A stretch of DNA of 52,676 bases, from NCBI GenBank assembly GCA_015492245.1, contig WGFM01000015.1, positions 1 through 52,676 on the forward strand, in the 5' to 3' direction. The notes beneath the pieces are model-generated. The model saw nothing but the letters and a program-made list of their open reading frames with translations. It was not told the DNA's origin and did no database searches. A program made the translations under genes and the position numbers. Numbering within the stretch: the stretch's first letter is position 1; each line of letters opens with the position of its first letter. Source of the stretch: Deltaproteobacteria bacterium. Its GTDB lineage: Bacteria > Desulfobacterota > GWC2-55-46 > DRQE01. Below are positions 1-52,676 of this stretch, one piece after another.

Positions 1-119
1 CCATGGTTGCTCAATACCCTCGTTATCGCTGCAGTAAGGGTGGTCTTTCCGTGATCAACATGGCCTATGGTTCCTACATTGATATGAGGCTTCGTCCTCT
101 CAAACCTTGCCTTGCTCAT
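1..119 (-). CDS. tuf: Elongation factor Tu, N-terminal part (truncated by window edge)
   Basis: EF-Tu is the GTPase that delivers aminoacyl-tRNA to the ribosome. Only the first 39 codons are present. Read on the minus strand they begin [20 protein letters not shown] and continue into the G1 P-loop GHVDHGKTT at residues 19-27, which is diagnostic of a translation GTPase of the EF-Tu type. The ATG at 119 is preceded by a GGAGG ribosome binding site. The gene lies directly downstream of a Thr-Tyr-Gly-Thr tRNA cluster on the same strand, the arrangement known for tufB in many bacteria, so it is probably cotranscribed with those tRNAs. Confidence 0.95.
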
Positions 120-163
120 ATCTCTACCCTCCGAAAAGTTTTAAGTATTATGTTGTTGCGCTG

Positions 164-238
<75 letters not shown>

Positions 239-258
239 CCTGAGAAACAAAAAATAGA

Positions 259-332
259 TGGAGCGGGTGATGGGAATCGAACCCACGCATCCAGCTTGGA
301 AGGCTGGAGTTCTACCACTGAACTACACCCGC
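259..332 (-). tRNA. tRNA-Gly (anticodon TCC)
   Basis: The minus strand folds with acceptor stem GCGGGTG/CACCCGC and anticodon stem CCAGC/GCTGG around CTTCCAA, giving anticodon TCC (Gly). The T loop is GGTTCGATTCC and CCA is encoded. It is the third gene of the Thr-Tyr-Gly-Thr cluster. Confidence 0.97.
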
Positions 333-358
333 TTCGTCCTATCATATCTCCTTACCGA

Positions 359-444
359 TGGTGGAGAGGGGAGGATTCGAACCTCCGAAGGCATAAGCCA
401 GCAGATTTACAGTCTGCCCCCTTTGGCCACTCGGGAACCTCTCC
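359..444 (-). tRNA. tRNA-Tyr (anticodon GTA)
   Basis: This is a class II tRNA with a long variable arm, 86 nt including encoded CCA. The acceptor stem is GGAGAGG/CCTCTCC and the anticodon stem GCAGA/TCTGC encloses CTGTAAA, giving anticodon GTA (Tyr). It is the second gene of the cluster on the minus strand. Confidence 0.97.
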
Positions 445-469
445 AGCCAGCACTGTCAAGCAAAGACCA

Positions 470-544
470 TGGAGCTGGCGGTGGGATTCGAACCCGCAAC
501 CTGCTGATTACAAATCAGCTGCTCTACCGTTGAGCTACGCCAGC
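470..544 (-). tRNA. tRNA-Thr (anticodon TGT)
   Basis: The minus strand folds with acceptor stem GCTGGCG/CGCCAGC and anticodon stem GCTGA/TCAGC around TTTGTAA, giving anticodon TGT (Thr). CCA is encoded. It is the promoter-proximal tRNA; with the GGT isoacceptor at 164-238 the cluster supplies two Thr tRNAs. Confidence 0.97.
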
Positions 545-598
545 TCAAAAAAAGAGAACACCTCACCACAAAGATGGTGATACATCTCGAATTAAATA

Positions 599-628
599 TA
601 TATAGACCATATCTACCGTTTGTGTCAA
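599..628 (-). promoter_or_regulatory. Sigma70-like promoter of the tRNA-tuf operon
   Basis: On the minus strand a perfect -35 TTGACA (623-628) and a -10 TATATA (599-604) are separated by 18 nt. They sit about 55 nt upstream of tRNA-Thr(TGT). This is the expected architecture for a strong stable-RNA promoter. It is called from hexamer match and position only. Confidence 0.65.
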
Positions 629-662
629 GGTTTTTTTGCCTGTACAAGAGAAAATCTGTTGC

Positions 663-681
663 AAAAAAGGGGAACAACCCT
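663..681 (-). terminator. Weak intrinsic terminator after the glutaredoxin-like gene
   Basis: On the minus strand a short AGGG/CCCT stem with a six-base loop is followed directly by a run of T. It lies about 35 nt after the stop of the glutaredoxin-like gene and before the tRNA promoter. The stem is only 4 bp, so efficiency is doubtful. Confidence 0.35.
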
Positions 682-714
682 GTATCAGCCATTTCTCCGT
701 GCAGTAAGGTCTTG

Positions 715-1014
715 TTATCTTCTGGAGGGTTTGTTCTTGTTCCAGAGGCGCATTATCCCTGCCCTTATTATCTCTTTTCTCACCTTCTTCTTGAACTCCA
801 GCTCATCCACCTTGAACTTGAAGGCCTTCTTGCCGTTTATGTATACCACAGGCACATGGTCGTTATACATCCTGAAGAGGTCTTCATTGGCGCTTATATC
901 CACCTCTTTGAAGCTAAATGGTATCTCCTGACGCACCTTTCCTATCACCTCTTTGACCTCTTTACAAAGACCACATCCCTTTTTGGCGTATATTTCTACA
1001 ACAGGCACACTCAT
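715..1014 (-). CDS. Glutaredoxin-like thiol-redox protein
   Basis: The 99-residue product has a thioredoxin-like beta start (VPVVEIYA) followed by a C-G-L-C active site at residues 14-17, and a conserved cis-proline region (HVPVVYINGKK) near residues 53-63. This fits the glutaredoxin-like DUF836 family of small single-domain proteins. There is no signal peptide, so it probably acts in the cytoplasm. It is the last gene of the cluster with ccdA and two TlpA-like genes, so it may pass electrons to or from CcdA, though thioredoxin is the usual donor. Start is ATG with a weak purine-rich ribosome binding site. Substrate unknown. Confidence 0.8.
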   Translation of the reverse strand: MSVPVVEIYAKKGCGLCKEVKEVIGKVRQEIPFSFKEVDISANEDLFRMYNDHVPVVYINGKKAFKFKVDELEFKKKVRKEIIRAGIMRLWNKNKPSRR

Positions 1015-1049
1015 TCTCTACTGTTCAGAAAGTTGTAAGTTATTACCCC

Positions 1050-1808
1050 TCAACCTATGGCTGGAAGTATCGCATAGAAATATGTTGTTATGATAGCAAA
1101 AGAATTGGTGAGTATCAAGATCCCCGTAACGATGAGAAGAAGCCCTGTAACTATGGATATGGTACGCATGTAGCGTTTTATCTTCTGGAAGTACCTCAGG
1201 AAGGCATTTATACATAGTGCTGTGAGCAGAAAAGGTATTGCAAGCCCAAGGGAATAGGCTACGAAGAGCAGGATGCCTGCCATGGGGGTTGTGGATGTGG
1301 CTGCCACGGTAAATATGGCAGAGAGTATTGGGCCTATGCAGGGTGTCCAGCCTGCGGCAAACCCCACACCCACAAGGAACGAGCCTATAACCCCGGGGGT
1401 GCCTTCCCTGAAAAAGTGCAACCTCTTTTCTCTCTGCAGAAAACCTATGTTTACAACCCCTATGACATGCACGCCAAGAAGGACTATCACCACACCACCA
1501 ACCTTGCGCACCACATCTCTGTATTCCATGAGCATCTGTCCAAAGAGCTGGGCCGAAAGCCCGAGGATCAGGATGAAGACCGCTGAAAAACCGAGCACGA
1601 ACATCACCGAGTTGGTAAGGATGACCTTCTTCAGTCTTCGAGAGTCATCATCGTCTACAAGTTCTTCGAAGGATATGCCCGTTATGAAGGATATATAGGA
1701 GGGCACAAGGGGAAGCACACAGGGCGATACGAACGATACAAACCCACCGCCCATTGCAGCAACCATCTTGCCCCAGAATGCAAGTTCCATAAAGCCATGC
1801 GGGCTCAT
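1050..1808 (-). CDS. ccdA: CcdA-type thiol-disulfide transporter (DsbD membrane domain)
   Basis: CcdA carries reducing equivalents from cytoplasmic thioredoxin across the inner membrane to extracytoplasmic thiol-redox proteins for cytochrome c maturation. The 252-residue product is almost entirely membrane-spanning, with about six helices. Its two redox cysteines lie in the family motifs SPCVLPL (Cys30) and GWTPCIGP (Cys157), each flanked by prolines. The ATG overlaps the TGA of the upstream TlpA-like gene by 4 nt (ATGA), indicating translational coupling. The likely clients are the two TlpA-like proteins just upstream. Confidence 0.92.
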   Translation of the reverse strand: MSPHGFMELAFWGKMVAAMGGGFVSFVSPCVLPLVPSYISFITGISFEELVDDDDSRRLKKVILTNSVMFVLGFSAVFILILGLSAQLFGQMLMEYRDVVRKVGGVVIVLLGVHVIGVVNIGFLQREKRLHFFREGTPGVIGSFLVGVGFAAGWTPCIGPILSAIFTVAATSTTPMAGILLFVAYSLGLAIPFLLTALCINAFLRYFQKIKRYMRTISIVTGLLLIVTGILILTNSFAIITTYFYAILPAIG

Positions 1809-2350
1809 CTCTCTGCAATCTCCTTTAGTGCCTCTATCATGCCATCTTCGGTCCAGTCCCTGTAGCCAACCACCCTTGCCACAGCCCTGCCCTCTCTGTC
1901 TATAATGTATGTGGTTGGCAGCATCACCACCCTGTAGCGTTCACTTACCACCCCTTTTTCATCCACAAGGATGGTGAAACTGTAGTTATGCCTCTCTGCA
2001 AAGTCCACCACCTTCTTTCTGGGCTCAAAATCGTTTATGGCAACCACCGTAACCCCCCTGTCTTTGAGCATCAGATTGAGCTCATCGAGGCTTTCCATCT
2101 CCTCCTTGCAGGGTGGACACCATGTAGTCCAGAAGTTGAGAACCACCACCTTGCCCCTGAAGGCATCAAGAGAAAACTCTCTTCCTCCCACATCTTCGAG
2201 CACGAACTCTGGTGCAGGGGAGGGTCCTATCCTCTCTATACCCGCCTTCTTCCAGACATCAGCCTCAACATCGGTTGAGACCAGAAAACCGGTAATCAAA
2301 AGGGCTACCAGCATCATGTAGTAGATCCTCTTACCTTGCAATCTCTCCAT
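1805..2350 (-). CDS. TlpA/ResA-like membrane-anchored thioredoxin (WCPPC)
   Basis: This 181-residue extracytoplasmic thioredoxin-fold protein has an N-terminal hydrophobic segment (about residues 11-27) acting as signal or anchor, then an AhpC/TSA-Redoxin domain with the active site W-C-P-P-C (Cys78, Cys81) and the cis-proline motif LPTTYIID. ResA/TlpA proteins reduce apocytochrome c heme-binding cysteines or copper-site cysteines. Its start lies 20 nt inside the end of the preceding TlpA-like gene, and its stop overlaps ccdA. Together with ResB and CcsB this is a System II cytochrome c maturation set. It is distinct from its neighbour, which has WCEPC. Confidence 0.88.
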   Translation of the reverse strand: MERLQGKRIYYMMLVALLITGFLVSTDVEADVWKKAGIERIGPSPAPEFVLEDVGGREFSLDAFRGKVVVLNFWTTWCPPCKEEMESLDELNLMLKDRGVTVVAINDFEPRKKVVDFAERHNYSFTILVDEKGVVSERYRVVMLPTTYIIDREGRAVARVVGYRDWTEDGMIEALKEIAER

Positions 2351-2897
2351 CTTTGATCCCCAGAAGTCCGAAGAGGGTCCTAAGATTTTCCTGCCTTGTC
2401 CAGTCCCTTGGCCCCCAGACCTTCTCGGCTATGATGCCATTCTGGTCTATGATGAATGTCTCTGGCACCCCGGTGGTCTTGTAGAGTTCCTTTATCCTGC
2501 CCTTTCGGTCATGGAGTATCAGGAAGCTTATCTGGTATTCCTCGAGGAATTTTTCAATATCTTCCTTGTTCTTGTCCACACTTACGGCTATTATCACGAA
2601 GGGTCTGTCCTTGAGTGCCCTGTGGAGTGCCTCCATGGAGGGCATCTCATCCTTGCAGGGCTCGCACCATGTGGCCCAGAAGTTGAGGAACACCACCTTG
2701 CCCCTGTAGTCAGAGAGCTTGTGGATTCTACCCTCAATGTCTGGCAGGCTGAACTCTGGCGCCTCGCTGCCCTGTTTTACCGCAATGTATTCTTCCTGTT
2801 TGGTGAATACCACAACGACCACCACAATGATGGCCACCACAACAAGTATTATGGCTACAGGGTTTATGCCTCCTTTTCTGTTACCACTTTCTGCCAC
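2331..2897 (-). CDS. resA: TlpA/ResA-like membrane-anchored thioredoxin (WCEPC)
   Basis: A 188-residue product with a very hydrophobic Ile/Val-rich membrane anchor at about residues 13-31, then a thioredoxin-like domain with W-C-E-P-C (Cys78, Cys81) and the cis-Pro motif VPETFIID. WCEPC is the active site of Bacillus ResA, the reductant of apocytochrome c, so this is the better ResA candidate of the two. The start is a GTG preceded by GGAGG at good spacing. It follows ccsB on the same strand. Whether the two paralogs split the work (heme sites versus copper sites) is inference. Confidence 0.85.
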   Translation of the reverse strand: MAESGNRKGGINPVAIILVVVAIIVVVVVVFTKQEEYIAVKQGSEAPEFSLPDIEGRIHKLSDYRGKVVFLNFWATWCEPCKDEMPSMEALHRALKDRPFVIIAVSVDKNKEDIEKFLEEYQISFLILHDRKGRIKELYKTTGVPETFIIDQNGIIAEKVWGPRDWTRQENLRTLFGLLGIKDGEIAR

Positions 2898-2919
2898 CAG
2901 CCACCCTCCGTCTTTTTAT

Positions 2920-3822
2920 TCATGCATATGCATGCAGGCCAGGCAGTATGAAACTTACTCCCCAGTAGAGGAATATAACGGCCATGAAGCCTATTATGGA
3001 AAGATAGGCGGTCTTCTTGCCTCTCCACCCTTTGGTTACCCGCGCGTGCAGATAGGTAGCGTATATCAGCCATGTTATGAGAGACCATGTCTCCTTCGGG
3101 TCCCAGCTCCAGTAGGCACCCCAGGCATAGTTTGCCCATACGGCACCTGATATTATTCCTATGGTGAGAAAGGGGAATCCCCAGGCTATGGTCCTGTAGC
3201 TTATCTCATCGAGCATCCTTGTCTCCGGGAAGACATTAAGCATGTGGCTCTCTTTACCCTTCTGTTCAGCCCTCTCCTTGAGGAGATAGAGCACACTCAG
3301 GGCAAAACTTATGGCAAAGGCCGCATACCCTATGAATGTGGTAACCACATGGAAGTCAAGCCATCCTATGGCGTACTTTTCAAGCCCCATGGGAGAGAGA
3401 AGGTTCACGAGCCACTTCCACTTGTTCTGCAGCGCAGGGTTCAGTGGTTCCACGCTCTTGAACCTGTATGGAAGAAGTGAGGCAGCAAGGATGGCAATAA
3501 AGGCCAGTGTCATAACCATTCCACCAAGGGCCTTCCATTTGTATTTTCGCTCCATTATGAGGTAGCCAACTGTAAGTGTCCATATGAACAGCACCATGGA
3601 CTCATAGAGGTTTGAAAATGGTGCGTGTCCTGACTCAGCGGCCCTTGTTATAAGCACCATGGTAACCGCAAGAAGCGATATATATGCAAGGGCTGTGGCA
3701 CTCTGCCCCAGCCACTCCTTCCGCAACACCCAGTAGAGTATGTAGAACGCCGCTGTAACAACGTAGAAGGCAAATGCCATGGTAAAGAACATGAGCGACA
3801 TTATTACTTCAGGACCTTTCAT
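2920..3822 (-). CDS. ccsB: System II cytochrome c biogenesis protein CcsB/ResC (CcsA family)
   Basis: This is the membrane subunit that presents heme to apocytochrome c together with ResB. The 300-residue polytopic protein has about eight hydrophobic segments. It carries the tryptophan-rich WWD signature of the heme-handling family near its C-terminal third (WGAYWSWDPKETWSLI) and flanking histidines in FHVVTTF and YLHARVT, which are candidate heme ligands. Start ATG is supported by AGGAGG. It lies 3 nt after resB, the usual ResB-ResC pairing. Naming (CcsA, CcsB or ResC) differs between authors. Confidence 0.92.
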   Translation of the reverse strand: MKGPEVIMSLMFFTMAFAFYVVTAAFYILYWVLRKEWLGQSATALAYISLLAVTMVLITRAAESGHAPFSNLYESMVLFIWTLTVGYLIMERKYKWKALGGMVMTLAFIAILAASLLPYRFKSVEPLNPALQNKWKWLVNLLSPMGLEKYAIGWLDFHVVTTFIGYAAFAISFALSVLYLLKERAEQKGKESHMLNVFPETRMLDEISYRTIAWGFPFLTIGIISGAVWANYAWGAYWSWDPKETWSLITWLIYATYLHARVTKGWRGKKTAYLSIIGFMAVIFLYWGVSFILPGLHAYA

Positions 3823-3825
3823 ATC

Positions 3826-5259
3826 TCAAGCCTCCTTGTTTTTACCTGGAATGCGGCGAATCCCCTCTGTAATCTCCTTGAACTCTCTCTCAAAGGCAAA
3901 GGGGTTCTTGTTTGACACACCACCAACCTTTACATCTGCCCTGTCGGAACACATCTTCACATCCACCCACAGTCTTCGGTGGTATACAAAGAACGCCAGC
4001 ACAAAGCCCACCCCCATTATGGCAGAACCAACCCATACTATGTTGGTTCCAGGGTCCTTGTTCATGGATATACCGGAGTAGGGTATGGTCCTGAACCCTG
4101 TGAGCACGAGGTCATAGCGTTTGTCTGGCATGGTCTTTATTATGCCAGGATAGTTGAAAAAGAGCCATGGCCTCGCAACAAGCTTTCCGTCCTTATATAC
4201 CTCCACCTGCACGGCAGGGTTCTTGGTCTCTGCAGATTTGGAAAAGACCGTGCGGGTTCTCTCATCGAAGGCAAAGTCAGACACATAGCCCACCACCTTT
4301 ATCGTATATTCTGTGCCCTCTATCTGCATGGGCTCACCCCATCTGGCCCTTACCACCTGCTCTATCCTCTGTTTCTCCAGGTTCTGCAGCCCCACCTCGG
4401 CCTCTCTTATACGGTCCCATGCGGTGCCATAGCTCGACTGGTAGAACCTTATTCCCTTGTAATAGAGTGGCTCGTTGACCCATATGTGCTTGGTGAGAAC
4501 CTCCCTTCCATCCTCTATAACGGTGAGAAGCGAGTTGTACTGCTTTATCTGTCCCGTCTCATAATAGTCTATCCAAAACCTCTCGAGTCTTAAAGAAAAA
4601 TCAGCACCAGGCACCTTTACGGTGGAGCCCTCCAGTAGGGGAGTGAAATCCCTGTAGCCCCATATACTTCCAACCATTGCACCTATCAGTATAAGAAGAA
4701 GGCTCAAGTGGGTAACATCGGAGCCGAATCTACTTATAATGCCCTTCCAGGCGTACACACCGAATCCATCGTCTCCCTGCTTTATCCTCACCTTGTAGCG
4801 CCTCTTTCTGAGAAGGTCTACGATACCTTCCCTGACCTCATCCAGTCTGCCATCCACCACGACCCTTTCCTTGCAACCAAGCCTGTCTATCATGGATGTA
4901 TCGAAGTCCTCGTTACTCCTCTCCCTGATTAGCACCCTCCACTTCGCAGGAAATCTCTCCAGTGTACAGACCACTATGTTGAGCACCAGTAGACCCAGGA
5001 GGGCGGTAAACCACAGGGTATGGTACATATCGTCCAGACCGAATCTACTTATTATTGCAGCCCAGCCCTCGCCATAGGTCATACGGTAATAATCCATGGG
5101 GCGTCCCTGCTCTATCAGTGTTCCGATAATGGAGACCACCGCTATGGTTATGAGCACAAAGATGGTAAGCTTTACAGAGCTGAAGAGCTTCCATATCCTG
5201 CCCCCCATGGAGCGATACCATGCAATCTTCTCTTCTACTTCTTCCACTCTCTCCACCAT
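3826..5259 (-). CDS. resB: Cytochrome c biogenesis protein ResB (Ccs1)
   Basis: ResB forms the System II cytochrome c synthase with CcsA/ResC. The 477-residue product has three N-terminal hydrophobic segments (about 30-50, 82-100 and 180-200), a large extracytoplasmic domain (about 210-390) and a last transmembrane helix near 400-420 (IVWVGSAIMGVGFVLAFFVYH). The early motif SVKLTIFVLI is typical of the family. The cytoplasmic tail after the last helix is about 50 residues. It sits between the TPR gene and ccsB with gaps of under 10 nt. Confidence 0.92.
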   Translation of the reverse strand: MVERVEEVEEKIAWYRSMGGRIWKLFSSVKLTIFVLITIAVVSIIGTLIEQGRPMDYYRMTYGEGWAAIISRFGLDDMYHTLWFTALLGLLVLNIVVCTLERFPAKWRVLIRERSNEDFDTSMIDRLGCKERVVVDGRLDEVREGIVDLLRKRRYKVRIKQGDDGFGVYAWKGIISRFGSDVTHLSLLLILIGAMVGSIWGYRDFTPLLEGSTVKVPGADFSLRLERFWIDYYETGQIKQYNSLLTVIEDGREVLTKHIWVNEPLYYKGIRFYQSSYGTAWDRIREAEVGLQNLEKQRIEQVVRARWGEPMQIEGTEYTIKVVGYVSDFAFDERTRTVFSKSAETKNPAVQVEVYKDGKLVARPWLFFNYPGIIKTMPDKRYDLVLTGFRTIPYSGISMNKDPGTNIVWVGSAIMGVGFVLAFFVYHRRLWVDVKMCSDRADVKVGGVSNKNPFAFEREFKEITEGIRRIPGKNKEA

Positions 5260-5268
5260 AGTTCCTTA

Positions 5269-5835
5269 CTACTTCTTGGAGAATTCCTCAAGATATGCCT
5301 TCGCGGCCTTGCCCACCTGTCCATCGGGATCGAGCTTCAGGGCCGTCTGCCAGGCCTTTTCTGCCTCGTCCTTCCTGCCGAGCCCATATGCCAGTATGAA
5401 CCCCTTGGTGAGCCATATCCTGTGATAATAGGGATCCCTCTTTATACCCTCTTCTATGTATCTCAGACCCTCAACAGACCTTCCTATGTAGTGGTTGGAG
5501 AGCCCAAGGTCATTGTATGTGTCCACATCATCAGGGTTGAGCTCTATGGCCTTCCTGTAATACTCTATGGCTTCCTCGAACCTTCTGAGACCGAAATATA
5601 TATCTCCAAGGCGTGCGTATATGCCCCAGTCATCCGGGGTTTCCTTGAGGCGTTCCTTGAGGGTTATAACCACCTTCTGATAATCTGCTGTATTGCTTGT
5701 GGAGGAATATTTCGTTGCATAGGCTCTATTGGTCTGGGAGGACTCTTTCGTAGAACTCCTTGTTCCGAGCCAGTAACCGCCCGCTCCAAAGGCAAGGGCG
5801 AAAATAAGGATCAATACCATGTTCCTTGTATTCAT
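5269..5835 (-). CDS. Membrane-anchored TPR protein (cytochrome c maturation-associated)
   Basis: I place the start at the ATG at 5835 rather than a longer open frame, because it gives an immediate N-terminal transmembrane anchor (residues 5-24), follows a GAAGAGG ribosome binding site and leaves only 8 nt after the preceding lipoprotein gene. The 188-residue product has about three tetratricopeptide repeats from residue 68 to 170 (for example ARLGDIYFGLRRFEEAIEYYRKAIELNPDD). TPR proteins such as CcmI/NrfG hold apocytochrome c or the synthase in System I; a comparable scaffold role with ResB/CcsB is inferred from context only. Confidence 0.8.
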   Translation of the reverse strand: MNTRNMVLILIFALAFGAGGYWLGTRSSTKESSQTNRAYATKYSSTSNTADYQKVVITLKERLKETPDDWGIYARLGDIYFGLRRFEEAIEYYRKAIELNPDDVDTYNDLGLSNHYIGRSVEGLRYIEEGIKRDPYYHRIWLTKGFILAYGLGRKDEAEKAWQTALKLDPDGQVGKAAKAYLEEFSKK

Positions 5836-5843
5836 GGCCTCTT

Positions 5844-6227
5844 CTATCGTGAAAATCGTTTGTCTATTATCTTTCTTATCTCCACCACATCTTTGCCCTG
5901 CTTGTAGAGTTCGTATGCATCTATGGCTTCGTCCATACATATTGGGCATCTGCTCGCATGGAGGTCCACAAAGCAGCTTAAAAGACTCCTGTGGCCAAAG
6001 TGCTTCTTGCACTCACAGTAACAGTAGAGGCTATCTATAATCTCTGGTATCTCCTTGGCTATCCTGTAGGAGCGTGCCTGTTTGCCCACGAAGTATGCCG
6101 GAGAAAGTGTGGGACGATCCTCCCACCCCCTTAAAGAGGCAGGGTCTACAGGCCTCTGGCTCTCACCACAGCCTGTAATTATCACAAAGAGTCCTACAAC
6201 CAGAACTATCCTGAACAACCCCTTCAT
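5844..6227 (-). CDS. PCYCGC-type cysteine-rich lipoprotein
   Basis: The product (127 residues from the ATG at 6227; a GTG one codon earlier is possible) begins with a lipoprotein signal ending in ITGC (Cys20). The mature part has a C-Y-C-E-C cluster (Cys69, 71, 73), then a SCFVDLH stretch (Cys85) and C-P-I-C (Cys94, 97). This arrangement resembles the PCYCGC-motif lipoprotein family, which is thought to bind a metal or take part in thiol exchange, although its function is not settled. It leads the cytochrome c maturation operon, just before the TPR and ResB genes, suggesting a role in metal or thiol handling during cytochrome or oxidase assembly. Confidence 0.75.
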   Translation of the reverse strand: MKGLFRIVLVVGLFVIITGCGESQRPVDPASLRGWEDRPTLSPAYFVGKQARSYRIAKEIPEIIDSLYCYCECKKHFGHRSLLSCFVDLHASRCPICMDEAIDAYELYKQGKDVVEIRKIIDKRFSR

Positions 6228-6273
6228 CACAAAAACTCCCTTTTATACATCCTACACCTTTTTTTATTTTCCC

Positions 6274-6302
6274 AGTATAACATAAAAAGATTAAATGTTT
6301 AT
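6274..6302 (-). promoter_or_regulatory. Possible promoter of the cytochrome c maturation operon
   Basis: On the minus strand a TATACT -10 preceded by a TG-like context (6274-6279) lies about 45 nt upstream of the lipoprotein gene in the AT-rich gap after rnfB. The -35 region at about 6297-6302 (ATAAAC) is poor. The rest of 6231-6334 shows no clear terminator, so readthrough from rnf is possible. Confidence 0.3.
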
Positions 6303-6334
6303 TAAAGATAGATTACTATTTTTTCACCCCTTCT

Positions 6335-7195
6335 TCACTCTTCACCACTTGCCTTCTCGAACTTTCCAGAGTAGAACAGATCACTTGTCATCTTCTCGGG
6401 CTCACCGAAGAGTATACACTTTGTTGGGCACCTCTTTGTGGGTTTATCGTCCTGTGGGCAGAGCTCATAGTTTATCACGGCGAGGTTGTCCTTCATTGCT
6501 ATACCCCCTGGCACCTCACAGTCCTTTACGCAGAGCCCACAGCCGATGCAGGCCACCTTGCAGACCTTCTTTGCCTGTGCCCCCTTGTCCTTGTTCTTGC
6601 AGAAGACGAAGAGCTTTCTATCCTCTGGATGCATCTCTATTATGTCCCTGGGGCATGCCCTTGCGCATGCTCCACAGCCAACACACTTGTCATAGAACAC
6701 AACCGGCAGGCCGTTGTCGTTCATCTCCATGGCCTCGAAGTTGCAGGCCTCAACACAATCTCCATAACCGAGGCACGAGTAGGCGCATGCCTTCTCACCA
6801 CCTGTAAGGTCTGCTGCGGCACAGGTTCTATCGCCCCTGTAGACGGCGTTCTTCACCGTCTCCTTTTCTCCACCCCTGCAGAGCACCACCGCAACAAGCC
6901 TTTTGGCATCCACACTCTCCACACCCATGAGGGAAGCAATCTTGTCCACCATCTCCTGCCCCCCAACAGGACAGGCATTCACAGGCACCTTCCCGGTGGC
7001 AATGCTCTCTGCCAGTGCAAAGCAACCCGCATACCCGCAGGCACCACAGTTGGTCTGGGGCAACTCCTCGTAAATCTTCTCCACCTTGGGATCCACCTTT
7101 ACGGCAAGCTTCCTGCTTGCTATTGCAAGAAAGAGGGCAAAGAGTATACCCAGCCCGCCCATTACTATCAGTGCTATCAGAAAAACAAGTTCCAT
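6335..7195 (-). CDS. rnfB: Rnf complex subunit RnfB (ferredoxin-side iron-sulfur protein)
   Basis: RnfB feeds electrons from reduced ferredoxin into the Rnf complex. The 286-residue product has an N-terminal membrane anchor (residues 3-26) and a 4Fe-4S motif of the RnfB/Fer4_21 type with Cys50, Cys53, Cys58 and Cys75 (NCGACGYAGC). Multiple CxxCxxC ferredoxin motifs follow (CVGCGACARACP, CIGCGLCVKDC) and a Cys-containing tail (CPQDDKPTKRCPTKC). The number of clusters fits the longer anaerobe-type RnfB. It is the last gene of rnfCDGEAB and lies 67 nt after rnfA. Confidence 0.95.
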   Translation of the reverse strand: MELVFLIALIVMGGLGILFALFLAIASRKLAVKVDPKVEKIYEELPQTNCGACGYAGCFALAESIATGKVPVNACPVGGQEMVDKIASLMGVESVDAKRLVAVVLCRGGEKETVKNAVYRGDRTCAAADLTGGEKACAYSCLGYGDCVEACNFEAMEMNDNGLPVVFYDKCVGCGACARACPRDIIEMHPEDRKLFVFCKNKDKGAQAKKVCKVACIGCGLCVKDCEVPGGIAMKDNLAVINYELCPQDDKPTKRCPTKCILFGEPEKMTSDLFYSGKFEKASGEE

Positions 7196-7262
7196 GGTTA
7201 CACAACCTTCCTGTACAGAGATAGTCCTGTCATTTTAACATCCAACCCACACTTATTCCACC

Positions 7263-7841
7263 CTATACTGACAGAAGCCCTGCAAAACCCATGAATGCAA
7301 GGGCAAGCATGCCGGCAATAAGCAGTGTTATTGGCCCGCCCTTGAATATCTCAGGCACCTCTGCGAGCTCTATCTCTTCCCTTATACCTGCCATTATTAC
7401 AAGTGCCAGCGTGAATCCTGCACCTGCACCAAGCCCGAAGAATATGCTCTCAACAAAGCTGTAATCCCTTAAGGCCTCGAACAGTGCGAGCCCCAGTATG
7501 GCACAGTTTGTGGTTATAAGGGGCAGATATATACCCAGAGCCCTGTAGAGCGATGGTGAGGCCTTCCTTATAAACATCTCAACAAGCTGCACAAGCGAGG
7601 CTATGGTTATTATGAATGTTACATACTGGAGGAAAGGCAGATCGAAGCGTATCAGAAGATGATGGTTTATGAGCCATGTTATTATGGCCGTAAGGGTCAT
7701 AACGAATGTGGTTGCAAGCCCCATGTTAACCGCTGTGTCGAGCCTTCTCGAGACCCCGAGAAAGGGACATATACCCAGAAAGTAGGCGAGCACAAAGTTG
7801 TTCACCACGGCTGCCGATATGAATATGAGGATCAGCTTCAT
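7263..7841 (-). CDS. rnfA: Rnf complex membrane subunit RnfA
   Basis: A 192-residue integral membrane subunit with about six helices, homologous to RnfE and NqrE/NqrD. The N-terminal MKLILIFISAAVVNNFVLAY and FLGICPFLGVSR are characteristic; the cysteine in the first (GICPF) and the corresponding NCAILG later are the conserved pair that binds the membrane iron-sulfur centre shared with RnfE. I chose the ATG at 7841, which overlaps the rnfE stop by 4 nt (ATGA) and gives the family length; a longer open frame upstream is spurious. Confidence 0.95.
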   Translation of the reverse strand: MKLILIFISAAVVNNFVLAYFLGICPFLGVSRRLDTAVNMGLATTFVMTLTAIITWLINHHLLIRFDLPFLQYVTFIITIASLVQLVEMFIRKASPSLYRALGIYLPLITTNCAILGLALFEALRDYSFVESIFFGLGAGAGFTLALVIMAGIREEIELAEVPEIFKGGPITLLIAGMLALAFMGFAGLLSV

Positions 7842-8443
7842 CTGCCTGCCCCCTTCATGGATATGTAGTTTATAAACCCTATCATGAGCCCAAGCGACAG
7901 AAAGGCCCCTGCCGGCAGTATCATTATTATCCACGGGGTGAACACAGCCTCTGTAAGAAACACCACACCGAACACAGAGCCAGAGCCGAAGAGCTCCCTT
8001 ACAGCACCGAGCACAACCAGCACCCATGTAAAACCCACCCCTGTGCCCAGTGCATCGAATATGGAGGGTGTCAGGGGATGCTTTGAGGCAAAGAACTCTG
8101 CCCTGCCCATTATCATACAGTTGACCACTATGAGGGGCACATAGGGGCCGAGGGCCTTCGATATGGCGGGAAAGTATGCCTTGAGAAAAAGGTCTGCCAG
8201 CGTTACGAATCCTGCTATTATGACGATATATGTGGGTATCCTCACCCCCGATGGCACGAGCCTCCTTATAATGGAGACCATGGTGCTCGATGAGACGACC
8301 ACAAATGTGGATGCAAGCCCCATGGCAAGCCCGTTAACTGCAGAGTTTGTAACAGCAAGGGCAGGACACATGCCCAGAAGCATCTTTATGACTGCGTTCT
8401 CTCTCCATATACCCTTTGTGAATTCCCTCAAGAGAGTGGCCAT
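7838..8443 (-). CDS. rnfE: Rnf complex membrane subunit RnfE
   Basis: A 201-residue polytopic subunit paralogous to RnfA. It starts REFTKGIWRENAVIKMLLGMCPALAVTNSA, with the conserved LGMCP cysteine, and has the second conserved cysteine in VVNCMIMGRAEFFA. RnfA and RnfE form an inverted pair in the membrane that shuttles electrons between the cytoplasmic and extracytoplasmic faces. It lies 3 nt after rnfG. Confidence 0.95.
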   Translation of the reverse strand: MATLLREFTKGIWRENAVIKMLLGMCPALAVTNSAVNGLAMGLASTFVVVSSSTMVSIIRRLVPSGVRIPTYIVIIAGFVTLADLFLKAYFPAISKALGPYVPLIVVNCMIMGRAEFFASKHPLTPSIFDALGTGVGFTWVLVVLGAVRELFGSGSVFGVVFLTEAVFTPWIIMILPAGAFLSLGLMIGFINYISMKGAGR

Positions 8444-8446
8444 GGC

Positions 8447-9046
8447 TTATCCCCCGTTACCCTGGGTTTCTAATTCTCCTATGATGTCTATAACTATTCT
8501 TACCCTCTTGTTTATGATGTCTGCCACCGCCTTGGTGGTTATGGTTGCACCTGTTATGGACTGTATCTGGTTGGGTTCTTCTGGCTTACGGTTCTTTATA
8601 TACTCTATCTTCGGCTCTATGGAAAGCCCCCTGAACTGCCCCTCGAACCATTCCTCCATTATCTTGTTGCCCAGCCCAGGGGTCTCCACCTGCTCGAGCA
8701 CCTTAAGTCCTGAAAGGGTCTTCATGTCCACGTTGAGCCCCACCATCATCTTTATTATACCCTGAAACCCGGGCCCTTCTGCAATGAAGGCATAGCCAAC
8801 GAGCCTGCCCTCTCCATCAACGCCTCTGAAGATTTTTACCACATCTTTCTTGTCTATCCTTCTCTCTATCACCCTGTAGTCTGCCACCCCCGAAAGCACA
8901 CTGAAAACGGCCCTTCGTTCCTCGCGCAGCCTGTTCTCCTCTATCTTTGGCTCCACCAGCTTGTAGAAGCCTGCAAGCATCCCTCCAACGACAACCGCCG
9001 TAAGTGTGAGCACCAGTATCATATTAAATGGAGTGTTCTTCTTCAA
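8447..9046 (-). CDS. rnfG: Rnf complex FMN-binding subunit RnfG
   Basis: RnfG is a single-span subunit with an extracytoplasmic FMN-binding domain. FMN is attached to a threonine in the S/T-G-A-T motif, seen here as SITGATITT with Thr168. I chose a TTG start at 9046: it overlaps the rnfD stop as TTGA, is preceded by GGAGAGAAGAG and gives KKNTPFNMILVLTLTAVVVGG as the anchor. The ATG at 9022 is the alternative. The 199-residue length matches the family. Confidence 0.88.
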   Translation of the reverse strand: MKKNTPFNMILVLTLTAVVVGGMLAGFYKLVEPKIEENRLREERRAVFSVLSGVADYRVIERRIDKKDVVKIFRGVDGEGRLVGYAFIAEGPGFQGIIKMMVGLNVDMKTLSGLKVLEQVETPGLGNKIMEEWFEGQFRGLSIEPKIEYIKNRKPEEPNQIQSITGATITTKAVADIINKRVRIVIDIIGELETQGNGG

Positions 9047-9996
9047 CTCTTCTCTCCAAACATCTGTGGCCTGGTCCACCTGTTCAGAAGGGGCGTAATG
9101 GAGTTCATAAGCAATATGGAGTACATGACTCCCTCTGGAAGTCCACCGAAGAGCCTTATTATGATGGTAATCATCCCTGCCCCTATTGCGAATATCCATT
9201 GCCCCTTAGGGGTGGTGGGCGAGGTTACCATATCTGTAACCATGAACCAGGCACCCAGCATGGCACCACCTGAAAGGAGATGATACAGGGGATCAGGATA
9301 CTTGCCAGGGTTTACAAGCCAGAAGATCCCCCCAAAGATGGCCACAGTTGCAAGGTAGCCCAGTGGCAGCTTCCAGTTTATGTAGCCCTTGTATCTGAGG
9401 TAAAGTCCTCCTATGATTATGGCAAGTACCGATGTCTCGCCCAGTGACCCACTGACACTGCCCAGGAACATATCCCAGTAGGGCGCCATCTTGCCCTCGA
9501 ACTTTGCCAGTGCAAGCGGGGTTGCAGATGTTACTGTCTCCACACTCCAGGGATTACCAAAGGGGTCTGTCCATATGGTAATCAGCACAGGGTATGCCGC
9601 CTGCAGGAATGCCCTGCCAAGGAGAGCGGGGTTGAAGATGTTGTAGCCGAGCCCTCCAAAGACCTGCTTTCCTATGGCTATGGCAAAGACACTGCCGAGG
9701 ATTGCCCCTGTAAGGGGAAATGCAGGTGGAAGGGTGAGGGCAAGAAGTATCCCTGTTATTGCCGCGCTACCATCGTATACAGAGGGCTTTTTACCCGCAA
9801 CCCTCTGGCAGAGATACTCCGTTGCCACACAGGCCACAACACAGGTTACAATGAGCACGAGTGCCCGTATGCCGAACACATATATGCTCACCATGCAGAC
9901 CGGCAGAAGTGCCATTATCACGGCGTGCATTATCCTTGGCACATCCTCTTCTGTCAGTATATGTGGAGAAGAAGATACTACTATCCTTTCACTCAT
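9043..9996 (-). CDS. rnfD: Rnf complex membrane flavoprotein subunit RnfD
   Basis: A 317-residue polytopic protein of the NqrB/RnfD family. The covalent FMN site is visible as VTSATPLALAK, with Thr159 as the expected flavinylated residue. The stretch DGSAAITGILLALTLPP and the Gly/Asn-rich GLGYNIFNPALLGRAF are typical of the core membrane domain. RnfD is part of the Na+ or H+ translocating path. The start at 9996 lies 12 nt after rnfC, and the stop overlaps the rnfG start. Confidence 0.95.
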   Translation of the reverse strand: MSERIVVSSSPHILTEEDVPRIMHAVIMALLPVCMVSIYVFGIRALVLIVTCVVACVATEYLCQRVAGKKPSVYDGSAAITGILLALTLPPAFPLTGAILGSVFAIAIGKQVFGGLGYNIFNPALLGRAFLQAAYPVLITIWTDPFGNPWSVETVTSATPLALAKFEGKMAPYWDMFLGSVSGSLGETSVLAIIIGGLYLRYKGYINWKLPLGYLATVAIFGGIFWLVNPGKYPDPLYHLLSGGAMLGAWFMVTDMVTSPTTPKGQWIFAIGAGMITIIIRLFGGLPEGVMYSILLMNSITPLLNRWTRPQMFGEKS

Positions 9997-10008
9997 AGGA
10001 CAAATCCC

Positions 10009-11358
10009 TCAAGAGCTGTTCTTCTCATCCTTTCTCAAGTTTATCTTGCCAACCCTTATCCACTGCACAAGTGGCCTCTTGGATGGACACACAAAGGCAC
10101 AGCAGCCACACTCTATACAGGCACTGCCACCGAAATCCTTGAATATTCCGCCAACGCCGAGTCTGGCGGCATCTGCTATCTTGTATGGCATAAGCCCCAT
10201 GGGGCACACCTCCACACAGCTTCCACACCTTATACAGGGCATGTAGCCAGGGGGCTTGAGCTCCCTCGCTGCCAGAACGGTTATACCCGATGTGCCCTTT
10301 ACAACAGGCACAGAGAGGTCCTTTTGCGCCACACCCATGAGGGGCCCACCGTTGAGTATGGCCACCTCTTCATCCTCTGCGTGTTCAAGCCCCCCGCAGA
10401 GGTCTAAAACATCCTCGAAACTTGTGCCGATGCGAACAAGCAGATTCTTCGGTTCCTTAACCCCATTGCCGGATACTGTTACAACCCTCTCTATGAGGGG
10501 CATTCCAAACTTTATGGCATCGTATACGGCCTTTGCCGTTCCCACATTGTTCACCACAACGCCCACATCCATCGGAAGCCCACCTGTGGGCACCTTTCTT
10601 CCAAGCACCGCATCTATGAGCATCTTTTCTGCACCCTGTGGATACTTGGTTTCAAGGACTACTATCTTTATGTTGTCCATGCCGGCACCTTTCAGCACAT
10701 CCTCTATGGCCCTTACTGCATCGGGTTTGTTGTCCTCTATTCCGATATAGCCATCCCTTGCGCCCACCGCCTTCATTATGGCGACAAGCCCCCATACAAC
10801 CCTTGCAGGCATCTCCACCATGAGCCTGTGGTCTGATGTAAGGAAGGGCTCGCACTCGCAACCATTGAGTATTACCGTGTCTATCTTCTTACCCTCTGGT
10901 GGCGATAGCTTCACATAGGTTGGAAACATGGCCCCACCGAGCCCCACGATGCCTGCCTCTTTCATAATATCCCGCAGCCGGGGGGGGCTGAGTGAGTCGA
11001 GTTCATCCAGCACCTCGGTGAGGCCTGCATCCTGCCAGTCTCTGGCAGAGCCATCTCCCTCTATAACCACACTCAGGACCTTCCCACCAGCAGGATGGTG
11101 CCAGGCCACCACATCCTTGACCTTGCCACTTATGGTTGCATGCACAGGGGCAGACACAAAGGCCGCTGGCTCCCCTATCTTCTGGCCTTCTTCCACACTA
11201 TCCCCTTTCTTGACGACCACATTACAGGGAGCCCCTGCATGCTGCAGGAGGGGAATTACGACCCTCTGCGGAAGCGCCACCCTCTCAATGGGTTTGCCTT
11301 CTGTGGCTTCCTTGTTGTAGGACGGATGAATTCCTCTTTTAAAGGTTCTAATCTCCAT
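10009..11358 (-). CDS. rnfC: Rnf complex NADH-side subunit RnfC
   Basis: RnfC is the peripheral subunit that reduces NAD+ at the end of the Rnf chain. The product begins MEIRTFKRGIHPSYNKE (ATG at 11358), the usual family start, giving 449 residues. It has the glycine-rich nucleotide region (GLGGAMFPTYVKL), NGCECEPFLTSDHRLM, and two C-terminal 4Fe-4S motifs (CIRCGSCVEVCP and CIECGCCAFVCP). It is the first gene of rnfCDGEAB. No good Shine-Dalgarno sequence precedes the ATG. Confidence 0.95.
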   Translation of the reverse strand: MEIRTFKRGIHPSYNKEATEGKPIERVALPQRVVIPLLQHAGAPCNVVVKKGDSVEEGQKIGEPAAFVSAPVHATISGKVKDVVAWHHPAGGKVLSVVIEGDGSARDWQDAGLTEVLDELDSLSPPRLRDIMKEAGIVGLGGAMFPTYVKLSPPEGKKIDTVILNGCECEPFLTSDHRLMVEMPARVVWGLVAIMKAVGARDGYIGIEDNKPDAVRAIEDVLKGAGMDNIKIVVLETKYPQGAEKMLIDAVLGRKVPTGGLPMDVGVVVNNVGTAKAVYDAIKFGMPLIERVVTVSGNGVKEPKNLLVRIGTSFEDVLDLCGGLEHAEDEEVAILNGGPLMGVAQKDLSVPVVKGTSGITVLAARELKPPGYMPCIRCGSCVEVCPMGLMPYKIADAARLGVGGIFKDFGGSACIECGCCAFVCPSKRPLVQWIRVGKINLRKDEKNSS

Positions 11359-11378
11359 AGACACAATGAAGAGATACA

Positions 11379-11407
11379 ATTTAACAATTTTTTTGCCTCC
11401 CCGTCAA
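11379..11407 (-). promoter_or_regulatory. Promoter of the rnf operon
   Basis: On the minus strand TTGACG (11402-11407) and TTAAAT (11379-11384) are separated by 17 nt, with a TG just upstream of the -10. The predicted transcript would begin only about 14 nt before the rnfC ATG, which fits the lack of a ribosome binding site there. Confidence 0.5.
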
Positions 11408-11484
11408 GGGGATTGAAGAAAAATTGTAGAAAATGACTTTCAATTCCCTTTTGTCGAACCATCCCGCCACACCTCCCATGTGCG

Positions 11485-11517
11485 GGACAGACATGTCGCA
11501 TACTGACATGCCTGTCC
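11485..11517. promoter_or_regulatory. Imperfect 13-bp inverted repeat, candidate enhancer or operator
   Basis: GGACAGACATGTC (11485-11497) and GACATGCCTGTCC (11505-11517) are reverse complements at 12 of 13 positions, with a 7-nt spacer. The arms contain an inner TGTC-N7-GACA dyad. It lies about 140 bp upstream of the sigma54 promoter at 11625-11641, the usual distance for binding of an NtrC-type activator, and about 80-110 bp upstream of the rnf promoter. The rest of 11359-11687 is AT-rich with no gene. It is not followed by a T tract, so a terminator is unlikely. Confidence 0.6.
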
Positions 11518-11624
11518 ACTTACCAAAAGAGGCAGTCCTGTGTAGAATATGAGACACCGTATCGACCAAACAGGAAAACCCTTTACTCTCAACGCATTAT
11601 GCAACCACAACCTTATCAATATGG

Positions 11625-11641
11625 TTGGCACACATATTGCA
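11625..11641 (+). promoter_or_regulatory. Sigma54 (RpoN) -24/-12 promoter
   Basis: TGGCAC (11626-11631), five bases, then TTGCA (11637-11641) matches the sigma54 consensus; GG and GC are separated by exactly 10 nt as required. It lies 46 nt upstream of the ATG of the histidine kinase gene on the same strand. The sigma54 gene rpoN and a sigma54 activator gene are both in this window. Confidence 0.82.
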
Positions 11642-11687
11642 ATGAGAGGATACTGCCAGATTTTCAAAATAAAGGGGGTGATAGTTT

Positions 11688-14099
11688 ATGGAAACTGCGG
11701 GGAAGGGTTTTTTCAGAAAGTACTTTAGCATCCTTGGGCTGAAGATCACGGCAATAATAGCATCTGGCCTCACCTTTACCATTCTCTTTGCCTTCTGGTG
11801 GCTGGAAGGCAGTGGGCTAAGTGGAGAAACTTCTATCCTCTCCAATTACATGGATGAGCCCGCTCTGTGGATGATACTCGCCTCCGGGATAATAGGTATG
11901 CTTGCAATAATAAGCAAGGTATTGATACTTCCAATAAAGAACTTCGAGATACATCTCAGAGAACTGTCCCGTGGGAATGAGATGACAAAGGAGTTCACCC
12001 TCAGCCGCAGGGATGAGCTGGGCTACATGGTCTCACGGTTCAACGAGCTGCACAGGATCATAACAGAAAAACTGGAGGACAAGTCCCTCAAGCTCTCCAT
12101 CATCCACGAGTTCATGAACTCAACAGCAGGAGTGTTCACACCAAACGCCCTTATGGAATGTTTCTTCAACACGGTGCGCAAGATACTGCCCCTGGAGATA
12201 GGCATGTACTCCTTTCATTACAAGGGATTCTCGGAGGACCTCATCTTCAGCACCTTCGAGCTCGATGAGAAGAACAGACAGAAACTCGCAGGGCTACTCA
12301 AAGAAAGCTTTGCTTCTGTGCTGAGACACATGCCAGCGAAACCCACAGTTGGACCAGATGTTGTAAGGCTTGAATATATTCGTGGAATACCCTCGGGGCT
12401 CGACATAGACAGGATGGAAGAAAAAAGGATAACCCTTTACAGCTATGGAAAACCTGTTGGCGTAATATTGCTCATGTCATTCGACAGGGAGGCATTCAAG
12501 ACATCCAGAACACTCAATGCCATAGTGCATCACACCAACATGGTGCTCGATAGAATCATCCACCGCATATTCCTTGAAGAAAGAAGGCTCAACACCATCC
12601 TTTCCACAATGGAGGAAGGGGTATACATTGTAGACAAATACTACAGTGTGTCCCCTGTCAACCAGAGTGCCTTCCAGCTTCTAAGAAAGTTCTGCAAGAA
12701 CTTCAACCACAGCTGCCTCGCAGAGGGTTTCAAGATCGACATCGATAACTGTCCATATTACACGAACGATGGCACATGCGAGTTTGCGGAGACAATACGA
12801 GAGCTCAGAAACACACCCTTCATGACCAAGACAAGACGCCTGACCAAGGAGGTCAAAAACAGGGACGGCATGATAATGCTCCTCTCTATCGCACGGCTCC
12901 TGAGGGCTGAAGACGGCGAAGACGGCTATGTGATAACCGCAAAGGACATAACCGAGGAAAGGCGGCTACAGGAGAAGATATTTCTCTCAAGCAAGCTTAC
13001 CGCCATAGGGGAGATGGCAGCAGGCATAGCACACGAGATAAACAACCCCTTGCAGATCATAATGGGCAACATAGAGCTGCTCGAACAGCTCACAGACTCG
13101 GAAAAAGAAGAGATTTCAAAGAAGATAAGAAACATCCGTGAGGGCACCTTCAGAATAAAGAACATAGTGCATGACCTCCTCATCTTTGCAAGAGACAGGA
13201 CCACAGAGGCAGAAGTGATGGATATAAACACCATAGTGGAAAAGAGTATCGAGATGATGAAATACCAGTTCAAGACAAGCAACATTGTCATACACAAAAA
13301 GCTCGATACCCGCAGGGCACTCAATGTAAAGTGCAACAGAAACCTGCTGCAACAGGTCATAATAAACCTTCTGCAGAACTCGAAAGATGCAATAGAGGAA
13401 CACGCCAAGGGCTCCAGGGTAAGCATAAAAACAGAACTATCAGGTGGAAGAGTCTCAATAGAGATAACAGACGATGGGCCCGGTATACCAGAGTCGATAA
13501 TGTCCCAGATATTCGACCTCTTCTTTACCACAAAGGAGGTCGGCAAGGGAACAGGACTGGGGCTTGGAATCAGCAGGAAGATAATAGAAGACATAGGGGG
13601 AGAAATAAGCGTGGTGAACACGAGAGAGGGTGGAGCAAGGTTCAGGATAGTTCTGCCATACTACAGAAAATCAAGCACTGCAAAAAAAACTCCTGATGAG
13701 GGCAACCCCGACCTTTCAGGACTTGTAACAAGGGCTGTGCTCATGGTGGACGACGAACAGGACTTCCTTGAAACCATGCGTGAACTACTGCAGCCGAGAG
13801 TCTTCCTGTTCGATTACACAACCGATGGAAAAATTGCACTGGACAAGGTCCTCAACCGAGATTACGACTTCCTGTTGCTCGACCTCAAGATGCCAGAGAT
13901 GAGCGGCAAGGAACTATACAAGAAGGTAATAGAACACAAACCCTACATGGGAGAACGCATCATATTCCTTACAGGAGATACCGAGAGCGAATCATCAAAT
14001 GCATTCTTGAAACTGACAGGCTGTAAATACCTTGCAAAACCGTTTTCCGCAAGAACACTGCTGAACCTGCTATCAGACCAGTTAAATTGCTATGGATGA
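11688..14099 (+). CDS. Hybrid sensor histidine kinase with C-terminal receiver
   Basis: The 803-residue membrane kinase has two transmembrane segments (about 14-36 and 58-82) separated by a short loop, then a HAMP-like linker (about 83-140), a GAF/unknown region (about 145-300) and a PAS-like domain (about 305-425). A HisKA domain follows with the phospho-acceptor His449 in MAAGIAHEINNPLQ, then an HATPase domain with DDGPGIPESI and GKGTGLGLGI. A receiver domain ends the protein, with Asp732 in LLLDLKMPEM. The PAS-like region holds four cysteines (C-x6-C-x11-C-x8-C), perhaps a redox or metal site. A GGGGGTGAT ribosome binding site precedes the ATG. A plausible partner is the NtrC-type regulator two genes downstream. 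Signal unknown. Confidence 0.88.
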   Translation: METAGKGFFRKYFSILGLKITAIIASGLTFTILFAFWWLEGSGLSGETSILSNYMDEPALWMILASGIIGMLAIISKVLILPIKNFEIHLRELSRGNEMTKEFTLSRRDELGYMVSRFNELHRIITEKLEDKSLKLSIIHEFMNSTAGVFTPNALMECFFNTVRKILPLEIGMYSFHYKGFSEDLIFSTFELDEKNRQKLAGLLKESFASVLRHMPAKPTVGPDVVRLEYIRGIPSGLDIDRMEEKRITLYSYGKPVGVILLMSFDREAFKTSRTLNAIVHHTNMVLDRIIHRIFLEERRLNTILSTMEEGVYIVDKYYSVSPVNQSAFQLLRKFCKNFNHSCLAEGFKIDIDNCPYYTNDGTCEFAETIRELRNTPFMTKTRRLTKEVKNRDGMIMLLSIARLLRAEDGEDGYVITAKDITEERRLQEKIFLSSKLTAIGEMAAGIAHEINNPLQIIMGNIELLEQLTDSEKEEISKKIRNIREGTFRIKNIVHDLLIFARDRTTEAEVMDINTIVEKSIEMMKYQFKTSNIVIHKKLDTRRALNVKCNRNLLQQVIINLLQNSKDAIEEHAKGSRVSIKTELSGGRVSIEITDDGPGIPESIMSQIFDLFFTTKEVGKGTGLGLGISRKIIEDIGGEISVVNTREGGARFRIVLPYYRKSSTAKKTPDEGNPDLSGLVTRAVLMVDDEQDFLETMRELLQPRVFLFDYTTDGKIALDKVLNRDYDFLLLDLKMPEMSGKELYKKVIEHKPYMGERIIFLTGDTESESSNAFLKLTGCKYLAKPFSARTLLNLLSDQLNCYG

Positions 14100-14107
14100 T
14101 AATGATG

Positions 14108-14136
14108 TTGTTATATAGATTTTGTTAATATAAAAT
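14108..14136 (+). promoter_or_regulatory. Possible sigma70-type promoter of the chemoreceptor gene
   Basis: TTGTTA (14108-14113), 17 nt, TAAAAT (14131-14136), in the AT-rich gap after the kinase gene. It would start transcription about 45 nt before the chemoreceptor ATG. The match is moderate, and readthrough from the sigma54 promoter is equally possible. Confidence 0.35.
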
Positions 14137-14184
14137 ATAGAGTTGCAAAATCGTAAAACATCCGAAAGGAGAAAGGAGGTAGAT

Positions 14185-15924
14185 ATGGAAGGAACAAGAA
14201 CTTTACGCACAAAACTCTTTATTGTACTATCTATATTTGCAATAATATCCTCTGGCGCAATAGTGTACAGCTTCATAAATACAAAGAATCAGAAGTTCGA
14301 TGCACTACTTATAAACCTTGCCGGGAGACAGCGTGCATTAAGCCAGATAATGACCAAGGGTGTGCTCGGGCTTTACAAGACGGCGATGGAGCCTGCAGCG
14401 GAGAACTTTGATTCAAAGAAGGCCACATATACCAGGATGACCAGAGAAGCAATGGAGCTTTTCGATGCCACCCTGAACAGTTTCATAAAGGGCGGTGTAA
14501 CCAAGGATGGGGTGGGAAAATCCATATACATCCCCAGGGTTGAAGATTCTGCCATACAGGTAGCGCTCCAGAAGGCAAAAACACGCTGGGACAACTTCAA
14601 ACAACATGTTGAAAAAACATTGAAACTTACAGACACACCAGGTAATCCAGAGTTCCTTGCCTCAGTAAGATACATAGAAGACGCCAACAAGAAGGTCTTC
14701 AAAGACATGAATGACCTTACCTTCAGCCTCCAGCAGTTATCGGACAGGAAGGTTGCCTTCTTCAAGCAGATACTGGCATCAGCCATTGCTCTAAACTTCG
14801 TAACCCTTGGCGTAATAATCTACCTGGTACATCGTATAATAATAAAGCGGCTAAGAGTCCTCCACAGCCATATGCAGGACATTACCAACGGCAACGGAGA
14901 CCTTGCAAAACGCATAGATGCAGGCACACCCGATGAGATAGGACTTCTTGGCAGAGAGTTCAACGCATTGCTTGACACCTTTGAACACATAATAAACAGG
15001 CTTACCGAGAGCACGGGCACACTCAAGCTATCTGCCGAAAGGCTGAACACAACATTTGCCTCGATAGTTAATGGTATAGATGAACAGAACAAGAAAACGG
15101 ACCAGGTTGCAACAGCCACGGAACAGATGAGTGCAGCCATAATGGAGGTTGCACGGAACACATCAACAATCGCCGAGATGACAAGGAAGGCAAACGATGC
15201 CACAAGACAGGGTGAGGTATGCATAAAGAAGATTATCAACAGGATAGATGACATCTCCAGAAGCACAGGTGAGTCCGTGGGCGTGGTTACCTCCCTTGGA
15301 GAGCAATCCCAGAAGATAGGCAACATCATCGAGGTCATAAACGAGATAGCTGATCAGACAAACCTGCTTGCACTCAATGCCGCCATAGAGGCCGCAAGGG
15401 CAGGCGAGCAGGGGCGTGGTTTCGCAGTTGTTGCAGACGAGGTGCGAAAACTCGCAGAAAGAACCACAAAGGCAACAAAAGAGATATACGACATGATAAC
15501 AGGCATACAGCATGAAAGCCAAAAGGCTGTAACGAGCATAAAGAAAGAGGCAAAAGCTGTAGAGGAAGGTGTGATGCTCACGAACGAGGTGAATACAGCA
15601 CTCGGCGAGATTACAGAACACATAAACACGGTGGACAGGATGGTTCAGCAGATTGCAACCACCACGGAACAGCAATCAACCGTGAGCAACAATATAAGCA
15701 CCGACATGGAGATGATAGCAAACATATCCAAAAAGTCCTACGACGGTGTGAGCGGGCTAACACAACTTGCCGTGGAACTGGAACACCTTGCAGGCCAGCT
15801 CGAAGAAGACCTTACCAGATTTCGTATCAAGAACAACGGTGAAGAAGGCTCTACAGAGGAAAGCACACAGAGGCTTCAGCCCCGGCCCACACTCGTTGTA
15901 GACAATGTGGGCACAGGGGCTTAA
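14185..15924 (+). CDS. PilJ-type methyl-accepting chemotaxis protein
   Basis: I chose the ATG at 14185 because it follows AAAGGAGG; the product has 579 residues. It has an N-terminal transmembrane helix, a ligand domain opening with NLAGRQRALSQIMTKGVLGLYK (the conserved P-box-like element of PilJ and NarX-type sensors), a second transmembrane helix at about residues 192-215, a HAMP domain (about 216-268) and a long coiled-coil signalling domain. The hairpin tip carries the universal motif (LLALNAAIEAARAGEQGRGF and VVADEVRKLAERT). No CheA, CheW or methylation enzymes are in the window. The PilJ domain is known for type IV pilus signalling and related nitrate-type sensors; the ligand here is unknown. 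Confidence 0.9.
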   Translation: MEGTRTLRTKLFIVLSIFAIISSGAIVYSFINTKNQKFDALLINLAGRQRALSQIMTKGVLGLYKTAMEPAAENFDSKKATYTRMTREAMELFDATLNSFIKGGVTKDGVGKSIYIPRVEDSAIQVALQKAKTRWDNFKQHVEKTLKLTDTPGNPEFLASVRYIEDANKKVFKDMNDLTFSLQQLSDRKVAFFKQILASAIALNFVTLGVIIYLVHRIIIKRLRVLHSHMQDITNGNGDLAKRIDAGTPDEIGLLGREFNALLDTFEHIINRLTESTGTLKLSAERLNTTFASIVNGIDEQNKKTDQVATATEQMSAAIMEVARNTSTIAEMTRKANDATRQGEVCIKKIINRIDDISRSTGESVGVVTSLGEQSQKIGNIIEVINEIADQTNLLALNAAIEAARAGEQGRGFAVVADEVRKLAERTTKATKEIYDMITGIQHESQKAVTSIKKEAKAVEEGVMLTNEVNTALGEITEHINTVDRMVQQIATTTEQQSTVSNNISTDMEMIANISKKSYDGVSGLTQLAVELEHLAGQLEEDLTRFRIKNNGEEGSTEESTQRLQPRPTLVVDNVGTGA

Positions 15925-16012
15925 AGAACCGGAAGTTTCAGTTTCACATACAGAAAACAAAAAAATCATAATAAGAGCGTCTTTGAAAAAACTATCTAAG
16001 TCTGGAACGCAA

Positions 16013-17407
16013 ATGTATAAAGTGATGGTAGTGGATGACGACGAAAGAGTATGCATGGATATTGCAGAAATTCTCGAGCAGGAGGGATACCTTGTTGCAA
16101 CCTTTACGAGTCCCATACATGCTATAAAAACGCTTGAGACAATACCAGATGTGGATCTCGTCCTTACCGACATAAAGATGCCGTCTGTGGATGGCATAGA
16201 GGTGCTGAACATTGCCAGAAACAGGAAGAACCCTGTGCCTGTCATAGTATTCACAGGCTATGGTGATATAGACATTGCCGTGGAGGTGATGAAAAAAGGG
16301 GCGAGTGATTTTCTCTGCAAGCCCATATCACGGAACGAAATGTTGATAAGGGTTAAAAACGCCCTTGAAAAGCAGAAGCTCGCAGAGGAGATAAAGGACC
16401 TCAGAAAAAAACTCACAGGCTATGAGGCATTCCACTCGCTCATCGGGAAGAGCAAAAGGATGCGCGACATCTATGAGCTCATAGATGTGGTCTCTCACAC
16501 AGACTCCACCGTGCTCATTCGTGGAGAGACAGGCACAGGGAAAGAACTTGTGGCACGGGCACTACACAGTGCGGGCGAGAGAAGGAGCAACCCTTTTGTG
16601 GGAATAAGCTGCACCGCACTGCAACCAACCCTTCTTGAAAGTGAGCTGTTCGGCCATGAGAAGGGTGCCTTCACAGGCGCGCATACCGTAAAGATAGGCA
16701 AGCTCGAGTCGGCAGGCGAGGGCACGGTGCTGCTCGACGAGATAGGAGACATGCCTCTCGACCTGCAGGCAAAACTCTTAAGGGTGCTCCAGGAAAAAGA
16801 GTTCGAACGGGTGGGAGGCATAAAGTCCATAAAGCTGAGGGCCCGGATAATAGCATCCACCAACAGAAACCTTGAAGAGGCGGTCAAAGAGGGCAAGTTC
16901 CGAAAAGACCTCTACTACAGGCTCAATGTGGTGCCGATAGAGTTGCCACCACTGAGGGAAAGGGGCGAGGATATAATACTGCTTGCAAACTACTTCCTCG
17001 ATGTGTTCAAAAGGCAATACGACAAGAAGATAGAGGGCTTCGCCCCGTCTGTCATCAGCGAGATGCTCGAGTACGACTGGCCTGGCAATGTGAGGGAGCT
17101 TAAGAATGTTATTGAAAGAACGGTGCTCATAAGCCCCAAGCGCTGGATAGACAGGCTCGCCAAACTGCCATCACATGATGAAAGGCTCAAGCTCTTCGAC
17201 AGAATGCCCATGAACATGCCCTATCTAAGGGCAAAAAAGAGTGTAACCGAGGAGCTGGAGAAGACCTATCTTATACATTACATGCGCCAGGAGAAGGGCT
17301 GCATAAAAAAGGTGGCAAAACTCATGGGGGTAAGCTCCAGAACGGTGAGCAGACAGCTTGAAAAATACGGGCTGCACAAATACCTGTTCAAAAAAAAGAA
17401 CCCCTGA
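16013..17407 (+). CDS. NtrC-type sigma54-dependent response regulator
   Basis: The 464-residue product has a receiver domain (residues 1-120) with phosphoacceptor Asp53 in LVLTDIKMPS, and an AAA+ central domain with Walker A GETGTGKE, the sigma54-contacting GAFTGA loop (residues 218-223) and Walker B VLLDEIGD. A C-terminal helix-turn-helix follows (KKVAKLMGVSSRTVSRQLEKYG). I chose ATG 16013 (MYKVMVVDD) although the longer open frame is in phase, because the receiver begins there; the ribosome binding site is weak (GGAA). It is the natural activator of the sigma54 promoter at 11625-11641, and the palindrome at 11485-11517 is its likely site. Its kinase is probably the hybrid kinase upstream. 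Confidence 0.92.
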   Translation: MYKVMVVDDDERVCMDIAEILEQEGYLVATFTSPIHAIKTLETIPDVDLVLTDIKMPSVDGIEVLNIARNRKNPVPVIVFTGYGDIDIAVEVMKKGASDFLCKPISRNEMLIRVKNALEKQKLAEEIKDLRKKLTGYEAFHSLIGKSKRMRDIYELIDVVSHTDSTVLIRGETGTGKELVARALHSAGERRSNPFVGISCTALQPTLLESELFGHEKGAFTGAHTVKIGKLESAGEGTVLLDEIGDMPLDLQAKLLRVLQEKEFERVGGIKSIKLRARIIASTNRNLEEAVKEGKFRKDLYYRLNVVPIELPPLRERGEDIILLANYFLDVFKRQYDKKIEGFAPSVISEMLEYDWPGNVRELKNVIERTVLISPKRWIDRLAKLPSHDERLKLFDRMPMNMPYLRAKKSVTEELEKTYLIHYMRQEKGCIKKVAKLMGVSSRTVSRQLEKYGLHKYLFKKKNP

Positions 17408-17417
17408 GAGGATGGTC

Positions 17418-18332
17418 CTATCCTGTTTTCACATCTCTCAATGCCTCGATGCCTGCCCTGTATCCCTCGGCTATCATCTCCCTTGCCCTGTGGAACTCGA
17501 AGAAGTTTATGTGCGCCAGCCGTGGCCTTACCAGCACATCCGGTGGGGCCTCTTCGAGGCGCATGCGGGTCAGCTCTGCCTCCATAAGGCTTATGGAGGC
17601 AACAACTATGTCGAACATGGTTGGAGTGGTCCTCTCGAACCACTGGCGGATGTGGGATATGCCGGGTATCTCTTCGATACGGAGCCTTTCGGTCATGAGC
17701 CGTGAAAGGCGATTTTTCTTCACCGGTGGCCTTCTTTCAGCAGCCTCTTTATGTGGCAGCATGCCTGCCTGGTAGTTCAGGTCCACGGCCACAACGAAGT
17801 CTGCCCCGAGTTCCACCGCAGCATCCACGGGCACAGGGTTTACAAGTCCTCCATCTACCAGTATCATCTCACCATCCAAAAGCGGGGTGAATATGCCGGG
17901 TATGGATATGCTCGCCCTTACGGCATCTATCATGTCCCCTTCTTTTATCCTCACCTCCTTGCCTGTGGCAAGGTCTGTGGCCACGGCACAGAATGGCACA
18001 GGAACCTCTTCTATGAGCTGGCTGCCTGCAAGTTCCCTTACAAAGTCCACTATCTTCTTTCCGTCTATGAGCCCCGAGCGTGGAAAGACCACATCTATGA
18101 AGTAAAGTAGCTGTTTCATGTGGAGCTGGTCAGCGATTCGTTCGAGCTCGGCAAGCCTGCCAGAACAGTATATGGCCCCAACCAGTGCACCTATGCTGGT
18201 GCCTGCCACACAATGGATGGGAATGTCTGCCTCCTCCAGTGCCTTTATTACCCCTATATGTGCCCAGCCCCTTGCAGCCCCACCACCAAGGGCAAGCCCC
18301 ACTTTTGATGCCCTTCTCTTCCTACCAAGCAT
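17418..18332 (-). CDS. Patatin-like phospholipase/esterase (RssA/YchK type)
   Basis: A cytoplasmic patatin-fold serine hydrolase of 304 residues. Catalytic features are clear: oxyanion loop GGGAARG (residues 16-22), nucleophile Ser46 in GTSIG and Asp160 in the DGG motif (ILVDGGLVNPVP). The ATG at 18332 is preferred over a longer frame because it starts MLGRKRRASKVGLALGGG and follows AGGAA; it overlaps the end of the preceding transferase gene by 11 nt. Bacterial members hydrolyse lipid esters and some are regulatory; the substrate is not evident. It is the last gene of the PTS operon. Confidence 0.88.
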   Translation of the reverse strand: MLGRKRRASKVGLALGGGAARGWAHIGVIKALEEADIPIHCVAGTSIGALVGAIYCSGRLAELERIADQLHMKQLLYFIDVVFPRSGLIDGKKIVDFVRELAGSQLIEEVPVPFCAVATDLATGKEVRIKEGDMIDAVRASISIPGIFTPLLDGEMILVDGGLVNPVPVDAAVELGADFVVAVDLNYQAGMLPHKEAAERRPPVKKNRLSRLMTERLRIEEIPGISHIRQWFERTTPTMFDIVVASISLMEAELTRMRLEEAPPDVLVRPRLAHINFFEFHRAREMIAEGYRAGIEALRDVKTG

Positions 18333-18993
18333 ACAGCAATTTTCCTGCAAAGGAAGAACTCTGAAGCCTTCTGCCACCTCTTTCCGAGAGCCTCTTGAGC
18401 CCACCGAGGTCGTCCACATCATACCAGCCATCTATCAGTGCAAAGTCTATCGAAAGATAACGGGCCCTTCTGAGTGTACACTCAAGCACCCTCTCCGTGC
18501 TCCATGGTATATCCAGGAACAACCCTTTGTATGGATACTTGAGTCCTATGAGATAGTAGCCTCCATCTGCTGCAGGCCCTATGGCGCAGTCCTTTCTCAA
18601 GAGCATCTTGAACGCCTTCTCCACATGGTTCAACGGTATATCGGGGCTATCACTCCCTATGGTTACAATCCGTCTGTATCCCATAAGAAAGAGCCTCGAG
18701 AAGACATTGAGTATCCTATCACCAAGGCTGCTCCCCTTCTGTGGCAGAAGTGGGGCAACATCTTTTAGCACCCCTGGTATGGCCGAAAGCAGCCCCTCTT
18801 CTGTATAGAACCCATAGATGTCTGCATCTTTCAGTTCCTTCAGGGATGTGAAAAGGTCCACAAGGAACAGCCTGTACAGGCTGAAGGCATCCTGTCTTGT
18901 GAGAGGTGGGCAGAGCCTTGTCTTGACTCTACCGATGGATGGCAACCTGAACATGACCGCAAGGGCAGGTCTGTCTGCACGAAAAGAAGGCAT
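18322..18993 (-). CDS. TIGR04282/DUF2064 family transferase (nucleotidyl- or glycosyltransferase-like)
   Basis: The 223-residue product opens with ALAVMFRLPSIGRVKTRLCPPLT, the signature of the TIGR04282 arsenosugar/DUF2064 family, a GT-A fold related to CofC nucleotidyltransferases. It has the metal-binding-type stretch IGSDSPDIPLNHVEKAF and GPAADGGYYLIGLK. The start ATG at 18993 gives the normal N-terminus; a GTG further upstream near the ptsI stop is an alternative. Substrate is unknown; proteins of this family occur with radical-SAM or glycosylation systems, which are not seen here. It lies 32 nt after ptsI. Confidence 0.78.
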   Translation of the reverse strand: MPSFRADRPALAVMFRLPSIGRVKTRLCPPLTRQDAFSLYRLFLVDLFTSLKELKDADIYGFYTEEGLLSAIPGVLKDVAPLLPQKGSSLGDRILNVFSRLFLMGYRRIVTIGSDSPDIPLNHVEKAFKMLLRKDCAIGPAADGGYYLIGLKYPYKGLFLDIPWSTERVLECTLRRARYLSIDFALIDGWYDVDDLGGLKRLSERGGRRLQSSSFAGKLLYAW

Positions 18994-19025
18994 ATTCTTA
19001 CAGGGTGTCCTTCCTGGGGGCACCG

Positions 19026-20801
19026 TCAGTACACGCTCCGGAACTCTTCTTTGTAGAAGTCCTTGAGCATGGAGGCAACGAATCCTTCCACCTCTGTGGC
19101 TGTGGAGAACTGGAGCACCCTTTCTGTTATCTCCTGTGCGTCTCTGTAGTTTATAGACCTTATGAGGCGCTTTACCTTCAGCAACGAGTTTGAGTTCATG
19201 CTCAACTGTTCTATACCAAGCCCTATGAATATAAGGGCATGTTCTATCTCTCCTGCCATCTCTCCACACACGCTCACCTCTATGTTGTGCTTCCTTGCAG
19301 AGTCCACAACCCCTTTTATAATCCTCAGAACCGCTGGATGGAAGGGCTCATAGAGATATGCCACATGCTCGTTCACCCTGTCTATGGCAAGGGAGTACTG
19401 AAGAAGGTCGTTTGTTCCTATGGAGAAGAAGTCGACCTCCTGTGCGAGCAGATCAGCTATCAGGGCAGCAGATGGCACCTCTATCATGACACCAACCTTT
19501 ATATTATCATCAAAGCCCTTACCCTCCCTTTTCAGTTCTTCTTTGGCCTCCCCAAGATATGCCTTTGCCCTCCTTATCTCTTCTATGCCAGAAATCATGG
19601 GAAACATAATCTTTATATTCCCATCTTTCGATGCCCTCAGTATGGCACGCAGCTGGGTTCTGAATATATCGGGTCTTTTAAAGCAGAACCTTATGGCACG
19701 CAACCCCATGGCAGGGTTTATCTCTACAGAGGGCTCCATGGGAAGAAACTTGTCTCCCCCGAGGTCCAGGGTGCGTATGACCACGGGCCTGGGGTTCATG
19801 AGCCTTGCAACATAGCTGTATGCCGCAAGGTGTTCCTCTTCTGTGGGAAGATTCTTCCTGTTAAGATAGAGAAACTCACTTCTATAAAGCCCTATACCTT
19901 CTGCACCATGTTCCAGAAGAGAACCGATTTCCTCTGCTATCTCTATGTTACCAAGCAGTTTTATCCTTTTTCCGTCGAGGGTCTCGGCCGGCATATCCTT
20001 GTAGTGATGGAGCATCCGGTTGTACTGTTCGTACCTCTGGCTGCGCTTTCTGTATACATCCATGACACCCTTTGACGGATTGATTATGACGGCACCTGTC
20101 AGGCCATCCACTATCACCGTATCTCCCGTTCTTGCCCTGCGTGTTATATCCTCAAGCCCCACCACCGCAGGAATCTCCAGAGACCTTGCCATTATGGCGG
20201 TATGCGATGTCTTGCCTCCCACATCGGTAAGAAATGCGAGCACCTTGGTGCGCGACATCTGTGCCGTATCGGTTGGCGAGAGTTCATGTGCCACTATAAT
20301 CGAGGGCTCGTCTATCTCTGTTATAGAGGCTCTCTTTTGTCCAGAAAGGTTCATAATGATTCTGTCCACTATGTGCTCTATGTCCTGGCTTCTTTCCTTG
20401 AAGTAGCGGTCATCCATGCTATCGAAGAGTTCCACAATGTCTTTGAGCACCTCTTTCAATGCCCACTCGGCGTTCATCTTCTTCTCTTTTACGAGTCTTT
20501 TAGTTTCGTCTATCAGCATCTGGTCTCCCAGTATCATAAGGTAGGCGTCTATAATTGCTATGTGCTCTTTTGCCTTGCCCTCGTCTTTGAGCCTGTTCTT
20601 TATCCTTTCGAGCTGCTCTCTCGAGGTGTTGAGTGCCTCTTCGAATCTTCTTATCTCCTCGCCCGTGGCAGACTGGTCTATATGGCAGTACTTTACCGTA
20701 TCAGGCACCCTGCTATCTACCACATACACCCTGCCTATAACTATACCAGGTGATACCCCTATGCCTCTTACCAGTATGGTATCTCTCTTATGCTCACTCA
20801 T
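19026..20801 (-). CDS. ptsI: PTS enzyme I (phosphoenolpyruvate-protein phosphotransferase)
   Basis: Enzyme I takes phosphate from phosphoenolpyruvate and passes it to HPr. The 591-residue product has the active-site His in GGKTSHTAIMARS (about residue 200), the PEP-binding C-terminal domain with EGIGLYRSEFLYL and IMFPMISGIEE, and the catalytic Cys region EVSVCGEMAGE. I chose ATG 20801, which overlaps the HPr stop by 8 nt; a GTG at 20807 is in frame. It lacks the GAF domain of the nitrogen-type PtsP, so it is the classical form. Confidence 0.95.
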   Translation of the reverse strand: MSEHKRDTILVRGIGVSPGIVIGRVYVVDSRVPDTVKYCHIDQSATGEEIRRFEEALNTSREQLERIKNRLKDEGKAKEHIAIIDAYLMILGDQMLIDETKRLVKEKKMNAEWALKEVLKDIVELFDSMDDRYFKERSQDIEHIVDRIIMNLSGQKRASITEIDEPSIIVAHELSPTDTAQMSRTKVLAFLTDVGGKTSHTAIMARSLEIPAVVGLEDITRRARTGDTVIVDGLTGAVIINPSKGVMDVYRKRSQRYEQYNRMLHHYKDMPAETLDGKRIKLLGNIEIAEEIGSLLEHGAEGIGLYRSEFLYLNRKNLPTEEEHLAAYSYVARLMNPRPVVIRTLDLGGDKFLPMEPSVEINPAMGLRAIRFCFKRPDIFRTQLRAILRASKDGNIKIMFPMISGIEEIRRAKAYLGEAKEELKREGKGFDDNIKVGVMIEVPSAALIADLLAQEVDFFSIGTNDLLQYSLAIDRVNEHVAYLYEPFHPAVLRIIKGVVDSARKHNIEVSVCGEMAGEIEHALIFIGLGIEQLSMNSNSLLKVKRLIRSINYRDAQEITERVLQFSTATEVEGFVASMLKDFYKEEFRSVY

Positions 20802-21072
20802 CTTCACCGAATCTGCTGTCTATGAGTTCTCCCAGTTTTGTCATTGCCCTGTGGGCATCCTCGCCACAGGCCCTTATGGTTATCTTAGAGCCACAGGCTG
20901 CGGCAAGTATGAGTATGCCCATAATACTCTTTCCGTTCACCTCTTTACCGTCCTTCTCCACGAATATATCCGAGTCGAATTTGTTGGCCAGCTGCACAAA
21001 CCTTGAAGCAGCCCTTGCGTGCAATCCGAGTCTGTTCTTTATGGTGAATGTTTTCTTTGCAACCTTTCTCAT
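20794..21072 (-). CDS. ptsH: Phosphocarrier protein HPr
   Basis: The 92-residue product carries phosphate from enzyme I to the EIIA proteins. The phosphorylation site is His18 in GLHARAAS. A Ser49 in VNGKSIMGILIL corresponds to regulatory Ser46 of Gram-positive HPr, the target of HPr kinase, which is encoded six genes upstream. It lies 12 nt after the EIIB gene. Confidence 0.95.
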   Translation of the reverse strand: MRKVAKKTFTIKNRLGLHARAASRFVQLANKFDSDIFVEKDGKEVNGKSIMGILILAAACGSKITIRACGEDAHRAMTKLGELIDSRFGEDE

Positions 21073-21084
21073 CGAGTCTATATA

Positions 21085-21567
21085 TCACTCCCTGTTCTCT
21101 CTTTTTATATATGGCACAGGGGTGCGTGTTGGCAGATCCCTTATATCTATCCTTACACCGAGGCGTTTGAGTCTTTCTATTATCTCCTCGTCCTCTTTGT
21201 TCAGTATTACCGATGGACAGAGCATCCTGCCCTCTCCGTCCCCGTGGTGTATGTTGCCAAGGTTCAGACACCTGTATGTAAGCCCTGCTTCGTAGAGCCT
21301 CAAGGCATCTTTCAGATTTCCTACAACCAGTATGGCCCTTGCATCTCTAAAGTCTCCGCAACTCGCACCCCTTGCGACCTCGCTTATACCCTTGATAACC
21401 ACTTTGAGTCCCTCCTCGCTGCACTCTCTTATTATGGCTGCCCTGAGGCTGTCCCTTGCCACCTCATCAGATACCACCACGAGCATGTCTGCCTTCATGA
21501 ACGGTATCCATGAACCAAGCAGCTGTCCATGCAAAAGCCTGTCGTCTACCCTGATGAGCAGGATCAT
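21085..21567 (-). CDS. PTS mannose-family EIIB component
   Basis: A 160-residue mannose/fructose/sorbose-type EIIB protein. The N-terminal RVDDRLLHGQLLGSW has the phosphorylated His13. The fold ends near IVRIDIRDLPTR-like sequence, as in other members. It overlaps the EIIA stop by 4 nt (ATGA). No EIIC or EIID permease gene is in the window, so it may act in regulation or work with a permease encoded elsewhere. Confidence 0.9.
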   Translation of the reverse strand: MILLIRVDDRLLHGQLLGSWIPFMKADMLVVVSDEVARDSLRAAIIRECSEEGLKVVIKGISEVARGASCGDFRDARAILVVGNLKDALRLYEAGLTYRCLNLGNIHHGDGEGRMLCPSVILNKEDEEIIERLKRLGVRIDIRDLPTRTPVPYIKRENRE

Positions 21568-21968
21568 CTCTTTCCTTTCAGCATTTTGCTCGCAAAGATT
21601 ATGCTCTTTCTACCCTCTTCGTTGAGCTTTGCCACAAGCTCTTTGAAACTCATCTCTTCTCTCTTGTTGACAAACTTCAGAAGAAGCGGAAGATTCACCC
21701 CTGCGATCACCTCTATCCTGCCTTCTTCCAGGAATGTGAGTGCTATATTTGTTGGTGTTCCTCCGAACATATCGGTAAATATGATTATTCCATCGTCTCT
21801 GTTCAACCTTGCTATGGCCTCTCTTATCCGGGCGAATATATCCTCTGTGGAGTCTCTGCGCCCTATCGCTATGGTTTCCATGTCATCCATCTTGCCGGCA
21901 ATACTGGCCACCACATCTACGAATGTTTGCGCAAGCTCTCCATGGGTTATTATTATTCCTCCTGTCAT
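21564..21968 (-). CDS. PTS mannose-family EIIA component
   Basis: A 134-residue single-domain EIIA of the mannose family. His9 in IIITHGELA is the phosphorylation site, and the FTDMFGGTPTNIALTF motif is diagnostic. It is expected to receive phosphate from HPr and pass it to the EIIB encoded just downstream. In related Gram-negative operons these soluble components are encoded beside rapZ and hprK and are considered regulatory. Confidence 0.93.
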   Translation of the reverse strand: MTGGIIITHGELAQTFVDVVASIAGKMDDMETIAIGRRDSTEDIFARIREAIARLNRDDGIIIFTDMFGGTPTNIALTFLEEGRIEVIAGVNLPLLLKFVNKREEMSFKELVAKLNEEGRKSIIFASKMLKGKR

Positions 21969-21979
21969 GGGGGCATATC

Positions 21980-22840
21980 CTACTTTTCTATATCCCGGTG
22001 TCTCTTTCGTATATCCACCGGTATATCCTCGAGCTCTTTAGATAGTCTTTCCACTATGGCAACGGAGCGATGTTTTCCACCCGTGCATCCTACAGCTATT
22101 GTAAGGTAGGCCTTTCCCTCCTTCCAGTAGAGTGGAACAAGATAGTTCAGCAGCCCTTTGAATCTATCCACAAACTCTTCTGCCTCCTTGCGATGGAATA
22201 CAAACTCTCCAACCCTTTCATCCCTTCCGTCAAGCCCCTTGAACTCCTCTACAAAATAGGGATTTGGCAGGAACCTCACATCCATCACTATATCCGCATC
22301 TGCCGGGAGTCCATAACGGTAGCCAAAAGAAAGAAGGTTCAGTATCATGCGACCTGCATCAACAGGGGTAGAGAAGTATTCCCGTATATATTCTTTCAGC
22401 TGATGCACCGTAAAGTGTGTTGTATCTATAATCCTGTCGGCACTGGCCTTTAGCTCATCGAGCAGTTCCCTTTCCTTTGTTATGCCTTCAAGCGGGTTAT
22501 CCACATCTGCCAGGGGATGCCTTCTTCTCGTCTCGCTGAATCTTCTTACCAGCGCACTATCGTCTGCATCGAGATATATCAGTTCTCCCCTATAGCCTTC
22601 CTTCTTTATGGCCCTGTATATGGAAGGGAACTCTTTCAGAAACCCCCTCTCTCTCGCATCAACCACTATGGCCACCCTTGTAATCTCTCTGCTCCGGGCA
22701 ATGAGGTCAAGAAACTTCGGTAGAAGGGTTACAGGCAGATTGTCCACACAGAAGAACCCTATATCCTCGAGCACCTTTATTGCGGTGCTCTTTCCTGCCC
22801 CCGAGGGTCCTGTGAGTACTACCAGCTGTATGTATCTCAA
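21980..22840 (-). CDS. rapZ: RapZ/YvcJ family P-loop nucleotide-binding protein
   Basis: RapZ is an ATP/GTP-binding regulator; in E. coli it controls glmS through small RNAs. The 286-residue product has Walker A GPSGAGKST (residues 11-19), DNLP and YLDADDSALVRRFSETRRRHPL. The C-terminal part carries CTGGKHRSVAIVE. The start is a TTG overlapping the hprK stop as TTGA, preceded by purine-rich GAAGGCAAGAGG. Linkage to PTS genes and rpoN is conserved across Proteobacteria. Confidence 0.93.
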   Translation of the reverse strand: MRYIQLVVLTGPSGAGKSTAIKVLEDIGFFCVDNLPVTLLPKFLDLIARSREITRVAIVVDARERGFLKEFPSIYRAIKKEGYRGELIYLDADDSALVRRFSETRRRHPLADVDNPLEGITKERELLDELKASADRIIDTTHFTVHQLKEYIREYFSTPVDAGRMILNLLSFGYRYGLPADADIVMDVRFLPNPYFVEEFKGLDGRDERVGEFVFHRKEAEEFVDRFKGLLNYLVPLYWKEGKAYLTIAVGCTGGKHRSVAIVERLSKELEDIPVDIRKRHRDIEK

Positions 22841-23778
22841 CCTCTTGCCTTCTTAAGTCTCTTTGGTGGCACAGGTATAAGGTTTTCCAGGAGTTCCTTT
22901 CCTGTTGGATACCCCATTATGTTAAGCAACTGATTCCTTGCGGCAACCTCAACTATGGTTGCCACACTTCGTCCAGGGCTTACAGGCACCTTAAGGTGCG
23001 GCAGTTCCACACCGAGTATCTCGCAGGTACTCTCCTCGATACCTATCCTCTCATAATCTCCCTTTGGGTTCCAGTGGACGAGCTCCACCACTATATCCAT
23101 CTGTTTCTTCTCTCTTATGGCTGTTATGCCGAATATGTCCTTGACATTCATAATCCCTATGCCCCGCACCTCTATATGGTAAGGTATCTTGTCAGATGCC
23201 ATGCCGAAAAGGGTTGATGGGTATATCTTCTTTACAATCACTGCATCGTCTGCAACGAGTCTGTAACCTCTTGATATGAGGTCCAGTGCGCACTCACTCT
23301 TTCCTATTCCGCTTTTGCCTGTAATGAGCACTCCTATGCCGAGTATATCCACCAGCACCCCGTGCACCAGTGTTGTTGGAGCGAGCCTTTCCTCGAGAAA
23401 CTTTATAAGCCTCTCTATGAACACCGAGGAGGTAAGATGTGTGGCCAGAACAGGTATGCCTTCCTTTTCTGCAAACCTTATAAGTTCTCTTGGCGGACGC
23501 AACCCCCTTGTTATAACCATAGCAGGCACTGTGCGTGGGAAGACCTTGAGGGTCTCCCTTCTTTTCTTCTCACCAAGGTTGTTGAGGTACCTTATCTCGG
23601 CCGCACCGAGTATCTGTATCCTTTCGGCATGGAGCAACTCTTCTATGAGCCCTGTAAGGAGCAGCCCTGTCTTCTGTATCCTCGGGGTTCTAACGCTCTT
23701 GGAAAGCAGCTTCTCATCTGTAAGAGAACGCAACCCCAGGGTTCTTTCCTTAAGAAGCTCTTTTATCTTTACAGCCAT
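22837..23778 (-). CDS. hprK: HPr kinase/phosphorylase
   Basis: HprK phosphorylates and dephosphorylates the regulatory serine of HPr. The 313-residue product has an N-terminal domain (about 1-130), His139 in VHG, the P-loop GKSGIGKSECALDLI (residues 154-168) and the signature EVRGIGIMNVKDIFG. Its ATG shares one base with the ptsN stop (TAATG). The intact Ser49 site in the linked HPr supports function. Confidence 0.94.
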   Translation of the reverse strand: MAVKIKELLKERTLGLRSLTDEKLLSKSVRTPRIQKTGLLLTGLIEELLHAERIQILGAAEIRYLNNLGEKKRRETLKVFPRTVPAMVITRGLRPPRELIRFAEKEGIPVLATHLTSSVFIERLIKFLEERLAPTTLVHGVLVDILGIGVLITGKSGIGKSECALDLISRGYRLVADDAVIVKKIYPSTLFGMASDKIPYHIEVRGIGIMNVKDIFGITAIREKKQMDIVVELVHWNPKGDYERIGIEESTCEILGVELPHLKVPVSPGRSVATIVEVAARNQLLNIMGYPTGKELLENLIPVPPKRLKKARG

Positions 23779-24257
23779 TATGCTATAGCACTTTTGAGGA
23801 CCTTGTTGTCCTCCTCCTTTATTATTCTGAATATATCCTCTTTTGTTGAAGCCTTTATCAGTCTCTTTCTGAAGGCACCATCCTTGAGAAGTCTCGATAT
23901 ACTTGCAAGTACTTTGAGGTGCAACACAGTGGAATCCTCAGGAGCGACTATGAGGAAGAATATATGGACAGGTCTGTTATCCATTGATTGAAAGTTAACC
24001 CCCCTCTTGCTTCTTCCAAAGGCCACCACAATCCCTTCGATACCCTTTATCTTGGTATGTGGTATGGCCACACCGTGTCCTATCCCGGTGCTACCGAGCT
24101 TTTCTCTCTCCAGAAGCAGTTCAAGGAGCCTTTCCTTGTTGATGCCCTCCACCCTGTCGGCAACCTCTTCTGACATCTCCTCCAGCACCTCTCTTTTTTC
24201 CTTTCCCTTCAGTTCGGGAATTATGAACTCCTTTGCAAGAACATCGGTAACCTTCAT
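23778..24257 (-). CDS. ptsN: PTS EIIA-Ntr (PtsN)
   Basis: A 159-residue nitrogen-type EIIA with the phosphorylation site His67 in GHGVAIPHTK and the usual VVAFGRSKRGVNF. EIIA-Ntr is a phosphate-responsive regulator of potassium transport, nitrogen and envelope functions in Proteobacteria. The gene follows hpf in the conserved lptB-rpoN-hpf-ptsN arrangement. Confidence 0.94.
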   Translation of the reverse strand: MKVTDVLAKEFIIPELKGKEKREVLEEMSEEVADRVEGINKERLLELLLEREKLGSTGIGHGVAIPHTKIKGIEGIVVAFGRSKRGVNFQSMDNRPVHIFFLIVAPEDSTVLHLKVLASISRLLKDGAFRKRLIKASTKEDIFRIIKEEDNKVLKSAIA

Positions 24258-24275
24258 TTTATGTGTCCACCCTCT

Positions 24276-24803
24276 CTATTTTGTTCGTGTCTCTATGAGT
24301 CCAAGGTTTCCATCCTCTCTCCTGTAAAGAACATTTATTGTGCTTGTGGAAGAATCTGTGTAGACCAGAAAATTCCTCCTCGAAAGCTCCATCTGGAGTG
24401 TTGCCTCCTCCAGTGTCATGGGTTTGGCGAACATGTTCTCTATCTTGACCACCCTCGGGGTCTTTTCTACCTCGGTGGTGGCTGGCATGTAGCCTACCTT
24501 GACACTTTCTGTGTGTTTACGGTTTTTGATCTTCTCTTTATGTCTCCTCACCTGTTTTTCAAGTTTATCCATGGCAAGATCTATTGCAGAGTACATGTCC
24601 TGTGTTTCCTCGCGGGCATTTATACTTATATTCTTTGCAACCACAGTTGCCTCTGCAATGTGTCGTATCTTCTCCACAAAGAGCACCCAGTGCACCTCTA
24701 TGGGTTCATCCAGATACTTCTCGATTCTTCTGGTCTTCTCCTCTGCATACTGTTTCAGAGGCTCTGAAGATTCCATGTGTCTGAAAGTAACTGTAATACG
24801 CAT
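24276..24803 (-). CDS. hpf: Ribosome hibernation-promoting factor, long form
   Basis: The 175-residue product has an N-terminal S30AE/HPF domain (about 1-100) and a C-terminal ribosome-dimerisation domain (about 120-172, with the conserved PMTLEEATLQMELSRRNFLVYTD), which marks the long form that forms 100S particles alone. It is cotranscribed with rpoN, 27 nt downstream. Confidence 0.93.
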   Translation of the reverse strand: MRITVTFRHMESSEPLKQYAEEKTRRIEKYLDEPIEVHWVLFVEKIRHIAEATVVAKNISINAREETQDMYSAIDLAMDKLEKQVRRHKEKIKNRKHTESVKVGYMPATTEVEKTPRVVKIENMFAKPMTLEEATLQMELSRRNFLVYTDSSTSTINVLYRREDGNLGLIETRTK

Positions 24804-24830
24804 GGCAACTCCTCCACCACTTTTATTTTT

Positions 24831-26264
24831 TTATGGACGCTTGCGTCTGTTTGAAGAAAGATAGCCCAGTTCCTCACGATACTTCGCAACGGTTCTTCTT
24901 GCAACTGTAATGTTGCATGCCTTGAGTTTCTCCACTATCTGCTGGTCTGTAAGGGGGTTGGCAGGGTTCTCTGCATCTATTATCTCCTTGAGTTTTTCTT
25001 TGACATACTCTGGCGTTATGGTGCCACTTGCACCGCTGACTCCTGTAGAAAAGAAGTATTTGAGTTCGAATATTCCCCTCGGGGTCTGCACATACTTGTT
25101 TGTGGTAACCCTGCTTATGGTGGACTCGTGCATACCTATGTCCTTTGCCACATCGGAGAGCACAAGGGGCTTGAGATAGCGCAGCCCTCTATCGAGAAAC
25201 TCTCTCTGGAACCTGACTATGCTTTCAACCACCCTCTTAAGGGTTCTCTGCCTCTGGTGTATGCTCTTTATGAGCCATACTGCAGAGTGGAACTTATCTT
25301 TTATATACTCCTTCACCTCTTTCGTTGCAAGTTCGTTGTTGTCTACAAGTTTCTTGTAATAGGAGCTTATATTGAGTTTTGGCAGGCCATCCTCGTTGAG
25401 CACCACCAGGTATTCATCGCCAACCTTGTATACATACACATCTGGCACTATGGCCCTTGCCTCGTCCCTGCCAAAACCTGCCCCTGGCACAGGGTTCAAG
25501 AGCTCTGATACAAGCCTGGCACCCCGCACAACCTCCTCTTCATCCACACCCATGCTCTTTGCCATGCCTTTATAATCCCTCTTTGCAAGCATCTCAAGGT
25601 GGCCCTCCACTATACTGGCTGCTATGGGGTCTATACTCTTCTGGTGTATCTGGGTCAGGAGGCACTCCTTGAGTGTTACAGCTGCCACCCCTGAAGGAGT
25701 GAACTCCTGAATCACATCGAGCACATATTCCACCTCCTTTGTGGACACCCCTATGGAGCTTGCAATCTCCTTTATTGTTGCATCCCTGTAGGTCTCATCA
25801 TCCATACCGCCCCGCTCGATCATTCTGAGGTAGCCATCCTCATCTATATTGCCTATTATGAACTCTCCTATCTTCTTTTCCCTCTCGTTCAAGGAGGAAC
25901 TGTTCAGCTGCCACATAAGGTGCTCCTTGAGTGTGGTCTCCGATGAAGAGAACCGTTCAAGGAGACCCTCTCTGTAGTCCTCATCGGAGTTGTCAATACT
26001 TCCCAGCCCTGCCCTGACAGTGTAATCACCGAGTCCTTCGAGGTAGTCCTGCCACTCCATCTCCACGGTTCTGGACTCTGGGGCGGGCACCTCGTCTGCA
26101 TCGAGTCTTCCATCCTCGAGGACAGGGTTTTTCTCAAGCTCCTCTCTTACAAGTTCCACGAGTTCCTGCCTCGAAAGCTGCAGTAGTCTTATGGCAAGCT
26201 TCAACTGGGGAGTCAGAAGCAGCTTCTGTGTTAGTTTAAGCTCCTGTTTGAACTCGTAGCTCAC
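24831..26264 (-). CDS. rpoN: RNA polymerase sigma54 factor
   Basis: RpoN directs RNA polymerase to -24/-12 promoters and needs an AAA+ activator. The 477-residue product has the Gln/Leu-rich N-terminal activator-interacting region (KLTQKLLLTPQLKLAIRLLQ), the core-binding domain, and the C-terminal RpoN box ARRTVAKYRE (residues 455-464). The start is a GTG with AGGAA upstream. It is linked to lptB and hpf as is common. A matching sigma54 promoter and an NtrC-type activator lie in this window. Confidence 0.97.
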   Translation of the reverse strand: MSYEFKQELKLTQKLLLTPQLKLAIRLLQLSRQELVELVREELEKNPVLEDGRLDADEVPAPESRTVEMEWQDYLEGLGDYTVRAGLGSIDNSDEDYREGLLERFSSSETTLKEHLMWQLNSSSLNEREKKIGEFIIGNIDEDGYLRMIERGGMDDETYRDATIKEIASSIGVSTKEVEYVLDVIQEFTPSGVAAVTLKECLLTQIHQKSIDPIAASIVEGHLEMLAKRDYKGMAKSMGVDEEEVVRGARLVSELLNPVPGAGFGRDEARAIVPDVYVYKVGDEYLVVLNEDGLPKLNISSYYKKLVDNNELATKEVKEYIKDKFHSAVWLIKSIHQRQRTLKRVVESIVRFQREFLDRGLRYLKPLVLSDVAKDIGMHESTISRVTTNKYVQTPRGIFELKYFFSTGVSGASGTITPEYVKEKLKEIIDAENPANPLTDQQIVEKLKACNITVARRTVAKYREELGYLSSNRRKRP

Positions 26265-26279
26265 GGTTGCAATTCCTGT

Positions 26280-27014
26280 CTATTTCTGTAGTGTAAACCG
26301 TTCCCCCAGGTATACCTCTCTCACACGCTGATTAGAGAGTATCTCCTCAGGGGTTCCCTTCTCGAGAATACTACCTCTATCTATTATGTAGGCCTTATCG
26401 CATATTCTGAGTGTTGCTTCCACATTGTGGTCTGTTATGAGTATTCCCATGCCCTTTTTCTTGAGTCCCATCACTATATCCTGGAGGCCGTCCACAGCTA
26501 TCGGGTCTATACCGCTGAAGGGCTCATCGAGTAGCATGAAAGAGGGGCTGAGCGCAAGGCATCTTGCTATCTCCACTCTTCTTCGCTCTCCACCCGAGAG
26601 GGTATATGCCTTCATCTCGGAAAGATGCCCTATGCCGAGTTCCTCAAGAAGTTCATCCGCTTTTCTCTTTCTTTCTGCCTCTGTCATGTCCTGAAATTCC
26701 AGCACAGCCATTATGTTCTCTCTTACCGTGAGCTTTCTGAATACCGAGGGTTCCTGGGCGAGGTAGCCCATCCCCTGTCCTGCCCTTTCGTACATGGGCA
26801 TATCTGTTATATCCATACCATCGATGTATACGGAGCCGCTGTCCGGCTTGACAAGTCCCACTATCATGTAGAATGTGGTGGTCTTTCCTGCCCCGTTGGG
26901 CCCAAGAAGGCCTGCCACCTCTTCATCTCTTACCTCAAGGCTCACATCGTTTATGACCCTTCTGCCCCTGAAGGACTTAACGAGATTACGGGCACCCAAG
27001 CACTTCACCTGCAT
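26280..27014 (-). CDS. lptB: Lipopolysaccharide export ATPase LptB
   Basis: LptB is the ATPase that powers LPS extraction by LptFG. The 244-residue ABC ATPase has Walker A GPNGAGKTT (residues 38-46), signature LSGGERRRVEIARCLA, Walker B MLLDEPFSGIDPIA and switch ITDHN. It overlaps the lptA end by 29 nt. LptF and LptG are not in the window. Confidence 0.95.
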   Translation of the reverse strand: MQVKCLGARNLVKSFRGRRVINDVSLEVRDEEVAGLLGPNGAGKTTTFYMIVGLVKPDSGSVYIDGMDITDMPMYERAGQGMGYLAQEPSVFRKLTVRENIMAVLEFQDMTEAERKRKADELLEELGIGHLSEMKAYTLSGGERRRVEIARCLALSPSFMLLDEPFSGIDPIAVDGLQDIVMGLKKKGMGILITDHNVEATLRICDKAYIIDRGSILEKGTPEEILSNQRVREVYLGERFTLQK

Positions 27015-27516
27015 CCACCTCTTTGCATTCCTTCTTCTCGGGCATTATGGTAGCCCTTACCCTCTCGTTACCACCACTTTCCACCAGCACATCGTCTGTA
27101 TCGAGGTAGAGGGTTATCCTGTCTCCCCTGATCACATCACCACATTCTATGGCCTCAGCAGAGCCTGTTATGACCATAATCCTCTCATCCCTGTCATATA
27201 CGGCCCTGTCTCCCTTTGCCCCCTTCTTGTCCTGCACTATCCTTACATCCCCCTCTGCTATCATCTGTTTTATCTCGTCCCTTCCTGTATAGTGGATATA
27301 CAACCTGTCACTGCACACCATAAAGTCTTCCCTGGCCACCACATTTCCACTGAATGTTATGAGTTTTCTGTCCGAGTCTGCCTCCATGGTGTCGGATACG
27401 ATATTTATAATATCTTTTCTACCTTCTTCCTCTCCATATATATATTCGCAGTGTTGCAGGGAATACAAAAGGGCCATAACAAAAAAAACGGCTACTTTGG
27501 TTTTAGATATAGACAT
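26986..27516 (-). CDS. lptA: LPS transport periplasmic protein LptA (OstA family)
   Basis: The 176-residue product has an N-terminal hydrophobic signal (about residues 7-20), then an OstA/LptA beta-jellyroll with the family pattern SDTMEADSDRKLITFSGNVVARED and repeated beta hairpins (GDRAVYDRDERIMVITGSAEAIECGDVIRGDRITLYLDTDDVLVE). LptA bridges LPS across the periplasm. It overlaps lptC by 14 nt. Confidence 0.88.
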   Translation of the reverse strand: MSISKTKVAVFFVMALLYSLQHCEYIYGEEEGRKDIINIVSDTMEADSDRKLITFSGNVVAREDFMVCSDRLYIHYTGRDEIKQMIAEGDVRIVQDKKGAKGDRAVYDRDERIMVITGSAEAIECGDVIRGDRITLYLDTDDVLVESGGNERVRATIMPEKKECKEVDAGEVLGCP

Positions 27517-28057
27517 CTTTAAGCACCGCCCTCACATCTTTCAGCACTTTTATCCTGTTGGTTGAGAGGTCTGCCTCAAGCCCTGTGCCTGTAACATCCA
27601 TCCTGTCGGACAAAAATCTTACCGCCCTGTTTGTGGAGGCCTTCTTTGCGGAAAGAGAATACCTGAGAAAACCTGTAAGGAGTGTGTAACCTTCTGATGA
27701 GACCACCTTTACATCACCTTCCACTTCTATTTCTTCGTTTTTCCTGTTGTAGCGTGCCTTCCTGCCGGTGAGGGTATGGCTCTTTCCATCATCCATATGG
27801 TAGATGAGTCTCACATTATCGAGCAGCACCACATCATCCTTTTTCTGCACCCCACTGTCTGCAAACAGTTCCCATACCTTTCTGGAGCCATCGACACCGT
27901 AGAAGTTTATCCTTTCGAGCCGTTTGAGTGCATCAACGCTTCCTGTTATGACACCACTCTTCTGGTCCCCTTTCATAGACATGACCGCTACCACAAGGCC
28001 ACCTATGCCAGCGAGTATGAAAAAAAACAGAAGAGTTCTTATTCTTCTGTTCACCAT
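27503..28057 (-). CDS. lptC: LPS export system protein LptC
   Basis: A 184-residue bitopic protein with an N-terminal transmembrane anchor (about residues 6-27, RTLLFFFILAGIGGLVVAV) and an OstA-like periplasmic domain (LTGRKARYNRKNEEIEVEGDVKVVSSEGYTLLT). It is the first gene of the lptCAB-rpoN operon and is preceded by a consensus-like promoter. Confidence 0.85.
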   Translation of the reverse strand: MVNRRIRTLLFFFILAGIGGLVVAVMSMKGDQKSGVITGSVDALKRLERINFYGVDGSRKVWELFADSGVQKKDDVVLLDNVRLIYHMDDGKSHTLTGRKARYNRKNEEIEVEGDVKVVSSEGYTLLTGFLRYSLSAKKASTNRAVRFLSDRMDVTGTGLEADLSTNRIKVLKDVRAVLKDVYI

Positions 28058-28100
28058 TGTGAAATCTTCTTAAAGACCGCCTCTTCGCAAGGAATCTACA

Positions 28101-28129
28101 AAAATTATAACACCGCCCACAGGGGGTGT
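28101..28129 (-). terminator. Hairpin with T-rich tail after kdsC, inside the lptC promoter
   Basis: On the minus strand ACACCCCC-TGT-GGGCGGTGT forms an 8-bp stem with one bulged C and a 3-nt loop, followed by TATAATTTTT. It could end kdsC transcription while the same DNA serves as promoter for lptC. The broken T tract makes strength uncertain. Confidence 0.4.
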
Positions 28130-28132
28130 AAA
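28104..28132 (-). promoter_or_regulatory. Strong sigma70-like promoter of the lptC-rpoN-pts operon
   Basis: On the minus strand -35 TTTACA (27 of the region, 28127-28132), a 17-nt spacer and a perfect -10 TATAAT (28104-28109) with an extended TG context. It lies 47 nt upstream of the lptC start. Its spacer contains a GC-rich hairpin (see 28101-28129). Confidence 0.78.
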
Positions 28133-28135
28133 GGT

Positions 28136-28660
28136 TTATCTTGTGTAGCCTTTCACAAGCTCATCCCACAGTCCCTTTGTCTTTACGATAAGCTCTGCCA
28201 CCTCTCTTACAGCCCCTCTGCCACCTCCGTTTTCTGTTACATAGTGGGCTATCTCTTTGATCTCTCTTATGCCATCACATACACCTATGGCAAACCCCAC
28301 CCTCTTCATAACCGGCATGTCCACAAGGTCGTCTCCCATGTAGGCTATCTCCTCGTCCTCATATCCTGTGGCATCCCTGAACTCCCTGTATGCAGCAAGC
28401 TTATCCCTTGCCCCCTGTATGACCATCTCTATGCCGAGTTCCTCTGCCCTTTTTTCCACCACAGGGGACTTCCTCGATGTCATTATGGCACACTCTATAC
28501 CACACCTTTTGAGGAGTTTTATCCCGTGCCCGTCCTTCACATTGAACACCTTAAGTTCCCTGCCCTCATCGTCGTATACTATGCTCCCATCGGTAAGCAC
28601 TCCATCCACATCGAATATGATTACATTTACCCTCTTTATCCTCTCTTCGAGTCTCTCCAT
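28136..28660 (-). CDS. kdsC: 3-deoxy-D-manno-octulosonate 8-phosphate phosphatase (KdsC type)
   Basis: KdsC removes phosphate from Kdo-8-phosphate to make Kdo for LPS inner core. The 174-residue HAD protein has catalytic Asp17 and Asp19 in FDVDGVLTDG, a Thr/Ser motif at IMTSRKS, and the C-terminal DD motif YMGDDLVDMPVMKR. The compact length without a cap domain is typical. Linkage to lptCAB supports Kdo over other HAD substrates. Confidence 0.92.
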   Translation of the reverse strand: MERLEERIKRVNVIIFDVDGVLTDGSIVYDDEGRELKVFNVKDGHGIKLLKRCGIECAIMTSRKSPVVEKRAEELGIEMVIQGARDKLAAYREFRDATGYEDEEIAYMGDDLVDMPVMKRVGFAIGVCDGIREIKEIAHYVTENGGGRGAVREVAELIVKTKGLWDELVKGYTR

Positions 28661-28676
28661 GGCCTTCTATTCTCCT

Positions 28677-30713
28677 TTAAAGAGTTTCTATCTTTTTCAG
28701 GATCGAAAACCCCGTAGCTACAAGGTCTTCAAGTGGTATTACCATCACCACCGTTGAGCCCTGGTAGTTACGCTCGAGCCCGCTTTCTGAAAGTGATACA
28801 GTCTCCACAGGGTGTAGCCACAGGGTAATGGAGCCACTGAAACCGAAGCCAAGCCTTATCCTGCCAACCCTGTCTTCCATGGTGAACCCCTCTATACCCT
28901 CAAGCTCTCCTGTCGAGCTCAGGCTCATCCTCCTTCCACCCACAACATAGAAGCTATCGGGCCCGCACCCGCCTGGGAGACAGAGGTTGAACTCTACGGC
29001 AAGCCTTCCTGTGGCAGGCTCTTCCACCCCCTCTTTATCTAACCTGTAAGAGAATCTTACAGCACTATCGCCTTCTATGGTTACCTCTTTTTCAAGCCTT
29101 CCCAGGGGGGTCTTTCCTTCAAGCCTTACACCACCCTTTATCTTCTGAACCACATATGGCACACTACTCAATCTTTCCATGGAAGTGGCCTTACCAGAGA
29201 AATACTCCCTGCGTCCAAGCCCCTCGTCCAGGAGGGAGTCCACAAGGGATACCCTTCTTTCCCTGTCGAACATGAGTTCCGTAGAGTGCACATCATCCTT
29301 GACCCTTATGTCATCGTGTATGCTTTTTGCCTTCTTCCGTGTTGTCTCGTTCTTTCTTTTTTCAAGCTCACCATGGTAGCCCTCCTGCCATCTTGAGAGC
29401 ACATTCAGGATATTGACAGCCCCTGGTCTGTAGTCGCACTCTATGAGGCTGCCACCCCTGTGTGGCGAGAGAAAGAGCGCCACATTCTCACCTTTTATCA
29501 TCACCTCATCTTTTGTGTCCCCATCCATGTCTCCAGTCTCCACCTCGATACCCTCTATATTCTCGATGAGTGTCTCTGCCCTTATGATATTCTCATACAC
29601 ATTGAACCTCAGATGTGGAAGATACAGCCCACCGAAGACCCCGTGCCAGTATGCGTCGTTACACTGGGCTCTGTAGAGATGTATGAGTGCCTTGTGTGGT
29701 GGTTCATCCATGGAGTTAAGTCTTCTGCTCAGAAGGAGCATCCTTTTGTGCATCCAGTCTGCCTCGGGATATTTCCACAGGAAATTTCGCCAGTATCCAC
29801 CCTGAAGAAATCTTAACACATCCTCTCTTCCGTTGTCCTCAAGTTCTTTTCTTACCCTGGCGTACCCGGTTGCTGCCTCTTCGGGCAGCGCCCATTCTTC
29901 CATCTCCATGTAGCTCACAGGCGGCAGGCATATCCTTCCTGCAGGTGGCATTGTATCTATATATTCAGAGAATGTGATTGTTCTGATCCACCTGGAGTTG
30001 GCCTCAAGCCACTGGAAGAACCTCTCGAGCCAGCCCTCCTCGTAGACCCATCTGTCTGTGCCGGGCCATATACCGAACTTCTCACCGTCATCGGCGAACA
30101 CAACGAGCCCATCTCCCCACTCTTTCATGTATGCCTCGATTCCTTCCACCTCCTCGAAGGGTATGAGGTAGCGTAGCCTCTGGCTTCCACCGAAGACCTT
30201 TATCGGCACACCCATATCCTCTGTAACATAGTAGCCCCTTATGTTCTTCTCTCCGAGTCCTGCCTTTACAAAGTGGTGATCATCCACCACCACATATTCG
30301 ATACCCGCCTCCTTAAGGTATGGTGGCAGAGTGGGCTCCCACACCCTCTCTGCAAGCCACATCCCCCGTGGCCTTGTGCCGAAAAGTTCATAGAGCCTTT
30401 CTGTCATAAGCCTTATCTGGGCAACCCTGTCTTCAGGTGGTATTACAGCCAGTATGGGCTCATAGTATGCCCCGCCGAGCAGTTCAATCTGGCCTCTTTC
30501 TGCAAGCCTCTTTACGAGTCCTATATAGTGGGGCTGGTTTTCCTCGAGCCAGTCGAGAAGATAGCCCGATACATGGAGTGCTGCCTTTATATCCTTCCTC
30601 TCTGCCAGTTTCTCGAGGAAAGGACGATAGGCCTTCTCGAAGGAGTTCTCTATCACACGGTGGAAGTTGCCCACTGGCTGGTGGTTATGGATGGAGAAGA
30701 CAAAACATATCAT
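28677..30713 (-). CDS. GH57 family alpha-glucanotransferase/amylase
   Basis: The 678-residue product belongs to glycoside hydrolase family 57. It begins FSIHNHQPVGNF, has the nucleophile Glu122 in RGMWLAERVWEP and the acid/base Asp208 in VFADDGEKFG, and contains the later YMEMEEWALPEEA region. The C-terminal half fits the DUF1925/DUF1926-type beta domains of 4-alpha-glucanotransferases and amylases. There is no signal peptide, so it likely acts on cytoplasmic glycogen or maltodextrin. The start overlaps the oxidoreductase stop by 4 nt (ATGA), indicating coupling. Confidence 0.9.
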   Translation of the reverse strand: MICFVFSIHNHQPVGNFHRVIENSFEKAYRPFLEKLAERKDIKAALHVSGYLLDWLEENQPHYIGLVKRLAERGQIELLGGAYYEPILAVIPPEDRVAQIRLMTERLYELFGTRPRGMWLAERVWEPTLPPYLKEAGIEYVVVDDHHFVKAGLGEKNIRGYYVTEDMGVPIKVFGGSQRLRYLIPFEEVEGIEAYMKEWGDGLVVFADDGEKFGIWPGTDRWVYEEGWLERFFQWLEANSRWIRTITFSEYIDTMPPAGRICLPPVSYMEMEEWALPEEAATGYARVRKELEDNGREDVLRFLQGGYWRNFLWKYPEADWMHKRMLLLSRRLNSMDEPPHKALIHLYRAQCNDAYWHGVFGGLYLPHLRFNVYENIIRAETLIENIEGIEVETGDMDGDTKDEVMIKGENVALFLSPHRGGSLIECDYRPGAVNILNVLSRWQEGYHGELEKRKNETTRKKAKSIHDDIRVKDDVHSTELMFDRERRVSLVDSLLDEGLGRREYFSGKATSMERLSSVPYVVQKIKGGVRLEGKTPLGRLEKEVTIEGDSAVRFSYRLDKEGVEEPATGRLAVEFNLCLPGGCGPDSFYVVGGRRMSLSSTGELEGIEGFTMEDRVGRIRLGFGFSGSITLWLHPVETVSLSESGLERNYQGSTVVMVIPLEDLVATGFSILKKIETL

Positions 30714-31963
30714 AACAGTTCTACCACATGCACCACCTTTGCCCTCACATCATGGTGGTGCAGAGCGTCCTTAAGCTGCACAATACAGCCCGGGCATGCC
30801 GTTGCCACCACATCTGCCCCGCTCTTTTTTATGTTCTCTGCCTTTCTCTCTGCAATCTTTATGGAAAGCTCGTAGTTGGTAAAGCTAACCCCTCCGCCGA
30901 GCCCGCAGCATCGGCATGGGTTCTTCATCCCCCTGAACTCATATGGGCTCTCTTCGAGCAACCTTCTTGGCTGCTCGCTTATACCCTGGAACCTTCTGAG
31001 ATGACAGGGGTCATGGTATGTAACCACACCAGCGCTCTTTTCTCTCTTTTCGGCCCTGTAGCCCACCTCATCCACGAGAAACTCTGTAACATCCCTTATC
31101 TTGCCTGCAAACTCTTCAACCCGTTCTTTCATCCCCGGCTCGTCCTGGAGCACGAGTTTGAATACATCCTTCAGGGTGTGTCCACAGGTTGCGCAGGAGG
31201 TAACTATTCTATCAAAGCCGTATCGCTCGAACACCTCTATGTTCCTTGTCATAACCCTCTTTGCCGTCTCCACATCTCCCATGGAGAGGGCCGGTATGCC
31301 GCAACAGACCTGCCCCTGTGGGACCGCCACATCGATACCTGCCTTCTCGAGCACCCTTATGGTGCTCTCCCCTATGGATGGCAGAAGATAGTTTATCCCA
31401 CAGCCCACAAAGAAACCAACCTTGAGGCTACCATAGTCCTCCCTGGTAGAGAGTGCCCTTATGTGTGCCCTGTCGAGGAAGAAGGGGTCTGCCGGGGCCG
31501 GCACAAGTCTGCCATCACCCACCAGGGGAAGGGAGAAACGGCTTAAAAGCCCGCTCTCGAAGGGTGCGTTCTTGAAGAAGAGGTTCTTGAGCTTTGTTGC
31601 AACCTTGAGGGCAAACTTTGTGAGCGGGGCTGGCTCAAGAAGGCTTTTAAGCGTGAATGTGGTGAGTGCAGGCAGTCCCTTTCTCTTCACATATTCGGCC
31701 CTTGCGCTCAATATTATCTCAGGGGTATCTATCTCGTTGGGACAACTGCTGTAACATGCCCCACAGAGGGTGCACTCCTTTATATACTTGAGGTATCTCT
31801 CTCCCAGTTCTTCTCCGTTGAGGTATGCCTCTATGAGCGTGAGCCTGCCCCTTGCACAGTGGCTCTCCCTGCGCACAGTATCCAGCGTGGGGCACACGCT
31901 TCTGCATGTGCCGCAGCGCACACACCTCTCTATATCTTCACGGTAGTCCTTCAGCTCTTTCAC
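30710..31963 (-). CDS. GlcF/LldF-like iron-sulfur subunit (CCG domains)
   Basis: The 417-residue product starts with two 4Fe-4S motifs (CVRCGTCRSVCP and CTLCGACYSSCP), then two cysteine-rich CCG domains (CCGIPALSMGD and CCGLGGGVSFTN) known in heterodisulfide reductase-like and glycolate/lactate oxidase Fe-S subunits. It pairs with the FAD subunit encoded just upstream; the start is a GTG overlapping that stop as GTGA. It probably passes electrons from a hydroxy-acid oxidation to the quinone pool or another carrier. Substrate not resolved. Confidence 0.88.
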   Translation of the reverse strand: MKELKDYREDIERCVRCGTCRSVCPTLDTVRRESHCARGRLTLIEAYLNGEELGERYLKYIKECTLCGACYSSCPNEIDTPEIILSARAEYVKRKGLPALTTFTLKSLLEPAPLTKFALKVATKLKNLFFKNAPFESGLLSRFSLPLVGDGRLVPAPADPFFLDRAHIRALSTREDYGSLKVGFFVGCGINYLLPSIGESTIRVLEKAGIDVAVPQGQVCCGIPALSMGDVETAKRVMTRNIEVFERYGFDRIVTSCATCGHTLKDVFKLVLQDEPGMKERVEEFAGKIRDVTEFLVDEVGYRAEKREKSAGVVTYHDPCHLRRFQGISEQPRRLLEESPYEFRGMKNPCRCCGLGGGVSFTNYELSIKIAERKAENIKKSGADVVATACPGCIVQLKDALHHHDVRAKVVHVVELL

Positions 31964-33357
31964 ACTCTTTCCATCTCTTCCTTGAATATCTTGCCCGGGT
32001 TCAATATGTTGTTAGGGTCAAAGGCCCTCTTTATGCGCATCATAAGTTCCAGTGTGTCCTTATGGAGTTCCATCCCTATGTAGTCGCTCTTTGTTACACC
32101 CACTCCATGCTCACCCGATATGGTTCCTCCGAGCTCGAGGGTAAGCTCAAAGAGGTCTTTGACGGCTGCCTCCCCCCTTTCCACCTCCTCTGGGTCATCC
32201 CTGTCTACCATTATGTTGACATGTATATTGCCATCTCCTGCATGCCCAAAGCTTGCAATGGTTACATCTCTTCCTCTGCCAATATCCTCAAGCCCCCTTA
32301 TAAGCTCTACGATATTTGTTCTCGGCACCACCACATCCTCATTGAGCTTGAGCGAGCCCACCCTCTTAAGTGCCGGCGATATGGCCCTTCTCAGGCCCCA
32401 AAGCTCTTTCATCCTCTTTTCCTCTTCTGCCACCTCTATATTCAGGGCACCCATCTTCTGGCATACCTGTCTTGCCCTTTCAATGTCCCTTTCTGTAAGC
32501 CCTCCTGTTCCATCCACCTCTACTATTATGGCCGCACCCACCCCGCTGAGCCCCACCTTTGCATACTCATCCACCGCCTTAAGGCACACCCCGTCTATGA
32601 GCTCGAGTGCCGATGGTATGACTCCTCCTCTTACAATCTCTATTACCCCCTGGCCTGCCCTCTCAAGGGTATCGAATGTGGCCACAAGGAGTCTTTTCTC
32701 CTCTGGAATGGGAAGAAGCCTGAGGTATGCCCTTGTAACCACCCCCAGTGTTCCCTCGCTGCCTGTCAGGAGGCCTGTAAGGTTGTATCCCACCACCCCT
32801 TTAAGGGTCTTTCCCGGTGCGGTCTTCAGTATCTCTCCTGTGGGCAGCACCACCTCGAGGGCGAGCACATAGTCCTTTGTAACGCCGTATTTCAGCCCCC
32901 TGGGCCCGCCTGCGCACTCTGCTATGTTGCCCCCTATGGTGGAGACCTTGAGGCTCGTGGGGTCAGGCGGATAGAACAGCCCCAGAGATTCTGCCCTCTG
33001 GGAAAGATCCCATGTAACAACCCCTGCCCCACACATAGCAGTCATATTCTCCTGGTCCATCTCCATGGTCGTCATTCGCTCCGTGGACATCACTATACCG
33101 CCCCTCAATGGCAGGCTTCCGCCTGTAAACCCTGTGCCAGCACCCCTGGGCACGACAGGGATACCCTCTGCATTCGCCATCTTGAGTATCAGAGAGACCT
33201 CTTCGGCTGTATGGGGAAAGAGCACGCACTCTGGCAATGCCCTTCTTCCTGTTGCATCATAGGAGTAACACAGAATGTCCTCTTCTTCGAAGGATATGTT
33301 CTCTGGCGAGAGTATCCTTACAAGTTCTTTCTTTACAGGTTCTGCAAGCACCTCCAA
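31960..33357 (-). CDS. FAD-linked oxidase (GlcD/D-lactate dehydrogenase type)
   Basis: The 465-residue product has the VAO-type FAD-binding domain with VPRGAGTGFTGGS and TIGGNIAECAGGPRGLKYG, and the C-terminal domain with GHAGDGNIHVNI and GEHGVGVTK that marks glycolate/D-lactate oxidases. Such enzymes oxidise a 2-hydroxy acid to the keto acid. The start is set at TTG 33357; a GTG at 33351 with a better-placed AAGGGG is an alternative. It forms a two-subunit enzyme with the Fe-S gene downstream. Confidence 0.9.
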   Translation of the reverse strand: MEVLAEPVKKELVRILSPENISFEEEDILCYSYDATGRRALPECVLFPHTAEEVSLILKMANAEGIPVVPRGAGTGFTGGSLPLRGGIVMSTERMTTMEMDQENMTAMCGAGVVTWDLSQRAESLGLFYPPDPTSLKVSTIGGNIAECAGGPRGLKYGVTKDYVLALEVVLPTGEILKTAPGKTLKGVVGYNLTGLLTGSEGTLGVVTRAYLRLLPIPEEKRLLVATFDTLERAGQGVIEIVRGGVIPSALELIDGVCLKAVDEYAKVGLSGVGAAIIVEVDGTGGLTERDIERARQVCQKMGALNIEVAEEEKRMKELWGLRRAISPALKRVGSLKLNEDVVVPRTNIVELIRGLEDIGRGRDVTIASFGHAGDGNIHVNIMVDRDDPEEVERGEAAVKDLFELTLELGGTISGEHGVGVTKSDYIGMELHKDTLELMMRIKRAFDPNNILNPGKIFKEEMERV

Positions 33358-33375
33358 TCCCCTTTTCCTCTACCT

Positions 33376-34050
33376 CTACTTCTCCTCTTTTTTCAGCACA
33401 TATCCCACACCCCTTACGGTGTGTATGAGCCTTCTGGCAGGATCACTGTCTATCTTGCTTCTGAGATGGTTTATATACACATCCACCACATTGGTCTCTG
33501 TATCGAAGCTCTGGCGCCACACATGTTCTGCTATCATGGTTCTTGAGAGCACACGGTTGGGATTGCGCAGGAGATACTCGAGCAGTGAATACTCTTTCAG
33601 TGTGAGTTCCACCTCCTTATCCCCTCTTTTTGCCTTTCTTGTAGAGGGGTCAAGGCTCAAGTCTTCGAACTTGAGTTCCGGTGGTCCGTATTTACCCCTT
33701 CTCATAAGCGCCCTCACCCTTGCCAGAAGTTCTTCGAAGGCAAAGGGTTTTGTAAGGTAGTCGTCCGAACCGAGGTCAAGCCCCTTTACCCTGTCATCCA
33801 CCGTGTCCCTTGCGGTAAGTATCAGTATGGGTGAGGGTATGTGTTTTTCCTTGAGTGTCCCGATGAGCTCAAGCCCGTCTTTGCGGGGAAGCATTATATC
33901 CACTATTATACAGTCGTAGTCGTGGTTTTCTGCGAGTTCTTCGCCACTGATTCCGTCCTCTGCCACATCCACTATGTAGCCTTCCTGCTCAAGCCCCTTG
34001 CGGATAAACCTTGCGACCTTCTTCTCATCCTCCACCACAAGTATCCTCAT
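33376..34050 (-). CDS. OmpR/PhoB-family response regulator (orphan)
   Basis: The 224-residue product has a receiver domain with Asp51 in IIVDIMLPRKDGLE, Thr in LTARD and Lys in LTKPF, then a winged-helix DNA-binding domain (LTLKEYSLLEYLLRNPNRVLSR, VWRQSFDTETNVVDVYINHLRSKID). It resembles CopR/CusR-type regulators. No histidine kinase is adjacent; the only kinase in the window has its own receiver and an NtrC-type partner. It lies between the M16 peptidase and the oxidoreductase genes. Confidence 0.92.
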   Translation of the reverse strand: MRILVVEDEKKVARFIRKGLEQEGYIVDVAEDGISGEELAENHDYDCIIVDIMLPRKDGLELIGTLKEKHIPSPILILTARDTVDDRVKGLDLGSDDYLTKPFAFEELLARVRALMRRGKYGPPELKFEDLSLDPSTRKAKRGDKEVELTLKEYSLLEYLLRNPNRVLSRTMIAEHVWRQSFDTETNVVDVYINHLRSKIDSDPARRLIHTVRGVGYVLKKEEK

Positions 34051-34071
34051 CCCTTCCCAATCCTCCTTTTT

Positions 34072-35364
34072 TCAGTTGAGGTGCTTGAGGAGTTTCTCCT
34101 CTTCCACATCTCCTATGGCCACCACTGTAAGGGTATCTGTGTCGAGGAGTTCTTCTGCGGTCTCCCGTACATCCCTTGCCTTTATGGAGTCTATGGCGGC
34201 CATTATCTCCTCTACCGGCACGGTTCTGTTGAAGTATATCTCGTCTCTTGCAAGCTTTGTCATCCTGTTTTCTGTGGACTCAAGCCCCAGGAGTATCCCG
34301 CCCTTCAGCTGCTCTCTTGCCACCCTGAGTTCGGCTGTACCCACCCTCTTCTTCAGCCTTTCGTATTCCTTGAGTGTAAGTCTTACCACATCCCCAACTT
34401 CTTCTTTGGAGGTGCCTGCATAGACCACAAGGGAGCCTGCGCATCTCATAAGGTTGAGGTACGAGTATATGGCGTATGCAAGTCCCCTCTTCTCTCTCAC
34501 CTCCTGGAAGAGCCGTGAGCTCATCCCCCCGCCCAGCATGGTATTGAGCATATGCACCCTGTATCTATGCGGGTGTATCAGCGAAGGTGCAGGCACTCCC
34601 ATACAGAGATGCACCTGCTCGAGGGGACGCCTTACCACCTTCACCACTCTGGATGCCCTGGGCCTGGATGTCCTCTTTCTTATACCCCTTCTATCGAGCC
34701 TTGTGAAACTTTCTTCGAACAATTTTATCATATTTTTGTGTTCTATGTCTCCTGCAACGGTTATTATCATGTTCTCAGGGGTGTAATGGTTCTTGAAGTA
34801 GGCGAGCACATCTTTTCTTCTTATGGCCGCAACACTCTGTTTTGTGCCAAGCACAGCCCGCCCGGCAGGATGCCCTTTCCACAGCCGTTCCATGAGAAGG
34901 TCGTGTATGAGGTCATCCGGGGTGTCCTCCACCATGCTTATCTCCTGAAGCACCACGAAGCGCTCCTTCTCAATCTCTTTTGCCCTGAAGGTGGAGTTTA
35001 TGAGTATGTCTGAAAGTATATCTACGGCGAGCCCTGCATCCTTGGCAAGAACCTTTGCATAGAAGCAGGTATATTCCCTTGAGGTGAAGGCATTCAGCAC
35101 GCCTCCAACGCTCTCTATGTCCCGTGCTATATCGAGTGCGGTTCTTCTTCTTGTTCCTTTGAAAAGGAGGTGTTCGAGGAAATGTGATATACCCCGCCTC
35201 TCGGGGGGCTCATGTGCAGACCCTCTTTTTATCCATATCCCTATGGAGACAGACCTCACCCCTTCCATCTCCTCTATTACCACCCTTATGCCGTTATCGA
35301 GAAAACTCTTATGGATACAGCCCATATTCGGGATACTCGATGAGTGTGGGTGAGGCAGAGCCAT
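34072..35364 (-). CDS. M16 family zinc metallopeptidase (processing peptidase-like)
   Basis: A 430-residue M16 peptidase with the inverted zinc motif HFLEH (His61, Glu64, His65) and the downstream conserved Glu in the EKERFVVLQEISM region. It fits the YmxG/PqqL type encoded beside pnp in many genomes. I chose the ATG at 35364, 7 nt after the pnp stop and preceded by AAGG; ATG at 35325 is an alternative. No signal peptide is obvious. Confidence 0.88.
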   Translation of the reverse strand: MALPHPHSSSIPNMGCIHKSFLDNGIRVVIEEMEGVRSVSIGIWIKRGSAHEPPERRGISHFLEHLLFKGTRRRTALDIARDIESVGGVLNAFTSREYTCFYAKVLAKDAGLAVDILSDILINSTFRAKEIEKERFVVLQEISMVEDTPDDLIHDLLMERLWKGHPAGRAVLGTKQSVAAIRRKDVLAYFKNHYTPENMIITVAGDIEHKNMIKLFEESFTRLDRRGIRKRTSRPRASRVVKVVRRPLEQVHLCMGVPAPSLIHPHRYRVHMLNTMLGGGMSSRLFQEVREKRGLAYAIYSYLNLMRCAGSLVVYAGTSKEEVGDVVRLTLKEYERLKKRVGTAELRVAREQLKGGILLGLESTENRMTKLARDEIYFNRTVPVEEIMAAIDSIKARDVRETAEELLDTDTLTVVAIGDVEEEKLLKHLN

Positions 35365-35371
35365 CCTCGCC

Positions 35372-37465
35372 TTACTGGAGGGACTTGTCCTCACCGAGTG
35401 CTTCTTTTCTCGAGAGCTTGATCTTGCCGTCCCTGTCTATCTCTATGACCTTTACGAGCACCTCATCGCCTTCTTTGAGCACATCCCTCACGCTCCTTAC
35501 ACGCCTGTGCGACAGCTGTGATATGTGCACGAGCCCATCGGTTCCAGGGAAGATCTCCACGAAGGCACCGAAGTCCACTATCCTCTTTACCCTGCCAAGA
35601 TAGACCTTGCCCTCTTCCACCTCCTGGGTGAACTGGCGTATCATCTCTATGGCCCTGGTTGCAGCCTTCTCGTCGGTGGATGCTATGTTTATCCTGCCAT
35701 CGTCCTCTATGTCTATCTTGACGCCTGTTTCCTGCAGTATGGCGCGTATGTTCTTGCCTGCAGGCCCTATGACATCCTTTATCTTGTCGGGCTTTACATG
35801 TATGGTTATTATCCTTGGTGCATACTCTGAGAGCTCTGCCCTTGGCCTCTGTATGACCTCTTCCATCTTGTCCAGTATGTGGAGTCTACCCTCTCTGGCC
35901 TGATACAGGGCCTCACGCATTATGGCAGAGCTGACACCCTCTATCTTTATATCCATCTGGAATGCGGTTATACCATCCCTTGAGCCTGCCACCTTGAAGT
36001 CCATGTCTCCCAGGTGGTCCTCATCGCCCAGTATGTCTGAGAGTATGGCATATTTATCACCCTCCTTTATAAGCCCCATGGCAATGCCTGCAACATGGCA
36101 CTTTACAGGAACCCCTGCATCCATGAGGGACAGGCTCGCCCCGCACACAGTGGCCATGGAGGATGAACCATTGGACTCGAGTATGTCTGATACCACCCTT
36201 ATGGTATATGGGAACTTGTCCTCTGCTGGAAGCACCTTTGATACCGCCCTTTCTGCAAGGGCACCGTGGCCGATCTCCCTTCTTCCAGGCCCCCGCATGG
36301 GGCGTATCTCGCCCACAGAGAAGGGTGGAAAGTTGTAGTGCAGCATGAAGGACTTGTACTCCCAGCCTGAAAGGGCATCTATCTTCTGCTCATCCTCTGA
36401 TGTTCCGAGGGTGGTAACCACCATCGCCTGTGTCTCTCCCCTTGTGAAAAGAGACGAGCCATGGGTTCTTGGCAGAAGCCCCACCTGGCAGGTTATATCC
36501 CTTACATCCCCTGGTCCTCTACCATCCACCCTTATGCCCTCTTCCAGTATGCTGCGGCGCATGAGGTTGTACTTGAGCTTGCCGAAGGCATCTGTGAGCT
36601 CCTTTTCCCTTCCCTCGTACTCTGTTGCAAAGTGCTCGAGAAGCTCCCTTTTAAGCTCACCCACCTCTCTGTAGCGACTCTGTTTTTCCGGTATCCTGAG
36701 TGCTGCCTTGAGCCTCTCTGAGCAGAACTCTTCCACCTTCGTTTCGACCTCCTGGTCCGGCTCTGGCACATCCACAGGTAGTTTCTCTTTACCGAGCTCT
36801 TCCACTATCCTTTTCTGAAGCTCTATTACTGTCTTCATGTTATTCTCTGCAAACTCCAGGGCATCCACCAGGGCATCCTCTGATACGAACTCCGCACCGC
36901 CTTCGACCATCACTATCCCATTTTCTGTGCCCGCAACGACCAGGTCTACATGGCTTGTCTTCTGCTGGGTGAGTGTGGGGTTACAGACAAACTCTCCATC
37001 CACCATTCCGACCCTTACAGAGCCCAGCGGGCCTTCGAAGGGTATGTCAGATATACCCAGTGCAACAGATGCCCCTATTATCGCAACAATCTCTGGGTCA
37101 TTTTCCTGGTCCACTGAGAGCACGGTCGCTATTATCTGGGTCTCGTTGGCGTAGCCATCCTTAAACAGGGGTCTCAGGGATCTATCGATAAGCCTTGAGC
37201 AGAGCACCTCTCTCTCACTGGGTCTGCCCTCTCGTTTGAAGAACCCACCGGGTATCTTACCTGCCGCATAGGTCATCTCGAGGTAGTTTACCGTAAGGGG
37301 CATGAAGTCAAGCCCCGGGGTAGCTTCATCTTCCCTGCACACCGTGGTGAGCACCACCGTATCCCCGTACCTTACGGTGCACGCCCCATGTGCCTGTCTT
37401 GCAACCTTGCCCAATTCTATTACGAGGGGTCTTCCTCCATACTCTATCTCGTATACATTTGTCAT
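35372..37465 (-). CDS. pnp: Polyribonucleotide nucleotidyltransferase (PNPase)
   Basis: PNPase degrades RNA 3' to 5' with phosphate. The 697-residue product has two RNase PH domains (FFKREGRPSEREVLCSRLIDRSLRP and HGSSLFTRGETQAMVVTTLG), a KH domain with IGPAGKNIRAI near residue 560, and a C-terminal S1 domain (GKVYLGRVKRIVDFGAFVEI). It follows rpsO, the classical rpsO-pnp pair. Full family length. Confidence 0.97.
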   Translation of the reverse strand: MTNVYEIEYGGRPLVIELGKVARQAHGACTVRYGDTVVLTTVCREDEATPGLDFMPLTVNYLEMTYAAGKIPGGFFKREGRPSEREVLCSRLIDRSLRPLFKDGYANETQIIATVLSVDQENDPEIVAIIGASVALGISDIPFEGPLGSVRVGMVDGEFVCNPTLTQQKTSHVDLVVAGTENGIVMVEGGAEFVSEDALVDALEFAENNMKTVIELQKRIVEELGKEKLPVDVPEPDQEVETKVEEFCSERLKAALRIPEKQSRYREVGELKRELLEHFATEYEGREKELTDAFGKLKYNLMRRSILEEGIRVDGRGPGDVRDITCQVGLLPRTHGSSLFTRGETQAMVVTTLGTSEDEQKIDALSGWEYKSFMLHYNFPPFSVGEIRPMRGPGRREIGHGALAERAVSKVLPAEDKFPYTIRVVSDILESNGSSSMATVCGASLSLMDAGVPVKCHVAGIAMGLIKEGDKYAILSDILGDEDHLGDMDFKVAGSRDGITAFQMDIKIEGVSSAIMREALYQAREGRLHILDKMEEVIQRPRAELSEYAPRIITIHVKPDKIKDVIGPAGKNIRAILQETGVKIDIEDDGRINIASTDEKAATRAIEMIRQFTQEVEEGKVYLGRVKRIVDFGAFVEIFPGTDGLVHISQLSHRRVRSVRDVLKEGDEVLVKVIEIDRDGKIKLSRKEALGEDKSLQ

Positions 37466-37492
37466 CTTCTGTGTGCCACTCCTTCCGTTTTT

Positions 37493-37759
37493 TTATTTTC
37501 TCAATCCAAGCTTTGCGATGAGCGTTTCGTATCTCCTGAAGTCCTTGCGCTTGAGGTAATCGAGAAGCCTCCTTCTCTTGCCCACCATCTTAAGGAGCCC
37601 CCTTCTTGAATGATGGTCTCCGCGGTGTGTCTTGAGGTGTGAATCCAGGGAGCTTATCCTTTCACTCAGTATGGCTATCTGCACCTCTGGTGAGCCCGTA
37701 TCGCTCTCGTGCACCCTGTATTTTGCTATTATCTCCTGTTTCTTCTCGTGTGTCAGCAT
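37493..37759 (-). CDS. rpsO: Ribosomal protein S15
   Basis: The 88-residue product is a complete S15 with [18 protein letters not shown] and [22 protein letters not shown]. It binds 16S rRNA early in small-subunit assembly. The ATG is preceded by AAGGAGG. It lies 27 nt before pnp. Confidence 0.98.
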
Positions 37760-37793
37760 TTCTGTTACCTCCTTGAAACCATGTAATGTCTAT

Positions 37794-37821
37794 ATTTTAT
37801 ACCATATATGTGTTATGTGAA
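37794..37821 (-). promoter_or_regulatory. Promoter of rpsO-pnp
   Basis: On the minus strand TTCACA (37816-37821), 16 nt, TAAAAT (37794-37799), in the 72-nt gap between truB and rpsO. It would give a leader of about 30 nt. An internal promoter before rpsO is common in this operon. Confidence 0.45.
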
Positions 37822-37831
37822 GCCTCGTCTT

Positions 37832-38563
37832 CTAAACTATCCATGACCCCTGCACCTTTCGTGAGGAGCCCACCTCTTCCATGACCTTCTCGAGTGGTAT
37901 TATGTGGGAGGAAAGCTCTTCCGTATCAAGCCCTGGAGAGACCGCCTGCTCAAGGCTGAATATACCGCTTCTTGTCCTTGTAAGCCCATGGAGGTGTCCG
38001 CCACAACCGAGCCTCTCTCCTATATCGTGGCAGAGGGTCCTCATGTATGTCCCCCTTGAGCACTCCACCATGAGCCTTACAAAGGGCAGCTCTATATTCA
38101 CCACCTCTATGGAGTATATCTCAACCTCCTTCGGCTCCCTTTCCACGACCATACCTTTTCTTGCAAGTCTGTAGAGTGGCACCCCTCCAACCTTGACTGC
38201 CGAATACATGGGCGGAACCTGTTCGAGCTTTCCCTTGAAACCCTCTATAACCCTTAGCACATCCTCTTCTTTCAGGCCGAATACATCATTTTTTTCGAGA
38301 ACCTTTCCCTCTGCATCGTATGTGTCTGTAACCATACCGAGTCTGAGAATGGTATCGTATTGCTTGCTTCCCTGTTGCAGAAGTTCTGCATACCTTGTGG
38401 CCCTGTTTATAACCAGTGGCAGCACCCCCCTGGCTATCGGGTCCAGGGTTCCCAGGTGTCCAACCTTGCGGGCAGAAAGTCTTCTTTTCACCTTCATGAC
38501 AATATCGTGCGAGGTTGGTCCCACAGGCTTGTCCATAACGAGTATGCCCTCTACAGGCTTCAC
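37832..38563 (-). CDS. truB: tRNA pseudouridine-55 synthase TruB
   Basis: TruB makes pseudouridine 55 in the tRNA T loop. The 243-residue product has DKPVGPTSHDIV, then the catalytic Asp in GHLGTLDPIARGVLPL and the YSAVKVGGVPLYRLAR region. The start is a GTG overlapping the nrnA stop as GTGA. The C-terminal end is short, lacking a clear PUA domain. Confidence 0.94.
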   Translation of the reverse strand: MKPVEGILVMDKPVGPTSHDIVMKVKRRLSARKVGHLGTLDPIARGVLPLVINRATRYAELLQQGSKQYDTILRLGMVTDTYDAEGKVLEKNDVFGLKEEDVLRVIEGFKGKLEQVPPMYSAVKVGGVPLYRLARKGMVVEREPKEVEIYSIEVVNIELPFVRLMVECSRGTYMRTLCHDIGERLGCGGHLHGLTRTRSGIFSLEQAVSPGLDTEELSSHIIPLEKVMEEVGSSRKVQGSWIV

Positions 38564-39537
38564 TGCACGCCTCCCTCGATGGCCTCTTTCAGCTCACCCA
38601 CTATCTTTTCCTTGACCTCCTCGAGCGAGCCCTTTATATTGAACCCTGCGGCATGGGGATGCCCTCCGCCACCGAACTTTTCTGCAATCTTCGATACATC
38701 CACATCTCCCTTTGCCCTGAGGCTTATCTTGTAATCGTCCTTGCCACACTCTCTGAGCAACACGCCCACCGCTACACCTTCCACGGCCCTTGCATAGTTT
38801 ACAAAGCCATCCACGAGGTCCTTTGTGCCGTTGACCCTTTTTAGCATGTCCTGTGTTATGGTCAGCACGGCAATCTTGCCCTCGTCGGTCATCTCCAGTG
38901 TCGATAGTGCCTCTGAAAGGAGCCTGAACCTTTTGAGCGGGTGGTTCTCATACACCCTGCTCGCTATCTTCCAGGGGTCTGCACCGAGGCGAACAAGCTC
39001 GCCTGCCTTTCTGAATGCCTCTGGTGTGGAGGAGCTGTAGCGGAAGGAGCCAGTATCAGTATGTATGGCAACATAGAGGTTTACCGCCACCTCTGGCGTT
39101 ATCTTAAGGCCTGCCTCCCTGAGAAGGTCAAACACAATCTCTCCTGCGGCACTTGCCTCGGGCACCACTATGTTTATGTCTCCAAAGTGGTCGTTGGTCT
39201 TGTGGTGGTCTATGTTTATGAGCACGCCATGTCCGCTGAACCCTGCAAACCCCCTGCCCAGACGCTCAAGCTGGCCACAGTCCACTGCAAAGGTGGCATC
39301 GAAGGGCTCTTCGTTCTCAAGGCTGTGGGCCACCTGCTCACTGCCCGGAAGAAAGCCCAGAAGCTCTGGCACCTGGTCCTCCAGATATGGCACCACATCC
39401 TTGCCTGCCTCTTTGAGTGCCAGCGCAAGCCCAAGAAGAGAACCCACCGCATCGCCCTCCGGGTTTACATGGGATATGACGAGAAACCTCCTGCCCCTTC
39501 TTATCTCTTCTATGGCTCTTTCGAAAAGCTTATCCAT
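38560..39537 (-). CDS. nrnA: DHH/DHHA1 nanoRNase/pAp phosphatase NrnA
   Basis: NrnA degrades short oligonucleotides and dephosphorylates pAp. The 325-residue product has the DHH-family motifs SHVNPEGDAVGS, DCGQ and NIDHHKTND, and the C-terminal DHHA1 glycine-rich motif FGGGGHPHAAGF. I prefer the ATG at 39537, sharing one base with the rbfA stop (TGATG), over the TTG one codon earlier. Its place between rbfA and truB is conserved. Confidence 0.93.
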   Translation of the reverse strand: MDKLFERAIEEIRRGRRFLVISHVNPEGDAVGSLLGLALALKEAGKDVVPYLEDQVPELLGFLPGSEQVAHSLENEEPFDATFAVDCGQLERLGRGFAGFSGHGVLINIDHHKTNDHFGDINIVVPEASAAGEIVFDLLREAGLKITPEVAVNLYVAIHTDTGSFRYSSSTPEAFRKAGELVRLGADPWKIASRVYENHPLKRFRLLSEALSTLEMTDEGKIAVLTITQDMLKRVNGTKDLVDGFVNYARAVEGVAVGVLLRECGKDDYKISLRAKGDVDVSKIAEKFGGGGHPHAAGFNIKGSLEEVKEKIVGELKEAIEGGVQ

Positions 39538-39893
39538 CAATCCTCCTCTTTGATCTTCTTCAACACCTGCTCTATGCGGTCTGCATAGTCCAGTGTATCG
39601 TCATATTCGAAGCTCACCGTGGGTATGTGTTTCAGTGCAAGCCTTCTTGCAAGCTCTCTCTTTATGAACGCCCTGGCGCTGTTGAGCCCCTCTTTCGATA
39701 GGGCAACCTCTTCCTGTGAGCCTGTCATGCTGAAAAAGACCCGTGCCCTTTTAAGGTCCTTGCTCATCCTGACCCTGGTTATGGTTACAAACCCCACCCT
39801 GGGGTCCTTAATCTCTCCGTGTAGAATCATAAGGGCTATCTCCTCTTTCAGAAGATGCTCAACCCTTTCCTTTCTTGAATGCAGGGTCATCAT
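39537..39893 (-). CDS. rbfA: Ribosome-binding factor A
   Basis: RbfA helps mature the 5' end of 16S rRNA in 30S subunits. The 118-residue product matches the family in length and in LLKEEIALMILHGEIKDPRVGFVTITRV, FFSMTGS and the C-terminal LRHIPTVSFEYDD-like stretch. It overlaps the DUF503 gene by 4 nt. Confidence 0.95.
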   Translation of the reverse strand: MMTLHSRKERVEHLLKEEIALMILHGEIKDPRVGFVTITRVRMSKDLKRARVFFSMTGSQEEVALSKEGLNSARAFIKRELARRLALKHIPTVSFEYDDTLDYADRIEQVLKKIKEED

Positions 39894-40204
39894 ATATGGT
39901 ATCTACCTTTTATGAGCGGACAGTTTATGAACTCCACTTCCTGCTCAACTATTTCCACAAGGTGCAGCCCCTCTATGAAGTTTATCACCTTGTCTATGGT
40001 GGCGTTTACAACATGCCTTGAGCTACCCACCGCGCTGAACCCTATCTCTGCCCTCTGCCACATATCCTGGGAGCCCACCTCGGATATACTCACATTGAAC
40101 CTGTTCTTTACCCCCTCGAGCACCCTTTTCAGAACCTTACGCTTGCCCTTCAGAGAGTGGTTATCGTGAATCACCACCCCTATATGACATATTCCCACAA
40201 CCAT
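39890..40204 (-). CDS. DUF503 family protein (YlxP-like)
   Basis: A 104-residue small protein with the family features VVGICHIGVVIHDNHSLKGKRKVLKRVLEGVKNRFNVSISEVG and a second SSRHVVNATIDKVINFIE. YlxP-like proteins lie between infB and rbfA in many bacteria and may act in translation, but their function is unproven. It overlaps rbfA by 4 nt and follows infB by 21 nt. Confidence 0.9.
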   Translation of the reverse strand: MVVGICHIGVVIHDNHSLKGKRKVLKRVLEGVKNRFNVSISEVGSQDMWQRAEIGFSAVGSSRHVVNATIDKVINFIEGLHLVEIVEQEVEFINCPLIKGRYHI

Positions 40205-40225
40205 GATGTTATATGATAAGATGGT

Positions 40226-42409
40226 CTACAACCTTGCGGCCTCTTCCCTCAGCTCATATGCCTCGAGCACATCTCCCACCTTTATGTCGTTATAGCCCTC
40301 GATTCCTATGCCGCACTCGTATCCTGTCTGCACTTCTTTCACATCTTCCTTGAAGCGCTTGAGGGAGCCTATCTTACCATCGTATATGACTATGTTGTCC
40401 CTTATAAGCCTTGCCTTTGCGCCCCTCAGTATCTTGCCATCTGTTACATAACAGCCTGCTATGTTGCCAACCTTTGGAATTCTGAAGACCTCTCTTACCT
40501 CTGCCTTTCCCAGCACCTCTTCTCTTATGACCGGCTCGAGCAGACCCTCCATGGCCTTTTTGACATCGTCTACGAGGTCATAGATGATGTTGTATATCCT
40601 TATATCCACCTTCTCTGTCTCTGCCAGTTGTGCCGCCTTCGAGTCTGCCCTAACATTGAACCCTATTATTATGGCATTCGATGCAGAGGCGAGCATTATA
40701 TCGCCCTCGTTAACTCCTCCAACGGCACTGTGTATGACCTTTATTGCCACCCTGTCGGTGGAGAGCTTTGAGAGCGCCTCCTTGACCGCCTCTATGGAGC
40801 CATGCACATCTGCCTTTATAATCACATTGAGTTCTTTTACCTCTCCCTTGCTTATCTTGTCGTAGAGTTCCGAGAGGCTTATCTTCGATGTCTTTGCCCG
40901 CTCCTTTTCTGCCTGTTTTCTTTCTCTTATAAGGGCTATCTGTTTTGCCGTTGCTTCGTCCTTTACCACTATAAGTGTATCACCTGCCTCCGGCAGTCCT
41001 GAAATCCCCAGTATCTCTACCGGCATGGATGGCCCTGCCTCTTCTATCCTCTTGCCCCTGTCGTCTATCATGGCCCTTATCCTTCCATGGTGCACACCTG
41101 CAACGAAGGCCGAGCCCACCCTGAGCATTCCATTCTGCACCAGCACCGTTGCAACCGGCCCCCTGCCCTTATCGAGTCTGGACTCTATTATAACCCCTCT
41201 TGCGGGCATATCCTCTGCTGCCTTGAGCTCCAGCATCTCTGCCTGGAGCAGTATCATCTCGAGCAGTTCCTTTATATGTAGCCCCTTCTTTGCAGAGACC
41301 TCCACATATATGGTATCCCCACCCCACTCTTCTGGTATAAGGCCGTAGTCCGAGAGCTGCTGTTTGACCCTGTCGGGCTGAGCCTGTGGCAGGTCTATCT
41401 TGTTTATTGCCACTATTATGGGCACCTCTGCAGCCTTTGCATGGTTTATCGCCTCCACCGTCTGTGGCATCACACCATCGTCTGCTGCGACAACGAGCAC
41501 CACAATGTCTGTAACCTTTGCTCCCCTTGCCCTCATGGCCGTGAATGCCTCGTGTCCCGGGGTATCGAGGAATGTTATGTCTCCTTTCTCGAGATACACA
41601 TGGTAGGCCCCTATGTGCTGTGTAATGCCACCAGCCTCGCCACCCGCAACATTGGTCCTTCTTATGGCATCGAGAAGCGAGGTCTTACCATGGTCCACAT
41701 GTCCCATGACGGTTACAACAGGGGCCCTGGGCCTGAGCTCCAGCTCTTTACCCTCGAGTTCTGTCTCTATGAGGGTCTCCTCCTCAAGGGCAACATTTTC
41801 CACCTCGTAGCCATAGTCCTGTGCCACAAGACCTGCCGCATCAGAGTCTATGAACTGGTTGAGGGTCGCCATTATACCCAGGCCCATGAGCTTCTTTATT
41901 ATCTCGCTTGCCTTCACCCCGAGCCTCTGGGAGAGATCAGACACACTTATGGCCTCTTCTATCTTTATTACCCTCTTTTCTGCCCTGGGTGTTGTGAGCT
42001 CGGTCTTTCTGGCCTCCCTTGTGGGCTTTGGTGGTTGAATCTTGCGAATCTCCTTTGGCTCGTAGGCCTTCTTTCTGGGCTCTCTTTTGGCAAAGCCCTT
42101 CTCGGGCTTTTTCTTCTCCTCCTCGAATACCTTGACCTCCTTAGCAGCTGGCTCAACCACAGGTATGGGCTCTCCAACCACTGCCTCTTTCTTCTTTTTT
42201 ACGGTCGTAGCCGGTTCTTTCTTTCTTGCCCTCTCCGGCGTCTTACGCACCTTTCTGGGCTGGGCCTCCTTTTTCTCCGGCTTTTTCTTCCTCTCCTCTT
42301 CGGGCCTTGCCTCCACAGGCTCTGGTCTGGACACACGCCTCCTTATGACCTTCGAGCTTATCCGCTTCTCTTCCACCTTTGGCTTGTCTTCTCTCTTCTC
42401 CTCTGTCAT
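40226..42409 (-). CDS. infB: Translation initiation factor IF-2
   Basis: IF-2 is the GTPase that brings initiator tRNA to the ribosome. The 727-residue product has a Lys/Glu/Arg-rich low-complexity N-terminus (about 1-150), an IF2_N motif ([26 protein letters not shown]), the G domain with G1 GHVDHGKTS (residues 236-244) and DTPGHEAFT, and domains II-IV to the C-terminus ([23 protein letters not shown]). The N-terminal part is short compared with enterobacterial IF-2. Confidence 0.97.
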
Positions 42410-42421
42410 ACCTTCCCCTGG

Positions 42422-42694
42422 TTACTTTTTTGTTCTTTCTATAGTCTGCCAGAGTTCTTCTGCCTCTGGCACCGCCACACTCTCCCTGAGTGCGATGGAG
42501 AATATGGCCTTCTTCCTGTGCCTTTTAACCGCCTTGCTGACACACTCGAAATCAGGACATATGTATAGGCCCCTTCCATGGAGGCTACCCTGTCTGGCAG
42601 GGTCCAGGGTGAGCCTGCCATCTCTTGCCACAAACCTTACCAGCTCTCCTTTCTCTTTCGACCTTCCGCAACCCACACATCTTCTAAGGGGCAT
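42422..42694 (-). CDS. ylxR: YlxR/DUF448 RNA-binding protein
   Basis: The 90-residue product has the YlxR pattern RRCVGCGRSKEKGELVRFV, GRGLYICPDFECVSKAVKRH. These proteins lie between nusA and infB; the family has been linked to RNase P and RNA binding, but a precise role is not settled. The ATG follows the nusA stop with no gap. Confidence 0.9.
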   Translation of the reverse strand: MPLRRCVGCGRSKEKGELVRFVARDGRLTLDPARQGSLHGRGLYICPDFECVSKAVKRHRKKAIFSIALRESVAVPEAEELWQTIERTKK

Positions 42695-43984
42695 CTATCT
42701 CTCTACAAACCTCTTTGCCGACACGAATATGTTCTCTGCCTTCTTCTTTCCTATACCTTCGAGTTTTTCAAGCCCTTCTGTGCCTGCCTCGAGCACATCG
42801 CCTATGGTCTCTATACCTGCCTCTTCAAGGATGCCCTGTGTCTTTGGGCCCACACCTTCGAGTATGCTTACAGGTTCGCGCTGGCGGGCCTCTTCCTCTG
42901 CTATTCTTGCCTCCACCTCTTTTCTCAATGCCTCTTCCGGTGAAATCTCGAGCTTTTTTGCCTCACTCTCTGTGTGTATATCTATCTTCCATCCTGTAAG
43001 TTTTGCTGCAAGCCTCACATTCTGTCCCCTCTTGCCTATGGCAAGGGAGAGCTGTTCATCCGGCACTATTACCTCCATCGAATGGTTCGCCTTGTCCACT
43101 ATGACCTTGTTTATCTGTGCCGGTGCAAGGGCATTCTTTGCAAGCACTGCCGGATCATCTGACCAGTGTATAATATCTATCTTCTCCCCCCTCAGTTCCT
43201 GCACAACTGCCTGCACCCTGGAGCCCTTAACCCCCACACATGCACCAACAGGGTCCACATCGGGATTGTTCGATGCCACGGCTATCTTTGCCCTCTCGCC
43301 CGGTTCTCTTGCGGCGGCCTTTATCTCTACTATTCCTTCGTATATCTCGGGCACTTCCATCTGGAAGAGTTTCACAAGGAAGCCTGGATGTGTTCTCGAC
43401 AAGACCACCTGTGGCCCTTTAACATCAGCCCTTACATCTATGACAAGCCCCCTTATGCGTTCTCCCTGACGGTAGGTCTCCCGTTTTACCTGTTCTTTTC
43501 TTGGCAACACCGCCTCGGTCTTTCCGAGGTCAACGATTATATCGCCTCTTTCGAAGCGCTGCACTATTCCTATGACTATCTCACCTTTCTTCTCTATATA
43601 CTCGTTGTATATGGCATCGCGTTCTGCCTCGCGCACCTTCTGGAATATTATCTGCCTTACTGTCTGTGCATCTATTCTTCCAAAGTGTCTTGCATCTATC
43701 TTGAGCCCCAGGCTATCGCCTATCTCCACATCAGGATCATATCTTCTTGCCTCTTCAAGGGGTATCTCTGTATCCTCGTCCTCCACCTCTTCCACCACGG
43801 TCTTGAACTCGAAGAGCTCTATCTCTCCTGCGTCCTCGTCGTATCTTGCCTCTATTATCTTGTTGGGGCCGAACCGCTTCTCTGCTGCCTTGAGCATGGC
43901 GGTCTCGAGCACCTTTATGATGACATCTCTCGATATGCCCTTGTCTTTCTCCACCTGCTCTATAATATGTGCAAGATTAAGCAT
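42695..43984 (-). CDS. nusA: Transcription termination/antitermination factor NusA
   Basis: NusA modulates pausing, termination and antitermination. The 429-residue product has an N-terminal RNA polymerase-binding domain (about 1-125), an S1 domain (GEIVIGIVQRFERGDIIVDLGKTEA), two KH domains (VGACVGVKGSRVQAV and AIGKRGQNVRLAAKL), and a C-terminal helix-hairpin-helix region (LEGVGPKTQGILEEAGI, LEGIGKKKAENIF) instead of the two acidic repeats of E. coli. NusA may influence the terminator in the rimP leader. Confidence 0.97.
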   Translation of the reverse strand: MLNLAHIIEQVEKDKGISRDVIIKVLETAMLKAAEKRFGPNKIIEARYDEDAGEIELFEFKTVVEEVEDEDTEIPLEEARRYDPDVEIGDSLGLKIDARHFGRIDAQTVRQIIFQKVREAERDAIYNEYIEKKGEIVIGIVQRFERGDIIVDLGKTEAVLPRKEQVKRETYRQGERIRGLVIDVRADVKGPQVVLSRTHPGFLVKLFQMEVPEIYEGIVEIKAAAREPGERAKIAVASNNPDVDPVGACVGVKGSRVQAVVQELRGEKIDIIHWSDDPAVLAKNALAPAQINKVIVDKANHSMEVIVPDEQLSLAIGKRGQNVRLAAKLTGWKIDIHTESEAKKLEISPEEALRKEVEARIAEEEARQREPVSILEGVGPKTQGILEEAGIETIGDVLEAGTEGLEKLEGIGKKKAENIFVSAKRFVER

Positions 43985-44006
43985 CCTTTTAAGACCTCCC
44001 TGTTAC

Positions 44007-44477
44007 TTATAAGGTTATCTCGCATCGTGCCTTTTCTATGTTATCTATGGGAATACTCCAGATTCTCCCGCTGGCATCCTTTGCCACCACAACCCCATCT
44101 TCCACTGCCTCAATGACAACCTTGAAGTTCTTTCTGCCATCCATGGGTTCTGTGGTTCTTATGCGCACCTTCTTGCCAATAGCCTTTCGAAAATCCTTCT
44201 CCCTTTTAAGTGGTCTGTCGAGCCCCGGGGACGATACCTCGAGGGAATAACTCTGGGGAACAACATCTTCAACATCGAGAAGGGTGCTCAACTCTCTACT
44301 TACACGAATACAATCATCGAGGGTTACACCCCCGGCTCTATCTATATAGAGCCTCAAGACCCAGCCACCCCTCTCCATGGTGTATTCCACATCCACCACC
44401 TCAATACCCATGTCCTCACAGAGTGGTTCTGCAATCTCCCTTGCCTTATGGGCTATATCCTCATATCTTGTCTTCAC
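44007..44477 (-). CDS. rimP: Ribosome maturation factor RimP
   Basis: RimP assists 30S assembly. The 156-residue product has AREIAEPLCEDMGIEVVDVEYTMERGGWVLRLYID and SLEVSSPGLDRPLKREKDF, both diagnostic. I place the start at the GTG 44477 (VKTRYEDIAHKA), because an earlier in-frame GTG lies in a terminator hairpin and would add an unrelated hydrophobic segment. No good Shine-Dalgarno precedes the chosen start. It is the first gene of the rimP-nusA-infB operon. Confidence 0.9.
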   Translation of the reverse strand: MKTRYEDIAHKAREIAEPLCEDMGIEVVDVEYTMERGGWVLRLYIDRAGGVTLDDCIRVSRELSTLLDVEDVVPQSYSLEVSSPGLDRPLKREKDFRKAIGKKVRIRTTEPMDGRKNFKVVIEAVEDGVVVAKDASGRIWSIPIDNIEKARCEITL

Positions 44478-44501
44478 ATCCAGACAAAAACCAAAGGGCA
44501 G

Positions 44502-44531
44502 TAAAGAAAAAAGTGGGCTTTTGCCCACTTT
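44502..44531 (-). terminator. Intrinsic terminator in the rimP leader (candidate attenuator)
   Basis: On the minus strand an 8-bp perfect stem AAGTGGGC/GCCCACTT with an AAAA loop (extendable by one A-T pair) is followed by TTTTTT-C-TTT. It lies between the predicted rimP promoter and the rimP start, so transcripts should stop about 70 nt after initiation unless antiterminated. The plus-strand side is followed by TATTATT, a weaker tail. Confidence 0.75.
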
Positions 44532-44579
44532 ATTATTAGATAATTACCACATTGAAGCCGGCTTTGCAAGTGTAAAAGT

Positions 44580-44609
44580 CTTATAAAGGGGAGGATGCAC
44601 CTTTGACAA
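44580..44609 (-). promoter_or_regulatory. Promoter of the rimP-nusA-infB operon
   Basis: On the minus strand TTGTCA (44604-44609), 18 nt, TATAAG (44580-44585). The leader that follows includes the palindrome AAGCCGGCTT (44555-44564) and the terminator hairpin. The -35 lies in a palindrome TTTGACAAA shared with the plus strand. Confidence 0.5.
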
Positions 44610-44631
44610 AACTTTAAAATTATTGTAATTT
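44603..44631 (+). promoter_or_regulatory. Possible ppdK promoter sharing the rimP -35 palindrome
   Basis: TTGACA (44603-44608) with a weak -10 TAATTT (44626-44631) at 17 nt. The stretch 44632-44770 is AT-rich with several T runs and shows no second convincing promoter, so ppdK may have a long leader of about 135 nt. Confidence 0.3.
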
Positions 44632-44773
44632 ATCTTTTGCAACAACCATAAACACACACCCGGGATTTTCCACAAATTTGGTGATGACAATCAGAGTTTT
44701 TTTTGTTAATCTTTAAGTCTCCATGTCTTACCAGTAAGTTTTTTTGAACTTTATCACTTTGGAGGAAGGGGAT

Positions 44774-47494
44774 ATGGCAAAGAGGAAGAGATTCGTTTAC
44801 TTTTTCGGTGGTGGTAAGGCTGAAGGCAAGGCAACGATGAAGGAGCTGCTTGGTGGCAAGGGTGCAGGGCTTGCGGAGATGACGAACATAGGGCTCCCTG
44901 TGCCTGCCGGTTTCACAATAACCACAGAGGTGTGTGAGCTCTACTTCAAGAACAACCGGAAATACCCCCCTGGACTCAAAGAAGAGATTGAGAGAAACCT
45001 CAAAAAACTCGAAAATGTTGTGGGCAAAAGGCTTGGAGACCCTGAAAATCCACTGCTCGTCTCTGTAAGAAGCGGGGCGGCCCGAAGCATGCCGGGCATG
45101 ATGGAGACAATCCTCAACCTTGGGCTCAACGACAAGAGCGTGGAAGGGCTGGCTGTAAAGACCTCTAACAGGCGTTTTGCCCTGGATGCCTACAGGAGGT
45201 TTATCACCATGTATGGCTCCACCGCCCTGGGTGTGCCCAGAGAGAGGTTCGAGGAAGAGTTCGACGACATAAAGGAACGACGCACAAGGGTGAGGCTGAA
45301 GAAGAGGGGCAGGATAGTGGATACCGATGTGAGCGAGGCGGAACTTGAAGAGCTGATTGCAAGATACAAGCAGCTCTTCAAGGCACACACCGGCCAGGAC
45401 TTTCCCCAGAACCCGCTTATGCAGCTGTGGGGGGCCATAAGGGCGGTGTTTGAATCCTGGATGTCTGACAGGGCACTGACCTACAGAAAGGTAGAGGGCA
45501 TCACAGGGCTTAAGGGCACGGCGGTAAACATAATGCAGATGGTATTCGGCAACATGGGTGAGAACTCTGGCACAGGGGTGTGCTTCACGAGAGACCCCAA
45601 CACAGGAGAGAATATATTCTACGGCGACATCCTGATGAATGCCCAGGGTGAGGATGTGGTGGCTGGCATACGCACCCCCATACACTTGAACGACCTCAAG
45701 GACCGCATGCCAGGGGTATACAGACAGCTTGTGGATGTGCGAAAGAAACTGGAGCGCCACTACCGTGATATGCAGGACATAGAGTTCACCATAGAAGAGG
45801 GCACACTCTACATCCTTCAGACACGAGCGGGCAAGCGCTCTCCGCAGGCCGCCTTCAGGATAGCCGTGGATATGGTGAGAGAAAGACTGGTTACCAGGAA
45901 CGAGGCCATAATGCGCATATCCGCAAAGGATATAGAGGGGTTATTTTATCCTATAATAGACCCGCTTATCCCGAAGGATGAGCTGCGCAAAAAGCTCTTT
46001 GCCACAGGTATAGCCGCGGTGCCCGGGGCCGCAACAGGCCATGTGGTGTTTACTGCCCAGGATGCCGAAAAGTGGGCCTCCGACGGGAAGGATGTAATAC
46101 TGGTGAGAAAAGAGACCAGCCCCGAGGATGTGGGCGGTATGCACGCTGCAAAGGGTATACTTACGGCCACAGGGGGCAAGACCTCCCATGCAGCGGTCGT
46201 TGCCCGTGGATGGGGCAAGTGCTGTATCGTGGGCTGTGAGGACCTCCATATAGACACGGACAAGAAGACCATGTCCGTGGGAGATGCTGTCATAAAAGAG
46301 GGTGAGAAGATAACCCTCAACGGAACCACAGGCGAGATATTCAAGGATGAACTCCCTCTCATAAGGCCCACCCAGTCCGAAGAATACAACACCCTTATGA
46401 GGTGGGCAGACAGAGTTAGAACCCTCAGGGTGAGAACCAATGTGGATACTCCCTATGATGCAGAAAACGCCATAAAGCTCGGGGCAGAGGGCATAGGGCT
46501 GTGCAGGACAGAGCACATGTTCTTCGACACAGAGGAGAGAAGGCTTGCCATCCAGCGCATGATACTCGCCGAGAGCCAGGAGGCAAGAAAGAATGCCCTG
46601 GAGGCACTCCTTCCCATGCAGCGTTACGACTTCATAGGCATATTCAACGCAATGGATGGAAAGCCCGTTACAATAAGGCTCCTGGATCCACCACTTCATG
46701 AGTTCCTTCCCCACACAGAGACAGACCAGAAACACCTTGCAAAGGCACTGGGGCTGTCGTTCAACGAGGTAAAACGCAAGATAGAAAGGCTCAAAGAGGC
46801 AAACCCCATGCTGGGACACCGTGGTTGCCGGCTATGTATAACATATCCGGAGATACTCCACATGCAGGTGCGTGCCATAATGGAGGCCGCCTGCGAGTGC
46901 AAAAAGATAGGCACAAAGGTCTATCCTGAGATAATGCATCCACTCGTCATGGATCGCAAGGAACTCGAGATACTGGCAAGAGAGACCAGAAAGGTCGCAG
47001 AGGAGGTCATGAAGGAGAAGGGCGTTAAGGTGAAATACCTGGTGGGCACCATGATAGAGGTGCCCAGGGCCGCCATCCTTTCCGACCAGATAGCAGAGGT
47101 GGCAGAGTTCTTCTCCTTCGGCACAAACGATCTCACCCAGATGACCCTCGCCATGTCAAGAGACGACGCGGGCCGCTTCCTCACAGACTACATGGACGAG
47201 AAGAAATCTGCCATACTCAAGCAGGACCCCTTCCAGTCCCTCGACCAGGAAGGTGTGGGTAGACTCATAAGGCAGGCCATAAAACTTGCAAAGCCTGTAA
47301 AGAAGGAGATCAAGATAGGTATATGCGGTGAACACGGCGGAGACCCACCATCCATAGAGTTCTGCCATGTCAACAGGTTCGATTATGTGTCCTGCTCTCC
47401 CTTCAGAGTGCCTGTGGCAAGGCTCGCTGCGGCACAGGCAGCAATAAGGTGGCCACAAAAGACCGCCAGGAAGAAGGCAAAAAGAAAAACTTAG
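44774..47494 (+). CDS. ppdK: Pyruvate,phosphate dikinase
   Basis: PPDK interconverts pyruvate, ATP and phosphate with PEP, AMP and PPi. The 906-residue product has the nucleotide-binding domain (SVRSGAARSMPGMMETILNLGLN), the swivelling domain with phospho-His472 in GGKTSHAAVVARGWGKCC, and the PEP/pyruvate domain with EGIGLCRTEHMFF and the C-terminal GICGEHGGDPPSIEFCH. The ATG follows GGAGG; the full length matches the family. It could serve gluconeogenesis or glycolysis with PPi. It is transcribed opposite rimP. Confidence 0.97.
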   Translation: MAKRKRFVYFFGGGKAEGKATMKELLGGKGAGLAEMTNIGLPVPAGFTITTEVCELYFKNNRKYPPGLKEEIERNLKKLENVVGKRLGDPENPLLVSVRSGAARSMPGMMETILNLGLNDKSVEGLAVKTSNRRFALDAYRRFITMYGSTALGVPRERFEEEFDDIKERRTRVRLKKRGRIVDTDVSEAELEELIARYKQLFKAHTGQDFPQNPLMQLWGAIRAVFESWMSDRALTYRKVEGITGLKGTAVNIMQMVFGNMGENSGTGVCFTRDPNTGENIFYGDILMNAQGEDVVAGIRTPIHLNDLKDRMPGVYRQLVDVRKKLERHYRDMQDIEFTIEEGTLYILQTRAGKRSPQAAFRIAVDMVRERLVTRNEAIMRISAKDIEGLFYPIIDPLIPKDELRKKLFATGIAAVPGAATGHVVFTAQDAEKWASDGKDVILVRKETSPEDVGGMHAAKGILTATGGKTSHAAVVARGWGKCCIVGCEDLHIDTDKKTMSVGDAVIKEGEKITLNGTTGEIFKDELPLIRPTQSEEYNTLMRWADRVRTLRVRTNVDTPYDAENAIKLGAEGIGLCRTEHMFFDTEERRLAIQRMILAESQEARKNALEALLPMQRYDFIGIFNAMDGKPVTIRLLDPPLHEFLPHTETDQKHLAKALGLSFNEVKRKIERLKEANPMLGHRGCRLCITYPEILHMQVRAIMEAACECKKIGTKVYPEIMHPLVMDRKELEILARETRKVAEEVMKEKGVKVKYLVGTMIEVPRAAILSDQIAEVAEFFSFGTNDLTQMTLAMSRDDAGRFLTDYMDEKKSAILKQDPFQSLDQEGVGRLIRQAIKLAKPVKKEIKIGICGEHGGDPPSIEFCHVNRFDYVSCSPFRVPVARLAAAQAAIRWPQKTARKKAKRKT

Positions 47495-47589
47495 CCTTCA
47501 GGACCTGTTGCAACGAGGCTGACCCCGCCCTACCCCAATATATTGTGTTCAGGTGGTTTTGGGCACACCCTGTATTGTATATTTTACCC

Positions 47590-47618
47590 TTTACAAAGAG
47601 AGAAAACTCTGCTACCAT
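47590..47618 (+). promoter_or_regulatory. Possible smc promoter with extended -10
   Basis: TTTACA (47590-47595), 17 nt, TACCAT (47613-47618) with TG one base upstream. It would start transcription about 4-5 nt before the smc ATG. The remaining gap from 47495 holds no strong terminator. Confidence 0.35.
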
Positions 47619-47628
47619 TTCTTATAAA

Positions 47629-50600
47629 ATGAATATAAAGTCCCTTACAGTTCATGGCTTCAAGTCCTTTCCTGAAAGGACCATCTTTGCCTTTCCTTCG
47701 GGTATTTCTGCCATAGTCGGGCCAAACGGGTGTGGCAAGAGCAACATCGTGGATGCCATACGGTGGGTCATAGGGGAGCACAACACAAGGCATCTTCGTG
47801 GAACGGGGCTTGAAGACCTTATATTCAACGGAAGCGAGACCCGCAAGCCCATGGGTATGGCAGAGGTCTCCATTGTGCTCACCAACGAGGATGGCAGGCT
47901 GCCCGCCCTCTACAGAAACTTCACAGAGGTAGAGGTCAAAAGGTGTGTATACCGCTCTGGCGAGAGTGAGTTCTTCATAAACAAGGTGCCTGCAAGGCTC
48001 AAGGATGTGGTGGAACTCTTCAGCGACACCGGTATAGGAAGAAGGACATATTCCATAATAGAACAGGGGCAGGTGGGATGGCTCGTTACGGCAAAGCCTG
48101 AACAGAGGAAGGCCATGCTGGAAGAGGCCGCCGGTATAAACCGCTTCAAGCTAAAGAAGGACCAGGCCATAAGAAGGCTTCAGGCCACCATGGAGAACCT
48201 CTCAAGGCTCGATGATGTCATGGCAGAGGTGAAACGACAGCTCAACTCGCTTAACCGACAGGCAAGGAAGGCGGAAAGATACAGGCTCTTAAGGGATGAG
48301 CTGAAGGGCCTTGAGCTCGGCCTTTCAAAGAGAGACTATCAGGCACTCACACTCTCCATGGACGGGCTTGCGAAGACACTCGAAGATATTGCCCATAAAG
48401 TGGCTTCAAGGAGGGCTGCCCTTTCATCCAGAGAGGCCCTTGTGCAGGACCTCCAGCTTGAGCACGCAAAGAGAGAGGCCAGCCTTTCAGAACTCCGTGG
48501 AAGGCTCCACGAGGCAGAACGCTCAATAGACAGAAAGGAACGCTCCATGGAGCTTGCCAAACTCAGGATGGAAGAACTCGAAAGGGCAACAATGAGGCTT
48601 GAACAGGAAATAGAGGGGCTGGATGCTCGCAGGAGGGGGCTTTCCGAAGAGATAGATGCCATCGGGAAGGAGCGGGCAGACCAGCAGACCCTCATCGATG
48701 AGAAGAAAGGGCTTATAGATGGGATCGAGTCCCGCCTGGCAGCCCTCAAGGAAGGGCTCGGCTCACAGGAGGCCCGTATAAACAGGCTCATTGCCGAGGC
48801 GTTGAGGCTGTCAACAGAGGTCTCGGAGATAAAACACTCCATACAGAACTCCATAAAGGAAGAGGATACCATACGCCTGAAACTTGCCCAGCTCGAGCGT
48901 GAGAGGGAGGAGCTTTGGCGCACACTCGAAGAAAAGAGGCCTGCCTTCGATGCCCTGAAAGAGAGGCTCAAGTCTATAGACACAGAGAAGGGTGGGCTTG
49001 CCGAAAGGCTTAAAACCCTTGCAGAAAGACTCTCCACACTTAAGGCCCTCGAGTCCGAAAAGGAAGAAAGGTTTGCAGCCCTCAAGGAAGAGCTGTCCTC
49101 CAGGAGGGCAAGGCTTAAGACCCTCGAAGAGATGGAAGCGAGCACAGAAGAGGGCGTAAAGGCACTCATGGAAGAGAAAAAGGGGCAGGGCGTATACGGC
49201 ACGGTTGCAGACATAATAGAGGTCTCGCCCGGCTACGAGCGGGCCGTGGAGGCAAGCCTTGGCGAAAGGCTAAGATATGTGATAGTGGACAGCCACAGGG
49301 AGGTGATAGATGGCATAAACTACCTTAAGAGCCGTTCCGCAGGAAAGACAGGCTTCATCCCGGTAAGGGAACTCCATTCCATAACCACCGAAGACCCCCA
49401 TACACCTGAAGGGACAAACCCCCTCAAGGAGAAGATAGGGGTATCTGACAGATACAGGCCCATTGTGGAACGCCTCTTCGACGATGTGTTCATCGTGGAC
49501 AACCTCAACAGGGCGATGGATATATGGAGAAGCAACGGTGTGGCAAGAAGGCTCGTAACCCCTGATGGGGAGACCATAGAGCCCAGGGGCATTGTAACAG
49601 GCGGATACTCCAACGGCGAGGGCGTGCTCCTGAGAAAACGGGAGATAAAGGAACTCAGGCTTGCCATATCCACACTTACAGAGTCCATAAAGGCCACGGA
49701 AGGAGAGCTCAAAAGACTGGAAGATGAGATAACCGCCACCGAGGCCTCCATAGAAGAGATCAAGAAGACAGCGTACACCACAGAGCTTGAGAAGGTAAAC
49801 ACAGAAGGAGAGTTCAAAAGGGGGCGTGAAGAAATCGAACGGCTTACCGAAAGGCTCCGCGGCATAGAAGAAGAGATTCCTGCCCTCAAAAGTAGACTCA
49901 AGGAGATAGGCCTGAAGAAAGAGGGCCTCCTTAGAGAAAGAGAGGAGCTTGAGAGGAGGCTTACCTCCATAGAGGAAGAGAAGGCACAGCACAGCAGGGG
50001 CAACGAGGCCATCAAGGAGGAGCTGACCAGGCAGAACACACTCCTTACAGAGGCAAAGGTTGAATACAGCACCATCAGGGAAAGATACGAAAACCTTACC
50101 CTCAGAATAGAGGAGAAAGAGGCCCAGCTTGTAGAGGCAGACAGGCTTGAGGCCTGCAAGAAGGAAGAAGTGGAACGAACAAAGGAAGAGATGGCGGAGA
50201 AGACCAGGGAGCTTTCAGCCCTCACAGAGGAACTCAACGGTATACTCGAAGAGAGAGACCATCTTACCGAAGAACTTAAAGGGGCTGAAGAGGAGTTTGA
50301 GAAGGCAGCAGAAAAGATAAGGCTTCTTGAAAGAGAGCTCAAGGATATAAGGAAAGAGGTTGAAGGGCTTGAGGAAGAACGAAGATGCAGGGAGCTCGAG
50401 CTCAAAGAGCTCGAGATGAATGCCTCGCATATGCGCGAGACCCTCATAGAAAGGTGGGGTGTTGACATAAGCGAGTATACCCCCGAAGAACCCCTGACAG
50501 ATGACAGGATGGAGGAATGCCGCCAGAGGATGGAGGAAATCAGGGAGAAGCTTTCCCGTATGGGCGAGGTTGGTGTGGGCATACTCGAGGAATACCAGGA

Positions 50601-51147
50601 GATTGAGAAGCGTTACAACTTCCTTATGAGCCAGCGTGAGGACATAGTAAGTTCTGTAGATAAACTTCGCTCTGCCATAACCCGCATAAACAGGGTTACA
50701 AGGGAGCGGCTCGGCGAGACCTTCGAGGAGATAAACAAACGCTTCGATCTGGTCTTCCAGAGGCTCTTCAATGGTGGAAGGGCAGAGCTCAGGCTTACAG
50801 GCGATGACCTTCTTGAAAGCGGCATAGAGATAGTGGCAAGTCCACCTGGCAAGAGGCTACAGAACATAAACCTCTTTTCAGGTGGAGAGAAGGCACTCAC
50901 TGCAATAGCCCTTATATTCTCCATATTCCTTATAAAGCCATCTCCCTTCAGTGTGCTCGATGAGGTCGATGCCCCGCTGGATGATGTGAATGTGGAAAGG
51001 TTCAACATGTTCCTCAAGGAACTCGCACAGGACAACCAGTTCATAGTGATAACCCACAACAAGCGCACCATGGAGATGGCAGACAGCCTTCTCGGTATAA
51101 CAATGGAAGAGGCCGGGGTATCCAAACTCGTAACGGTGGAGCTGTAG
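47629..51147 (+). CDS. smc: Chromosome condensation protein Smc
   Basis: Smc forms the ring-shaped condensin with ScpA/B. I chose the ATG at 47629 (MNIKSLTVHGFKSFPE), which matches the family start, giving 1172 residues. Walker A is GPNGCGKSN (residues 31-39). Long coiled coils surround a hinge near residues 520-680 (GVYGTVADIIEVSPGYERAVEASLGE). The C-terminal head has the ABC signature LFSGGEKALTAIAL and Walker B VLDEVDAPLDD near residues 1080-1120. No Shine-Dalgarno precedes the ATG. ScpA and ScpB are not in the window. Confidence 0.97.
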   Translation: MNIKSLTVHGFKSFPERTIFAFPSGISAIVGPNGCGKSNIVDAIRWVIGEHNTRHLRGTGLEDLIFNGSETRKPMGMAEVSIVLTNEDGRLPALYRNFTEVEVKRCVYRSGESEFFINKVPARLKDVVELFSDTGIGRRTYSIIEQGQVGWLVTAKPEQRKAMLEEAAGINRFKLKKDQAIRRLQATMENLSRLDDVMAEVKRQLNSLNRQARKAERYRLLRDELKGLELGLSKRDYQALTLSMDGLAKTLEDIAHKVASRRAALSSREALVQDLQLEHAKREASLSELRGRLHEAERSIDRKERSMELAKLRMEELERATMRLEQEIEGLDARRRGLSEEIDAIGKERADQQTLIDEKKGLIDGIESRLAALKEGLGSQEARINRLIAEALRLSTEVSEIKHSIQNSIKEEDTIRLKLAQLEREREELWRTLEEKRPAFDALKERLKSIDTEKGGLAERLKTLAERLSTLKALESEKEERFAALKEELSSRRARLKTLEEMEASTEEGVKALMEEKKGQGVYGTVADIIEVSPGYERAVEASLGERLRYVIVDSHREVIDGINYLKSRSAGKTGFIPVRELHSITTEDPHTPEGTNPLKEKIGVSDRYRPIVERLFDDVFIVDNLNRAMDIWRSNGVARRLVTPDGETIEPRGIVTGGYSNGEGVLLRKREIKELRLAISTLTESIKATEGELKRLEDEITATEASIEEIKKTAYTTELEKVNTEGEFKRGREEIERLTERLRGIEEEIPALKSRLKEIGLKKEGLLREREELERRLTSIEEEKAQHSRGNEAIKEELTRQNTLLTEAKVEYSTIRERYENLTLRIEEKEAQLVEADRLEACKKEEVERTKEEMAEKTRELSALTEELNGILEERDHLTEELKGAEEEFEKAAEKIRLLERELKDIRKEVEGLEEERRCRELELKELEMNASHMRETLIERWGVDISEYTPEEPLTDDRMEECRQRMEEIREKLSRMGEVGVGILEEYQEIEKRYNFLMSQREDIVSSVDKLRSAITRINRVTRERLGETFEEINKRFDLVFQRLFNGGRAELRLTGDDLLESGIEIVASPPGKRLQNINLFSGGEKALTAIALIFSIFLIKPSPFSVLDEVDAPLDDVNVERFNMFLKELAQDNQFIVITHNKRTMEMADSLLGITMEEAGVSKLVTVEL

Positions 51148-51149
51148 AT

Positions 51150-51500
51150 ATGCCTTTCAGGACCATCTTGAGAAAGCTCACGAAATCCATAGACGGCTAC
51201 GGGGCCATACTGCTCGATGAGGAGGGCGAGGTGGTGGACATGTTCTCGGCCCGGGCCTCCATGGAGCTCGATGTGATAGGGGCCCACAAGGGAATAATCC
51301 TCAAGATGCTCGAGCGCACCGTGAAAGATGCGGACAACATCCACTCCATAGGTATATCCACAGACAAGATGAGGCTTGCCATCTCACCTGTAAAGGAGGG
51401 CTACTATGTGGTGGTCCTCTCCAACGGGCACACCCCCCTGCAGCGTGTGTTCAGAGAGATAGACCAGTGCATAAAACAGCTCGAAGAGGAGATGGGCTAA
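51150..51500 (+). CDS. Roadblock/LC7-like small protein
   Basis: A 116-residue alpha/beta protein with the pattern GYGAILLDEEGEVVDMFS, a central helix, and YYVVVLSNGHTPLQRVFREIDQCIKQLEEE, which resembles the Roadblock/LC7 fold of MglB-type GTPase regulators. The family call is by overall pattern, with no single signature residue. Its ATG lies 2 nt after the smc stop, so the two are translated together. No Ras-like MglA gene is in the window. Function beside Smc is unknown. Confidence 0.65.
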   Translation: MPFRTILRKLTKSIDGYGAILLDEEGEVVDMFSARASMELDVIGAHKGIILKMLERTVKDADNIHSIGISTDKMRLAISPVKEGYYVVVLSNGHTPLQRVFREIDQCIKQLEEEMG

Positions 51501-52447
51501 CAGCATGTCCCCCCTTCATCGTCCGCACAGCCACGCACTCCTGTGTTGCCATCAGGGCCTGTTATGGTAAACAGCCCTGCGTAGGGTGGGCTGGTGAGTT
51601 TTTCGAGTGTGTCGGTGCATATCTCAACGGGCACCCCTGCGGGATAGTGGTGCCCATCGTCGTCATGGACCGAGTTGAAGGGCCCGTTGTATATGGCATA
51701 ATGCCCCCTGTAAAGACACTCGCTTCCCTTCATGAACTTGTAGCCTGTTATTACAACGGAGTCGAACCTCACCCCCTCGACCTCGCGGTAGAAGGCCCTC
51801 TTGCTGATGTTCAGCCCATATGCCCCGACCCTACGGGCCATATGGAGAAAATCCTCCTCTCTTATGGCCCCGCCGATGCATTCTCCCCAGAGGGTTGGGT
51901 TCTCCCGTATACTCTGTGGCACATCCTTCTCACTCACAATGTCTGCTATGCAGAACCTTCCCCTGTGTTTGAGCACCCTGTAGACCTCCTTGAGAACCAT
52001 TTCCTTGTCAGAAGACAGGTTTACCACACAGTTCGAGATGACCACATCCACCGATTCATCCTCGAGCGGGATTTCCTCGAGATAGCCCTTTTTGAACTCC
52101 ACATTCCTGTAGCCAAGGTTCTCGCTGACCTTCTCAAGATATGTCTGCGCAAGCTCTATCATCTTCTCTGTCATGTCCACCCCTATGACCCTGCCTGCAC
52201 TACCCACCCTCTTTGCGGCTATGAAGCAATCTATACCACTGCCCGAGCCCAGGTCCAGCACCACCTCGCCCTCTTTCAGCCCTGCAGAGGCCACCGGGCT
52301 ACCACACCCGTATGCGCGCTTGAGCACCTCTTCTGGTATGTGTGATGTATCCTCTTTATCATAGGCAGTGGGGCAACAGAGCCCTTCTTTTGGGGTCTCT
52401 GCGGCACTGGTGTAAAACTCTCTTACCACCTCTCTCACATCCTTCAA
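51497..52447 (-). CDS. arsM: ArsM-like arsenite/SAM methyltransferase with C-terminal extension
   Basis: The 316-residue product is a class I SAM methyltransferase (VLDLGSGSGIDCFIAAKR) with the cysteines of ArsM-type enzymes: Cys24-Cys25, Cys48 in YGCGSP, Cys140 in SNCVVNL and Cys190 in GECIGGA. The last three correspond to the As(III)-binding sites of characterised ArsM, so it probably methylates arsenite. A tail of about 75 residues (from KGSECLYRGHY) ends in CC and is not part of the core enzyme. The start is TTG at 52447, 9 nt after GGAGG. Its stop overlaps that of the convergent Roadblock-like gene. Confidence 0.85.
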   Translation of the reverse strand: MKDVREVVREFYTSAAETPKEGLCCPTAYDKEDTSHIPEEVLKRAYGCGSPVASAGLKEGEVVLDLGSGSGIDCFIAAKRVGSAGRVIGVDMTEKMIELAQTYLEKVSENLGYRNVEFKKGYLEEIPLEDESVDVVISNCVVNLSSDKEMVLKEVYRVLKHRGRFCIADIVSEKDVPQSIRENPTLWGECIGGAIREEDFLHMARRVGAYGLNISKRAFYREVEGVRFDSVVITGYKFMKGSECLYRGHYAIYNGPFNSVHDDDGHHYPAGVPVEICTDTLEKLTSPPYAGLFTITGPDGNTGVRGCADDEGGTCC

Positions 52448-52480
52448 CCTCTATCACCTCCTTCCTGGCTTACCAGTGGA

Positions 52481-52508
52481 ATTTTATCAGAACCACCCGT
52501 GGTTTCAA
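52481..52508 (-). promoter_or_regulatory. arsM promoter with palindrome in the spacer
   Basis: On the minus strand TTGAAA (52503-52508), 16 nt, TAAAAT (52481-52486) with an extended TG. The spacer holds the perfect dyad AACCAC-N2-GTGGTT (52491-52504), a candidate operator. The gap 52509-52558 shows only a short AAGGG/CCCTT hairpin with no T tract. Confidence 0.5.
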
Positions 52509-52558
52509 GTGGCGTGTTTTTTTGAAGGGAAAAACCCTTAAGAAGGGGCAAAGAGCTG

Positions 52559-52588
52559 TTGACACAGACTGTGGAAAGACCTTATAAT
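52559..52588 (+). promoter_or_regulatory. Consensus sigma70 promoter of tRNA-Arg
   Basis: TTGACA (52559-52564), 18 nt, TATAAT (52583-52588), with both hexamers perfect. It lies 11 nt before the mature tRNA 5' end, so transcription should start within the short AAGACAGG leader. Confidence 0.85.
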
Positions 52589-52599
52589 TTCAAGACAGG

Positions 52600-52676
52600 G
52601 CGCCCGTAGCTCAACCGGATAGAGCGTTGGACTACGAATCCAAAGGTTGGGGGTTCGAGTCCCCCCGGGCGCTCCA
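52600..52676 (+). tRNA. tRNA-Arg (anticodon ACG)
   Basis: A complete cloverleaf: acceptor stem GCGCCCG/CGGGCGC, D arm GCTC..GAGC, anticodon stem TTGGA/TCCAA around CTACGAA, giving anticodon ACG (Arg, normally modified to ICG), and a GGGGGTTCGAGTCCCCC T arm. CCA is encoded and ends exactly at the window edge. Confidence 0.97.

Follow-up and report, generated by a model that had tools for sequence, protein, structure and literature searches.

A conserved tandem dyad upstream of a sigma-54 promoter as a putative control element of a kinase and chemoreceptor operon in an uncultured bacterial lineage

In the stretch of DNA analysed here (52,676 nucleotides from a Deltaproteobacteria bacterium, hereafter the window), a palindrome and a sigma-54-like sequence lie in the 330-bp intergenic region shared by rnfC (− strand) and a hybrid histidine kinase gene starting with ATG at 11688. 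This arrangement raises the question of which regulator the palindrome serves and which genes it controls. The elements concerned are as follows.

11486..11497, no strand: putative enhancer dyad 1, GACAgacaTGTC, a GACA-N4-TGTC unit conserved across 22 aligned sites
11505..11516, no strand: putative enhancer dyad 2, GACAtgccTGTC, conserved as dyad 1, at 19 bp centre to centre
11626..11641, + strand: sigma-54 −24/−12 promoter TGGCAC-ACATA-TTGCA, TGGCACACATATTGCA, an exact pattern match kept in 14/14 kinase operons
24831..26264, − strand: rpoN (sigma-54), TIGR02395, 421.7 bits against a cut-off of 277

An earlier note had proposed a sigma-54 promoter before the kinase gene, with rpoN in the same window, and both proposals hold. 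TGGCACACATATTGCA is canonical, with a GG to GC spacing of 10, and ends 46 nt before the kinase ATG; it is the sole exact match to TGGCAY-N5-TTGCW within the whole window. The exact motif occurs 18 times genome-wide, versus 0 with the reversed-pattern control, and the TGGCA and TTGC elements are retained at 22/22 aligned sites. The kinase promoter would need RpoN, and transcription is predicted to start near 11651. Further exact matches in the genome (L010, L012–L015, and L019) precede pilin-like and flagellar-type genes.

The 13-bp inverted repeat described in the earlier note is present (11485–11497/11505–11517, 12/13 match, 7-nt spacer). When the intergenic region was shuffled 200 times with dinucleotides preserved, the score of the repeat was reached once, so that the palindrome is only moderately unusual as a single sequence. 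The repeat is better read as a hairpin-style view of a pair of tandem dyads, GACAgacaTGTC-gcatact-GACAtgccTGTC (11486–11516), in which two 12-bp dyads form the pattern GACA-N4-TGTC-N7-GACA-N4-TGTC. The centre of this element lies 125 bp upstream of the sigma-54 promoter. A literature search for the dyad sequence found no sigma-54 case.

The genes downstream form the kinase-receptor-activator module that had been recognized earlier, and the genes for the kinase, the methyl-accepting chemoreceptor, and the GAFTGA activator were all confirmed.

11688..14099, + strand: membrane hybrid histidine kinase with GAF-like and PAS folds, HisKA, HATPase, and receiver domains (Pfam, orthologs, predicted fold)
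12693..12779, + strand: PAS region of the kinase with Cys 336, 343, 355, and 364 (alignments; invariant for three of them and at least 90% conserved for the remaining one)
14185..15924, + strand: chemoreceptor with PilJ, HAMP, and MCPsignal domains (Pfam; ortholog alignment)
15943..15972, + strand: sigma-70-like candidate promoter TTCACA-18-CATAAT before the activator gene (consensus match only; shuffle p 0.015)
16013..17407, + strand: NtrC-type activator with receiver, sigma-54 AAA+ with GAFTGA, and Fis-type HTH domains (Pfam; orthologs 57–95% identical)

The predicted fold of the kinase (mean pLDDT 80) contains the GAF-like and PAS domains. The four PAS cysteines, spaced C-x6-C-x11-C-x8-C, could possibly constitute a metal or redox site. 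The open frame of the chemoreceptor begins at TTG 14143, with ATG 14185 as the likely start, and encodes a membrane receptor with PF00015 (7.5e-52), PF00672, and the PilJ domain PF13675 (39.7 bits; cut-off 26.6). The genome also encodes CheW-domain proteins, and the chemoreceptor therefore has a pathway to feed. The activator frame is open from 15905, and its likely start is ATG 16013, 88 bp past the receptor gene; the domains PF00072, PF00158, and PF02954 and the GAFTGA motif in the translation fit a group I bacterial enhancer-binding protein. Its HTH is conserved among orthologs.

Whether the dyads and the promoter belong together was addressed by comparison of orthologous operons. Relatives of the same order and class yielded kinase orthologs (38–47% identical), most of which adjoin activator orthologs (mostly 57–68% identity; 95% in the same genus). 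The relatives with names are uncultured 'Deltaproteobacteria', mostly from groundwater metagenomes, which we place in the Desulfobacterota, GTDB class GWC2-55-46. At the DNA level, direct comparison against eight members of the family gave no match. In every one of the 14 orthologous kinase operons whose upstream DNA could be read, the window included, both the sigma-54 site and the tandem dyad are present, despite a kinase identity of only about 41%; the dyads are exact in 12 and carry one mismatch in 2, and their centres lie 106–189 bp upstream of the first T of the sigma-54 site. These 14 operons together with 8 target sites make up the 22 aligned sites. For the kinase operons, the search made use of neither element, whereas 7 of the 8 target sites were retrieved with the dyad pattern itself, so that only their sigma-54 site counts as independent. 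At none of the 16 specified dyad positions do more than 2 of the 22 sites deviate, and the spacer centre is usually A/T followed by T. In most relatives a receiver-only gene lies between the kinase and the activator (L065–L072 and L078); the chemoreceptor occupies this place in the window and in G011. The kinase ortholog of G050 (L074, 9260–11647) contains one in-frame TAG, due to a sequencing error, a pseudogene, or read-through.

The distribution of the dyad among genomes points to the regulator. With at most one mismatch, the dyad occurs in 17 of 59 related genomes (reversed-pattern control, 0): in 16 of the 19 that have a kinase or activator ortholog, versus 1 of the 40 module-free ones. 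This association within the class has a Fisher p of 1.4e-10, a value that is optimistic because the genomes are related. In the three module-bearing genomes without the dyad (G001, G011, and G034), the contigs break before the promoter. The single module-free exception, G051, has its dyad inside an open frame and without a sigma-54 site, and it was rejected as a regulatory site. Outside the class, a single genome (G182) of the 378 examined from the phylum contains the dyad, which lies there beside a coding end with just a poor sigma-54-like match and was likewise discarded as a control site. The near confinement of the dyad to module-bearing genomes of the class, together with its rarity elsewhere, leads us to consider that the tandem dyad is very probably the enhancer of the kinase-linked activator itself.

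The targets of the activator beyond its own operon, which the earlier note had left open, are suggested by dyads in relatives to be chemoreceptor genes and one GGDEF-EAL gene. Eight dyads lie outside kinase operons, and seven of them have a sigma-54 site with the usual spacing and, after it, a signalling gene: six chemoreceptors and one GGDEF-EAL protein. Three of the chemoreceptors are PilJ-type receptors 48–51% identical to that of the window (G042, G012, and G010), and three belong to a second family (G028, G022, and G031). The gene for the GGDEF-EAL protein of G028 (L139, 4305–6194) is preceded by a separate tandem dyad with a sigma-54 promoter, which in this one genome would link the regulon to cyclic di-GMP. 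A profile of the sensor region of the window receptor retrieved close relatives from six of the 63 class genomes and from no others (265–337 bits; next score, 97), all six being module-bearing (hypergeometric p 4e-4, again optimistic for related genomes). A separate dyad and sigma-54 site precede four of these six receptor genes. Three of the four dyads are exact, and that of G037 carries two mismatches, with TGGCAAATCTTTTGCA; the next-best place at that locus has six. The other two receptor genes, those of the window genome and G011, follow the kinase within the operon, and the upstream DNA of the G011 operon is missing.

The genome of the window itself contains one exact tandem site. A dyad scan allowing three mismatches gave 7 places, versus 14 in the reversed control, so that no additional target is credible there and the regulon can be checked in this genome only at its own operon. 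A lone exact GACA-N4-TGTC half-dyad, GACAAATCTGTC, lies about 164 bp upstream of the flagellar-type sigma-54 site at 1501 (L013); it was judged to be at chance level and was not retained as a target.

Other explanations of the region were weighed against these data. A fortuitous coincidence of a palindrome and a sigma-54-like sequence would agree with the only moderate rarity of the repeat within the single sequence; it is contradicted by the conservation across orthologous operons, with the dyad kept at 22 sites, and its probability is practically negligible. It may also be asked whether a different regulator binds the tandem dyad while the kinase-linked activator works elsewhere. The genome encodes 11 strong sigma-54 activators, any other of which could in principle recognize the dyad, but the dyad tracks the kinase-activator pair throughout the class, and the module-free relatives lack it despite having many other activators. 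We therefore regard this alternative as very unlikely.

The co-regulation of the divergent rnf operon, which the earlier note had suggested, is not supported. It draws on the position of the dyads in the shared region, roughly 80–110 bp upstream of a candidate promoter for rnfC:

11378..11407, − strand: sigma-70-like candidate promoter for rnfC, TTGACG-18-TAAATT with an extended TG (consensus match only)

However, rnfC adjoins none of the orthologous kinase operons of the relatives, no sigma-54 site faces rnfC, and the dyads found elsewhere precede no rnf genes. With a sigma-70-like candidate of its own before rnfC, we consider control of rnf by the palindrome highly improbable. 

We conclude with considerable confidence, on the basis of the comparative sequence data, that an NtrC-type two-component regulon, which would raise the expression of the kinase and chemoreceptors, has its enhancer and its sigma-54 promoter in this region.

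In the proposed circuit, the hybrid kinase, with its GAF-like domain and cysteine-rich PAS domain, would read a signal and relay it to the activator, the product of the last gene of the operon, phosphorylation by the kinase presumably being the switch. The phosphorylated activator would bind the two tandem GACA-N4-TGTC dyads and, via DNA looping, open the sigma-54 promoter 106–189 bp away (the site architecture being taken from conservation), which would raise the expression of the kinase and the chemoreceptor. In the window the PilJ-type chemoreceptor lies inside the operon, and one enhancer would thus serve both kinase and receptor, whereas in most relatives having the PilJ receptor its gene lies elsewhere, behind a separate dyad and promoter. 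A weak promoter before the activator gene probably supplies the activator as well. In relatives, the gap before the activator gene is 84–413 bp; several gaps contain good sigma-70-like matches and several do not, and none contains a sigma-54 site. These data suggest an independent basal promoter for the activator gene. The loop would then reinforce sensing capacity once on, and its effect may be larger on the sensor and receptor than on the activator. The self-activating circuit of the earlier note accordingly stands in part: the operon has a conserved sigma-54 promoter and distal enhancer, for which the activator is the best candidate binder, but the activator has its own sigma-70-like candidate and may be expressed mainly from it, which would weaken the term 'self-activating'.

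The sensor domain of the receptor offers some insight into the possible ligand.

14311..14346, + strand: N-box-like motif INLAGRQRALSQ (alignment; N-box definition from the sections of PMC6381276 drawn on here)

According to those sections, the nitrate N-box is [IVL][ND]xAGxQRML[ST]Q, and R61 of McpN (PA2788) from Pseudomonas aeruginosa, a chemoreceptor sharing the PilJ four-helix sensor, is essential. INLAGRQRALSQ fits this near-identical N-box at 11 of 12 positions and keeps the nitrate-binding Arg equivalent to R61. It departs from the strict N-box in that Ala replaces the contact residue Met62 of McpN in all six orthologs. Other PilJ proteins of the same class retain Met, indicating that the change is specific to the group of the window receptor. 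The predicted sensor fold matches best PcaY_PP, an aromatic-acid receptor, followed by McpN, with a TM of 0.73 on target length, and NarQ, among other matches; the sensor domain by itself gave no hit when searched by sequence against the PDB. In the second receptor family (two members at low stringency), the NIT domain PF08376 reaches 33.5 in L141 against a cut-off of 24.9 and was undetected in L138. An extension of the proposed regulon, rather than a rival to it, is that it constitutes a nitrate/nitrite taxis circuit whose chemoreceptors bind nitrate-like anions. The N-box with its Arg, the NIT match in one member of the other dyad-controlled family, and the modelled resemblance to McpN and NarQ are in its favour. 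On the other hand, the contact Met is lost, the top fold match is an aromatic-acid receptor, and, in the same sections of PMC6381276, neither the NIT domain of P. aeruginosa PA4520 nor the PilJ domains of the PilJ receptor itself bind nitrate. We regard this extension as possible but doubtful, and a nitrate-like anion as a reasonable guess for the receptor ligand. As reported there, nitrate lowers the expression of mcpN in a NarX-independent manner, and those sections describe no sigma-54 enhancer for mcpN, unlike the receptor operon of the window.

The system resembles NtrB/NtrC-type two-component systems, whose activators are group I sigma-54 enhancer-binding proteins, in its receiver-AAA+(GAFTGA)-Fis HTH activator, in the paired sites 100–190 bp upstream of a −24/−12 promoter, and in the location of the activator gene with the regulated operon. 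It differs in its unit, a tandem GACA-N4-TGTC at 19 bp, in its chemoreceptor targets, and in the extra receiver and cysteine-rich PAS domain of the hybrid kinase. In the sigma-54 regulome of Desulfovibrio vulgaris, motifs were likewise inferred from conserved sequences upstream of activator operons, and autoregulation was proposed for DVU1949 (main text of PMC4641369); a GACA or TGTC motif is absent from that main text.

The palindrome and the promoter are part of what reads as a conserved control switch in an uncultured bacterial lineage. We tentatively propose an undescribed sigma-54 two-component regulon dedicated to chemoreceptor supply, in which a cysteine-rich PAS kinase would raise its own synthesis and that of receptors with two kinds of sensor (PilJ and NIT-like) for nitrate-like anions, and in which the receptor gene would have moved between a separate site and the operon under the same enhancer. 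The analysis provides a putative binding motif at the base level and a target set for a regulator of a lineage known here from metagenomes alone, and these should be testable with purified parts. The occurrence of the same enhancer with the receptor gene within the operon in some genomes and in a separate place in others offers a natural comparison. Should the ligand prove nitrate-like, the system would act as a dedicated transcriptional switch for nitrate taxis.
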